From contig JANQRA010000018.1 in the NCBI GenBank assembly GCA_028284765.1, forward strand, positions 1-64,000: a stretch of 64,000 nucleotides of DNA. The letters run 5' to 3'. Below, one piece after another: positions 1-64,000 of this stretch; position 1 is the stretch's first letter; each line of letters begins with the position of its first letter. Source of the stretch: Acidimicrobiia bacterium (GTDB taxonomy: Bacteria; Actinomycetota; Acidimicrobiia; Spongiisociales; ZC4RG35). A program made the position numbers and the translations under genes. Below the pieces are notes generated by a model. The model saw only the letters and a list, made by a program, of their open reading frames with translations, ran no database searches and was not told the origin of the DNA.

Positions 1-185
1 CACCAAAGCGGGCAGCAGGCACTTAGAGAGCCAACCGGCCAGCGCCTCGACGCTACGGGAACACCCCGCAACGCGCCCCCAGTCTCAATCAGGCACATAT
101 GTGTTTCCGCTTGTCCGTAACGTTGAGGCATGAGTGGGAGCCACACGATCGAACTCTTTGATGGTTCGTTCGAGCATGACGACTC

Positions 186-447
186 GTGGGTGTACGCGCC
201 ACCAAACGGGGAACAGCCAACCGACAACACCAACACGAAGTCAACAAATGGAACTCCACCAACCAACGACCCGGCGAGCAGAAGTTCCGAGAAACCATGC
301 TCCCCGGCCTCCAAACCATCAGCCTCCGAGCCATCTCCGAAGCAACCGGCCTATCCCTCGGCTACTGCTCCTTCATCAAACGAGGGGTCAAGATTCCACA
401 TCCACGTCATTGGCCGGGAGCGCGCCCTCTCCACCACCCTCCGGTGA
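186..447 (+). pseudogene. Truncated C-terminal fragment of a divergent casposon-type Cas1 (HTH tail)
   Basis: KRGTANRQHQHEVNKWNSTNQRPGEQKFRETMLPGLQTISLRAISEATGLSLGYCSFIKRGVKIPHPRHWP aligns without gaps to the C-terminal tail of the Cas1 at 4644-6146; frame shifts after PHPRHWP and no Cas1 catalytic domain is present. Confidence 0.75.
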
Positions 448-736
448 GCCGCCACTCGGCGAGCCTCGATGCTTCGTATACCAACGGATCTGAGATCGTT
501 TCGGTGGCAAGCCTGCTCATGGCCGACTTAGTTCAGGCTTTCGGGTTTGCAGAACCGTTGCAGTTGATGAGAGATGGCAGGATCCGACGTGGCTATTGGG
601 AGCGGGACTCGCGCGGCGATGTCGAGCGCTGGGCTGCTGAGCGCGACATCGAACTCATTGACGAGAACGTCTAGGCCTCAGGCCTGCGGCCAAGAAGCCC
701 GAGCTTTGGGACACGGGGTTGGCGCGCCCTCCCAGC

Positions 737-750
737 CCCGCTGACTTTCC
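737..750. repeat. Target site duplication, left copy (CCCGCTGACTTTCC)
   Basis: Identical 14-mer directly outside each TIR. Confidence 0.95.
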
Positions 751-782
751 GGGAAGAGAGATAGGCGAACCAAAAACCGGAA
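751..782 (+). repeat. Left terminal inverted repeat (32 bp, perfect)
   Basis: Exact reverse complement of 14437-14468. Confidence 0.97.
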
Positions 783-846
783 TCCATCGTTGAGGCCTAA
801 TAGTGCCGATCACGACTGACCACCAAGGCTCTGGCAGACTGGCGGA

Positions 847-3567
847 GTGAAGCAGATATCGGTCGCCGATCCGGAGGTCTTCGTACTTGCCGATGACTCC
901 CAAGAGAAGGGGCGGCTGTTTGAAGACTTCGTTGCGCTCTGGCTAGCGGGGATGGGCTTTGAAAAGCCAACCACCGCCAACCTCAGGATTACCGCGAATG
1001 GCATCGAAGTCGATGTTCAAGCCACTCATCGTCTGACTCGCGAGCGATTGGTCGCTGAATGCAAGGCGTACAGTTCGAACCTCCCGGCCTCGGATCTGAC
1101 CTCGTTCTACGGCAAGCTCCAAGTGCTCCGCTTCGAGAAGCCCGACCTCCGCGGCTTCTTTGTGGGCCTTCCTCGTCTCACCGCTGAGGGAGAGGAACAG
1201 GCGGGAGTCATCGAAAGCAAGGACGCGGGATTCCGGTACATCCGGGCTACCGATCTGACCGCCATTCTGGAGGAGCAGGGGCTCATAGACCCCACACCTC
1301 TCCGTGATGAGCTAATGGTCGATCCAGTGGTCGTCATCTCACGGGATGGCCTGTACACAGCCGCCCGGAAGATCGATCCGGAGACCCGGCAGGCGATGTC
1401 CATTGCTGTGTGGGGTTTCGACCCGGTACCAGAGTCGGTGTTGCGGGCTATTCGAGAGTCGAAGCTTCCGGGACCTCTGCAGGTCGCTCCCCTTGGATCT
1501 GGCCATGCCCAGCCAACCGATCACCCTGTTGAGGTGCCAACGCTCGTTCAGGTTGCGGCAAGTACGAGCGACTTTGAGTACCAGCTCCCGGCCGCCCCGA
1601 AGTTCTTCGTGGGCCGCCGTGAGTTGATTCACTCGTTGAACGAAGAACTCTCGGCGAGCGGGTCGAGCGTCGTGGTTCTCAACGCCCAATCTGGGTGGGG
1701 GAAGAGCAGTCTTGCACTTAGGGCAAGCTCAGAAACGGGCAAGCTCGGCGGTGTTGCCCTCGTTCTCGATGCTCGAACAGCTGCAGGCCCGGCTTTCGTC
1801 ACCGCAGCCTTGGCGGAACTCGCGAGTCGAGCAGTAAAGGCGGGACTGATCTCCCTACCGTCAAACCCAGTGTTCGCGACGATCCAATCAAGCGTCAACA
1901 CCCTGAAGGCATCGGTTTGGAATCGAACGGGTCCCTTGTTGTTGTTCTTCGATCAGTTCGAGAATGTGTTCAGAGACATCGCCCTGACCCAAGCCTTTCG
2001 CGATCTCGCCCTTCTCGTAAAGGACCTCAACGCCCCGCTCAAGCTCGGCTTCGCCTGGAAAACGGACCTCGTCGGTTGGACCGAAGGGCATCCTTATCAC
2101 CTCCGAGATCAGATCCGAGACTCGGGTAGCGTCATGCAACTCGGACCGCTACGCGCCAATGAGATCTCGACTCTCCTGAACCGTCTCCAGAAGGTTATCG
2201 GGCAGCCCCTGACTCAAGACATGCGAGCGCGACTCCGGGAGTACTCCGCTGGGCTCCCTTGGCTCTTCAAGAAACTCGCTGGACACCTCATCGAGGAGCT
2301 TCGATCTGGAGCCACTCAGGAGCAGTTGCTCGACCAGGCGTTGAACATACGGAGTCTGTTCGACAGCGACCTGGCTGTTCTGTCGCCTCATGAATACGAC
2401 GTGCTGAAGACAATCGCGCGCTCTGCGCCGGTCCCGGTGTCAGATCTGCTGGACACGATCGATAGCGAGATTCTTCAGTCCCTGCTGAACAAGCGGCTCG
2501 TGGTCCAGGTTGGAGAAAGGATCGACACTTATTGGGACATCTTCCGAGACTACGTCAACACAGGAACCGTTCCTATCCAGGACACTTACATTCTGCGCCT
2601 AAGCCCAACTCCCTCCATGGGAAGGATCCTCGAGAAGGCCATTGAGGCGGGTGGAGTGTTGGAGGTGTCCGATGCGACGGAGCTTCTCGGCACGAGCGAG
2701 CTTGTCGTATTCAATACCGTCCGAGAGCTGCGCCTTCTGCGCATGATCCAATACCAAGCCGGTCAGATCAGGGTCCCAGACGACGTCCTTGAGGATCCAG
2801 AGAGCAGTGAAGCGGCCCTTAGGGAGCGGGCGGCCTCCGCATTGCGCAGACATCGGGCTTATAGCGTGCTCCAGGAGATGCTGGCGCAAGCTGGTGGGGA
2901 CGTGACGGTCACTGACCTTGCAAGAAGGCTCCCACGAGAGTTCCCAGCGGTCGATGTCAAGGAAAGCACCTGGACTACCTACGCCCGGGCGCTGGCTCGG
3001 TGGTTTGAGTACGCGGGCTTGATCGGGTTGTCGGGATCCTTCATTCGATCCGAACCGGAACCAGGGAAGAGGATCCCCATGATCGGTCGGGCGCCGGAGA
3101 AGAAAATGTCGGATTCGTTTCCCACCCGGCCCGCCGGACCGTCAATCGAGATGCTTGCGGCGCTTCTGGGCGGAGATGCGGAGCTGAGCCAAGCGCCTCC
3201 CTCGACTAGAGGACTGAGCGAACTTCGAAAGCTTGGGTTGGTTGAGCGCGACCCGCAGGGTCGATGGAGGGTAAAGCCGACCCTCAGAGCCGAGGATGAG
3301 ATCCCTGGGGAGATCCTCACCTGCCTTACCGAAAGGATTCGCGGGGCCCCTGACGCGCTTGCCGCTCTCAGAAGCAACCCCAATGTCAGCCCCTCTGAGC
3401 TTGGAGAGATTCTTGAAGACGCCCAAGAGGGGGAATGGTCGACGTCGACCAGAGAGCTATATGGCAAGAACTTTCGATCCTGGGCGAGGGCCGCCGGAAT
3501 CGACACAGGGAGGAAGGGGCGAAGGCCCGCTGCACCGATTAATCCACCGGACCGGGCGCTCTTCTAG
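847..3567 (+). CDS. PD-(D/E)XK (Mrr-like) nuclease fused to STAND/AAA-type NTPase and C-terminal region; putative defence protein
   Basis: N-terminus GRLFEDFVALWLAGMGFE...GIEVDV...LVAECKAY resembles Mrr-like endonuclease motifs; FVGRRELIHSL...NAQSGWGKSSL (Walker A) and GPLLLFFDQFENVF (Walker B). Confidence 0.75.
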   Translation: MKQISVADPEVFVLADDSQEKGRLFEDFVALWLAGMGFEKPTTANLRITANGIEVDVQATHRLTRERLVAECKAYSSNLPASDLTSFYGKLQVLRFEKPDLRGFFVGLPRLTAEGEEQAGVIESKDAGFRYIRATDLTAILEEQGLIDPTPLRDELMVDPVVVISRDGLYTAARKIDPETRQAMSIAVWGFDPVPESVLRAIRESKLPGPLQVAPLGSGHAQPTDHPVEVPTLVQVAASTSDFEYQLPAAPKFFVGRRELIHSLNEELSASGSSVVVLNAQSGWGKSSLALRASSETGKLGGVALVLDARTAAGPAFVTAALAELASRAVKAGLISLPSNPVFATIQSSVNTLKASVWNRTGPLLLFFDQFENVFRDIALTQAFRDLALLVKDLNAPLKLGFAWKTDLVGWTEGHPYHLRDQIRDSGSVMQLGPLRANEISTLLNRLQKVIGQPLTQDMRARLREYSAGLPWLFKKLAGHLIEELRSGATQEQLLDQALNIRSLFDSDLAVLSPHEYDVLKTIARSAPVPVSDLLDTIDSEILQSLLNKRLVVQVGERIDTYWDIFRDYVNTGTVPIQDTYILRLSPTPSMGRILEKAIEAGGVLEVSDATELLGTSELVVFNTVRELRLLRMIQYQAGQIRVPDDVLEDPESSEAALRERAASALRRHRAYSVLQEMLAQAGGDVTVTDLARRLPREFPAVDVKESTWTTYARALARWFEYAGLIGLSGSFIRSEPEPGKRIPMIGRAPEKKMSDSFPTRPAGPSIEMLAALLGGDAELSQAPPSTRGLSELRKLGLVERDPQGRWRVKPTLRAEDEIPGEILTCLTERIRGAPDALAALRSNPNVSPSELGEILEDAQEGEWSTSTRELYGKNFRSWARAAGIDTGRKGRRPAAPINPPDRALF

Positions 3568-3741
3568 ACGATGCGTGTGGACTTCCTGGCTGCTTCGCGG
3601 GGCCCCTCGCCGTTGACGGAAAGTGGGCCCGATCGAAGCATCGATGAACTGCCGACCCGTACACAACGGCTCCTGTGTGGCCACAGCCGGGCAGTCGCGG
3701 CTACGTGTCTACGCTCGTACGCGAGCTCCAAAGGGTGAGAC

Positions 3742-4509
3742 TTGGCAGGTCTCGATTACAAGGGTTTTGAGGTCGATGACGACACGTCGATTTGGCGGTA
3801 CATGTCAGTTGACCGCTTCGAATCCTTGCTCGCTGAGGGCCTGTACTTCGCTGCTGCCGCGCAGTTTGACGATGCGTTCGAGGGGGCTATCACTGAAGCT
3901 GAGGAGACTCGTCGTCAACTGGAGGCCGAGCGTATGTATCCCGAGGACGGCGAAGCCCGGGATTGTGTGGTCAAGCAGCTTTCGGGAGCCTTCGAGGATC
4001 TCCGCCGTATGACAATGCTTAGCTGCTGGCATGAGTCGACTGGTCACGAAAACGTCGCAATGTGGGACCGCTATGTCGCTCCGGACACCGCTGGAGTCGC
4101 TGTGGTCTCGACGGCACACCAACTTAAGGCATCTCTTCTCCCCTTCCGACTTGCCCCCGACTACGGGGAGGAGCCGATCGTCGTCGGGCGAGTGCGCTAC
4201 ATCGACTACGCGAACGAAACGATGGACGACCGAACCATGCTGGGGATCTTCATGCACAAGCGGATCGAGTATCGGGATGAGCGCGAAGTCCGGGCCATAC
4301 TCTCACTTCGCATGGCCGATGAATTCGGGGTAGCCATACCCAATGGCGGGGCCTTCGTAGACGTTGATCTCGCTGTGTTGATATCTGAGGTACGGCTGTC
4401 ACCAAGCGCCAAGCAGGTTCACGAGGAGCGGGTTAAGGCCATGATCGCCGAGTACGACCTCAACTGCGGCGTTGCGAGATCCTCGCTTTCTAAGAAGCCG
4501 ACCTACTAG
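3742..4509 (+). CDS. DUF2971-like protein
   Basis: WRYMSVDRFESLLAEGLYFAAAAQFDDAFEGA N-terminus and SCWHES...MWDRY pattern typical of DUF2971. Confidence 0.6.
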   Translation: MAGLDYKGFEVDDDTSIWRYMSVDRFESLLAEGLYFAAAAQFDDAFEGAITEAEETRRQLEAERMYPEDGEARDCVVKQLSGAFEDLRRMTMLSCWHESTGHENVAMWDRYVAPDTAGVAVVSTAHQLKASLLPFRLAPDYGEEPIVVGRVRYIDYANETMDDRTMLGIFMHKRIEYRDEREVRAILSLRMADEFGVAIPNGGAFVDVDLAVLISEVRLSPSAKQVHEERVKAMIAEYDLNCGVARSSLSKKPTY

Positions 4510-4643
4510 TTCGCAGGCGACCCACCAAGACTCGGCTTCGTCGCTTGGTGTTTGGGTACACGAGGGAGATGCCGCTCCCCCGGAGCCTCCGTGGCCAGGG
4601 GTTGGGTCGTCAGAATGGTCAGCGCCAACATCGCGCACCGTCC

Positions 4644-6146
4644 TCACTCCTGGTTGTGCAGTCCAGACACGGCGAGGTCAGCCAACACAGGCCAGTGGCG
4701 CGGGTGTGGGATCTTGATGCCTCTGCGGATGAAGGAGCAGTAACCAGGGGTGAGACCGGTGGCCTCGGCCATATCGGCTACGCGCACACCTCGGAGGCCG
4801 GGGAGGATGACCTTTGTGAAGACTTTGGGATCTGGGCGGTCGTTCTCTTCGTTCCATGTGGCGACGGCCCTTTGGTGTCCACTGTTGGTGGTGCCTCTTC
4901 TACTGGCTGCGGTGCCTCCGTGGGCTGGGTCGACACCCGCGTTCCTCAACTCGGAAAGCTTGCTTAGTCGTGCAACACCTCGTTTGGCGTCACGGCATGA
5001 GTCGCAGAGCTTCCGAGTCTCGGTCGTGGCCTGTCCACATTCGAGACAATGAGTCCTGACCGGAACGTCCGATGGTGGTGCTGGACTTCGGGGCTCGGGA
5101 CGTCGGTTGTTCTGGGTTAGGTGTGTGTCTTTGTCTGCTCCTCTGGTGAGGATGCGGATGGCTTGTTCGATGTTGGGTGCGACTAGGTCGTACCAGGCAC
5201 CCATGGTCTGGGCGAGCTGGTGGGTGAGGGGTGGGTTGATTCGTGTGACGCCACTGCGGGTCTCATTGAAGTCTCCAGCACGGAATGTGTGCCCTTCGAG
5301 GAGGTCGAGGAGGTAGGTGTCGACGTCGGGTCGGATGGTCTCCATGATGTCGAGGGCGAATGAGGCTCGCATCCGCTGGTCGAGGTGGAGGATGCCGAGT
5401 CCGGGGTCGAGGCCTGCGGCTTGGCTGGCGAGAATGGTTTCTGCTTCGAGGAGTGCGTATAGGTAGTTGAGCAGCGCGTTGGCGGGGTTGATAGCGAGCC
5501 GTCCGCCGGTGCCGAAGTTGGAGCCTCGGGTACCGAATAGTTTCCAGTGGTCGGGCACTCGTTTCTGATGCCGGGTGACGAAGCTGACCGGAAGGTCTGC
5601 CCACGCCCGCCAGTAGGTGCGTGCTGCATGGGCCTCGGCAAGGCGCAGGCTGTCGAGTGCGTCGAGAGCGTCCAGCCGGTCTCGATGGTCGCTGATGTCC
5701 GCGGCGGCCCCCGAATCGGACCGTTCAATCAGATCCCCTTGGCCTGTGAGCTTGCGGTCAAGGATCCACCGGGTCAGGGCAATGCCTGTCTGATTGGTGG
5801 CGGCCAGGGCTTGGGCTCGTCGCAGTTCGGCCTTCTTAACGCCGAGAGTTCCAGTGGTCGCGAGGATCGTGCCGTCACGGTCGAGTTGGAGGTAGCCGAC
5901 CTTGGCGTCGGTCATCCAGCGGAGAGCCTCGAAGGTGACGAATCCGGTGTGCCCGAGAACAACGAGTCGCCGGAGGCTGCCGGTGGCCTTGTGGAACCGT
6001 TGTTCTCGCCGGTGTGAGCCAATGCCGTCGGCGACGACAAGATGCTTGTTACGGACATGTACTCGAACACCGAATCCATCGGCGACGTAGACACCTTGTA
6101 CGGGTTCTCCTGCGACCGGGTTGCGGTCGATATCGTTGGACTGCAT
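4644..6146 (-). CDS. cas1: Cas1-family integrase (casposase) with C-terminal zinc ribbon and HTH
   Basis: NPANALLNYLYALLEAETILASQAAGLDPGLGILHLDQRMRASFALDIMETIRPDVD keeps the Cas1 E/H/D(E) catalytic signature; N-terminal beta region VRNKHLVVADG...VVLGHTGFVTFEAL; tail CLECGQ...CDSC plus HTH. Confidence 0.92.
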   Translation of the reverse strand: MQSNDIDRNPVAGEPVQGVYVADGFGVRVHVRNKHLVVADGIGSHRREQRFHKATGSLRRLVVLGHTGFVTFEALRWMTDAKVGYLQLDRDGTILATTGTLGVKKAELRRAQALAATNQTGIALTRWILDRKLTGQGDLIERSDSGAAADISDHRDRLDALDALDSLRLAEAHAARTYWRAWADLPVSFVTRHQKRVPDHWKLFGTRGSNFGTGGRLAINPANALLNYLYALLEAETILASQAAGLDPGLGILHLDQRMRASFALDIMETIRPDVDTYLLDLLEGHTFRAGDFNETRSGVTRINPPLTHQLAQTMGAWYDLVAPNIEQAIRILTRGADKDTHLTQNNRRPEPRSPAPPSDVPVRTHCLECGQATTETRKLCDSCRDAKRGVARLSKLSELRNAGVDPAHGGTAASRRGTTNSGHQRAVATWNEENDRPDPKVFTKVILPGLRGVRVADMAEATGLTPGYCSFIRRGIKIPHPRHWPVLADLAVSGLHNQE

Positions 6147-6186
6147 GCGGAAGCTCCGTTTCCGTGTGCCATGCCCCCGGACCGCT

Positions 6187-6232
6187 GCAACGGTTGCGGG
6201 GGCCTACTCAATTGCTAGACCAGAAAACTGGT
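6187..6232. promoter_or_regulatory. Palindromes upstream of cas1: GCAACGGTTGC (6187-6197) and ACCAGAAAACTGGT (6219-6232)
   Basis: Short dyads in the 100-bp gap upstream of cas1. Confidence 0.35.
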
Positions 6233-6246
6233 TCTGACCTGGCAGT

Positions 6247-6813
6247 TTAGCCGACTGTACCCGGCCTGATTGTGCGCTGCCGGGCGTAGAGGGCGTGGAG
6301 GAAGAGGTCGAGCATCTGTCGGTTGGTATGCGGGTACTGGCTGCCGCAGCGTGGGCAGGTGAACTTCCAGCGGAGCGGCCACGGCGACCCGACGTTCGGG
6401 TTCGTTTCCAGGCTGATGTCCCCGTCTCCGGTCATCGCCCACTCGATCGGTTGTTCGAACTCCTGCTTCCACTCCAGGTCGGGAAAGCTGAGGTCGCCTG
6501 CTCCACCCTGGATCGGTGGTTCCGCTACCAGAGGTCGACCGAGCCTCTGTGGTGATGCTGGCGGCACTTCTCCGGCTCGGACTCCTTTCCGGTGGACCCG
6601 TTTCGGGCCAGGGGCGATACGCGCTCCAGAAGTGTGGAGAGCCCAGTATGCGATGGTCGTCTTGCAGCGGTCCCTTTGACACTGATATGGAAACGGATAG
6701 GCAGCCCGGTAGGGGTTCAGCAGCTCGTTCAGCTCCGGGTCGTCGACCAGGTTCCCCTCCCTCGTCTCCAGGCTACGGAGGTAGTCGAGAGCGTCCTTGA
6801 CAGTATTCACCAC
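6247..6813 (-). CDS. Hypothetical zinc-ribbon protein (casposon-encoded)
   Basis: CQRDRC and CPRCG Cys pairs; co-oriented with cas1. Confidence 0.6.
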   Translation of the reverse strand: MVNTVKDALDYLRSLETREGNLVDDPELNELLNPYRAAYPFPYQCQRDRCKTTIAYWALHTSGARIAPGPKRVHRKGVRAGEVPPASPQRLGRPLVAEPPIQGGAGDLSFPDLEWKQEFEQPIEWAMTGDGDISLETNPNVGSPWPLRWKFTCPRCGSQYPHTNRQMLDLFLHALYARQRTIRPGTVG

Positions 6814-6840
6814 GTCCCGCGACGATATGCGGCCAAGTCA

Positions 6841-6865
6841 TCTCGCCACAACAAGAGTGGCGAGA
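6841..6865. promoter_or_regulatory. Inverted repeat TCTCGCCAC-N7-GTGGCGAGA in the divergent intergenic region
   Basis: Perfect 9-bp arms between the 6247-6813 (-) and 6936-7223 (+) ORFs. Confidence 0.5.
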
Positions 6866-6935
6866 ACGTTGCAGAGGTCCATCGTCAAACGTCCTCCACG
6901 GTCCACCCCCAGCGGGGTGAGGCCCAGGAGGCCAC

Positions 6936-7223
6936 GTGCCCAACAGCAAAGACAGGCCCGGGTTCTACACCCGGCCAATGGCAGTCGACGGTGACACCGA
7001 CTTCATCGAAGTCGACAACCCTGCAGTTGCAGATCAGGCAACCGAGATATTCGCTACTCAATGGGATTACATCCACGGGTACGCCGATGAGGGGGACCTG
7101 AAAGGACTACCCGCAATGTTCGCAGGACGACGCGTAGTCCGCGATCCGGACACCCTCGAGGAGCTGGGCTGGACTGGAGCCTTCGATGTCGAAGAGCTCT
7201 ACCGGTACCTGTACGGCGAATGA
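6936..7223 (+). CDS. Hypothetical small acidic protein
   Basis: 95-aa ORF co-directional with and abutting the HNH and polB genes. Confidence 0.5.
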   Translation: MPNSKDRPGFYTRPMAVDGDTDFIEVDNPAVADQATEIFATQWDYIHGYADEGDLKGLPAMFAGRRVVRDPDTLEELGWTGAFDVEELYRYLYGE

Positions 7224-7543
7224 GCTTCTGTCAAGCCTGCAATCGCCGAGGAACCTGGCAGGGTCACCACCCCACCGGCAGGAATGCACCGGGCGAGTAC
7301 TTCGACCCCGAGTTCACAGTCAATCTGTGTCACAACCATCACACGTTGTGCCACGACGACTGGCATACCCTCGGCGTTGCCAACGCCCCTGCCGGCGCCA
7401 CGCGTCAGCAGGAGGTAGAGCTTCGGCTCCGTCGTCTCGCAGCGACGTTGGCTCGACTCGACCGCGGCAAGAACATCCTTCTGGGAGATCTAGCCAGCGT
7501 TCTCGTCGACTGTGCGGACGACCTCAGTTCTCCACTCGACTAG
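7220..7543 (+). CDS. HNH endonuclease
   Basis: CQACNRRGTWQGHH...EFTVNLCHNHHTLCHDDWH HNH-type Cys/His pattern; overlaps the preceding ORF by 4 nt. Confidence 0.8.
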   Translation: MSFCQACNRRGTWQGHHPTGRNAPGEYFDPEFTVNLCHNHHTLCHDDWHTLGVANAPAGATRQQEVELRLRRLAATLARLDRGKNILLGDLASVLVDCADDLSSPLD

Positions 7544-10500
7544 GTGGAGTTCGAACCACTAGTGACGGCAGTCCGGGTGTACACCACCCGGACCCGTCGT
7601 CCCAAGACCAAACAGATGCAGCGACGGCGAACGAAAAGACGTCCCCCATTCGAGGTGCTGGTCTTCGACACCGAGACCATCAACGAACCAGCACAGAACC
7701 TCCTGCTACTGGTGTGGCGGTTCTACCGAGACGATCCCGACGAACGAGAAGGCAAAACCTGCGTCGAGGTAGGTATCGCATACCCCGACCACCTCCCCGA
7801 CACAGACCCCGAGGCGTTCCAGATCCTCGTCGACTACGTCGAGACGCATTCAGCGGAGACTGCGGCTGGTTTCGGCAAGAGGATCCTGTTGTGGTCTGAG
7901 TCGAAGTGGCTTCGCGAGCGGCTCTACCAGTACGGCTACCGGCACCGCGACCGCTGCTCTGTTGTGGGTTTCAACCTCCCTTTCGACTTCGGACGACTGG
8001 CCAGACATTGGTCGCCGGGCCGTGGTCAGTTTCGTGGTGGATGGTCACTAGGCTCTTGGGGGTCCTGGGTTTCGGTTCGGAGGTGGAAGGGCCATCCGTT
8101 TAGACCGCGGCTGAGGTTCAAAGCCATCGACTCGAAACGGACCCTGTTCTCTTGGGGGGGCACCAAGGATCCCGACGATCGGCTCCCAGGTGAGAGAGGA
8201 CGGTTTGTTGACCTGCGGACGCTCGCCTTCGCATTGACCGACCGGAGCCACTCTCTCGAATCTGCCTGTCGAGCCTTCGGTGTTGCCTTCACCAAGGATG
8301 AGGTCGAATACGGCGTCATCAGTCCCCAGCTCGTCGCATATGCCCTCGATGACGTAGCCGCCACCGGTTGGCTGTATCGGGCGTTGCTCGACGAACTCGA
8401 AGAGCACGAAGGCATCGATTTGGTACCTCGCCGTCTCTACTCACCAGCAACGGTCGGTGTCCAGTACCTAAAGGCAATGGGCATCGAAGAGCCGATGACC
8501 AAGTTCGACCTCCCCGACGAGACCCACGGGTATGCGATGAGCGGCTTCTACGGGGGAAGGGCTGAGGCACGCATCGTCCGCACACCCGTCCTCGTCGCCT
8601 ACGTAGATGCAACGAGCATGTATCCCACGGTCAACGCTCTCCTGGGCACCTGGGACCTCCTCACCGCTGCCGATCTTGAACAAGCCGACGCCACCGACCG
8701 AGTGCGACGTCTACTCGCCGACCCCGACGACCTCTACCGACAGTGCTTCGACCCCGAGTTCTGGCGGAAGGGAATCGGCGTGACTCTCGTCGAAGTCGAC
8801 CATCCCGACGGAGCCCTTCTGCCGGTGAGAGGCGAATACGACGAACTCTCCGACGGCTACGGGATCGGTCTCAACCCAACCCGCTACGACGGGACCCTCT
8901 GGTACATGCTCCCTGACGTCATCAACGCCACCATCCAAGACCAACAGCCCGTTCCCATCCGGCGAGCCATCCGCATACTCCCAGTCGACATCCAGGACGG
9001 CCTTCGACCGGTGAAGCTTCGAGGCGGCAAAACCATCGACCCCCGCAGCGAGGACCTCTTCACTGCTTTCATCGAGCACCGCCATCAGACCAAGCAGAAC
9101 CAAGACCTCCCAGCCGAGACCCGGCAACGGCTCGACCTGTTCCTCAAGATCACCGCCAACGCCACCGGCTACGGAGCCCTCGCCCGATTCGACCGCCGCA
9201 ACCTCTCCCAACCAGTCGAAGCGACCGTCCACGGACCCGACGACCCCTTCACCATCGAAACGACCACGCCCGAAGATCCGGGGCCGTACACCCTCCCACC
9301 GATCGCAGCATCAATCACCGCAGGAGGGCACCTCATGCTCGGCCTACTCGAACGAGCAGTCACCGACGCCGGAGGCTCGTACGCCTTCTGCGACACCGAC
9401 AGCATGGGCATCGTCACCAGCCTCGACCCGACCCCCCTCCCATGCGAGACCGCCGACGGCACCAACACCATCAACCCCCTCAGCCCTAACGATGTACGAC
9501 GACTACTCGAACTCTTCGAAGCCCTCAACCCCTACGACTCAGAGTTGATCCCACACCTGTGGACGGAAGAACACGACAGCATCAATAACCCGCTCTGGTG
9601 TTACGCCATCTCCACCAAACGCTACGTCCTCTACCGACTCGGCGATGACGGCAGACCAGAGGTCGTCGACTGGTCTGAACACGGACTCGGCCAATACCTC
9701 GACCCAATCGACAAACGAGACGACCAAGGACGCCGCGTCTGGGTCAAGCAGGCCTGGGAGTGGATCCTCAACGGAAACGGCGTACGAGAGGCAATGCCCC
9801 CATGGGCCGACCTCCCTGCCGTCTCCCGGTTCTCCCTCACCACACCAGCCGTCGCTACCTGGTTCACCGGCTACGACCGACGCCAACCCCGACACAAGAG
9901 AATCCGGCCGTCGAGTTTCGGGCTGATCGCACACCCCGACCTCCTCCTCGGCAAAGCCGATGGACGTCAGCCCACAGCGCTGTACAACACAAACAGCGAT
10001 CAGTGGCTCGACCTCGACTGGTACGACCGCAACACAGGCGAACCCATAGACGTCACCACGGCATCCCCCGGTGACCCCCAGCTCTATGAGCACCTGGCAG
10101 AAGGCCGAGTGATGATTCGGACGCTCGGCGATGTGCTCGCCGAGTTCAGGATGCGACCAGAACACAAGTCCCTCGCCCCCGACGGCAGCCCAGCAACCGG
10201 CCGCACCAAAGGCCAACTTCGACGACGTCCCATCGAAGGTGCGCCAGTGCTCACCGACCTCATCGGCAAAGAAGGCAACAACCTCGAAGAACGCACCCTC
10301 GGCATCGGCAACAACGCCGCCGACCATCGCAACCAGTACGGAAACCGAGGCAACCGATGGACGCAACTCGTCCTTCCCGTGCTCCAAGAACTTGGAGCCG
10401 AAGAAATCATGAAGCGCACCGGGCGCGAGAAGTCAGCCGTCTACGAAGTCCTCACCGGCAAAGAGATAAAGTACCGGGGCCCCGCTGTTAGATACCGAGA

Positions 10501-10675
10501 CGTCGCGGTTGACGAGGCACGACGCAGGCTCACGTCTGCGGGAGAGCGAGTACCCAGGAATCCGTTCGGAGTCTTGTATCGAGCTGTCTGGCGAAACAGT
10601 CCGAACTACTCGCTCGGATATCGTCGCGACCATGACAGCGACTGGCATGACGGCTGGTCCGATACCCAGCGATAG
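7544..10675 (+). CDS. Family B DNA polymerase with 3'-5' exonuclease domain and C-terminal HTH-like module
   Basis: ExoI VFDTET, ExoII GFNLPFDFGRLA, ExoIII YALDDVAAT; motif A VDATSMYP, motif B KITANATGYG, motif C FCDTDSMG. GTG start adjoins the HNH stop. Confidence 0.92.
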   Translation: MEFEPLVTAVRVYTTRTRRPKTKQMQRRRTKRRPPFEVLVFDTETINEPAQNLLLLVWRFYRDDPDEREGKTCVEVGIAYPDHLPDTDPEAFQILVDYVETHSAETAAGFGKRILLWSESKWLRERLYQYGYRHRDRCSVVGFNLPFDFGRLARHWSPGRGQFRGGWSLGSWGSWVSVRRWKGHPFRPRLRFKAIDSKRTLFSWGGTKDPDDRLPGERGRFVDLRTLAFALTDRSHSLESACRAFGVAFTKDEVEYGVISPQLVAYALDDVAATGWLYRALLDELEEHEGIDLVPRRLYSPATVGVQYLKAMGIEEPMTKFDLPDETHGYAMSGFYGGRAEARIVRTPVLVAYVDATSMYPTVNALLGTWDLLTAADLEQADATDRVRRLLADPDDLYRQCFDPEFWRKGIGVTLVEVDHPDGALLPVRGEYDELSDGYGIGLNPTRYDGTLWYMLPDVINATIQDQQPVPIRRAIRILPVDIQDGLRPVKLRGGKTIDPRSEDLFTAFIEHRHQTKQNQDLPAETRQRLDLFLKITANATGYGALARFDRRNLSQPVEATVHGPDDPFTIETTTPEDPGPYTLPPIAASITAGGHLMLGLLERAVTDAGGSYAFCDTDSMGIVTSLDPTPLPCETADGTNTINPLSPNDVRRLLELFEALNPYDSELIPHLWTEEHDSINNPLWCYAISTKRYVLYRLGDDGRPEVVDWSEHGLGQYLDPIDKRDDQGRRVWVKQAWEWILNGNGVREAMPPWADLPAVSRFSLTTPAVATWFTGYDRRQPRHKRIRPSSFGLIAHPDLLLGKADGRQPTALYNTNSDQWLDLDWYDRNTGEPIDVTTASPGDPQLYEHLAEGRVMIRTLGDVLAEFRMRPEHKSLAPDGSPATGRTKGQLRRRPIEGAPVLTDLIGKEGNNLEERTLGIGNNAADHRNQYGNRGNRWTQLVLPVLQELGAEEIMKRTGREKSAVYEVLTGKEIKYRGPAVRYRDVAVDEARRRLTSAGERVPRNPFGVLYRAVWRNSPNYSLGYRRDHDSDWHDGWSDTQR

Positions 10676-10683
10676 AGGCTTCA

Positions 10684-12369
10684 GTGGTCGAGTTGATGGA
10701 ACATCTAGGGACCGCCCTGTCCGGCGAGGCGATTGGTGAGCCCGGCACCATCGAGACTGTGCGAGAACACCTCTCCAAGCTACGAGCGGCCGACGTGATA
10801 CAGACAACCTCCAAGATCATGATGGTCCTGGAGTCGGTTGCCACAGAGGACCCCGAGTCTCTACAGGTTCGCCTAGCGAAGGAGCTCTTCCCGAGCAGCG
10901 TGCAGGACGAACTCCTCGAGATGCTCTCCAGGTCAGCTGCCGAGGGAGGGGTAGACGTACTCTTCTATCCACAACAGCTCATCAGTCTGCAGAAGCTGGC
11001 TAACGCGGTCTGCGAGGAGGGCCCGCCGAACTCTTTCGACGAATACCGACTCTGGAATCACTTCCTTGTTGCTGCGGCCCAGATCGCTGATGTCGCCAAT
11101 CTTTTCTCAAACTGGCCCAAGCTCTCCAGCCCTATCACTGATGAAGAGAGGCGTTCGCTTGCTGTCTTCATGTTGAGGAACGCTGAAGCCAATCGCCTCG
11201 CCTTCTATCGCGCGATAGCTGGTCGGTCTTTCGTGATGTGGGTGGACCGGCAATTGGATTGGCCCGACGATTTACCAACGCCAGAAGAGTTCGTGGAGGA
11301 GGAGTTCGGACTCGAACTGGGTCAATTCATGGCGATTTGTCTTGCACCGGCGCTCATGCGTACCACTGTGACTGAAGCTGAGCCTTCGGAGGCACCGTTC
11401 GACCCCTCCGTCTACTTCCAGAACACCTCGGTCCCGGTCGAGGCCGTCGAGGCGGTCCTTGAAACCATGACATTCCCGATGGGACTTCCACCAGAGGTAT
11501 TGGACCAGCCTGGAACCTACTGGAATCACACCGACGTCTCGACGCGCCCCTATTTCGTAGCGTCCGATAGCCTCCTGGTCCCCGGTTCAGTGACGCGTGC
11601 CTTCGAAAGGGGCACAACCGGGATCTTCTGGATGCTCCACGAGAAGGTGAGGGCGGAAGGAGATGTTCAACCTCTCACCAATCACTTCGGCCGCATCTTC
11701 GAGGACTACGGACTGAGGCTGATCGAGTCGGTCGCCCCGAAAAACGCCGTTGTCCAGAGGGAGACCGAATACCTGTGGGAGAACAACACCTTGCTATCGG
11801 TGGACTGCCTGATGTCCACGTTGGGCCAGAAAGCACCAGCTCGGGTATTCGTCGAGTTCTCCACCATTCGACCATCCCAACCTCTGTTCGATGAAGGGGA
11901 TATACAGAGTTTCGACGGCTACCTGGCCCGCATCGTTGACAAGATGAAGCAGCTTGATCGGTCAATCCAGCACCATCAATCCGGTGCGTTTGAAGTAGTG
12001 GACGACTTCGCAGGCGCCGACGATGCGTATCTTCCGGTGCTGGTCATTGACGAACCGTTCTTCTGGTCACCATGGCTCCGAGATCTGGTGACTCAAGCGC
12101 TGGCCGATCTGAAGCTCTTCCGAATTGGAGCGATCGCTCAGCCCACCGTTTGTCACATCGGCGAATTCGAGAACTTCTGCGCGCTGATCGAGAAGGGACA
12201 CAACCCCGCCGACGTTCTACTCGGATACGTGGCATCAGACCGAGGAGAACCGTTGAAGGCACATCTACACCGTCACTACGGGGAACTCGGAGAGCCCGCA
12301 TTGGTGACTACTGGTTTCGACGTTCTCTTTGAGCAGCTTGTTCAGAGCCTCGGATTCCAGAGCGGGTAA
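10684..12369 (+). CDS. Hypothetical protein (561 aa), casposon cargo
   Basis: Long ORF directly downstream of polB, inside the TIRs; family not recognised. Confidence 0.7.
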   Translation: MVELMEHLGTALSGEAIGEPGTIETVREHLSKLRAADVIQTTSKIMMVLESVATEDPESLQVRLAKELFPSSVQDELLEMLSRSAAEGGVDVLFYPQQLISLQKLANAVCEEGPPNSFDEYRLWNHFLVAAAQIADVANLFSNWPKLSSPITDEERRSLAVFMLRNAEANRLAFYRAIAGRSFVMWVDRQLDWPDDLPTPEEFVEEEFGLELGQFMAICLAPALMRTTVTEAEPSEAPFDPSVYFQNTSVPVEAVEAVLETMTFPMGLPPEVLDQPGTYWNHTDVSTRPYFVASDSLLVPGSVTRAFERGTTGIFWMLHEKVRAEGDVQPLTNHFGRIFEDYGLRLIESVAPKNAVVQRETEYLWENNTLLSVDCLMSTLGQKAPARVFVEFSTIRPSQPLFDEGDIQSFDGYLARIVDKMKQLDRSIQHHQSGAFEVVDDFAGADDAYLPVLVIDEPFFWSPWLRDLVTQALADLKLFRIGAIAQPTVCHIGEFENFCALIEKGHNPADVLLGYVASDRGEPLKAHLHRHYGELGEPALVTTGFDVLFEQLVQSLGFQSG

Positions 12370-12388
12370 AGGAGGGTGGCGCAGCAGG

Positions 12389-14314
12389 TCAAAGGCAACG
12401 TCTCTCCCACTCAATGAGTAGATCCAATGAACTGATGTCAGCCTGAGCGGGCGTCCTCCCCGCCAGGCGAGAGGTGCGGATTCTTTCGGCCGCTCTCACC
12501 GATTCAGCCATTTCGTCATCGCCGAGATCATCAGCGAGCCGCGCCAAGCTGTCGAGCCGCCCACCACCATCGGTCGCCTGGCTACGGGCCTCCCTCGCTT
12601 TCATCGCGATCCACTTCCTAACCTGAACCCCGCTGAATATGGGTGCTGCGTCGTAAGAAGAACGGACGCAGGCTTTGATGAACGCCACGTCTCGGTCCCA
12701 CGAATTCTCCGAGCGATCTCGATCTCGAAATGCCCCAACATCCACTGTTAGCTCATGAGGATCTCCGCCTGTGGATCGGATGACCAACGTCTCGACGTCA
12801 TCGCCTAGGTTCGGAAGGCAGGCACCACCGAGGGATGTCGGGTTGGCCGGAAAGAACCCGGAACCCGTAACTTCGACGGTTGCGCCAGCATGAGACACCC
12901 GGACATCAGTCCAACCTGACGCGCCAAGGACGACACCTAGTTTCTGTGACTCGCTGAAGTCCCAAGCCTCTGCTCCCGGTAGGTCGGCAGCCGCGATACC
13001 GGCCGTGACGAATGCACAGGTCATCGCGAAGTGGAGTGCGAGTACCGTTTCCATCCCCGCTAGCACGGAGTCCAGGAGCTGCGCGAGCGACATCTCGGCG
13101 TCTTCTGCACGACCTGAGGTAAACAACACTCTGTTGCCATCCAAGGTGTACTTGTTATGGGCATCCGCATCGCGTAGGGCTGCTTGCAGACCCTCGACCA
13201 ATCGACCGAAACCTGCCTGCCGCATTTGGCCGATAGACACGTTCGGGTCCTTGTTGGTCAGTCGCAAGATTGAACGTCCCTTCGCAATTGTGAGTAGAGG
13301 GGTCACAAGCGGCCGGGCGATTGGCTCGAACAGCCGAGCCCCGAGCCGCACCGTCGCCCTTACCTCGATCCTCTCATTCGTAGCAGCGGCACTCAAGGCG
13401 GCTGCTTCGGTCGCGGCATCTCGAAGTTCAGCGACGCTCGCCATGTAGTCATCGAGCCATTGGTCCGTTTCCAGGAGTGAGACGAGCTGATGGCTGTCGG
13501 AGTCCAGGATCTTGTACGCCGCCTCCGCCTTAGACCACAGAGCCTCTCTGTCGTAAATAACCGAAGCCACAAAATCCGTGACAAGCATGCCGATCCCGAG
13601 TCCTGGATCTGTTGGATGCTTCCCCGTTACTCGCTTGAAGAGCGCCAGACCGCGACTATCAAGATCGACTATGTCGACGGCCTCCCTCGAGGCGAACGCA
13701 GCAGCGGCTACTGACGGGAGGACATCCAATGGGTCCAACGGGCTGTCATCGATCTGGTTCCAATGATCAAGAAGGCTTGAGTATCCGGCAATGCCTTCAG
13801 CTGCTCGGTCCAGGGCACTCTGGGCGTCGCTTGAGAGTCGCTCCGCCTCGGGAACCGTATCGGCTGACAACGTCTCAATGTATCTGGAGGCAACCTCCTC
13901 GATGTCCCCGACGGTCGCCTGGAGGGCCTGCCAGAAGCTCAACCACGGCCTCAACCGGGTCGACGAGTGAATTGCGCTGGCGAAGTTACGGAAATCACCG
14001 AGCGCTGAGCGCAGTCGAGTGGCCCCAGCTGGCTTGCCGGAGGCGATGAGCTGGAACGAGGTCATCAGGTCGTCGAGCAGCGCTGAGCACCTATCAAATA
14101 ACTGCCCGTCCGGTTCGACCTGGATGGATACGTCAGCCGGGTAGCCAGGATCGCAAGGTGCAGCGTGCCAGATGAGCCTTCGTCGACGTCTGACATGATC
14201 ATCAACGATCTCCTCATCCTCTTCGCAACCGCAACGTGGCTCTTCTGCAAAGCGTGTCTCGCCGCATACGTCGCACGTAACCGCTACAAACTCAAGTCTG
14301 AACTCATGGGTCAT
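12389..14314 (-). CDS. Hypothetical protein with N-terminal Cys-rich knuckle (casposon cargo)
   Basis: Long ORF (track 12389..14347), probable start MTHEFRLEFVAVTCDVCGETRFAEEPRCGC; convergent with the 10684 ORF. Confidence 0.65.
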   Translation of the reverse strand: MTHEFRLEFVAVTCDVCGETRFAEEPRCGCEEDEEIVDDHVRRRRRLIWHAAPCDPGYPADVSIQVEPDGQLFDRCSALLDDLMTSFQLIASGKPAGATRLRSALGDFRNFASAIHSSTRLRPWLSFWQALQATVGDIEEVASRYIETLSADTVPEAERLSSDAQSALDRAAEGIAGYSSLLDHWNQIDDSPLDPLDVLPSVAAAAFASREAVDIVDLDSRGLALFKRVTGKHPTDPGLGIGMLVTDFVASVIYDREALWSKAEAAYKILDSDSHQLVSLLETDQWLDDYMASVAELRDAATEAAALSAAATNERIEVRATVRLGARLFEPIARPLVTPLLTIAKGRSILRLTNKDPNVSIGQMRQAGFGRLVEGLQAALRDADAHNKYTLDGNRVLFTSGRAEDAEMSLAQLLDSVLAGMETVLALHFAMTCAFVTAGIAAADLPGAEAWDFSESQKLGVVLGASGWTDVRVSHAGATVEVTGSGFFPANPTSLGGACLPNLGDDVETLVIRSTGGDPHELTVDVGAFRDRDRSENSWDRDVAFIKACVRSSYDAAPIFSGVQVRKWIAMKAREARSQATDGGGRLDSLARLADDLGDDEMAESVRAAERIRTSRLAGRTPAQADISSLDLLIEWERRCL

Positions 14315-14436
14315 TTGCGCTGGACCGTCCTGCTGGCCGATTCTCACCTTGTACGGTGCTCATCTGAGCCTCAGCGTAGGTCTGGGGCACGACAGTTCTC
14401 ACAGAGGTCAGCCGAATTGCGGCCCTCGGGAGCGGT

Positions 14437-14468
14437 TTCCGGTTTTTGGTTCGCCTATCTCTCTTCCC
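14437..14468 (-). repeat. Right terminal inverted repeat (32 bp, perfect)
   Basis: TTCCGGTTTTTGGTTCGCCTATCTCTCTTCCC is the exact reverse complement of 751-782. Confidence 0.97.
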
Positions 14469-14482
14469 CCCGCTGACTTTCC
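14469..14482. repeat. Target site duplication, right copy (CCCGCTGACTTTCC)
   Basis: Identical 14-mer directly outside each TIR. Confidence 0.95.
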
Positions 14483-14501
14483 ACAGAGGGCTGAGCCCCC
14501 T

Positions 14502-14507
14502 TATACT
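14502..14507 (+). promoter_or_regulatory. Putative -10 (TATACT) of the tRNA-Trp promoter
   Basis: TATACT 21 nt upstream of the tRNA; the possible weak -35 (TTTCCA/TTCCAC) lies at the TSD edge. Confidence 0.5.
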
Positions 14508-14528
14508 TGGACGACCCGCGAACCCCCT

Positions 14529-14606
14529 AGGGGTGTAGCTCTAATTGGCTAGAGCGCCGGTCTCCAAAACCGGAGGTTGGGGGTTCGAGTCCCTCCACCC
14601 CTGCCA
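14529..14606 (+). tRNA. tRNA-Trp (CCA anticodon, encoded CCA tail)
   Basis: AGGGGTG/CACCCCT acceptor stem, CTCCAAA anticodon loop, GGTTCGAGTCC T-arm; precedes secE. Confidence 0.95.
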
Positions 14607-14635
14607 GAATATTGGTAGTAGAGAACTGATCACTT

Positions 14636-14968
14636 ATGACTAACAGACAGATGCGTCGCCTCCAGGAAGCGGAGGAGCGGCGCCGCAAAAAGGAAGGTGG
14701 CGGCAGTGCAGCCGAAAGGCGCGCCGCAGCCATGCAGAAGAGAGGCGCTCCCGACACCGGTGAGCGTGTTGGTTTCTTTGGGCGTATTCGCAACTACCTC
14801 CACGAGGTGCGAGTTGAACTGCGCAAGGTCACCTGGCCGACCCGCGACCAGATGGTCGCTTTCACGGGTGTGACTTTGATCACCACGATTGCTCTCACCG
14901 GAATTATCTTCGGGTTTGACGTGCTGGCGAAAGAATCAGTGCTCTGGCTAGTTGGGCAGAGGGGCTGA
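14636..14968 (+). CDS. secE: Preprotein translocase subunit SecE
   Basis: C-terminal LHEVRVELRKVTWPTRDQMVAFTGVTLI; upstream of nusG. Confidence 0.93.
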   Translation: MTNRQMRRLQEAEERRRKKEGGGSAAERRAAAMQKRGAPDTGERVGFFGRIRNYLHEVRVELRKVTWPTRDQMVAFTGVTLITTIALTGIIFGFDVLAKESVLWLVGQRG

Positions 14969-15621
14969 TGGCTGACGTAGTCGAGACCACCGAAGTAGAA
15001 GAAGCTGTCGCAGTAGTCGACGGCGAAGATGCTGTTGAGGAAAAGCCTGTAGTCGAGGCTCCGAAGCCGACTTCTCCCTACGACCTTCCCGGCGACTGGT
15101 ACGTCATCCACTCGTACTCCGGGTACGAGAATAAGGTGAAGGCCAACCTCGAGACCCGTATCTCCTCGATGCACATGGAAGACCGCATCTTCGAAGTGCA
15201 CATCCCCATGGAAGACGTCGTCGAGTTCAAGAACGGCAAGAAGGTCACGGTCCCCAAGAAGGTCTTCCCCGGATACATCCTCGTTCGCATGTCCCTCGAC
15301 GATGACTCCTGGTACGCCGTGCGGAACACCCCTGGCGTCACTGGATTTGTCGCCGGCAACGCCCAGAAGCCGACCCCGCTCTCACGACGTGAGGTCGAGC
15401 GCTTCCTCGGAGTTCAAGAGGAAGAGGAGAAGGGCAAGCCGCGCTTCAAGCCGGACTGGGATGTGGGCGAGCAGGTTCGTGTCGTCACTGGCCCTTTCGC
15501 GGACTTCAACGGCACCATCGAAGAACTCAACGTCGACCAGCAGAAGGTCGTCGTGTTGGTCAACATCTTCGGTCGGGACACTCCGGTCGAGCTTGGCTTC
15601 GAAGACATTCAGAAGAACTAA
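14968..15621 (+). CDS. nusG: Transcription termination/antitermination protein NusG
   Basis: WYVIHSYSGYENKVKANLE...FPGYILVRM...TPGVTGFV, KOW. Confidence 0.97.
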   Translation: MADVVETTEVEEAVAVVDGEDAVEEKPVVEAPKPTSPYDLPGDWYVIHSYSGYENKVKANLETRISSMHMEDRIFEVHIPMEDVVEFKNGKKVTVPKKVFPGYILVRMSLDDDSWYAVRNTPGVTGFVAGNAQKPTPLSRREVERFLGVQEEEEKGKPRFKPDWDVGEQVRVVTGPFADFNGTIEELNVDQQKVVVLVNIFGRDTPVELGFEDIQKN

Positions 15622-15633
15622 TAGGAAAGCCCA

Positions 15634-16062
15634 ATGGGTAGGAAACGACTCGTAACAACACTGAAATTGCAGCTGCCCGCAGGGCAGGCCACACCCGCAC
15701 CGCCGGTGGGTACCGCTCTCGGTCCCCACGGTGTCAACTTGATGGACTTCGTCAAGGCATACAACGACGCCACCGGTGGACAGCGTGGACAGATCATCCC
15801 GGTCGAGATCTCGATCTACGAAGACCGCTCCTTCACCTTCATCACCAAGACGCCTCCGGCAGCAGCGCTGCTCCGTCAGGCGGCTCGGGTGGACAAAGGC
15901 TCCGGTGAGCCCAACAAGGAGAAGGTCGGCTCGGTCACCAAGGCACAGGTCAAGGAGATCGCCGAGATCAAGATGCCAGACCTCAATGCCATCGACATCG
16001 ATGGCGCGATGAAGATCGTGGAGGGAACGGCCCGCTCGATGGGAATCACCGTCTCGGGCTGA
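15634..16062 (+). CDS. rplK: 50S ribosomal protein L11
   Basis: [33 protein letters not shown]. Confidence 0.98.
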
Positions 16063-16071
16063 TTCAGACCT

Positions 16072-16118
16072 TTCTGTGTCAGATAGCTGCCCTATAGGGT
16101 CGGTTAACTGACACAGAA
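16072..16118 (+). other. rplK-rplA intergenic hairpin
   Basis: TTCTGTGTCAG ... CTGACACAGAA, 11-bp arms, with nested CCCTATAGGG (16090-16099). Confidence 0.6.
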
Positions 16119-16221
16119 CGAACAAAACAACATCTAGGTGGGAGGCCGATGGGCCCGAGTTCGATCTCATCGAACTCGAAGCTGATGTCATCAGCCGTTG
16201 ACCACAAGGAGAACGCCAAAC

Positions 16222-16932
16222 ATGGCAGGAAAGAAGTACCGCGAGGCTTCAGGCCGGTACGACAAAGAGAACCGCTACGAGGCAAGAGAAGCACTCGAGC
16301 TGGTGAAGACCCTCTCGTCGGCGAAGTTCGATGAGACCGTCGAAGTCGTTTACAGCCTCGGCATTGACCCCAAAAAGGCTGACCAGTTGGTCCGTGGCAC
16401 CGTGTCGCTGCCTCACGGCTCCGGCAAGGACGTCAAGGTCGCCGTGTTCTGCCCGGCAGACAAAGAGTCGGAAGCCAAAGAGGCAGGCGCCGACATCGTT
16501 GGTGGCGCAGAACTCGTGGAAGCCCTTCAGGGTGGACAGGAGCTCGACGCCGACGTCGCCATCGCCACCCCGGACATGATGTCCGAAGTCGGAAAGCTGG
16601 GACGTGTCCTCGGTCCTCGGGGCCTCATGCCCAACCCGAAGTCCGGCACCGTCACCCCTGACGTAGCCAAGGCCGTCTCGGAGTTCAAGGCCGGGAAGCT
16701 CGAATACCGCAACGACCGCTACGGAAACGTCCACGTTGCTGTCGGCAAGGTCAGCTTCGATGTTGATCAGCTTGTCGGCAACCTGGCTTCGCTAACCGCC
16801 GAGATCGATCGTGCTCGGCCGGCTGGCGCCAAAGGGCGTTATGTCCGTGGCATGACTGTCAGCTCGACGATGGGCCCTGGTGTCAAGGTCGATACTGCCG
16901 CCATCGAAGACTTGGTCGCCCAGGCTCAGTAG
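16222..16932 (+). CDS. rplA: 50S ribosomal protein L1
   Basis: [55 protein letters not shown]. Confidence 0.97.
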
Positions 16933-16954
16933 CAAGCGAGACCTTCAAGACGTG

Positions 16955-16981
16955 GAAAAGCCCCCGAATCGGGGGCTTTTC
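16955..16981 (+). terminator. Rho-independent terminator after rplA
   Basis: GAAAAGCCCCCGAATCGGGGGCTTTTC. Confidence 0.85.
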
Positions 16982-17259
16982 TCGTATGACAACAAAGTGG
17001 GGGTTCCCGCGCCGAAGACGCTTGGGCTGGGAGGGCTATCGGTTGCCAGGTCCACCGTCCGCACGTCACTGACAGATTTCTTATCTGTGGACCAGGGTAG
17101 GGGCTGGTCAGCATCTGCCGGTTTCGCGGCCCTCACAATTCAGGTCTCGGTTAGCGGGTGGGGGCGGTCAGGGAACCCACCCGGTACACGGAAACCCCCA
17201 GTTATCAATGGGTCAAGTGTCGCGCGTGGTCTGGAGCCTGTCCAGCCAAATTCTGGAAG

Positions 17260-18030
17260 TCAGGTCCTGAGGAACTCGAGAAGCGCTTCGTTGAAAGCCT
17301 CGGGTTGCTCCAAAGAGGGGAGGTGTGCGGCATCGGGGATGATCACCGCCCGTCGGTCGCTCAACCGCTCCGCCATGTACTTCGCTGCATCAACAAGTAT
17401 CGGTTCGTCGTAGGCGCCGACGACCACGAGTGTTGCCGCTTCGATCTCGTCCAAGTGAGGATTGGGTCTCGTCTGAAACCCTGTTTGGTGCTCATTGCGC
17501 TCTGCCTCGGTCTTGGCAGGAGTGCGATCCATGTCGATGAACAGATCCTTGAGCGAAGCGTCCACCTCTGACTCGTCACGGCCGTATCCGACCATCCACA
17601 TCTGGTAGTCGATCTCGACGACACGATCGATGTCGCCGGCCTCGGCTGCTGCCTGGGCTTCCGCTTCAAGGGGCACGTCTTCCCAACCGTCCGGTGGTTC
17701 CCATCCGGCCGGGAAAGCTCCAACCAGGACGAGCTTGTCGACCCGGTCCTTGTGGTGGATTGCGAGATCGAGTGCGGTGCCGCCTCCCATTGAGCAGCCG
17801 ACGATCGTCGCCGAGGCGATGCCCAGTTGGTCGAGGACCGCTAGGCAGTCGTCCGTGTCCGAGTAGGGACCGGGCACCCAGGGCGTCTTGCCGTAGCCAC
17901 GCTTGTCGAAGGCGATGGTCCGGAAGCCGTCGAGCCCGATCTGGTGGTTCCACATCCGGGAGTCGGCAACCCCGGCGTGGATGAACAGAATCGGTGGCCC
18001 CGAGCCCTCGTCGATGATGTGGAAGTCCAT
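17260..18030 (-). CDS. Alpha/beta hydrolase
   Basis: PILFIHAGVADSRMW...VGCSMGGGTALDLA nucleophile elbow, C-terminal DAAHLPSLEQP. Confidence 0.88.
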   Translation of the reverse strand: MDFHIIDEGSGPPILFIHAGVADSRMWNHQIGLDGFRTIAFDKRGYGKTPWVPGPYSDTDDCLAVLDQLGIASATIVGCSMGGGTALDLAIHHKDRVDKLVLVGAFPAGWEPPDGWEDVPLEAEAQAAAEAGDIDRVVEIDYQMWMVGYGRDESEVDASLKDLFIDMDRTPAKTEAERNEHQTGFQTRPNPHLDEIEAATLVVVGAYDEPILVDAAKYMAERLSDRRAVIIPDAAHLPSLEQPEAFNEALLEFLRT

Positions 18031-18069
18031 AAGTGTGAACCTATCTCGAATTGCCGACAGATTGCGACC

Positions 18070-18220
18070 GAATACAATGTGCCTCGCAACTCCAATACCT
18101 CGGCCCTAAGACCGCCGGTGTCGTCCCGCACTTCGTGCGGCCGACTTAAAGGGTTCGCCCGCCTGCGCAGGACGCTTCTCGAAGCCCCTTGTCTCTTGTG
18201 CTGAGGGGCTTGATTGATGT
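18070..18220 (+). ncRNA. Probable ribosomal L10 leader
   Basis: Position directly upstream of rplJ; GC-rich paired segments (CCGCACTTCGTGCGG; AAGCCCCTTGTCTCTTGTGCTGAGGGGCTT). Boundaries approximate. Confidence 0.5.
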
Positions 18221-18236
18221 CTAAGGAGACGCACAT

Positions 18237-18842
18237 ATGGCAAGACCAGAAAAGGTCCAGGCTGTAGCTGACATCCGAGAAGGACTCGAAGGCGCCGAGG
18301 CGGTGTTCCTCACCGAATACCGCGGGCTCACCGTGCAGGCCGTTCAGGATCTGCGCAAAGCCGTTCGGGAAAGTGGTGCTGAGTACAAGGTCGTGAAGAT
18401 GACTCTGGCGAAGCTTGCCGCTGCCGATGCGGGGATTGAGGGGCTCGATGAGTACCTGTCCGGTCCCACCGCGCTCGCGTTCGCAAAGAGTGACCCTGTC
18501 ACCACAGCGAAGGCGCTCAAGGATTTCTCGAAAGACAACGAGGCTTTCATTCTCAAAGCCGGATTCCTGTCGGGCGACATTCTCAGTCCCGAAGAGGTTT
18601 CCAAGCTCGCCGAGATCGAGCCTCGCGAAGTGCTGTTGGCCAAGATCGCCGGTGCCGCCAAGGCCCCGCTGTTCAAGGCCGCCGGGATGTTCGGTTCGTT
18701 CAACCGGGACGCAGCATCGATGTTCTCTCAGCTTCTGGACAAGAAAGAGTCGGGCGAGTTCGTGGGGGCTGCTGCCGAAGAGGCCAGCCTGCCTGCCGAC
18801 GAGTCCACTGATACCGCGGCCGACAAGGCCGAGGAGGAATAG
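18237..18842 (+). CDS. rplJ: 50S ribosomal protein L10
   Basis: [37 protein letters not shown]. Confidence 0.96.
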
Positions 18843-18844
18843 CA

Positions 18845-19234
18845 ATGGCAAAGATGACGACCGACGAGCTGCTCAGCAGCTTCGAGGAGATGACCGTCCT
18901 CGAGCTCAAGGACTTCCTTGACGCTTTCGAGGCGAAGTTCGACGTGACCGCCGCCGCTCCGATGGCTGTCGCTGCTGCCCCCGCCGGTGGTGGGGATGCC
19001 GGTGGCGCTGCTGCCGAGGAGAAGGACGAGTTCGACGTCGTGATCACGTCCGCCGGTTCAGCCAAGATCCAGGTCATCAAGGAAGTCCGTGGGCTGACCA
19101 GCCTCGGACTCAAGGAGGCCAAGGATCTCGTTGACGGTGCCCCCGCCCCCGTGCTGGAGGGTGTCGACGAAGAGACCGCCAACAAGGCAAAGGAAGCCCT
19201 CGAGGCCGCCGGCGCCGAGATCGAGCTCAAGTAG
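18845..19234 (+). CDS. rplL: 50S ribosomal protein L7/L12
   Basis: [45 protein letters not shown]. Confidence 0.97.
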
Positions 19235-19283
19235 TTCAACCAAACCCGGGGTTGATATCGCCGTATCCGGCGGATATCAGCCC

Positions 19284-19320
19284 GAGAAGGGGTCTCGGAC
19301 CGAGTCCGAGACCCCTTCTC
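19284..19320 (+). terminator. Terminator hairpin after rplL
   Basis: GAGAAGGGGTCTCGGAC-CGA-GTCCGAGACCCCTTCTC, perfect 17-bp stem. Confidence 0.8.
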
Positions 19321-19334
19321 TATGGACAACTGAC

Positions 19335-19383
19335 GAACCCAGGGTTCCTGACACCGCATAGCGAAGTCAGGAACCCTGGGTTC
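19335..19383. terminator. Second long hairpin after rplL
   Basis: GAACCCAGGGTTCCTGAC-N13-GTCAGGAACCCTGGGTTC, perfect 18-bp stem. Confidence 0.55.
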
Positions 19384-19408
19384 GCTGTTTTTGCGTAGGA
19401 TCTTGGGT

Positions 19409-19747
19409 ATGGCTCGCTCTAGCGACTCGCAGATGGAGGGCCGCCGACAGGACGCTCAGCGGGAGATACTGGGCGCCGGACCGATCCCTTGGTTCTCGAG
19501 TTCTTCCGCGTCATCGGTGAGTGGCAGTCGCCTCGACGGGTTGCTCGCGATCGTTGCCCTACTTGCGGTGATCTTCTTGCCAGTGGTCATCTGGATCGCA
19601 GCTCTCAACCCCGGGCCCGTTGCCACGCCAGTGATGTGGATTTCAACTGTCGTTTTGGTCGCGGTGGTTGCGGTGCTGATGATTCGCTTCTGGGCACGTC
19701 GTCGGTCAGTGGCCCCGATCAGGCCGAGGCGTCGGCGCCGGGGCTGA
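19409..19747 (+). CDS. Hypothetical membrane protein
   Basis: Two predicted hydrophobic segments. Confidence 0.45.
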   Translation: MARSSDSQMEGRRQDAQREILGAGPIPWFSSSSASSVSGSRLDGLLAIVALLAVIFLPVVIWIAALNPGPVATPVMWISTVVLVAVVAVLMIRFWARRRSVAPIRPRRRRRG

Positions 19748-19755
19748 ACCCCCTT

Positions 19756-20189
19756 CTAACGCTCCTTCCAACGCAGAGCTGTATCTCCGCTCCGCCAGAT
19801 CATCTCACCGCCGCTGATCGACACCTGTATCGATTCATCCGCAAAGAAGTTCTCTTGGATGAATATCTCGGTCGTCATCATGGAGTCGTCCTCGGGCGTT
19901 TCACCGAAGCAGCCCTTCAACTCTGAGAACAGGCCTTCGAATCGGAGCTCACCGTCCGAGTAAACGTATCGCCCCCGAAAGGCGTTGCATCCCTGGTTGC
20001 CTTCCACCTCGTCTGCCTCGAACATCACCCACGGTTGCTCCTCAGCGTTGTCACCGACTTTGACCTCTTCAATTGATTCGCCGGTGTCGAACGACACCAA
20101 CCCCCAGCTTCCTTCGATGTCTCCGCCGGTCCCGGCGTTGGTGCAGGCGACCAGGACGAAAGCCAGAGCAACGGCAGGGCGCCTCACGG
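19756..20189 (-). CDS. META-domain lipoprotein
   Basis: LVACTNAG lipobox; GSWGLVSFD...EGNQGCNAFRGRY; GTG start overlaps the upstream stop. Confidence 0.7.
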
Positions 20190-20927
20190 GCAGGTGTAGA
20201 CCTTGAAGAACTCGGGGAAGATGTCCTGGAATGCCACTACGACGATCGGCTCCCCGGATGAGTCGTAGCCGGTCCAATTGAGGCTGGAAGGATCGAACTT
20301 CTCGTGGGTCTCGACTCCCGGCTGGCTAGACACGAGATGCTCGCCTGCCGCCTCGAAGTCGGCGCCTTCGATGGTTGCGTCTTCTGAAACCAACTCCTGG
20401 CTTCCACAGTCGAGAGGGCCGATGGACGTCTGTGGCGGGATCGTCGGCGGTGGTGGCGGCTCGTCGATCGCCACCCACGCAATCGTCTCACCATCGAGGG
20501 TCCAAGCCATCGAGTCGCCTTCGACCTCAACCTCGATTGGAGTCTCCGCCCAAAGCATCGCCATTAGGGCTCGCTCCGCCAGGTTCAACTCCTCGGGAAC
20601 GCACAGAGCTGCGGTGAAGACGACTTCTCCGGGATCGAGCAACCCGTCTTCGTACAGATAGGTTTCCTCGGAAGACTCGAAGCTGTTGCAACCACCGACT
20701 CCGCTGAGTCTGACGTCGAAGTCGATGTAGGGCTCCCCAGCGGTGTTGAGGTCCGGCTTGATCGGAGCCGGCACCCCGTCCTGACTGAAACTGACCATCA
20801 GCCAGGTCCCGAAGATCTCCGCGTCAGAATCCTGGACCGCAGTTGTACATGCCACGAGCGTCAGGGCCAGAGCGATTCCGACACCCATTCGCTTGATCTG
20901 TTTCATTCTCGAGGCTGATAGTCCCAT
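20184..20927 (-). CDS. META-domain-like lipoprotein
   Basis: LTLVACTTA lipobox; FGTWLMVSFSQDG...SGVGGCNSFESSEETY. Confidence 0.65.
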   Translation of the reverse strand: MGLSASRMKQIKRMGVGIALALTLVACTTAVQDSDAEIFGTWLMVSFSQDGVPAPIKPDLNTAGEPYIDFDVRLSGVGGCNSFESSEETYLYEDGLLDPGEVVFTAALCVPEELNLAERALMAMLWAETPIEVEVEGDSMAWTLDGETIAWVAIDEPPPPPTIPPQTSIGPLDCGSQELVSEDATIEGADFEAAGEHLVSSQPGVETHEKFDPSSLNWTGYDSSGEPIVVVAFQDIFPEFFKVYTCP

Positions 20928-20958
20928 ATATGGGACTCACAACCTGAGGAACGCGGTC

Positions 20959-23496
20959 CTACTCCGAGAAGTAGGCCGTGACCTTCTCCGCTTCGCGTTC
21001 GCGGAGGGCGATATTGATGTCGAGCTTTTCGAGGTTCTGCGCGATCGACTGGCTCGCCTCCGGAACCGGATGCTCGGCGAAGTGGCTTCTGACACTGGCC
21101 GCTACCTCGGGTTGGCTGAGGAACGAGATACCTTCCGCGACCCTTGTCCGCGTCATACCCGGCATCGTGGCCAGCACGTCGTCCCAACGTCCTCGTGCGG
21201 TCTCCCAAACTGTCGGCCCGGACTTGCCCCGAATGAGGAAGGCGAACACCCAGAAGGCGTCCTGGGTGCGGACGTCACCGGCGATGACCTTCTCGAGCAG
21301 GGTCAGAGCCGACGATTCTTCACCAGTGCCTGCCACCGACCGCAGATACCGCGCTTGGTCGAGGGGAGCGCTCGCAGCCTCATAGGCATCCCACAGCATC
21401 TCGAAAGCCTCTGTTCCGCCGTTGCGGGCGTACACGCCCAGGGCAGCGGTTCCGATCTCCGGATCGACCGTCTCACCAGCCAGGACAGCCTGCGCCAAGC
21501 CCGAAGCCTTCTCGATGGTTTCGGCGTCGTTGCCGAGGTTGCCCATCGCACCGATCAGTAGACCGCGGAGCTTGCGGTCGAGATCGGTGTCTTCGCTCTT
21601 CGGCTCCCAACCCATCCGATCGAGGGCCGGCCCGACGAGGTCACGCACCGCGGCTTCGAACTCGTCTCGAACCGCATCGTCCAAGACGTGGTGCTCGATC
21701 GCTCCCAGACCACCGACGATGACCGACCAGATCGCGTGTTCGTTCTCATCCTGGAAATGGGACACCAGGTCGAGGAACGCGTTAGCCGAGACCTGTCCAT
21801 TTAGAAGGAATCCAAACGTGTCGGCAACCAGGGCGTATCTCTCCTCATCTCCCAGGTCATCCACATGTTCCATCAGCGATTCGAAGAGGCTCTCCTCATA
21901 TCGGGTCCGGTAGAACCCGTACCCACCGGCGTTGGCGGTCATCCAGTCGATGGACCCGTCGATCTCAAGCGTCGCTTCGTCAGTTTCCAGCAAGGTCTTC
22001 TGATGGAACGGCTCGCCGTTCACTGACCCTCGCAACTGAACAGGCACCTTCCAGATCGTTGTGTCTGTCTCATCTGGAATTGCCAGGTAACGACGCTGCG
22101 CCAGCTCGATCCCACTATCGACTTTCTTCACGTCCACCTGGGGGAATCCACGCTGATAGACCCAGGTGTCCATGATCTCCGACACGGGGTAGTCGGAAGC
22201 ACCGTCCAAGCCCTCCCAAAGGTCAGCCGTGACAGTGTTCGAATAGGAGTGCTTGCGGAGGTAGTTGCCCACACCCTCACGGAAGTTCTCGACACCCATG
22301 AACTCGTCGAGCATGTGAAGCACAGCTGAGCCTTTTCCGTAGGTAATGGCGTCGAACATCTGGTCGACCTCTGACGGCTCCACCACTTCGAACTCGATCG
22401 GGCGTGTCGACTTCAGCTGGTCGGTCCCCATGGCCCACGGCATTTCCAGGTTCATGAACGTCAGCCAACGCTTCCACTCGGGTCGCATGGCAACGGTGGC
22501 CTTCATCTCCATGAAGCTGGCGAAAGCCTCGTTGAGCCAAGCTCCTTCCCACCAGCCCATCGTTACCAAGTTGCCGAACCACTGATGAGCCACCTCATGG
22601 CCGATGACGTCGAGGGAGTTCTGCAACTCTCCCTGGCTTGCCTTCTCGGGGTCGATAACCAGGTAGGTATCCCGGTACGTGATGAGGCCAACGTTCTCCA
22701 TCGCTCCGGCTGCGAAGTCGGGGATGGCGATGTGGTCGAGCTTGTCTCCGGGGTAGGGGATCCCGTAGTAGTCGGAGAGGAATTCGAAGGTGAAGATCGC
22801 ATTCTCCATGGCGATGTCGGTCAGGTGGAGATTCCCCCTCGGCACGATGATCCGAATCGGGGTGCCCTTGGCGACTTGCGGTTCTGTCGCCTCGAACGGT
22901 CCGGCGATGAAAGCCAACAGGTAGGTCGACATCTTCATCGTCTTGTCGAACCGGAACTCGACTCGGCCGTCTCCGAGATCGACTCGCTCGAGTTCGGCTG
23001 CATTCGAATAGGCCTCGAGGCCATCGGCTACGACCATCGTCGCCTGGTAGGTGGCCTTGAAGTCGGGCTCGTCCCAGCAAGGGAAGATCCGACGAGCGTC
23101 GGTCGATTGGCATTGCGATGTCGCTATCGGATGCTCAATGCCGTCGGCGTCCTTGTAGAAGGCTCGGTACAGCCCGCGCAGCTGGTCGTTGATGATTCCG
23201 CTGTGCTCGATCTCGATTCGGTAGGACCCAGGCGCCAGCGCCTCCGACAGCGATAGGGTTGCCATCTCTTTTGCTTCGTCGTACGAGATAGCTGTTACCT
23301 CTGGCCCGTCGACCAAGGCGGCAACGTGAATCTCGACCTCAGCGGAGTTGAGGATGAGTTCGCTGACCGACTCATTCACACCGATATCGATGCCGACCGA
23401 TCCTGTGAACGTGAAGTTGTCGATGTCGAGGTCCAACCGGATGTCGTAGTGGCTCGGTAGGACGTGGCGGGGCAAACGGTAGGGGTTGTCAGACAA
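20959..23496 (-). CDS. pepN: Aminopeptidase N (M1 family)
   Basis: GAMENVGLITYRD and HEVAHQWFGNLVTMGWWEGAWLNEAFASF zinc site. Confidence 0.95.
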   Translation of the reverse strand: MSDNPYRLPRHVLPSHYDIRLDLDIDNFTFTGSVGIDIGVNESVSELILNSAEVEIHVAALVDGPEVTAISYDEAKEMATLSLSEALAPGSYRIEIEHSGIINDQLRGLYRAFYKDADGIEHPIATSQCQSTDARRIFPCWDEPDFKATYQATMVVADGLEAYSNAAELERVDLGDGRVEFRFDKTMKMSTYLLAFIAGPFEATEPQVAKGTPIRIIVPRGNLHLTDIAMENAIFTFEFLSDYYGIPYPGDKLDHIAIPDFAAGAMENVGLITYRDTYLVIDPEKASQGELQNSLDVIGHEVAHQWFGNLVTMGWWEGAWLNEAFASFMEMKATVAMRPEWKRWLTFMNLEMPWAMGTDQLKSTRPIEFEVVEPSEVDQMFDAITYGKGSAVLHMLDEFMGVENFREGVGNYLRKHSYSNTVTADLWEGLDGASDYPVSEIMDTWVYQRGFPQVDVKKVDSGIELAQRRYLAIPDETDTTIWKVPVQLRGSVNGEPFHQKTLLETDEATLEIDGSIDWMTANAGGYGFYRTRYEESLFESLMEHVDDLGDEERYALVADTFGFLLNGQVSANAFLDLVSHFQDENEHAIWSVIVGGLGAIEHHVLDDAVRDEFEAAVRDLVGPALDRMGWEPKSEDTDLDRKLRGLLIGAMGNLGNDAETIEKASGLAQAVLAGETVDPEIGTAALGVYARNGGTEAFEMLWDAYEAASAPLDQARYLRSVAGTGEESSALTLLEKVIAGDVRTQDAFWVFAFLIRGKSGPTVWETARGRWDDVLATMPGMTRTRVAEGISFLSQPEVAASVRSHFAEHPVPEASQSIAQNLEKLDINIALREREAEKVTAYFSE

Positions 23497-23574
23497 GAGA
23501 TCCTCAATCGGTAAAGGGTCGGCTGATGGTACCGGCAGTTTGAAACCGCCCTAAACGGTTTACGCTTCCCGCCG

Positions 23575-24801
23575 ATGTCAGAGCGCTCCGCGATTCTCGT
23601 TTCAGTTCACGGCCCAGACAAGCCTGGGATATCGGCTGGGCTCATGGATGTGCTCGGCCAAACCGACGCCGAGATCTACGACATGGAGCAAATCGTGGTC
23701 AGGGGGCGTCTGACGCTGAACATCCTGATTGGCGTTGACGGTGACGGCGATACGGTCAGCCAGCTATTGCTCTTCGGGTGGAAGAGCGACCTCCACGTCG
23801 ACTTCGAACCGGTTGAGACCACCCCGACACCGTCTCGTCCTATAGCGGCCGTGACGGTTCTCGGAACCCGCATCGGCCCCGACGACTTCGGCGCGATTGC
23901 CAGAGCCATCGCCGATAGCAACGGGAACATCGAACGCATATACAGGCTGTCCCGATATCCAGCAGTGTCCTACGAGCTGCTGGTCGCGATCGAGGACCTC
24001 GACTCGATGCGCACTGCTCTGGTCAGTGCGACAGCCGACCGACCGATTGACCTCGCAATCCAGCGGGATGGCCTCGAACGTCGGTCGAGAAGGCTCGTCG
24101 TGCTGGACGTTGATTCGACTCTGATTCAAAACGAGGTGATCGACCTCCTTGCGCACGAAGCGGGAGCGGGGGAAGAGGTGGCTGCCATAACCGAGTCCGC
24201 CATGCGAGGCGAGATGGACTTCGAAGAGTCACTTCGCAAGCGAGTGTCCAAGCTCGAAGGTGTCGATGAGGCGGCAATGGCCAGAGTGGCGAGTTCGATA
24301 GAGATCACACCCGGAGCCCGGACTTTCATTCGCACGCTCAAACGCATGGGTCTGAAGACGGCAATCGTGTCTGCCGGATTCACAAGGTTCGCGGATGGCC
24401 TCGCCGAACAGTTGGGCATCGACTACTCCTTGTCGAACACCCTCGATATTCAGAACGGTGTCCTCACCGGTCGGCTCGCAGGCGAACTGGTTGATGGCCC
24501 ACGCAAGGCCCAGTTTCTGCGCGAGGTGGCTCAGGCCGAAGGGATATCGACAGGTCAGGTCGTGGCTGTTGGAGACGGGGCCAACGACCTGCACATGCTG
24601 GCGGAGGCAGGGCTCGGCATCGCGTTCAATGCCAAGCCCATCGTGAAGGACAATGCGGATACTGCGGTGTCGGTTCCGTATCTGGACGCGATCCTGTTTC
24701 TCATGGGCGTCAAGAGGGACCACGTCGAGGCGGCAGACGCTGCGGACCCCGAATTCGATCAGTCGCCGCTACTCGATGTGCCGGGGACTCCGCCTGCCTA
24801 G
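23575..24801 (+). CDS. serB: Phosphoserine phosphatase with N-terminal ACT-type domains
   Basis: LVVLDVDSTLIQNEVIDLLAHEAG; GDGANDLHMLAEAGLGIAFNAKP. Confidence 0.95.
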   Translation: MSERSAILVSVHGPDKPGISAGLMDVLGQTDAEIYDMEQIVVRGRLTLNILIGVDGDGDTVSQLLLFGWKSDLHVDFEPVETTPTPSRPIAAVTVLGTRIGPDDFGAIARAIADSNGNIERIYRLSRYPAVSYELLVAIEDLDSMRTALVSATADRPIDLAIQRDGLERRSRRLVVLDVDSTLIQNEVIDLLAHEAGAGEEVAAITESAMRGEMDFEESLRKRVSKLEGVDEAAMARVASSIEITPGARTFIRTLKRMGLKTAIVSAGFTRFADGLAEQLGIDYSLSNTLDIQNGVLTGRLAGELVDGPRKAQFLREVAQAEGISTGQVVAVGDGANDLHMLAEAGLGIAFNAKPIVKDNADTAVSVPYLDAILFLMGVKRDHVEAADAADPEFDQSPLLDVPGTPPA

Positions 24802-25832
24802 TTCTGTCGGGCCGCGACGAACTCGGAGGCCCGGTCAACGCTCACCTCAGATTCGAAGAAGGTGTATTCATGTTCGAACCCCATCTCGTGGTTGATGGCG
24901 AGCATGGGAGCGTTGATCTGGGCGTTGGCTGTCTCCTGGTAGACGCCGCCTTCCCATCGATCCAGGGCTGCCAGGTTGACCACGCCTTTGATCCAACGTC
25001 CGAGAGACTTACCCCGGTGGTCGGGATCGACCATGGTCGTGGTGACTATCCACTTCGAGAGGTCAGTACGTCGCCGGATCAGCTGACTCATCCCTACGGG
25101 AACACCCGACTCCTCGTGGACTGCAAGAGCCATGAGCGAATCGACACCTGCCATAAATGTGTCCAGGAACTGGCGGATGAGGTCTGCTGTCCACTCACGA
25201 GGCTCGTGCCCCTCGGCTTGAGGTGAGTCCCGGTCGAGGATGAAGTACAGACGGGCCATCCCCTCGAGGATCTCTTCGGGCCAGCGTCCTTCGTACAGGT
25301 CGGCGCGGTAGCCAGGAGCCTTGGATGGGCCCTCATTTGCCCACCGGTTCATGAGCTCAACATCGAGATCGTCGAGCTTGAGCGTGTTGACATGCATTTG
25401 TAGGACCGGCTTGGCGCCGATGACCTCGATGAAGGCGGCTGCCGCTGGGACCGTGTCGTAGTGATACAGCTGGAGAGTGTTGCGCCCAAGCGAGCGCGCA
25501 ACTCCGATCGCATTGCCGAGTAGCAGGGTTCCGATTCCTTGACGTCGCACTTCTGCGTCCACCCTGATCTGGCACATCAGGACTTCCGGGTCTGAACCGT
25601 CGTCGTGATAACGGGTGTTGCTGAATGCGACGACCCGGCCGGTCTCGTCGACCACCCGAAAGCGTCTCTGGATGAACCCGGGTCCGGTTGAGAACATCCG
25701 AAACTCGTCGAGGGTCAGGTTGACGTGACGAGGGCTCTCCTCATGTGAGCCACGATTCACGAGTGCGAGAATCTCTGCGAGCTCGTCCTCCGGGAGGTCT
25801 TCAAACGCCACTTCCTCGATTCGATAGCTCAT
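24798..25832 (-). CDS. GNAT N-acetyltransferase
   Basis: QIRVDAEVRRQGIGTLLLGNAIGVARSLG; second C-terminal GNAT-like half. Confidence 0.8.
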   Translation of the reverse strand: MSYRIEEVAFEDLPEDELAEILALVNRGSHEESPRHVNLTLDEFRMFSTGPGFIQRRFRVVDETGRVVAFSNTRYHDDGSDPEVLMCQIRVDAEVRRQGIGTLLLGNAIGVARSLGRNTLQLYHYDTVPAAAAFIEVIGAKPVLQMHVNTLKLDDLDVELMNRWANEGPSKAPGYRADLYEGRWPEEILEGMARLYFILDRDSPQAEGHEPREWTADLIRQFLDTFMAGVDSLMALAVHEESGVPVGMSQLIRRRTDLSKWIVTTTMVDPDHRGKSLGRWIKGVVNLAALDRWEGGVYQETANAQINAPMLAINHEMGFEHEYTFFESEVSVDRASEFVAARQN

Positions 25833-27238
25833 TCCTCGCCCCATTCGTGGTGGAAGAACTCGCCGCGTGGACGATCCACCCGTTCGAATGTGTGGGAGCC
25901 GAAGTAGTCGCGCTGGGCCTGGATCAGGTCGGCCGGCAGTCGTTCCGACCTCATCCCGTCGAAGTAGGCGAGGGCAGTTGCGTAGGCGGGAGCAGGGATT
26001 CCTGACAAAGCCGCAGCCGAGACGACCTTCCGCCAAGACTCCTCGGACTGTTGCAACGCCTCGGCGAAGAACGGGGCTTCGGCCAAGTCGGGCAACCCGG
26101 GGCTACCTTCGTAGGCCGAAGTGATGTCTTCCAGGAATACGGCTCGGATGATGCACCCGGCCCGCCAGATCGAGGCGATGGAGCCCATGTCCAGGTCCCA
26201 GCCGTTCTCATCAGAAGCTGACTGCATCAAACGGAACCCCTGGGCGTAGGAGATGATCTTCGAGGCGTAGAGGGCAGTCTCGATGTCGTCAACGGTGACC
26301 CCGTTCAGCGACCCGACAGGGGAGTCGAACACCCCGGAAGCGCGTTTTCTCCGATCTGGATCAGAGCTCACGATCCGGGCATACACCGCCTCTGCAACCA
26401 GAGATGTGGGCTGGCCCAGGTCCATCGACGAGATGACGGTCCACTTGCCGGTGCCCTTCTGGCCTGCGGCATCGAGGATCTTGTTGATGAGCGGCTCACC
26501 GTCTTCGGTGACCTTGAGAATCTCGGCCGTGATCTCAACCAGGAAAGACTTGAGGCGGCCTTCGTTCCACCGAGCGAACACATCTCCGATCTCAGATGGC
26601 GACATGTCGAGACCCCGGCGCATCAGGTCGTAAGCCTCGGCGATCACCTGCATGTCGCCGTACTCGATGCCGTTGTGAACCATCTTCACGTAGTGGCCGG
26701 CACCGTCTCTTCCGATCCACTCACAACATGGCGCACCGTCAGGTGCGACGGCTGCGATCCCTTTGAGCATGTCTTCGAGGAGCGGCCAGGCCTCGGGGTC
26801 GCCGCCCGGCATGATCGATGGTCCGTAGCGGGCACCTTCTTCGCCACCCGAGACGCCAATCCCGAGATAGCGAATGCCTCGTTCCTTCAGCTCTTCGTAG
26901 CGGCGGAGTGTGTCTGTGTAGAGGGAGTTACCGCCGTCGATGATGACGTCACCCTCTTCGAGGAGGGGGGCCAGATCTTGAATCACATAGTCAACCGGAT
27001 CGCCGGCTTTGACCATCAGCAAGACCTTGCGTGGTTTCTTCAGGCTGTCCACCATCTCCTCAAGGCCGTCGGCGCGAATGACGGGTCTGGTCGCGGCCTC
27101 GCCTTGCATGAATTCGTCCGTGACTGACGTCGTTCGGTTGTAGGCAGTGACGGTGTTGCCGCTGTCAGCGAGGTTGAGAGCGAGGTTGGCTCCCATGACA
27201 GCGAGGCCGACTACTGCGATATCTGAATGCTGATCCAC
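25829..27238 (-). CDS. gnd: 6-phosphogluconate dehydrogenase (decarboxylating)
   Basis: [43 protein letters not shown]. Probable GTG start at 27238. Confidence 0.95.
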
Positions 27239-27282
27239 GTCGACAGCGTATATCGGCCCGCAAACGCTTAGCCTCACACGCC

Positions 27283-28029
27283 GTGGAGAACGTTTTCCTT
27301 GGCGTGGATGTCGGGGGCTCAGGCATCAAGGCCGCACCTGTTGATGTGACAACGGGCAAGCTGACGAGTGAGCGGGTGCGTCTCAAGACACCCCAACCTG
27401 CCACACCAGCGGCCGTGGCCGAGTCCGTCAAAGAGGCGGTCAGCGGTTTCAGGACCGAAGGCACCGTTGGCCTCGGGTTCCCCGCAGTGGTGCGTGCCAA
27501 CGGTGCGGTGGAGACCGCGATGAACATCCACCCTGACTGGATCGGGTCCAACGTCATCGAGGTGATTGGCGGAGCCCTCGGTCGGGACGTAGTTGCCATC
27601 AACGATGCCGATGCGGCAGCCATTGCCGAGTTCGACTTCGGGGCTGCTGCTGGCGTGATGGGGACGGTGATCGTCCTGACGTTCGGTACCGGAATCGGAT
27701 CCGCCATCGCAGTGGATGGGGTTCTGGCGAGGAATGTGGAACTCGGTGTGCTCGAACTTGACGGCCACGCTCCTGCGGAGAAGTTCTTCTCGGCCAAGGT
27801 CCGCAGACGGGAGGATTTGTCCTGGGTGGAGTGGGGTCAGCGCGCCAATCGCTATCTGGTTCACATCGACCGGGTGTTCACCCCTGACCTCATCGTCGTG
27901 GGAGGAGGTTTGACCAAGCATTGGGAGCGATACGCCCCAATGTTCGATGAGTCACTACCGCTGAAGCCTGCTGCCGCCGGCAACGATGCCGGACTGATTG
28001 GTGCCGCCCTATGGGCTAGCCAGTACTGA
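27283..28029 (+). CDS. ppgK: Polyphosphate glucokinase (ROK)
   Basis: [36 protein letters not shown]. Confidence 0.9.
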
Positions 28030-29326
28030 ACTGGCTGAAGGAGTCCACCTCGCGCAGCGGGAGTCGCACCTCGAGAATGGATCCCTCCTCGTCGTGCTTC
28101 TCCTCCAACACCTCACCCACCCGATGAGCCGCCGCCACCAGCTCACCTCGCTCGTATGGGATCGCCAACGTCATCGTGACCAGGTCTTTGGCCAACTCCT
28201 CGTTGATGGTCTCACGAAGGGTGGACAGACCCTTCGACTCCTGGGCTGAGATGAACACTGCTTCTGGCCACAGATTCTGAAGACGTTCGAGGTCGGCATC
28301 TGAGAGCAGGTCGGTCTTGTTCACCACCAGTAGCTGAGGAATCTCGTTGGCGCCGATCTCGGCCAGCACGTCGAGAACGGCATCCATCTGCCCTTTCGGA
28401 TCGACATCCGATCCGTCCACCACATGAAGCAGCAAGTCGGCCTCGGCTGATTCCGCCAATGTGGAACGGAAAGACTCGACGAGCCCGTGGGGGAGCCGTC
28501 TCACAAAGCCGACCGTGTCGGCGATGACCGCATCTCGACCTTCGCCGAGATCGAGCTTCCGAACGGTCGAATCGAGTGTGGCGAAGAGCTGATCTTGCAC
28601 CAGCACCTCGGCGTCGGTCAGAGCGTTCAAAAGCGTCGATTTCCCGGCGTTGGTGTATCCGACGATGGCTATCTGTGGCACTTCCGCACGCCGACGCCGC
28701 TTCCTCTGTGTCTCCCGATGTCTTGCCGCGTCCTTGAGTTGCTTCTCGAGCTTGGATATCCGGGCGAGGATGCGACGGCGGTCCGTCTCGAGCTTGGTCT
28801 CACCAGGACCTCTCGTTCCGATCCCTCCACCCTGCTGGGAGAGGGCGGTCCCCTTGCCCCGCAAACGCGGGAGGTGATAGCGCAGCAGAGCCAGCTCAAC
28901 CTGAATCGAGCCGACTTTGGAGGTTGCATGCTGGGCGAAGATGTCGAGAATCACTGCTTCGCGGTCGACAACGTCGCATTTGAAGATGGCGTGGAGGTTT
29001 CTCTGCTGAGCGGGAGAGAGCGCCTGGTCAAATACGACCACATCGATATCCAGGGCTTTGGTTAGAGATCCAAGTTCTTCGGCCTTGCCCGATCCGATGA
29101 ACGTGGCAGGGTCGACGACGTTCCTTTTGACGAGTTCTTGGTCGATCGGGTCGGACCCGGCAGTCTCAGTGAGCAGCGCCAACTCGTCGAGAGAGTTCTC
29201 TTCCTCGACAGTGGTCATCCCAGGGAGCTGGACTCCGACCAGGAACGCCTTCTGGACCGCGACGTCGAGGTCGGTGACGGTTGCAGTGAGACGGCGCCTG
29301 GAACGCGATTGATGTTCAGACGTCAT
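28016..29326 (-). CDS. hflX: GTPase HflX
   Basis: [35 protein letters not shown]. Confidence 0.95.
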
Positions 29327-29380
29327 GCGACTCGCAATGGTGCCAAGAACGGCCGGGCGATGCGGTGGGTTTTCTCGAAC

Positions 29381-29740
29381 TCAGAGGTACTGGCCCTCGT
29401 CTCCGACGTGCTCCAGTTCTTCTTCAGCGATGATTTGGGACTCTCTGACAGCAATCACCGGATTTCCGGTGGGAGGCCATATGAAGCGCCAGGCGCCGGT
29501 AGGTACGGCCCAGAAGCGTTGACCGGTTTCGACGTCGACAAGTGCGAGCGCGTCGTTTCCGTCTTTGGTGCCGATGGGCACCAGAAGGCCGGAGCGTGTA
29601 GTGGTGTCCTCGGGAGCCTGACCGACTCGCCACCCACCCATAACTTTGTATCCGTTGTCCGAGACAATCGGAGCTTCGGTCTCGATCACGACTGGATTGT
29701 CGCAGGTGGTCAGACCTTGTGCACCTTCGCACCCCTTTAA
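29381..29740 (-). CDS. Hypothetical protein
   Basis: ORF between hflX and the malic enzyme gene; start uncertain (track ORF extends to 29848 and would overlap maeB). Confidence 0.35.
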
Positions 29741-29749
29741 GGTCTGGCT

Positions 29750-32017
29750 ATGACGACCAAACCACGGTTTTCCGAAGCTCTCGAATACCACGAGAAGCCA
29801 AAGCCCGGAAAACTGGAGATCAGAGCGACCAAACCGACTGCGACACAATCGGACTTGAGTCTTGCGTACTCGCCAGGTGTCGCTGAGCCCTGTCTTGTAA
29901 TCGCGGACGATCCAGACGCCGCCTTCCGGTACACCAACCGAGGCAACCTCGTCGCCGTGGTATCGAACGGGTCGGCAGTCTTGGGGCTAGGGAACATTGG
30001 TGCCCTTGCCGGAAAGCCCGTGATGGAGGGCAAGGCGATTCTCTTCAAGAGGTTTGCCGACATCGATGTCTTTGATCTGGAGATCGACGCAACCGACCCC
30101 GACGACGTTGTGAAGTTCTGCGAGCTGCTTGCGCCGACAGTCGGTGGCATCAACCTCGAGGACATCAAGTCGCCTGAGTGCTTCTACATCGAGCAGACAC
30201 TCCGGGAACGGCTCGACATTCCCGTTTTCCATGACGACCAACACGGCACAGCCATCATTGGCGGTGCAGCTTTTCTCAATGCTCTCGAAATCACCGGACG
30301 CGACATCGCCAGGACCAAGGTCGTCATTGTCGGTGCAGGCGCAGCGGGTATCGCCTGTGCCAAGTTCTTCTTCCAACTTGGCGTCGACGAGTCCAACCTG
30401 TTGATGACGGACCAGAGCGGTGTGATTCACTCGGGACGGGACGACCTCAACGAGACGAAGCAAGAGTTTGCGATCGACACCGATGCCAGGTCGCTCGAGG
30501 ACGCCATGGCCGGAGCCGATGCCGTGATCGGAGTGGCGGTCGCCGGGATCATCACCCAGGACATGGTGAAGTCGATGGCCGACAATCCCATCGTCTTTGC
30601 GCTGGCCAACCCCGACCCGGAGATCTCTTACCCGGATGCCAAGGCGGCTCGGGAGGATGTGATCATGGCCACCGGAAGATCGGATTTCCCCAACCAGGTC
30701 AACAACGTCTTGGGTTTCCCGTTCATCTTCAGAGGTGCCCTTGATGTGCGTGCCAAGGGTGTGTCGGAGAAGATGAAGGTTGCCGCCGCTCACGCTCTGG
30801 CCGATCTGGCGAAGGAGCCGGTGCCTGACTCCGTGCTCCGTGCCTACGACCTGGAGCAGCTTGCATTCGGGCCCGAATACCTGATCCCAAAACCCTTCGA
30901 CTCTCGGGTTCTCTGGACCGTGGCTCCCGCCGTGGCGCAGGCTGCGATGGACGAAGGGTTGGCTCGGAAGCCGATCGAGGACATGGACGCCTATATCGCC
31001 GAGCTGCAGACTCGGTTCCGCGCATCACACGCGCTCATGGCCTCGATCACCACCAGGGCGATGGAACAGCCCAAGCGTGTCGCATATCCGCATGCCGACG
31101 ACGTGAGGATCATCCGAGCTGCCAGAAGGGTCAAGGATGAGGGCATCGGTTCGCCAGTCCTGCTCGGCCCGGTTGAGAGGATCCTCGAGATCTCGTCCAC
31201 CGCCGGCATCGATCTTGGTGGCTTGGAGATGATCGACCCTGCCGATCCCCGGTCTGACAAGCAGCGCTACGCGCAGATGCTGGAGGAGCTTCGTCGTGAT
31301 CGAGGGATGTCACTCCACGAGGCGGAGGAGCGGGTCGCCGATCCCAGCATGTACGCCTGCTTGATGGTGGCTGAAGGTGCCGCCGACGCCGTGCTCGGGG
31401 GCCTGACGACTTACTACCCGGAGACGATTCGCCCGGCGTTGCAGGTGTTGAAGGTCGAAGAGGGGCGGTCGATCGTTTCCTCGACCTACCTCGTGATGGT
31501 CGGCGGGCGTCCCTACTTCTTCGCCGATTGTGCGGTCAACATCGAACCAACAGCTGAGCAGCTGGCCGAGATCGCACTGGCAGCCACCAAAGCTGCCCAA
31601 GAGGACTTCGGTCGCGACCCCCGTGTCGCGTTCCTCAGCTATTCCGACTTCGGCTCCGCCGGAGGAGATGAGCCGGCCCGGGTTCGCCGTGCGGTCGAGA
31701 TCTTCAAGGCACGCAGACCCGATATCCCAGTCGACGGCGAGATGCAGGCGGACTCAGCGGTTGTTTCCGAACTGCTCGCCGATCGGCGCCCTGAAGGCTC
31801 GCTTACGCGGGCAGCCAACGTCCTCATCTTTCCGAATCTGACTGCGGCGAACGCTTCGTACAAGCTGTTGAACCGGCTGGGTGGTGCGGAGGTCATCGGT
31901 CCGATCCTCAGCGGACTGTCCAAGACGGTGCATGTGTTGCAGAGGGATGCCTCGGTGTCGGACGTGGTGAACATGACGGCCATTGCTGTGACGGAGGCTC
32001 AGCGCCGGGAACCGTAA
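29750..32017 (+). CDS. maeB: NADP-dependent malic enzyme with phosphotransacetylase-like domain
   Basis: [35 protein letters not shown]-terminal PTA-like region. Confidence 0.95.
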
Positions 32018-32041
32018 GGGAAAGGCCTGGGTAGCGTCTCT

Positions 32042-33451
32042 GTGGTGAGACGCTGGTCCCTTGGAGCTCTCTTAGTCGTTGCCCTCGTTGCGTGTGACGT
32101 GGCAAGCGATGGAACCAGTACGACGACCTTGCCCGATGTCGGTTCGACAACTGCACCGCCGGCAGTGACGTCAACGACCATGCCGTCGATTTCCACCACA
32201 GTGACGACCGCCGAGGTCGACTATCCGGTATGCGATAGCGACGCGCCTCTGCCCTCGGCGTCGGATGATTGGTATCGAGATCGACCGGTCTATGTAGCGA
32301 ACGAGGCTCCGTACGAGGAAGTCCGTCAGTTTGCTTCCGCACTTCCTGGGTTCGTCGAGGTCTGGTTCGATCGGGATCGTTTTGGATGGCTCAGCGTTGG
32401 GTTCGTCGGAGTCGACATCGAAGAGATGCAGACCCTGCTGCAGGCGGAGTTCCCGGACGTCGGAGTCGTGGCTGTCGAACTCGAGTACACGCTGAGCGAC
32501 TTGAGGGCGCTGGCGACCGACGTCGGGGGGAGGCTCCCCGACGGCATGGACACCGAGAACATCGATCGTCTCCGAGGTCTGGTCCACGTCTGGGTCGGGC
32601 TCCTAACACCGGAGAACATCGAGATGGGCATTGGAGCGGCCGCCGATTCTCCGTTCTGCATCGACGGATTCGATGTCGAGTATTACGACCAGAGCCCTCA
32701 GGTCGACGGAGGGGATGGCTGGTCGTTGGTTGGGGCCGCTGAGGGCTCGGCATCTGGAGACGCCGGCGTTCCCGTCGTTGTGACCGATCAAACCGCACTA
32801 GCCGCGCTGTGGGGTCAGCTTGGGCTTTCTGCTGAAGCGCCGAGCGTCGACTTCACCGCCTCGGTGGTTGCAGCCTTTCCAGTGCATTATCCGGCGAACT
32901 GCCCAGATCAGCGTCTCGACGGCCTCACGAGGACGAGCCTGATAGTTCCGAACGTACGCAATGTCAGCCTCGTGAAAGGCTGCTGGCTCACGGGGAATCC
33001 GCGCACCTTCATCGTCGAAGTGGAACGCTCGTCGCTTGGTCCTCCGCCGACTATCTGGCTGAGCGAAGCGAATGACTCGTGGGGTCTGGAAGTGACTGAT
33101 GACCTTCGAGTTCGCGGAGCTTCGCTCAGCCCCGACGGCTCCTCGGTTGACAACGTAGAGAGGCGGGAAGCGTCCCCGATGCCGAACACAGTAAGAGTTG
33201 GAGTCCCGAAGCCGCTGATAGTGCCGGTCGCCTGTGACCTGACCTATTTGGGTGTAGTCAATTGGGTTGGTTGGTACTTGCCTGAAGGTGCGGAAGTACC
33301 GCCCGGCTGGTCGGACTCAGCAGTCGACGGGCTCATCGATCTCGAGATGAGTCTGTTCGAGTGGCCGGACGCGAAGCTGGTCGTCTCTGCCGGAGGCGAC
33401 GAGGTCACCTTCTTCCCCGGTGAACGCCTTACTCCGGGCTGTCAGCCGTAG
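32042..33451 (+). CDS. Secreted lipoprotein with FtsX extracellular-domain-like region
   Basis: VALVACDVASDGTSTTT lipobox and Thr-rich linker; FVEVWFDRDRFGWLSVGF. Confidence 0.65.
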   Translation: MVRRWSLGALLVVALVACDVASDGTSTTTLPDVGSTTAPPAVTSTTMPSISTTVTTAEVDYPVCDSDAPLPSASDDWYRDRPVYVANEAPYEEVRQFASALPGFVEVWFDRDRFGWLSVGFVGVDIEEMQTLLQAEFPDVGVVAVELEYTLSDLRALATDVGGRLPDGMDTENIDRLRGLVHVWVGLLTPENIEMGIGAAADSPFCIDGFDVEYYDQSPQVDGGDGWSLVGAAEGSASGDAGVPVVVTDQTALAALWGQLGLSAEAPSVDFTASVVAAFPVHYPANCPDQRLDGLTRTSLIVPNVRNVSLVKGCWLTGNPRTFIVEVERSSLGPPPTIWLSEANDSWGLEVTDDLRVRGASLSPDGSSVDNVERREASPMPNTVRVGVPKPLIVPVACDLTYLGVVNWVGWYLPEGAEVPPGWSDSAVDGLIDLEMSLFEWPDAKLVVSAGGDEVTFFPGERLTPGCQP

Positions 33452-33514
33452 CTCCAGTACTCTTCGTGGGACACTGCCGGGAACCTTGATAGGTGCGGTG
33501 AGCGTCTTATCGCC

Positions 33515-34915
33515 ATGAGGAGAGTGAGGTTTCTCGCCGTCACGGCGTTGGTGCTAGCTGCGTGTAGTCCGAGCCCGGACGCCGGGGAATCCACGACGAC
33601 TACGGCGGAGACGGTGACGACCTCCTCGGTCGTTGCCTCGACGACCTCCACGCCGAGCACCACCACACCCGCGGTCGAGGTCAACTATTCGGTCTGCGAC
33701 TACGACGCACCTTGGCCTTCGGCACCCGACGACTGGTACCGGGACACCCCGGTCTACGTCGGAAACAACTCACCGACGGACGAAGTCCGTCGGTTCGTTT
33801 CTTCGATTCCTGGGTTCGTCGACGTGTGGATCGATCGGGATCACCTCGGCTGGGTCAGCGCAGGATTCGTTGGCGCGGATGTCGAGGCGATTCAGGTGAA
33901 GCTCGAAGAAGAGTTCCCTGAGGGGGGCGTCGTGGCTGTCGAGCTGGCCTATACGGCGTCTGAGCTAGAGGAAATGGCCGCCGAGATTCACTCTCAGCTG
34001 CCGGAGGGTATGTATGCGCTGAACACCCACGAGATCTGGGGTCGGATTGAGGTGTTTGTCGGCTTGCTGACACCAGAGAACGTTGCACTGGTTGAGGAGA
34101 TCGGCGGGGACTATCCCTACTGCATCGAAGGACTGGACCCGGTTCAGTTCGACCAGAGCCCGCAGGCCGACCGAGGCGACGGCTGGGTGTTCCTCGGAGT
34201 TTCGGACACATACATCGGCGACGTTCCCGCCGCCTACACCGACCAGACGGCTTTCGAGTCGGCATGGGATGACCTTGAGGTCGGCGAACCAGCCCCGTCG
34301 GTGGACTTCAATGAGTCCCTAGCGGTCTTCTTCCAGATCGGATACTCAGGATCCTGTCCCGATACCCGGTTCCGAGGAGTCATCCTCGAGGGAGACCGCC
34401 TGATGCCAGACGTCGCTCATGTCACGATCGCCCAAATGTGTACATCCGACTACAACTCTCGGGTCTACGCAGTGGGCCTTGACCGGGACTCGCTTCCCGC
34501 ACCGCCTTTCTATCTAGTCGAGTGGCCGCATTCATCGGCAGGTCTGATGATCGACGTCGATCTACGTGACCCGTCAGCAGTTTTGGATGGGTCCAATTCA
34601 AGGATTGTTCCGTTGGATCGTCCCCGCACGGCGACGGACATGCCCCTTTACATGGAGACCGGAGGATTTCCATGGGAGTTCATCGTTCCGGACGACTGTG
34701 ATCTCACGTACCTGGGAGAAGTGAACGGGATCGGGTGGCACCTTGCAGAGGACTCGGCTATCCCGGCGTCGTGGGCAAATCTGGCTGTAGATGACGTAAT
34801 CGATCTTCAGATCCAACTGTTCGAGGGTCCCGATCCGATAGCTGTTGTTTCGGGCGGAGGCGATGAGGCGACCTATGTGCCTGGAGACACCCTGACTCCG
34901 GCCTGTCAGCCCTAG
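33515..34915 (+). CDS. Secreted lipoprotein, tandem paralogue of 32042-33451
   Basis: VLAACSPSPDAGESTTTT; co-linear similarity throughout and same C-terminus (LTP.CQP). Confidence 0.65.
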   Translation: MRRVRFLAVTALVLAACSPSPDAGESTTTTAETVTTSSVVASTTSTPSTTTPAVEVNYSVCDYDAPWPSAPDDWYRDTPVYVGNNSPTDEVRRFVSSIPGFVDVWIDRDHLGWVSAGFVGADVEAIQVKLEEEFPEGGVVAVELAYTASELEEMAAEIHSQLPEGMYALNTHEIWGRIEVFVGLLTPENVALVEEIGGDYPYCIEGLDPVQFDQSPQADRGDGWVFLGVSDTYIGDVPAAYTDQTAFESAWDDLEVGEPAPSVDFNESLAVFFQIGYSGSCPDTRFRGVILEGDRLMPDVAHVTIAQMCTSDYNSRVYAVGLDRDSLPAPPFYLVEWPHSSAGLMIDVDLRDPSAVLDGSNSRIVPLDRPRTATDMPLYMETGGFPWEFIVPDDCDLTYLGEVNGIGWHLAEDSAIPASWANLAVDDVIDLQIQLFEGPDPIAVVSGGGDEATYVPGDTLTPACQP

Positions 34916-34917
34916 CC

Positions 34918-36135
34918 CTATTTCCAATACTCCTCGTAGTGGACGTTGCCCCGTTCCTTACGGTGGTCGATGTTGAAGCCACGCTCATGCATGATCTCGG
35001 CGACACCCCGTACCCCCGGAAACGTGGGCTCGCCGGTGTCTTCATCCCATTTCGGAGGCCCGATCATCGCCGGGTTGCCGCACATGAACACGTGGGTGTT
35101 GGCAGGGTCGAGCGGTGCCCCGAGCGTTTCCTCTAGCTGCCCGTTCTCGATGTAGTCCTGGATGTAGACCTTGTTGCCTTCGTTCTCGGGTTCTCGGGTG
35201 GTGAGCGTCACGTATTTGTAGTTGGGGTAGCGACCGGTCAGAACTTCGTGCTCCTCGGTGTAGGCGAGGTCATCCCGGTAGCGGACGGTGACCACCGAGA
35301 TGATCTTCCCGACATGCTTGTTCCGCAGTAGTTCGGCGATCATCTGGTTGTGCGGCGCCTCGCCCGTCCCGGTGCTCAGGAACACGCAGTTGTCTTCCGG
35401 GTCCACTCCATCCAGGGTGTAGCGCCCGGTGAACTTCCGCCCCATGTAGATACGGTCGCCGACACCTCTGCTGAAGAGGCGAGGTGTTAGCGCCGGAGTC
35501 TCATTCGCTCCGGGCTTCACCTGGACTACGTAGAACTCGACTTCGGATGGATGAGGATCGAGCAGCTCACCATCTTCGTCGATCATCGAACTCGAAACCG
35601 AGTATGAGCGAAGGGCCATTTTGGATTCTTGCTCCGGGTTGGCAGAGAAGTCATCTCTGGCCTCGTCGGCCCGAGGTTCCCAGAATCCGAGTCCCAGAGT
35701 CGTGTATTGGCCCGGCTTGAAGGGCTCGATTGGTTCATCGGGTTTGATCCGCAGCACCCACAGCTCCGGGTTGTGCTCACGGATGTGCGTGATCGTCGCG
35801 TTGTAGTTCTCGTCTCGTAGACGAGTGATCCGCTCTTCTCGTGTCTCCTCCTCGTAGACAACGAACAGCTTGGTGATCACCTCAGAGGCCTGACCCAAAG
35901 TCTCCTCGGTCCATGGGTCGGAACGGGTGACGGTCACGACGTTGGACTGGACGTAGACCGAGCTGATGCCGGAATCCGTTTCGAAGAGCCGAGAAGCGAG
36001 AAGCGAGGGAGGATCGGTCGGTTCAGGTGCAGTCGTGAAGGATCGGCCGTCTTGGCCGGTCAGCGACCGGTCGAGGTCGAATACGGCGCTGGTTCCGATT
36101 CCAGTTGCCTTGACCGCTATGAGCTGACCCATCAA
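34918..36135 (-). CDS. Ferredoxin--NADP reductase family protein
   Basis: RSYSVSSSM FAD-binding; FLSTGTGEAPHNQMIAELLRN NADP-binding. Confidence 0.85.
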   Translation of the reverse strand: MMGQLIAVKATGIGTSAVFDLDRSLTGQDGRSFTTAPEPTDPPSLLASRLFETDSGISSVYVQSNVVTVTRSDPWTEETLGQASEVITKLFVVYEEETREERITRLRDENYNATITHIREHNPELWVLRIKPDEPIEPFKPGQYTTLGLGFWEPRADEARDDFSANPEQESKMALRSYSVSSSMIDEDGELLDPHPSEVEFYVVQVKPGANETPALTPRLFSRGVGDRIYMGRKFTGRYTLDGVDPEDNCVFLSTGTGEAPHNQMIAELLRNKHVGKIISVVTVRYRDDLAYTEEHEVLTGRYPNYKYVTLTTREPENEGNKVYIQDYIENGQLEETLGAPLDPANTHVFMCGNPAMIGPPKWDEDTGEPTFPGVRGVAEIMHERGFNIDHRKERGNVHYEEYWK

Positions 36136-36179
36136 TCCAAGTTACCGAATCTGGGCGACGTCGGTGACTGTGCCAGCAG

Positions 36180-37154
36180 CTAGTCGTCAGCAATCAGCTG
36201 TGCGTATCGCTTGGTCAGAATCTCCGCCCCCTCGGTCGACGGATGGCCGTAGTCGTAGAAGCCCGTCGGGCCTAGGTTTTCCACGTTCCCTGCCCGCCAC
36301 GGCACGTCGATACCGGCAACCTCGTCCAAAGAAGCGACAACCCGTTGGAAGTGGGCCATCAGCTCGGCATTGTTCTCTTCGAACAGGTCGGCAGCTGAGT
36401 CTCTGAGAGGTACATGGATGACCCAGATGTCCAAGCCGTCCTCTTGCAGCAACTCGATGAGTTGGTCCAGATACCTCATCTGGCCCTCGCCCGGATCTGC
36501 TCCGACGTACCGATCCTCCCAGGGGGCAAGGTCCAGGTCCACCGGCCCGACTGCGACTTCGTCCTGCCAGACAACCCGTCCGTCGTCGGCAATCGGCGGT
36601 GCCTCATTGTCATTGCGGATGATCGACGACGGCAGGCCACGGATCTGGTCGCGGGCGTCGTATGTGCGCCACAGGCTCCCAGCCAAGAGGCTCAACTCAT
36701 GCCCGGACCACGCCAAACGATCGTCCAGGTCTGCGAATCTGCGAACACGAGCACTCGGAGCTCGGCCGTCGATCACGTCATCAACTTCAACGCTGACAAT
36801 CGCTACTCGGGCCTGGGATAGCTTCTCCCGGTTTCGCTCGTATAGGAGGAGGCTGTCGAAAGCCCGTCCGCCCGTCAGCGCCAGATTGAGAACAGTCCCT
36901 TCATTCAGGCCCAGAAGAGACTCGAGATCCCTGGGCGACAGTCCATCACGAAGACGGCTCGCACCGAGTGCGATGACCTCGGGGTTTGGTGCCTTTGCGA
37001 TCACCTCGTTTTCGAGGACATCGACGATTCCGGCATTCGACCTCGGCTGGTAGGTCCAGATCCAGTCAGATCGTCCCACGAACACCTCGACTAGCAAGAG
37101 AAGGCCAAGAGAGATGGCTAGGCCCGAGAACACAAGACGCTTCCGATTGCTCAT
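36180..37154 (-). CDS. Secreted SGNH/DltD-like protein (partner of MBOAT acyltransferase)
   Basis: VIALGASRLRDGLSPRDLESLLG; DYGHPSTEGAEILTKRYAQLI. Confidence 0.65.
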   Translation of the reverse strand: MSNRKRLVFSGLAISLGLLLLVEVFVGRSDWIWTYQPRSNAGIVDVLENEVIAKAPNPEVIALGASRLRDGLSPRDLESLLGLNEGTVLNLALTGGRAFDSLLLYERNREKLSQARVAIVSVEVDDVIDGRAPSARVRRFADLDDRLAWSGHELSLLAGSLWRTYDARDQIRGLPSSIIRNDNEAPPIADDGRVVWQDEVAVGPVDLDLAPWEDRYVGADPGEGQMRYLDQLIELLQEDGLDIWVIHVPLRDSAADLFEENNAELMAHFQRVVASLDEVAGIDVPWRAGNVENLGPTGFYDYGHPSTEGAEILTKRYAQLIADD

Positions 37155-38572
37155 CAGAACTGGAAGTAGATGAAGCTGTTGTTGGGGGCGGACGGAGCCA
37201 GGACGAGAGCGAGAATCATCCCGGCATAACTCACGCCTCTAATTGCAGCCGGCCATTTCATGATCGCAGTATGAGACCCTTTCACCCGTTGTGGAAGGTC
37301 GATAAAGAGCGTGATGCCCGTGAGGGCAGCGAAAAGGCCGAAAGAGCTCAATGCCCCCCGATCGAATCCGCCCTCGAGGGTGAGCATCGACGAGATTGCG
37401 TTGAGCGATTCTCCAAGGCCTGGAGCCCTGAAGAAGATCCAAGCGAGCATCACCACCACCATTGTCAGGCTCCAGGCGCCTATGCCCTCGACGACGGAAC
37501 CCGAAGGTTCAGTTGTCGACTTGCCTCGGAGGGATGACATCCAACGATGTCCGCTCAGCGCGAGACCGTGGATGCCGCCCCAAACCACGAATGTCCACGC
37601 AGCGCCGTGCCACAGGCCTCCGAGAAGCATCGTGAGCATGAGGTTGCGATACGTGTTGGCCAGACCGTTGCGATTCCCACCCAGCGGGATGTACAGATAG
37701 TCACGGAGCCAAGTGGACAGCGAGATGTGCCATTGACGCCAGAAGAGAGCGATGTTTCGTGCGAAGTAGGGATGCTCGAAGTTGATCATCAAGTCGATGC
37801 CCATCATCCGTGCGGTCCCTCGCGCGATGTCCGAGTAGCCAGCAAAGTCCGCGTAGATCTGGAGAGCGAACAGGAGGGTGGCCCCCGCAATGGCCATGCC
37901 TCCGGCAGCTCCCAGGTCGGAAAAGACCTCATCGACGACGGGCGCTGCGACGTCAGCTACTGCGATCTTCCTCACCAATCCGATGAGGATCAGCACGGCA
38001 CCTGAGCTGAACTGTTCTCGGGTCGCCCGGCGAGCTTTGTCGAACTGAGGCAGAAGTCGCTGAGCTCGTTCGATCGGGCCGGCCACGAGTTGCGGGAAGA
38101 AACTGACGTACACGGCAAACTGGAGGAGGTTGGACGTTGGCTCCACCCGCCCTCGGTAGACATCGATGGTGTAGGCCATCGTCTGGAAGGTGTAGAAACT
38201 GATGCCGACGGGCAGGACGATGCTCAGTGTGGGGGTGCTCACACCGAAGCCGAGGGTTTCGAGTAGGGCCGTCGCCGAGTCGACGAAGAAGCCGAAGTAC
38301 TTGAAGAATCCGAGAATGCCCAGGTTGGTGATCAGGCTGACCATCAGGAGCCTTCGCCTCGGCTTTCCGTCGGAGTGGGGCATCTGGCGAGCGACTGTGA
38401 AGTCGACGACCGTCGACAGGATCAGAAGACCGAGGAATCTCCAATCCCACCATCCGTAAAAGAAGTACGAACCGGCGAGGAGAATGAAATTCTGCCAGTG
38501 TTTGTTGCGAGGCAGATAGAGAAGAAGAACGACCGAGAAGAAGACTGCAAAGGCCCAAGAATTGAAAAGCAA
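37154..38572 (-). CDS. MBOAT family O-acyltransferase (AlgI-like)
   Basis: FWRQWHISLSTWLRDYLYIPLGGNR; LGGLWHGAAWTFVVWGGIHG. Confidence 0.93.
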   Translation of the reverse strand: MLFNSWAFAVFFSVVLLLYLPRNKHWQNFILLAGSYFFYGWWDWRFLGLLILSTVVDFTVARQMPHSDGKPRRRLLMVSLITNLGILGFFKYFGFFVDSATALLETLGFGVSTPTLSIVLPVGISFYTFQTMAYTIDVYRGRVEPTSNLLQFAVYVSFFPQLVAGPIERAQRLLPQFDKARRATREQFSSGAVLILIGLVRKIAVADVAAPVVDEVFSDLGAAGGMAIAGATLLFALQIYADFAGYSDIARGTARMMGIDLMINFEHPYFARNIALFWRQWHISLSTWLRDYLYIPLGGNRNGLANTYRNLMLTMLLGGLWHGAAWTFVVWGGIHGLALSGHRWMSSLRGKSTTEPSGSVVEGIGAWSLTMVVVMLAWIFFRAPGLGESLNAISSMLTLEGGFDRGALSSFGLFAALTGITLFIDLPQRVKGSHTAIMKWPAAIRGVSYAGMILALVLAPSAPNNSFIYFQF

Positions 38573-38653
38573 TGCCTACGCCCCAGTACTCCCTAGGACA
38601 GCCGTCCCAAACGACAGTACAGAAGTGACGCTGACCGAGTCTGATTCCATCGC

Positions 38654-39835
38654 ATGACCAGCCGAGAACGCCAAGCCTGGATCTCGCTGCCAGACCCGTC
38701 TGAAGACTTCGCCGCCAATCCGGTCGAGCTCTTCTTCGACCTCGCCTTCGTATTCGCTTTCAGTCAGCTGGTCGGTCGTTTGATTTACGACCCAACTGTC
38801 GAGGGCTTGGGACTGTTCACGTTGCTCTTCCTGATGCTGTGGCTGCCTTGGACGACGATGACGTGGGCGGCCAATGCGGTGTCAGCCCACAACCGACCGG
38901 TTCAGGCAATCATGCTGGTGGCAACCGCCACCTCGGTACCGATGGCAGCTTCGGTGAGCACGGCGTTTGCTGGAGGCGGCCCGGTTTTCGCAATCAGCCT
39001 GAGCGTGATCATCGCCATGGCCCTAACGATGATGGCGATCGGGTATCCGACTGGAAGCGCGGAGTTCTACTCCGCCCTCAGGTATTCCCTCCCGAACATC
39101 GTCGCCATGGTCTTGTTCGTGATCGGCGGCTTTCTCCCGGAGACAGCCCGAATCATCTTCTGGGTCGGGGGTCTGCTGTCTGTGATCTACGGGACTATCA
39201 GAGCGAGTAGTGGATCGTGGGTCGTCAGACCAAAGCACTTCGCCGAAAGGCACGGCCTGATCCTGATCATCGCCTTGGGCGAGGTCATCGTTGCCATTGC
39301 CATACCGGTGCTGGCGAGTCTCGAGGAGCTCGACGTGATCCCATCGCTGACGCTCACAGCCCTCGTGGCGTCTGGCGTGTTCGCGGCCCTGCTTTGGTGG
39401 GCGTACTTCGACCTGCCCCAACCTCTGTGGGAACACAAGGCCGCAAGCTTGGATCAGAAGGAACGTGGCCGGTTCGCACGCGACCTATACACGTACATCC
39501 ACGCCCCGATCGTGGCCGGTGTGATTCTGAGTGCGGCAGCCCTGGAGGAGATCACGCTGCATCCGGGAGACCCTTTGCCGTTTGAGTTCCGACTGATGTT
39601 CCTGGCGGGAATGCTGTCGTTCTTCGGCGGGATCGAGTTGGGTGCGCTTCGCGCCCACCGCAAGTTCCCACCCGAAAGGGCTCTGATCGTGGTGTTGCTC
39701 TCGGCGTTGATGCTGTTCGGCGGTGACCTGTCGGGCCTGACCCTTTTGGTGGTGACGGACCTCGTCGTATTGGTTGCCTTGGCCTTCGAGGCAAGACGAA
39801 TCGACAGCTACGCCAACCAGTTGGCGACTAGCTGA
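38654..39835 (+). CDS. Low-temperature-requirement protein A (LtrA) family membrane protein
   Basis: NPVELFFDLAFVFAFSQL; ERHGLILIIALGEVIVAI. Confidence 0.88.
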   Translation: MTSRERQAWISLPDPSEDFAANPVELFFDLAFVFAFSQLVGRLIYDPTVEGLGLFTLLFLMLWLPWTTMTWAANAVSAHNRPVQAIMLVATATSVPMAASVSTAFAGGGPVFAISLSVIIAMALTMMAIGYPTGSAEFYSALRYSLPNIVAMVLFVIGGFLPETARIIFWVGGLLSVIYGTIRASSGSWVVRPKHFAERHGLILIIALGEVIVAIAIPVLASLEELDVIPSLTLTALVASGVFAALLWWAYFDLPQPLWEHKAASLDQKERGRFARDLYTYIHAPIVAGVILSAAALEEITLHPGDPLPFEFRLMFLAGMLSFFGGIELGALRAHRKFPPERALIVVLLSALMLFGGDLSGLTLLVVTDLVVLVALAFEARRIDSYANQLATS

Positions 39836-39868
39836 GGCCCGGGTCGTTGGGACGAGGGGCCCCAGGCT

Positions 39869-39964
39869 TGGCGGAGGCGGACGGGAATCGAACCCGCCAG
39901 AGACAGGATCTGCCTCTCACCGGTTTTGAAGACCGGGGGACCCACCAGGCGTCCGTACGCCTCC
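39869..39964 (-). tRNA. selC: tRNA-Sec (selenocysteine, anticodon TCA)
   Basis: Minus strand GGAGGCGTACGGACGCCTGGTGGGTCCCCCGGTCTTCAAAACCGGTGAGAGGCAGATCCTGTCTCTGGCGGGTTCGATTCCCGTCCGCCTCCGCCA: long extra arm, TCA anticodon, encoded CCA. Confidence 0.96.
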
Positions 39965-40002
39965 CTGGCGAGACGATCAGCGTAGGCAGACTGTGTAGTT
40001 GA

Positions 40003-40043
40003 TCCGATATCCGCCATATATGGCGATATGAACCCCGGGTTCG
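40003..40043. repeat. Related palindromic repeat copy
   Basis: CCATATATGGCGATATGAACCCCGGGTT shared with 53361-53388 (1 mismatch). Confidence 0.7.
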
Positions 40044-40087
40044 AGGTTTGTGGGAACTGTGGGGGTTGGGTAATACGCTTAGGGGAT

Positions 40088-40693
40088 ATGCCCGAGCGAA
40101 GCTTCGGACGAACGGTCCGCTACAGACGGACGAAGATGGGGTTGAGCCAGGCCAAGCTCGGAGAGCTGGTCGGGCGGTCCACGAGCACCATCCGATCATG
40201 GGAACGCGACACGAGCAGGCCCACCGATCCCAAAGCGATATCAGCACTGGCAGCCATCCTTGGTGTGGATGAGCGCCAACTCTTCGAAAAGGCCGGGGTG
40301 GAGCGACCAGCCGAGTCCGACGACCAGACAGTCGAACAGGCGTTGGCGACACTCACTCCGATTCAGCCGGTCCCTGTCCAGGACCGCCCACCATCGGCCC
40401 CGTCGGAGGGTCGTCCAGAGGCCACGACACGTGCCAAGACCGTTCCAGAGCCTTCCGATGCTCCGGCATTCGTCGCCCCAGCTCACCCCTATCTAGTCAC
40501 CCAGGTGACCCCGACAGTTGCTGATCAGTCGTACATCGAAGACGCCGGGCAACGCCAGGTATATCGGGTCCGCAACCTCGCCACGTTGGTGGTTGTGGTG
40601 GCCTTGGTCATCGCCTTCATTTGGGCGTTTGCTGAGGGTTGGGAAGCAATCACCGACTGGTGGGACAGCTTCTTCGGTGGCCTCCAACTCTGA
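40088..40693 (+). CDS. XRE-type HTH protein with C-terminal transmembrane segment
   Basis: RTKMGLSQAKLGELVGRSTSTIRSWERDTSRP; C-terminal LATLVVVVALVIAFIWAF. Confidence 0.8.
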   Translation: MPERSFGRTVRYRRTKMGLSQAKLGELVGRSTSTIRSWERDTSRPTDPKAISALAAILGVDERQLFEKAGVERPAESDDQTVEQALATLTPIQPVPVQDRPPSAPSEGRPEATTRAKTVPEPSDAPAFVAPAHPYLVTQVTPTVADQSYIEDAGQRQVYRVRNLATLVVVVALVIAFIWAFAEGWEAITDWWDSFFGGLQL

Positions 40694-40766
40694 TCCCGAA
40701 AATCTGCTCACCGAACCGCGTCTCTGTGGCAAACTGTCGCTACCAGAGAAAGGAGGTGGTCCGAAC

Positions 40767-40808
40767 TTGCATTTATCTTTTAGGACTCTGGAGGTGGCCG
40801 AGCGCTGA
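40767..40808 (+). CDS. Candidate 13-aa small ORF MHLSFRTLEVAER
   Basis: Near-perfect Shine-Dalgarno AAAGGAGGTGG 7 nt upstream of a TTG start. Confidence 0.4.
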   Translation: MHLSFRTLEVAER

Positions 40809-40942
40809 GTGGCGCTGACCACAGGGCCACTCGCCTTCGGGCAGGTGGCGACTTCAAACTCGGACCACCCGGCTCTGGTTATCGCAGACCTTGTCCACCT
40901 GCGACGGCATCATCGCCGTGAAACACTCGAGCTGAAAGCTTG

Positions 40943-40972
40943 AAACGGCCCCGCAACAGCGGGGTCGTTTTC
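40943..40972 (+). terminator. Rho-independent terminator
   Basis: AAACGGCCCCGCAACAGCGGGGTCGTTTT. Confidence 0.8.
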
Positions 40973-41012
40973 TATGCGTGAGCAGATAGTCCGCTGAGAG
41001 CGGCTCATCTGC

Positions 41013-41963
41013 TCACACGTCGAAGCCGTGTTCCTCCAGCCACTCGTCGTTGAACACCTTTGACAGATAGCCGCGCCCCGAATCGGGCACCAGAACCACA
41101 ACCAGTTTGTCCGTTTCTTCGGCAGCGACCTGCAAAGCCGCCTGCACGGCCATGCCACCCGAGCCTCCCGTCAGGACACCTTCCTCACGGGCCAGCCGAC
41201 GGCACATGGCGAAAGACTCGTGGTCGTTGACTTCGATGAAGCGGTCGATGATGTCCAGGTCAACCGTCTCCGGGTAGAAGTCCTCACCGACACCTTCGAC
41301 GAAGTACTGGTGAAGGTCACCGTGCGGGCCTTGGGTGTAGATCGAGCCCTCCGGGTCTGCACCGACTATCTCGATGTCGGGTCGCTGCATCTTGAGATAA
41401 CGCGCAGCTCCGCTGATCGTGCCCCCAGTGCCGACGCCGGCGACATAGACGTCGACGGCCCCGTCGGTTTGTTGCCAGATCTCAGGTCCGGTCGACTGAA
41501 AGTGCGCCTTCGGGTTCGACATGTTGAAGTATTGATTCGGTTGGAATGCCCCATCTATCTCCTCAGCCAGCCGACTCGCTGCTGCGTAATAGGAGTCCGG
41601 ATGATCAGGGCCGGTAGTGGGCGTCTCGACGACTTCGACCCCATAGGCACGGAGCAGGTCCTGTTTCTCCTTGGAAACCTTGTCGGGGACTGTGCAGATC
41701 ACCCGGTAGCCGCGCACGGCCCCAACCAGCGCCAAGCCGACGCCAGTGTTCCCGGACGTTGGCTCCACGATCGTCCCGCCGGGCTTCAGGAGACCGTCGG
41801 CCTCTGCTTGGTCGATCATGGCCACTGCAATTCGCTCTTTGACCGAGCCCCCAGGATTGGTTGATTCCAGCTTGGCGACGAGATTCCCTGGCGCATGGAG
41901 ACGACTGAGCCGAACGAGGGGAGTGTTGCCAATCGTCTCCAGAATCGAGTCGTGAATCGTCAT
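41013..41963 (-). CDS. Cysteine synthase / cystathionine beta-synthase family PLP enzyme
   Basis: MTIHDSILETIGNTPLVRLSRL...NPGGSVKERIA...PTSGNTGVGLALVG. Confidence 0.92.
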   Translation of the reverse strand: MTIHDSILETIGNTPLVRLSRLHAPGNLVAKLESTNPGGSVKERIAVAMIDQAEADGLLKPGGTIVEPTSGNTGVGLALVGAVRGYRVICTVPDKVSKEKQDLLRAYGVEVVETPTTGPDHPDSYYAAASRLAEEIDGAFQPNQYFNMSNPKAHFQSTGPEIWQQTDGAVDVYVAGVGTGGTISGAARYLKMQRPDIEIVGADPEGSIYTQGPHGDLHQYFVEGVGEDFYPETVDLDIIDRFIEVNDHESFAMCRRLAREEGVLTGGSGGMAVQAALQVAAEETDKLVVVLVPDSGRGYLSKVFNDEWLEEHGFDV

Positions 41964-41982
41964 TGCTTCGCCGACCCTAACC

Positions 41983-42873
41983 TTGGTGCCGATGCGACCC
42001 ATTGTCCGATACTCATGGTTCGTCCTGGCCTTCAACGTGCTGGTGATCCTCTTGGGAGCCTTGGTTCGCGCCACCGGATCTGGTGCCGGCTGTGGGCGCT
42101 CCTGGCCCACGTGTGGAGGGGAGCTGATTCCGGAGCTCGAAGGGGCGACCGCAATCGAATTCAGCCATCGGGCAGTGAGCGGAGTCGCATTGGTCCTGGT
42201 CGCAGTGCTCGTGGCTTGGGTTTGGAGGTCCACCAGCTCGGGTCATCCGGCCCGGCTGGGGGTGGTGCTCTCGATGATTGCGATCATCGGCGAGGCCCTG
42301 GTGGGGGCGATGATCGTCCTTGCCGAGTGGGTCGCCGAGGATGCATCACTGGCAAGGACGGTCGCCGTGCCACTTCACCTGGTCAACACCCTGTTGCTCC
42401 TTGCTGCTCTCACTCTCACCATCTTCTGGCTCCAGGGAGGCAGAAGGCTTCGCTGGTCTGAGGACAGAATGGTCAATCGAGCGCTGGTGGCCGGTCTCGT
42501 CGCATTGGTGCTGATTTCAGCCTCGGGAGCGGTGACGGCCCTGGCAGACACTCTCTTTCCCAAGGACGGCACAGGCGGCGATGCCGAGAACCTTCTGACC
42601 AGCCTCCGCATCGTCCATCCGATCCTCGCTGTCGTCGCCGCCACGCTCGGATTCTGGGTCGGCGGACGCACTCGGGTGCCTCGCTCGCGAGCAGCCTCTC
42701 TGTTGCCCTGGTTGGTGGCGGCCATGCTCGTGACGGGCGTTATCAACGTTCTGCTCGGCGTGCCGGTGTGGATGCAGTTGGTACATCTGCTGCTCGCCGA
42801 CGCACTTTGGGTGGCTTTCGTGTGGACAACGGCCGTCGCCCTTCAACCTTCGGAAGTGGCCTCTCCGGTCTGA
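41983..42873 (+). CDS. ctaA: Heme A synthase-like protein (CtaA/COX15)
   Basis: LGALVRATGSGAGCGRSWPTCGGELIP; EFSHRAVSGVALVLV. Confidence 0.88.
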   Translation: MVPMRPIVRYSWFVLAFNVLVILLGALVRATGSGAGCGRSWPTCGGELIPELEGATAIEFSHRAVSGVALVLVAVLVAWVWRSTSSGHPARLGVVLSMIAIIGEALVGAMIVLAEWVAEDASLARTVAVPLHLVNTLLLLAALTLTIFWLQGGRRLRWSEDRMVNRALVAGLVALVLISASGAVTALADTLFPKDGTGGDAENLLTSLRIVHPILAVVAATLGFWVGGRTRVPRSRAASLLPWLVAAMLVTGVINVLLGVPVWMQLVHLLLADALWVAFVWTTAVALQPSEVASPV

Positions 42874-43334
42874 CGGCCACTCCAGCGCTCGATCTCCGCC
42901 TGCAGATCGAGTGGCATTACCACTCCCTTGTCTGCGTATTCGCCCCAGGCCTCCTTGGGCAGCATCCACATGATCTCGAACTCGTTCCCGGATGGGTCAG
43001 CCCCGTACAAGGAGATCGTCGCGCCGTGGTGTGACTGACCGGTCAAGGCCCCGGACGCTGAAAGTGTGTCACGAACCGTTGCCAGGTCTGAGATGTCGTC
43101 AACCTCCCACGCCAGGTGGTACAGCCCTGCAGACCCGCGCGGGGGTTTCGGTCCACGAGTTCCAAACAGGCCAAGGTCGTGGTGGTTCTCAGATCCGGGT
43201 GCACGTAGGAAGGCTGCGTTCATTTGGCGTTCGTCAGCGGCAACCGTGAAGCCGAGGACTTTGACATAGAAGTCCAGCGCCGCCTCCAGGTCTGTCACAA
43301 ACAACACTGCGTGGTTGAGCTTCAGTCCAGTCAC
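42843..43334 (-). CDS. VOC/glyoxalase family protein
   Basis: LNHAVLFVTDLEAALDFYVKVLGFTV; YHLAWEVDD; DPSGNEFEIMW. Confidence 0.85.
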   Translation of the reverse strand: MTGLKLNHAVLFVTDLEAALDFYVKVLGFTVAADERQMNAAFLRAPGSENHHDLGLFGTRGPKPPRGSAGLYHLAWEVDDISDLATVRDTLSASGALTGQSHHGATISLYGADPSGNEFEIMWMLPKEAWGEYADKGVVMPLDLQAEIERWSGRQTGEATSEG

Positions 43335-43786
43335 GTTCTCACCGCCTCTCTGTCGTCGCCCAGCAGATAGCGGGGCCCGGAGCCCAGGCCCGACGCCACG
43401 TCGCCAGGGTTGAAAATCGCACAGGACTTGAGCGAGAGACAACCGCAGCCGATGCAGTCGGAGAGCTCGTCACGAAGTGCCATCAACTCAGATATCTGTT
43501 GGTCGAGGCGGCTTCGCCAACCCTTCGACAGACGTTCCCAGTCGGCCTTGGTTGGCGTCTTGTCGTGGGGGAGGGAAGCCAATGCCTCCGAGAGTTCGGC
43601 GAGTGAGAGTCCTACTTCTTGACCGGCCCTGATCAGCGAGACACGCCGCAGGGTTGCCCGGGGGTAGCGCCTCTGATTGCCATCTGTCCGTTCAGATTCA
43701 ATCAACCCCTTCGTCTCGTAGAAGCGAAGTGCTGAGGTGGCAACGCCCGCTCGCGATGCCAGTTCACCAATCGTGAGCCATTCCAT
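43331..43786 (-). CDS. soxR: MerR-family redox-sensitive regulator SoxR
   Basis: LTIGELASRAGVATSALRFYETKGLI and [2Fe-2S] motif CIGCGCLSLKSC. Confidence 0.93.
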   Translation of the reverse strand: MEWLTIGELASRAGVATSALRFYETKGLIESERTDGNQRRYPRATLRRVSLIRAGQEVGLSLAELSEALASLPHDKTPTKADWERLSKGWRSRLDQQISELMALRDELSDCIGCGCLSLKSCAIFNPGDVASGLGSGPRYLLGDDREAVRT

Positions 43787-43802
43787 GGCCTCAATCTACA
43801 GC

Positions 43803-43833
43803 TTGACATGAAGTTAACTTCAACTTGTAGGTT
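43803..43833 (+). promoter_or_regulatory. SoxR-type promoter/operator: TTGACA-N19-TAGGTT with TGAAGTTAACTTCA dyad
   Basis: -35 at 43803-43808, -10 at 43828-43833 (19-bp spacer), perfect palindrome 43809-43822; 8-nt gap to ATG at 43841. Confidence 0.8.
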
Positions 43834-43840
43834 GAAGGAC

Positions 43841-45559
43841 ATGACTGGTGACTGGGTTCCTGCCGTATCAACCGAGGACCTCCCGATCGGGGGTCGGAAG
43901 CTGTTCCGGCACTACGACAAGCGGATTGCCTTGTTCCGAACGGAAAGGGACATCTACGCCATCGACAACCGCTGCCCTCACCAGGGTTATGCCTTGCTTC
44001 AGGGCGATGTGAAGGGGGAGCAACTCACCTGCGCATGGCATAACTGGAAATTCGAGCTCGACGAGGGCGGACATTGCTCATTTGGCGGGGAAGCGGTTCG
44101 GTCTTACCCCGTCGATGTGAGGGGTGGGCAGGTGTTTGTGGATGTCACCGACCCGGCTGCGGAGGTGATGGCCCCGCAACTCTTCCAGAGCCTGATAGAA
44201 GCCATGGGAGACGTCGACGTCGGCCGTATGGCGCGTGACACGATGCGGCTGCGCCAGTTGGGAACACCGCTCGCTGAGGTGGTGAAGGAAGGAGTCAACT
44301 ACGGCGCACCCCGCATGGAGTACGGCTGGAACCACTCAATGGCGACACTCACGGATTGTCTCAACCTCGCTGCGCTCTTCGAAGGCGAGTTGCAGGCGCT
44401 GCCCGTCGTCCAAGGCATGTCAGTCGTCTCCCAAACCGAAGTGCGACGCCCGTTCAGGCCCCGACCTGACCCGATCGACCCAATAGAGGTGTATGGAGAT
44501 CTGGAGACGGCGCTGGCCAGTTACCCACTACTTGTGGATGACGAACGTCACGCGGAGGCGGAGGCTCTGATGCGTGGACTCATCGCCACAGGGGTCTCAC
44601 CAACGCTCATCCGCCACGCGCTTCTGTCTGCGATCACGGACCACTTCCTCGGATATGGCCACCCCATGATCTACGCCCAGAAGTCGTTCGAGATGCTCGA
44701 CAAGATCGGTTGGGAGCACGCCGACACCGTGCTTTCCCCACTGGTGCCCAACATGATCTACAGCACCCGCTACGACCGCCTTCCCTATATGACGAAGTTC
44801 TTGCGCGCTTGGGAGGATCACGACCCAGATCTCGAGTCGTTTGTGGCACGTAAGAACGGCGGTGTCTTTGACTCGGCTGCCTTTAGACGCTCTGTCCTCG
44901 ATGGCGATGACAGAACAGCCTTCGCAGCCTTGAACGACGCGTTGGCTGCGGGAGTGAGCGTTGAGAAGGTCCTCGATGCGACGTCGCTGGCAGCTGCCGA
45001 GCGTTTTCGGCGATTCGACATCGACCTCGATGCCGACGACACGAACGAGTGGGGTTGGCTCGATGTCACACACAACATGACCTACCTGGACGCCCTGAGG
45101 TGGGCCTGGAAGGTGGATCCGACGCCCGAGGTCCTTCGTGGTGTCTACCACGCCGTTTGGTTCGTGAACTTCACGAAGCAATTCGATCAGAAGCAAGGAG
45201 CCGACGAAGTCGTACCCCATCCGACGGTTGATGCTGACGAGGTTCTCAAGTCGATTCGAGACAAGGATCCGGTCGGAGTTCAAGCGAAGATCGCCGGGTT
45301 TGAAGGCCCCAAAGAAGACCTCCACGGCGCCCTCGCTCAGGGCGCCTCTGAAGACAACTCCGTAGCGCCAATCATGATTGCCCATGCTGTCAAGACCGCT
45401 CGAGCCTCCATTGTCGAATCGGAGATTCTGGAGACGCGGGAGCCGATGATCGCCGCAGGGCGGTTCCTCGCATCACCCAAACGCGAGCGGTTCGTGTTCA
45501 ACGCCACCCTCGAGGCGATCGACTTCACCAAAGGCAGGGCGAGGGGCGACAACACCTAG
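43841..45559 (+). CDS. Rieske [2Fe-2S] domain protein with large C-terminal helical domain
   Basis: CPHQGYALLQGDVKGEQLTCAWHNWKF Rieske motif; C-terminus questin-oxidase-like (tentative). Confidence 0.8.
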   Translation: MTGDWVPAVSTEDLPIGGRKLFRHYDKRIALFRTERDIYAIDNRCPHQGYALLQGDVKGEQLTCAWHNWKFELDEGGHCSFGGEAVRSYPVDVRGGQVFVDVTDPAAEVMAPQLFQSLIEAMGDVDVGRMARDTMRLRQLGTPLAEVVKEGVNYGAPRMEYGWNHSMATLTDCLNLAALFEGELQALPVVQGMSVVSQTEVRRPFRPRPDPIDPIEVYGDLETALASYPLLVDDERHAEAEALMRGLIATGVSPTLIRHALLSAITDHFLGYGHPMIYAQKSFEMLDKIGWEHADTVLSPLVPNMIYSTRYDRLPYMTKFLRAWEDHDPDLESFVARKNGGVFDSAAFRRSVLDGDDRTAFAALNDALAAGVSVEKVLDATSLAAAERFRRFDIDLDADDTNEWGWLDVTHNMTYLDALRWAWKVDPTPEVLRGVYHAVWFVNFTKQFDQKQGADEVVPHPTVDADEVLKSIRDKDPVGVQAKIAGFEGPKEDLHGALAQGASEDNSVAPIMIAHAVKTARASIVESEILETREPMIAAGRFLASPKRERFVFNATLEAIDFTKGRARGDNT

Positions 45560-45569
45560 CCTTTGGGTC

Positions 45570-46328
45570 ATGTTTCAGGAGTTGGGAGACGGCGTGTTCA
45601 GAAGGCGCTACGAGTCTTTGGATCTCAACGTCGGTGTTGTGGTCGGAGACGACGGAATCCTCATCGTCGACACCAGGGCATCCCACCCACAGGCCCGTGA
45701 GGTCCTCGAGGAGTTGAAGTCGATCTCCAGACTTCCAGTCCGTTGGGTAGTCAACACCCACTTTCACTGGGATCACACATTCGGAAACGCGGTGTTTGCC
45801 GATGCGCAACTCTGGGGACATGAGAAGTGCGCCCAAGCGCTGAGGCGTGATGGCGAAGAGATGAAACTCCAGGTGAAGGCATCCTTGCCGCCCGAGTTCC
45901 ATTCCCAGATCGATGACGTGGTGGTGACACCGCCGGACCACACTTTTGCGACGTCAGCGTCGCTCGCCATCGGTCGCACCATCGAGATGGCCTATCACGG
46001 CCTCGCTCACACAGACAGCGACATCGTCGTTCGCGTGCCCGACTCCGGTGTGGCGTTCTTCGGCGACATTGTCGAAGAAGGCGCACCCCCTTCATTCGGC
46101 GACTCCTTTCCGCGGCAATGGGCTCACACGTTGCGGCAAGCTGCGAATGAGTGTCCCGATGTTGTGGTTCCCGGTCACGGCGACATCGTCGATGAGGCCT
46201 TTGTCCTTGCTCAGGCTGCCGAGATCGAGCAGGTGGTGAACATTCTCGCCGAGGGCAGTGACCTCGAAAACGGACCCTTCCCCACCGAGGTTATGCGGTC
46301 GGCAGCCTCACGTCTGGCGGTCGAGTAG
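45570..46328 (+). CDS. MBL-fold metallohydrolase
   Basis: [28 protein letters not shown]. Confidence 0.88.
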
Positions 46329-48263
46329 CCGAGAGATCTCAGCGAGATCCGCGGTTGGAAGCTCGCAGACGAAGTCCTCACAGACGTAGGCGAGAGTTCG
46401 CCCACCACCGTCCCGGTCAGCCAACAGCGGGACCTCGTTCGTTTCCTCGCGGCTACCAGCAACGACCACACCCGGTCGATACTTCGACCAATAGACCGCC
46501 GCCATTTCCCGCCAATCCGGCCCGACGAGCGCCAACTCCTTGTGATGGGACGCAGCCACTGCGAGGTGATGGCCGACCATGCTTGGGTACCGACCGGCGA
46601 GCGTGCCAACAGCGGCAAGTGCTCTCTGCGCACGGTCTTTCAACGCGTGGTCGCCGCTGTACAGACTCGCTATCGTCAGAGCCTCGGCGGCCAACGCAGA
46701 ACCTGACGGAGCAGGGTTGTCGGTGAAGTCCGAAGGACGTTTGACCAATACCTCGCCATCGTCAGGAGTCGTGAAGTAGCCCCCGTCCGGCTTGTCGAAG
46801 CGCTGGAAACACTCAACCAAGCGCATCGCCTCCCGGTACCAACGCAACTCTCCGGTTGCCGCATAGAGAGTGAACAGCCCAACAGCTAGCGCCGCGTAGT
46901 CGTCGAGGAATCCGGTCCCCGAGACTCGGCCAGCTCGCCATGACCTCATGACCTCGCCGTCCCTCACCAGTCGGTTGAGAACGAACTCCGCAGCGGCCGT
47001 TGCCTGCTTGAGCAACGAGGGGTCGTCCAGCACCGCACCTGCTTCAGCGAAGGCTCTGATGGCAAGGCCATTCCAACTGGTGATGACCTTGTCGTCGAGG
47101 CCGGGACGAATCCTCAGGGCCCGAGCTGCGAGCAGGGTCTCTCTAGCCTCCCCCAAGTTCGACGTGTCGCCAACGGCATGGAGAATGTTGGCGCCTTCAA
47201 AATTTCCTTGCGGAGTGACTCGATACGCCGCTTTGAACCTGTCCGACGACGATCCCAAGAGTCGATCGATCTCGGACTCCGACCATACGTAGAACTTCCC
47301 CTCCACCCCTTCCGAGTCGGCGTCCTCGCTGGAGAAAAAGCCACCGTCGGCATGGCGCAGGTCGCGCGACATGTAGTTCAGAGTGGAGCGGGCCACGTCG
47401 ATGAAGTCGGCTCGATCGAACTCGACTCCCGCCCACAGGTACAGACGGGCAAGCTGGGCGTTGTCGTAGAGCATCTTCTCGAAGTGGGGAACCAGCCAGC
47501 GGTCGTCAACCGAGTACCTCGCAAACCCACCACCCAGGTGGTCGTAGATCCCGCCGTTGGCCATGCGTTCCAGGGTCTTGTTAAGCATCGGTTCGGCACC
47601 AGTTGCCCAGTCCTCCCGCCATACCCGAAGCAAGAAATCCAACACTGGTTGCTGGGGGAATTTCGGGGCGTTGCCAAACCCGCCATTGATGGGATCGAAA
47701 GAAGAGGCAATGCCTCGCATTCCGTGTCTTATCAGGTCGCCGTCCAGTTCTGGGCCGGCTGGGATCTCCCTGGATATTGCATCGACGAGTCGCTGCGCTT
47801 GTTCGGCGACCTCTTCGCGCCGGTCGTTCCAGGCGTTGCCGATCGATTCGATGACCTGGGTGAACGACGCCATTCCGTGGCGAGGAGACTTCGGGAAGTA
47901 CGTGCCGGCGAAGAATGGGCGGCCAGAGTGGTCCATCCAGACGGTCATCGGCCAACCCCCTCGACCGGTCATGGCTTGGACAGCCTCCATGTAGACCGAG
48001 TCGACGTCAGGCCTTTCCTCTCGGTCGACCTTGACGTTGACGAACTTCTCGTTCATGAGGTGGGCGGTGTCCGGGTCTTCGAATGACTCGTGAGCCATCA
48101 CATGACACCAATGGCACGCCGCATATCCGACAGAAAGCAACACAGGGACATCACGGCGGCGCGCTTCCTCAAATGCCTCGTCGCTCCACTCCCACCAGTC
48201 GACGGGGTTGTCTCGATGCTGCAGTAGGTAGGGCGATGTGGACTCGGAGAGGCGATTCACCAT
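46308..48263 (-). CDS. Thioredoxin domain-containing protein (DUF255/YyaL-like)
   Basis: [45 protein letters not shown]. Confidence 0.94.
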
Positions 48264-48298
48264 GGTGATGAAAGTACCTCAGTTGATAGGTTGTCTCG

Positions 48299-48772
48299 AT
48301 GGGTCAACTGCTCGTGATGAGACACGCCAAGTCGGATTGGGACGCGAACTACGGGGCCGACCACGATCGGCCACTCAATGAGCGTGGAATCCGCAGCGCA
48401 CGATTGATGGGTCGGCTCCTCGCAGCCGAACAACTAGTCCCACAGGTGGTGGTTTCGTCGTCCGCGGTGCGCGCCAAGACAACGGCCGAATTGGCAATTG
48501 AGGCGGGAGGCTGGGATTCGGCTCTCGAGATCGAGTCCCGTCTCTATGGCGCTGGTGTGAACGAGGTCACTGGGATCGTTGCAGCCAGGTCCGAAGCTGA
48601 CCCCCTCATGATCGTTGGCCATCAGCCCACATGGTCAGCTGTTGTGGCCGATCTCACCGGGCAAAGGGTGGAAATGAAGACCGCCACAGTCGCAGTGATC
48701 GATCTGGATTTGGGCACATTGGTCAGAGTTCTACAGCCACGTACGCACTTCGGAGGCGAGTTCGACCGCTAG
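48299..48772 (+). CDS. SixA-type histidine phosphatase
   Basis: LLVMRHAKSDWDANYGADHDRPLNERG; LMIVGHQPTWS. Confidence 0.88.
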   Translation: MGQLLVMRHAKSDWDANYGADHDRPLNERGIRSARLMGRLLAAEQLVPQVVVSSSAVRAKTTAELAIEAGGWDSALEIESRLYGAGVNEVTGIVAARSEADPLMIVGHQPTWSAVVADLTGQRVEMKTATVAVIDLDLGTLVRVLQPRTHFGGEFDR

Positions 48773-48782
48773 CGTCTCCACA

Positions 48783-49433
48783 ATGAGGCGTAGTTCAACA
48801 ATCTTCCTGGCTCTCGCACTGGTGCTTGCAGCCTGTAGTCCAAGCGATGGTGACGACGGAACAACCACCACGGCCGATGCCGGGTCGGAGGCGACCACCA
48901 CCCAGCCCCAGCCCGACGAAACCACGACAACCGAGGCTGAGGTCGAGACCACAACGACTCAAGCCGAAGCGACCGGGGGGTCTTCGTGTGTCGAGGGCGA
49001 CTGGTTGCTCAGTGCCGAGAACTTCACCTCAGTGATGGAGCAAGCGGCCTCCGAAACTGCGGAAGTCGGCGACGCTGAGATCATTCCCGCCGAAGGCACC
49101 TACGTCGTGACGATGGCACCTGATGGCACCTTCACAGGCGTAAGGGACGACTGGGGATTCTCAGTCGAAACAGCTGATGGCTCGTTTGAGATTCGGATGA
49201 ACGGAACTGAGTCAGGGACATGGTCGGCAGACGACACGACCATCACGGTCACCGTCGCCACCTCCGATGTGACCGTTGACGCATCGGCGTCATTTGATGG
49301 CCAAACGATCAACCTTCCGGAGTCGCCTGTCGACGTGCCCGATGCGATTGCGGAATCGAGTACTTACACCTGCAATGACGATCAGCTCGCCGTCACAACG
49401 GAAGGGGTGACCATCACCCTCGACCGGGCCTGA
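48783..49433 (+). CDS. Hypothetical lipoprotein with Thr-rich linker
   Basis: ALALVLAACSPSDGDDGTTTT. Confidence 0.6.
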   Translation: MRRSSTIFLALALVLAACSPSDGDDGTTTTADAGSEATTTQPQPDETTTTEAEVETTTTQAEATGGSSCVEGDWLLSAENFTSVMEQAASETAEVGDAEIIPAEGTYVVTMAPDGTFTGVRDDWGFSVETADGSFEIRMNGTESGTWSADDTTITVTVATSDVTVDASASFDGQTINLPESPVDVPDAIAESSTYTCNDDQLAVTTEGVTITLDRA

Positions 49434-49435
49434 AC

Positions 49436-64000: not shown

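Follow-up and report, generated by a model that had tools for sequence, protein, structure and literature searches.

The window, the whole stretch of 64,000 nucleotides that was analysed, contains a casposon of 13,718 bp (~13.7 kb) at positions 751-14468. The element carries a Cas1-solo casposase and a family B DNA polymerase (PolB), is bounded by terminal inverted repeats (TIRs) and is flanked by a 14 bp target site duplication (TSD). It is a casposon by each of these features, as had been recognised in an earlier, sequence-only reading of this DNA. The casposase (500 aa; 4644-6146, reverse strand) matches Pfam PF01867 at 5e-36 and ends in a C-terminal CxxC...CxxC ribbon and a helix-turn-helix (HTH). 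Of the solved structures, it best matches the Methanosarcina mazei casposase, 6OPM, both by sequence profile (5.5e-36) and by predicted fold (model mean pLDDT 72.8). The 1043 aa PolB (7544-10675, forward strand) has the motifs DATSMYP, KITANATGYG and CDTDSM in its translation. As a single sequence PolB has no Pfam match; it has homologues in the other casposons found here and a weak profile match to PolB structures (9e-5). It is preceded on the same strand by a small ORF of 107 aa (7220-7543) with HNH-like Cys/His spacing, judged by eye, and no Pfam match.

The cargo at 847-4509 is of defence type. It consists of a 906 aa protein with an Mrr-type nuclease domain and an nSTAND NTPase, both from Pfam (847-3567, forward strand), and a 255 aa protein matching the candidate defence model PDC-S31 (3742-4509, forward strand; PADLOC, 1.5e-16). 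The ORF list adds cargo ORFs of 188 aa (6247-6813, reverse strand), 561 aa (10684-12369, forward strand) and 652 aa (12389-14347, reverse strand), each without a family match. There is no Cas2 among the tested element proteins (Pfam) and no CRISPR array among the listed repeats of the window, and a CRISPR-Cas adaptation module was rejected because neither stands beside Cas1. Elsewhere in the window, ARAGORN calls a tRNA-SeC gene (selenocysteine, TCA anticodon) at 39869-39964 on the reverse strand.

In a phylogenetic tree, the casposase of the window groups with that of M. mazei and other casposases, apart from most of the sampled CRISPR-type Cas1. One clade, with support of 0.99, holds seven casposases, these being that of the window and those of G012, G099, G614, G458:C36, G600 and G561. 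The C-terminal CxxC...CxxC ribbon and an HTH-like end are common to all seven, with invariant residues in the alignment. Casposons were sought in samples of genomes from the same order, class and phylum and from related groups, many of the host genomes being drafts. A scan of a genome collection with two Cas1 sequences returned only the relative in G012 (JACZUI010000042.1), and no relatives of the casposase were present in plasmid, phage and viral collections. The 94 exact matches of a TIR 14-mer in viral contigs are presumed to be chance, since that collection holds no casposase relative. No TIRs were found on the truncated contigs of G012, G099 and G348.

The left TIR (751-785, forward strand) begins GGGAAGAGAGATAGGCGAACC and is of the same type as the GGGATAGGAGATAG ends of related casposons. 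Its 35 nt are 97% complementary to the right TIR, its inverted repeat partner at 14434-14468 on the reverse strand. The TSD, CCCGCTGACTTTCC, was found by a TSD/TIR scan as an exact 14 bp direct repeat on both sides of the casposon, at 737-750 and 14469-14482. A 15th base, the C at 736/14468, is ambiguous between the TSD and the end of the TIR. To the left, outside the element, a remnant of a second casposase C-terminus (189-422, forward strand) has 53% identity to residues 411-488 of the resident casposase, and is slightly more like the casposase of G012. An older tandem casposon may possibly have stood to the left of the present one, judging from this fragment. Tandem insertion there would be proved by a TIR next to the left TSD; none was found in the window, nor was a second TIR pair found in its genome.

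The tRNA-Trp promoter at the insertion point

The order to the right of the casposon is TATACT, tRNA-Trp, secE and nusG. A tRNA call places tRNA-Trp (CCA anticodon) at 14529-14606 on the forward strand, and a consensus scan identifies its −35 hexamer as TTTCCA (14478-14483) and its −10 hexamer as TATACT (14502-14507), both also on the forward strand. The scan, made independently, gives the TTTCCA-18-TATACT promoter (14478-14507) 9 of 12 consensus matches, with 4 of 6 in the −35, and a mean of 0.0 promoter-like sites was found in shuffled sequence. The right TSD closes with TTTCC, the first five bases of the −35 hexamer. The TSD therefore ends within the box (TTTCC|A), with the sixth base, A14483, belonging to the native flank and completing the hexamer. 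From the end of the TSD there are 19 nt to the −10. This edge, with the TSD ending after −35 base 5 and the −10 following 18 bp on, is the arrangement that marks the proposed promoter-targeted clade described below. The core promoter is rebuilt on the right side, so that the exchanged part is only the DNA upstream of the −35, which is now TIR. The other TSD copy, distal to the promoter, remains joined to the left TIR.

These positions agree with those of the sequence-only reading, which had placed the right TSD at 14469-14482, 19 nt before TATACT, with the tRNA starting at 14529. The proposal that the TSD regenerates the −35 side also holds, since bases 1-5 lie in the duplicated 14 bp and stand next to the native base 6. 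It was right, too, in naming the promoter rather than the tRNA 3' end as the target, the TSD being 46 bp upstream of tRNA-Trp and having no overlap with its 3' end; the cut, which it had put upstream of the promoter, is instead within the −35 hexamer. The inverted repeat CAGCCC...GGGCTG that it noted around the cut is present. It was rejected as a target signal, as at least one such inverted repeat occurs in 44% of shuffles of the empty site and the relatives lack it.

Thirty tRNA-Trp loci were compared, the window's own and 29 from relatives. The −10 is kept as TATACT or TATAAT in nearly all 30, and most have a −35 of the TTTCCA/TTTACA type ~18 bp upstream of it. This conservation indicates that the −35 is host sequence entered by the casposon and not made by the element. 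The loci of the 29 relatives look like empty sites, with G013 a possible exception. Upstream of tRNA-Trp in that genome (L010), a GGGATATAGAGG-like sequence lies on the reverse strand, 12 bp upstream of the position of the TSD edge. From its sequence, it may be what is left of a TIR of a different type that once stood at this promoter.

An insertion of this form would involve two strand-transfer points 14 bp apart, one between −35 bases 5 and 6 and the other 14 bp upstream. The 14 bp duplication sets −35 bases 1-5 next to the native base 6, the spacer and the −10, and the sequence shows that the core promoter is in this way kept. The activity of the promoter would then be expected to be unchanged by the insertion.

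Insertion sites of related casposons

The related casposons, for which a TSD/TIR scan gave borders that are exact or nearly so, lie at other genes. In G600, TTGAC|C-18-TATCCT stands in front of CIRCE and groES (the groESL promoter), where the TSD copies differ at a few bases, and most relatives of G600 have a groES promoter of the same form without an element. The leader of thrC is a SAM riboswitch (89.9 bits in L110), and the casposons of G614, G458:C36, G653, G768, G679 and G772 precede it, at TTGAC|A/T-18-TAGACT or TAGAAT. The same thrC-type box with a 17 bp spacer is used in G719:C59, and element-free TTGACA-18-TAGACT thrC promoters are present in G748, G785 and G821. As the thrC insertions of several species may be partly inherited, they were counted as one locus. 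TTGCC|A-18-TATACT is in front of infC-rpmI-rplT (G458:C17) and CTGGC|G-18-TATACT in front of rfbA (G719:C53), gene names in both cases being read from translations; the −35 of the latter, CTGGCG, has 3 of 6 consensus bases. In G561, TTGTC|C matches a −35 and the −10, AATGCT, is weak. The promoter is at the left end of some casposons and at the right end of others. The boxes of the empty tRNA-Trp, groES and thrC promoters of relatives exist without any insertion. At the thrC promoter of G780:C15 (~5129-5894; L139, L268) there is a remnant of less than 1 kb, bounded on each side by a TIR-like end, which from its sequence looks like an internally deleted casposon.

The tRNA-Trp/secE locus is not, as had been suggested from the window, a preferred one, because the other elements of the clade sit at groESL, thrC, infC-rpmI-rplT and rfbA promoters. 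Unrelated targets had been taken in advance to mean that there is no site preference. The genes do differ, but within the promoter the insertions agree in position to the base.

At six independent loci (tRNA-Trp, groES, the thrC leader, infC, rfbA and G561), with the register fixed to the end of the TSD, 52 of 72 positions match TTGACA-18-TATAAT. Every other shift, from −12 to +12 bp, gives 10 to 21 matches of 72. Compared with random sites, the single loci have p values of 1e-5 to 1.6e-3, with a Fisher-combined p of 1.1e-18; the TTGACA/TATAAT motif was taken from general knowledge of sigma70, while the TTGAC register and the 18 bp spacing had been noticed in part of the data before this test. 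A TIR-pattern search of one family, blind to the flanks, yielded 15 ends that are taken to be real on account of their inner TIR sequence. TTGAC or TTGCC is at one of the two predicted places in 13 of these (displaced by a base in one), a further end (G719:C53) has the −10 at the exact distance, and one TIR end (G748:C37) fits poorly.

The edge is also reused. A TIR, then a TSD edged by TTGAC or TTGCC, then directly another TIR is the order found in G768, G600 and G719, and the junctions in G157 and G600:C49 are probably of the same type. In G768, tandem casposons (L129 and L130 joined, 13584-16876 and 16891 onward) share one thrC promoter, with a 14 bp TTGAC-edged TSD between them. In M. mazei, too, casposons are known to insert in tandem at a site that is already occupied (PMC10359463). 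A common register at several independent promoters, and tandem reuse of its edge, are thus established by comparison of the genomes.

Proposed recognition of the promoter

The casposon of the window integrated in the −35 box of tRNA-Trp, and it is probable, from these alignments, that the casposase of this clade targets the −35 region of sigma70-like housekeeping promoters. The enzyme would most likely read the site directly. It would recognise 5'-GTCAA where the TSD ends and probably, beyond it, the −10 as well, and its C-terminal zinc-ribbon/HTH domain may be the reader. The TSD edge would stay a target, and further copies would stack in tandem, as is seen in the relatives. The stronger proposal, that the casposase reads the whole promoter, with the −35 at the TSD edge and the −10 19 nt outside as a 'leader' directing Cas1 integration, has about an even chance of being correct.

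The transcription machinery could instead guide an enzyme with little sequence preference, if RNA polymerase holoenzyme or sigma region 4 were to bend or expose the −35. The five clear loci are all promoters in which a −10 is correctly spaced rather than bare TTGAC, as this would predict. The cut, however, is within the −35 hexamer, which sigma would be expected to cover. Purified archaeal casposases, moreover, choose their sites in vitro (PMC6614799, PMC6977970), and guidance of this kind is considered unlikely.

A casposase that recognises only GTCAA at the TSD edge might also give the observed pattern if promoters were hit because they contain TTGAC and insertions within genes were lost by selection. 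Of the whole signal, the pentamer is indeed what is matched most exactly. Of 2,872 TTGAC-like pentamers counted in host DNA, a sample that takes in more than intergenic sequence, only 1% are followed by a −10 at the spacing in question, against 5 of the 6 insertion loci (p 5e-10), which weakens this explanation. The window and G719:C53 also have a poor pentamer but a good −10, and recognition of the pentamer alone is doubtful. That the tRNA-Trp insertion is an accident of a casposon without site preference is very improbable: the A. boonei casposase, if given no target, can insert into a plasmid at random (PMC6614799) and the TTTCCA of the window matches the consensus weakly, but the same register recurs at unrelated promoters, with 52 of 72 matches against at most 21 elsewhere in the register scan.

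The register is absent from three more distant casposons with clean borders, which have at most 5 of 12 matches. The casposon of G458:C24 is just past an apparent tmRNA 3' end and that of G458:C13 just past the end of an ORF. The casposases of these two G458 elements (L104, 17679-19079; L106, 17681-19072) have an N-terminal zinc finger and are without the C-terminal ribbon/HTH. The C-terminal ribbon/HTH is in this way linked to promoter targeting, as a correlation only.

Relation to known systems

The casposon of the window shares with the Family 2 casposons (M. mazei MetMaz and Aciduliprofundum boonei) a Cas1-type casposase, PolB and TIRs beginning GGGATA, the TIR of the M. mazei casposon being GGGATATAGG... 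(PMC10359463). A 14 bp TSD, an edge motif with a needed sequence outside it, and tandem insertion are also common to both. Family 2 casposons overlap tRNA 3' ends and leave the tRNA intact, whereas the TSD edge in the window is in a −35 box upstream of the gene, and unlike theirs its casposase has a CxxC...CxxC ribbon before the HTH. The A. boonei casposase needs CC as the two opening bases of the TSD, together with TCAAATC lying 9-15 bp outside it (PMC6614799). The M. mazei enzyme needs CGCA at its TSD edge as well as sequence located no more than 30 bp outside, and the HTH was proposed as a possible reader of the target (PMC6977970). Read from the same side, the clade of the window has GTCAA at the TSD edge, in place of CC or CGCA, and the −10 ~20-25 bp outside. 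The layout of the target would therefore appear similar in both, with the words changed to those of the promoter.

The bacterial casposons described in 2014 (Streptomyces albulus, Henriciella marina and Nitrosomonas sp. AL212) also have a Cas1-solo and PolB, and were compared by description only. In the available part of that report, ten casposons of the set are intergenic, the known casposon targets are intergenic DNA, tRNA 3' ends and aEF-2, and no promoter or −35 target is described for the bacterial elements (PMC4046053). Casposons are thus known, and no mention of their targeting to the −35 or to promoters was found in the main texts of open-licence papers. Tn7 at attTn7 uses unrelated enzymes, and its target is downstream of glmS, not a promoter box. 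What it shares, in a comparison drawn in the 2014 report, is insertion beside an essential gene without harm (PMC4046053).

The acquisition of CRISPR spacers by Cas1-Cas2 is alike in its related Cas1 chemistry, in a fixed edge beside an outside 'leader' and in repeated insertion at that edge, and differs in that the casposon of the window has neither Cas2 nor array. The promoter of a CRISPR leader reads toward the repeats. The promoter in the window reads away from the element, and the parallel is therefore one of position and not of the direction of transcription.

The targeting of casposons has so far been studied at archaeal tRNA 3' ends. The existence in bacteria of a clade whose address differs and can be defined precisely suggests that the edge motif and the 'leader' can be re-specified in evolution, with the C-terminal zinc ribbon/HTH as a concrete candidate for the specificity module. 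It opens to experiment a question that casposases and CRISPR have in common, namely what in Cas1 or in its partners recognises the leader beside the integration point. If the proposed recognition is correct, this would be a class of transposon with a sigma70-type promoter as its genomic address, cut between −35 bases 5 and 6, at which copies stack. Such an element would be able to enter essential promoters, those of tRNA, chaperonin and translation-factor operons, without destroying them.
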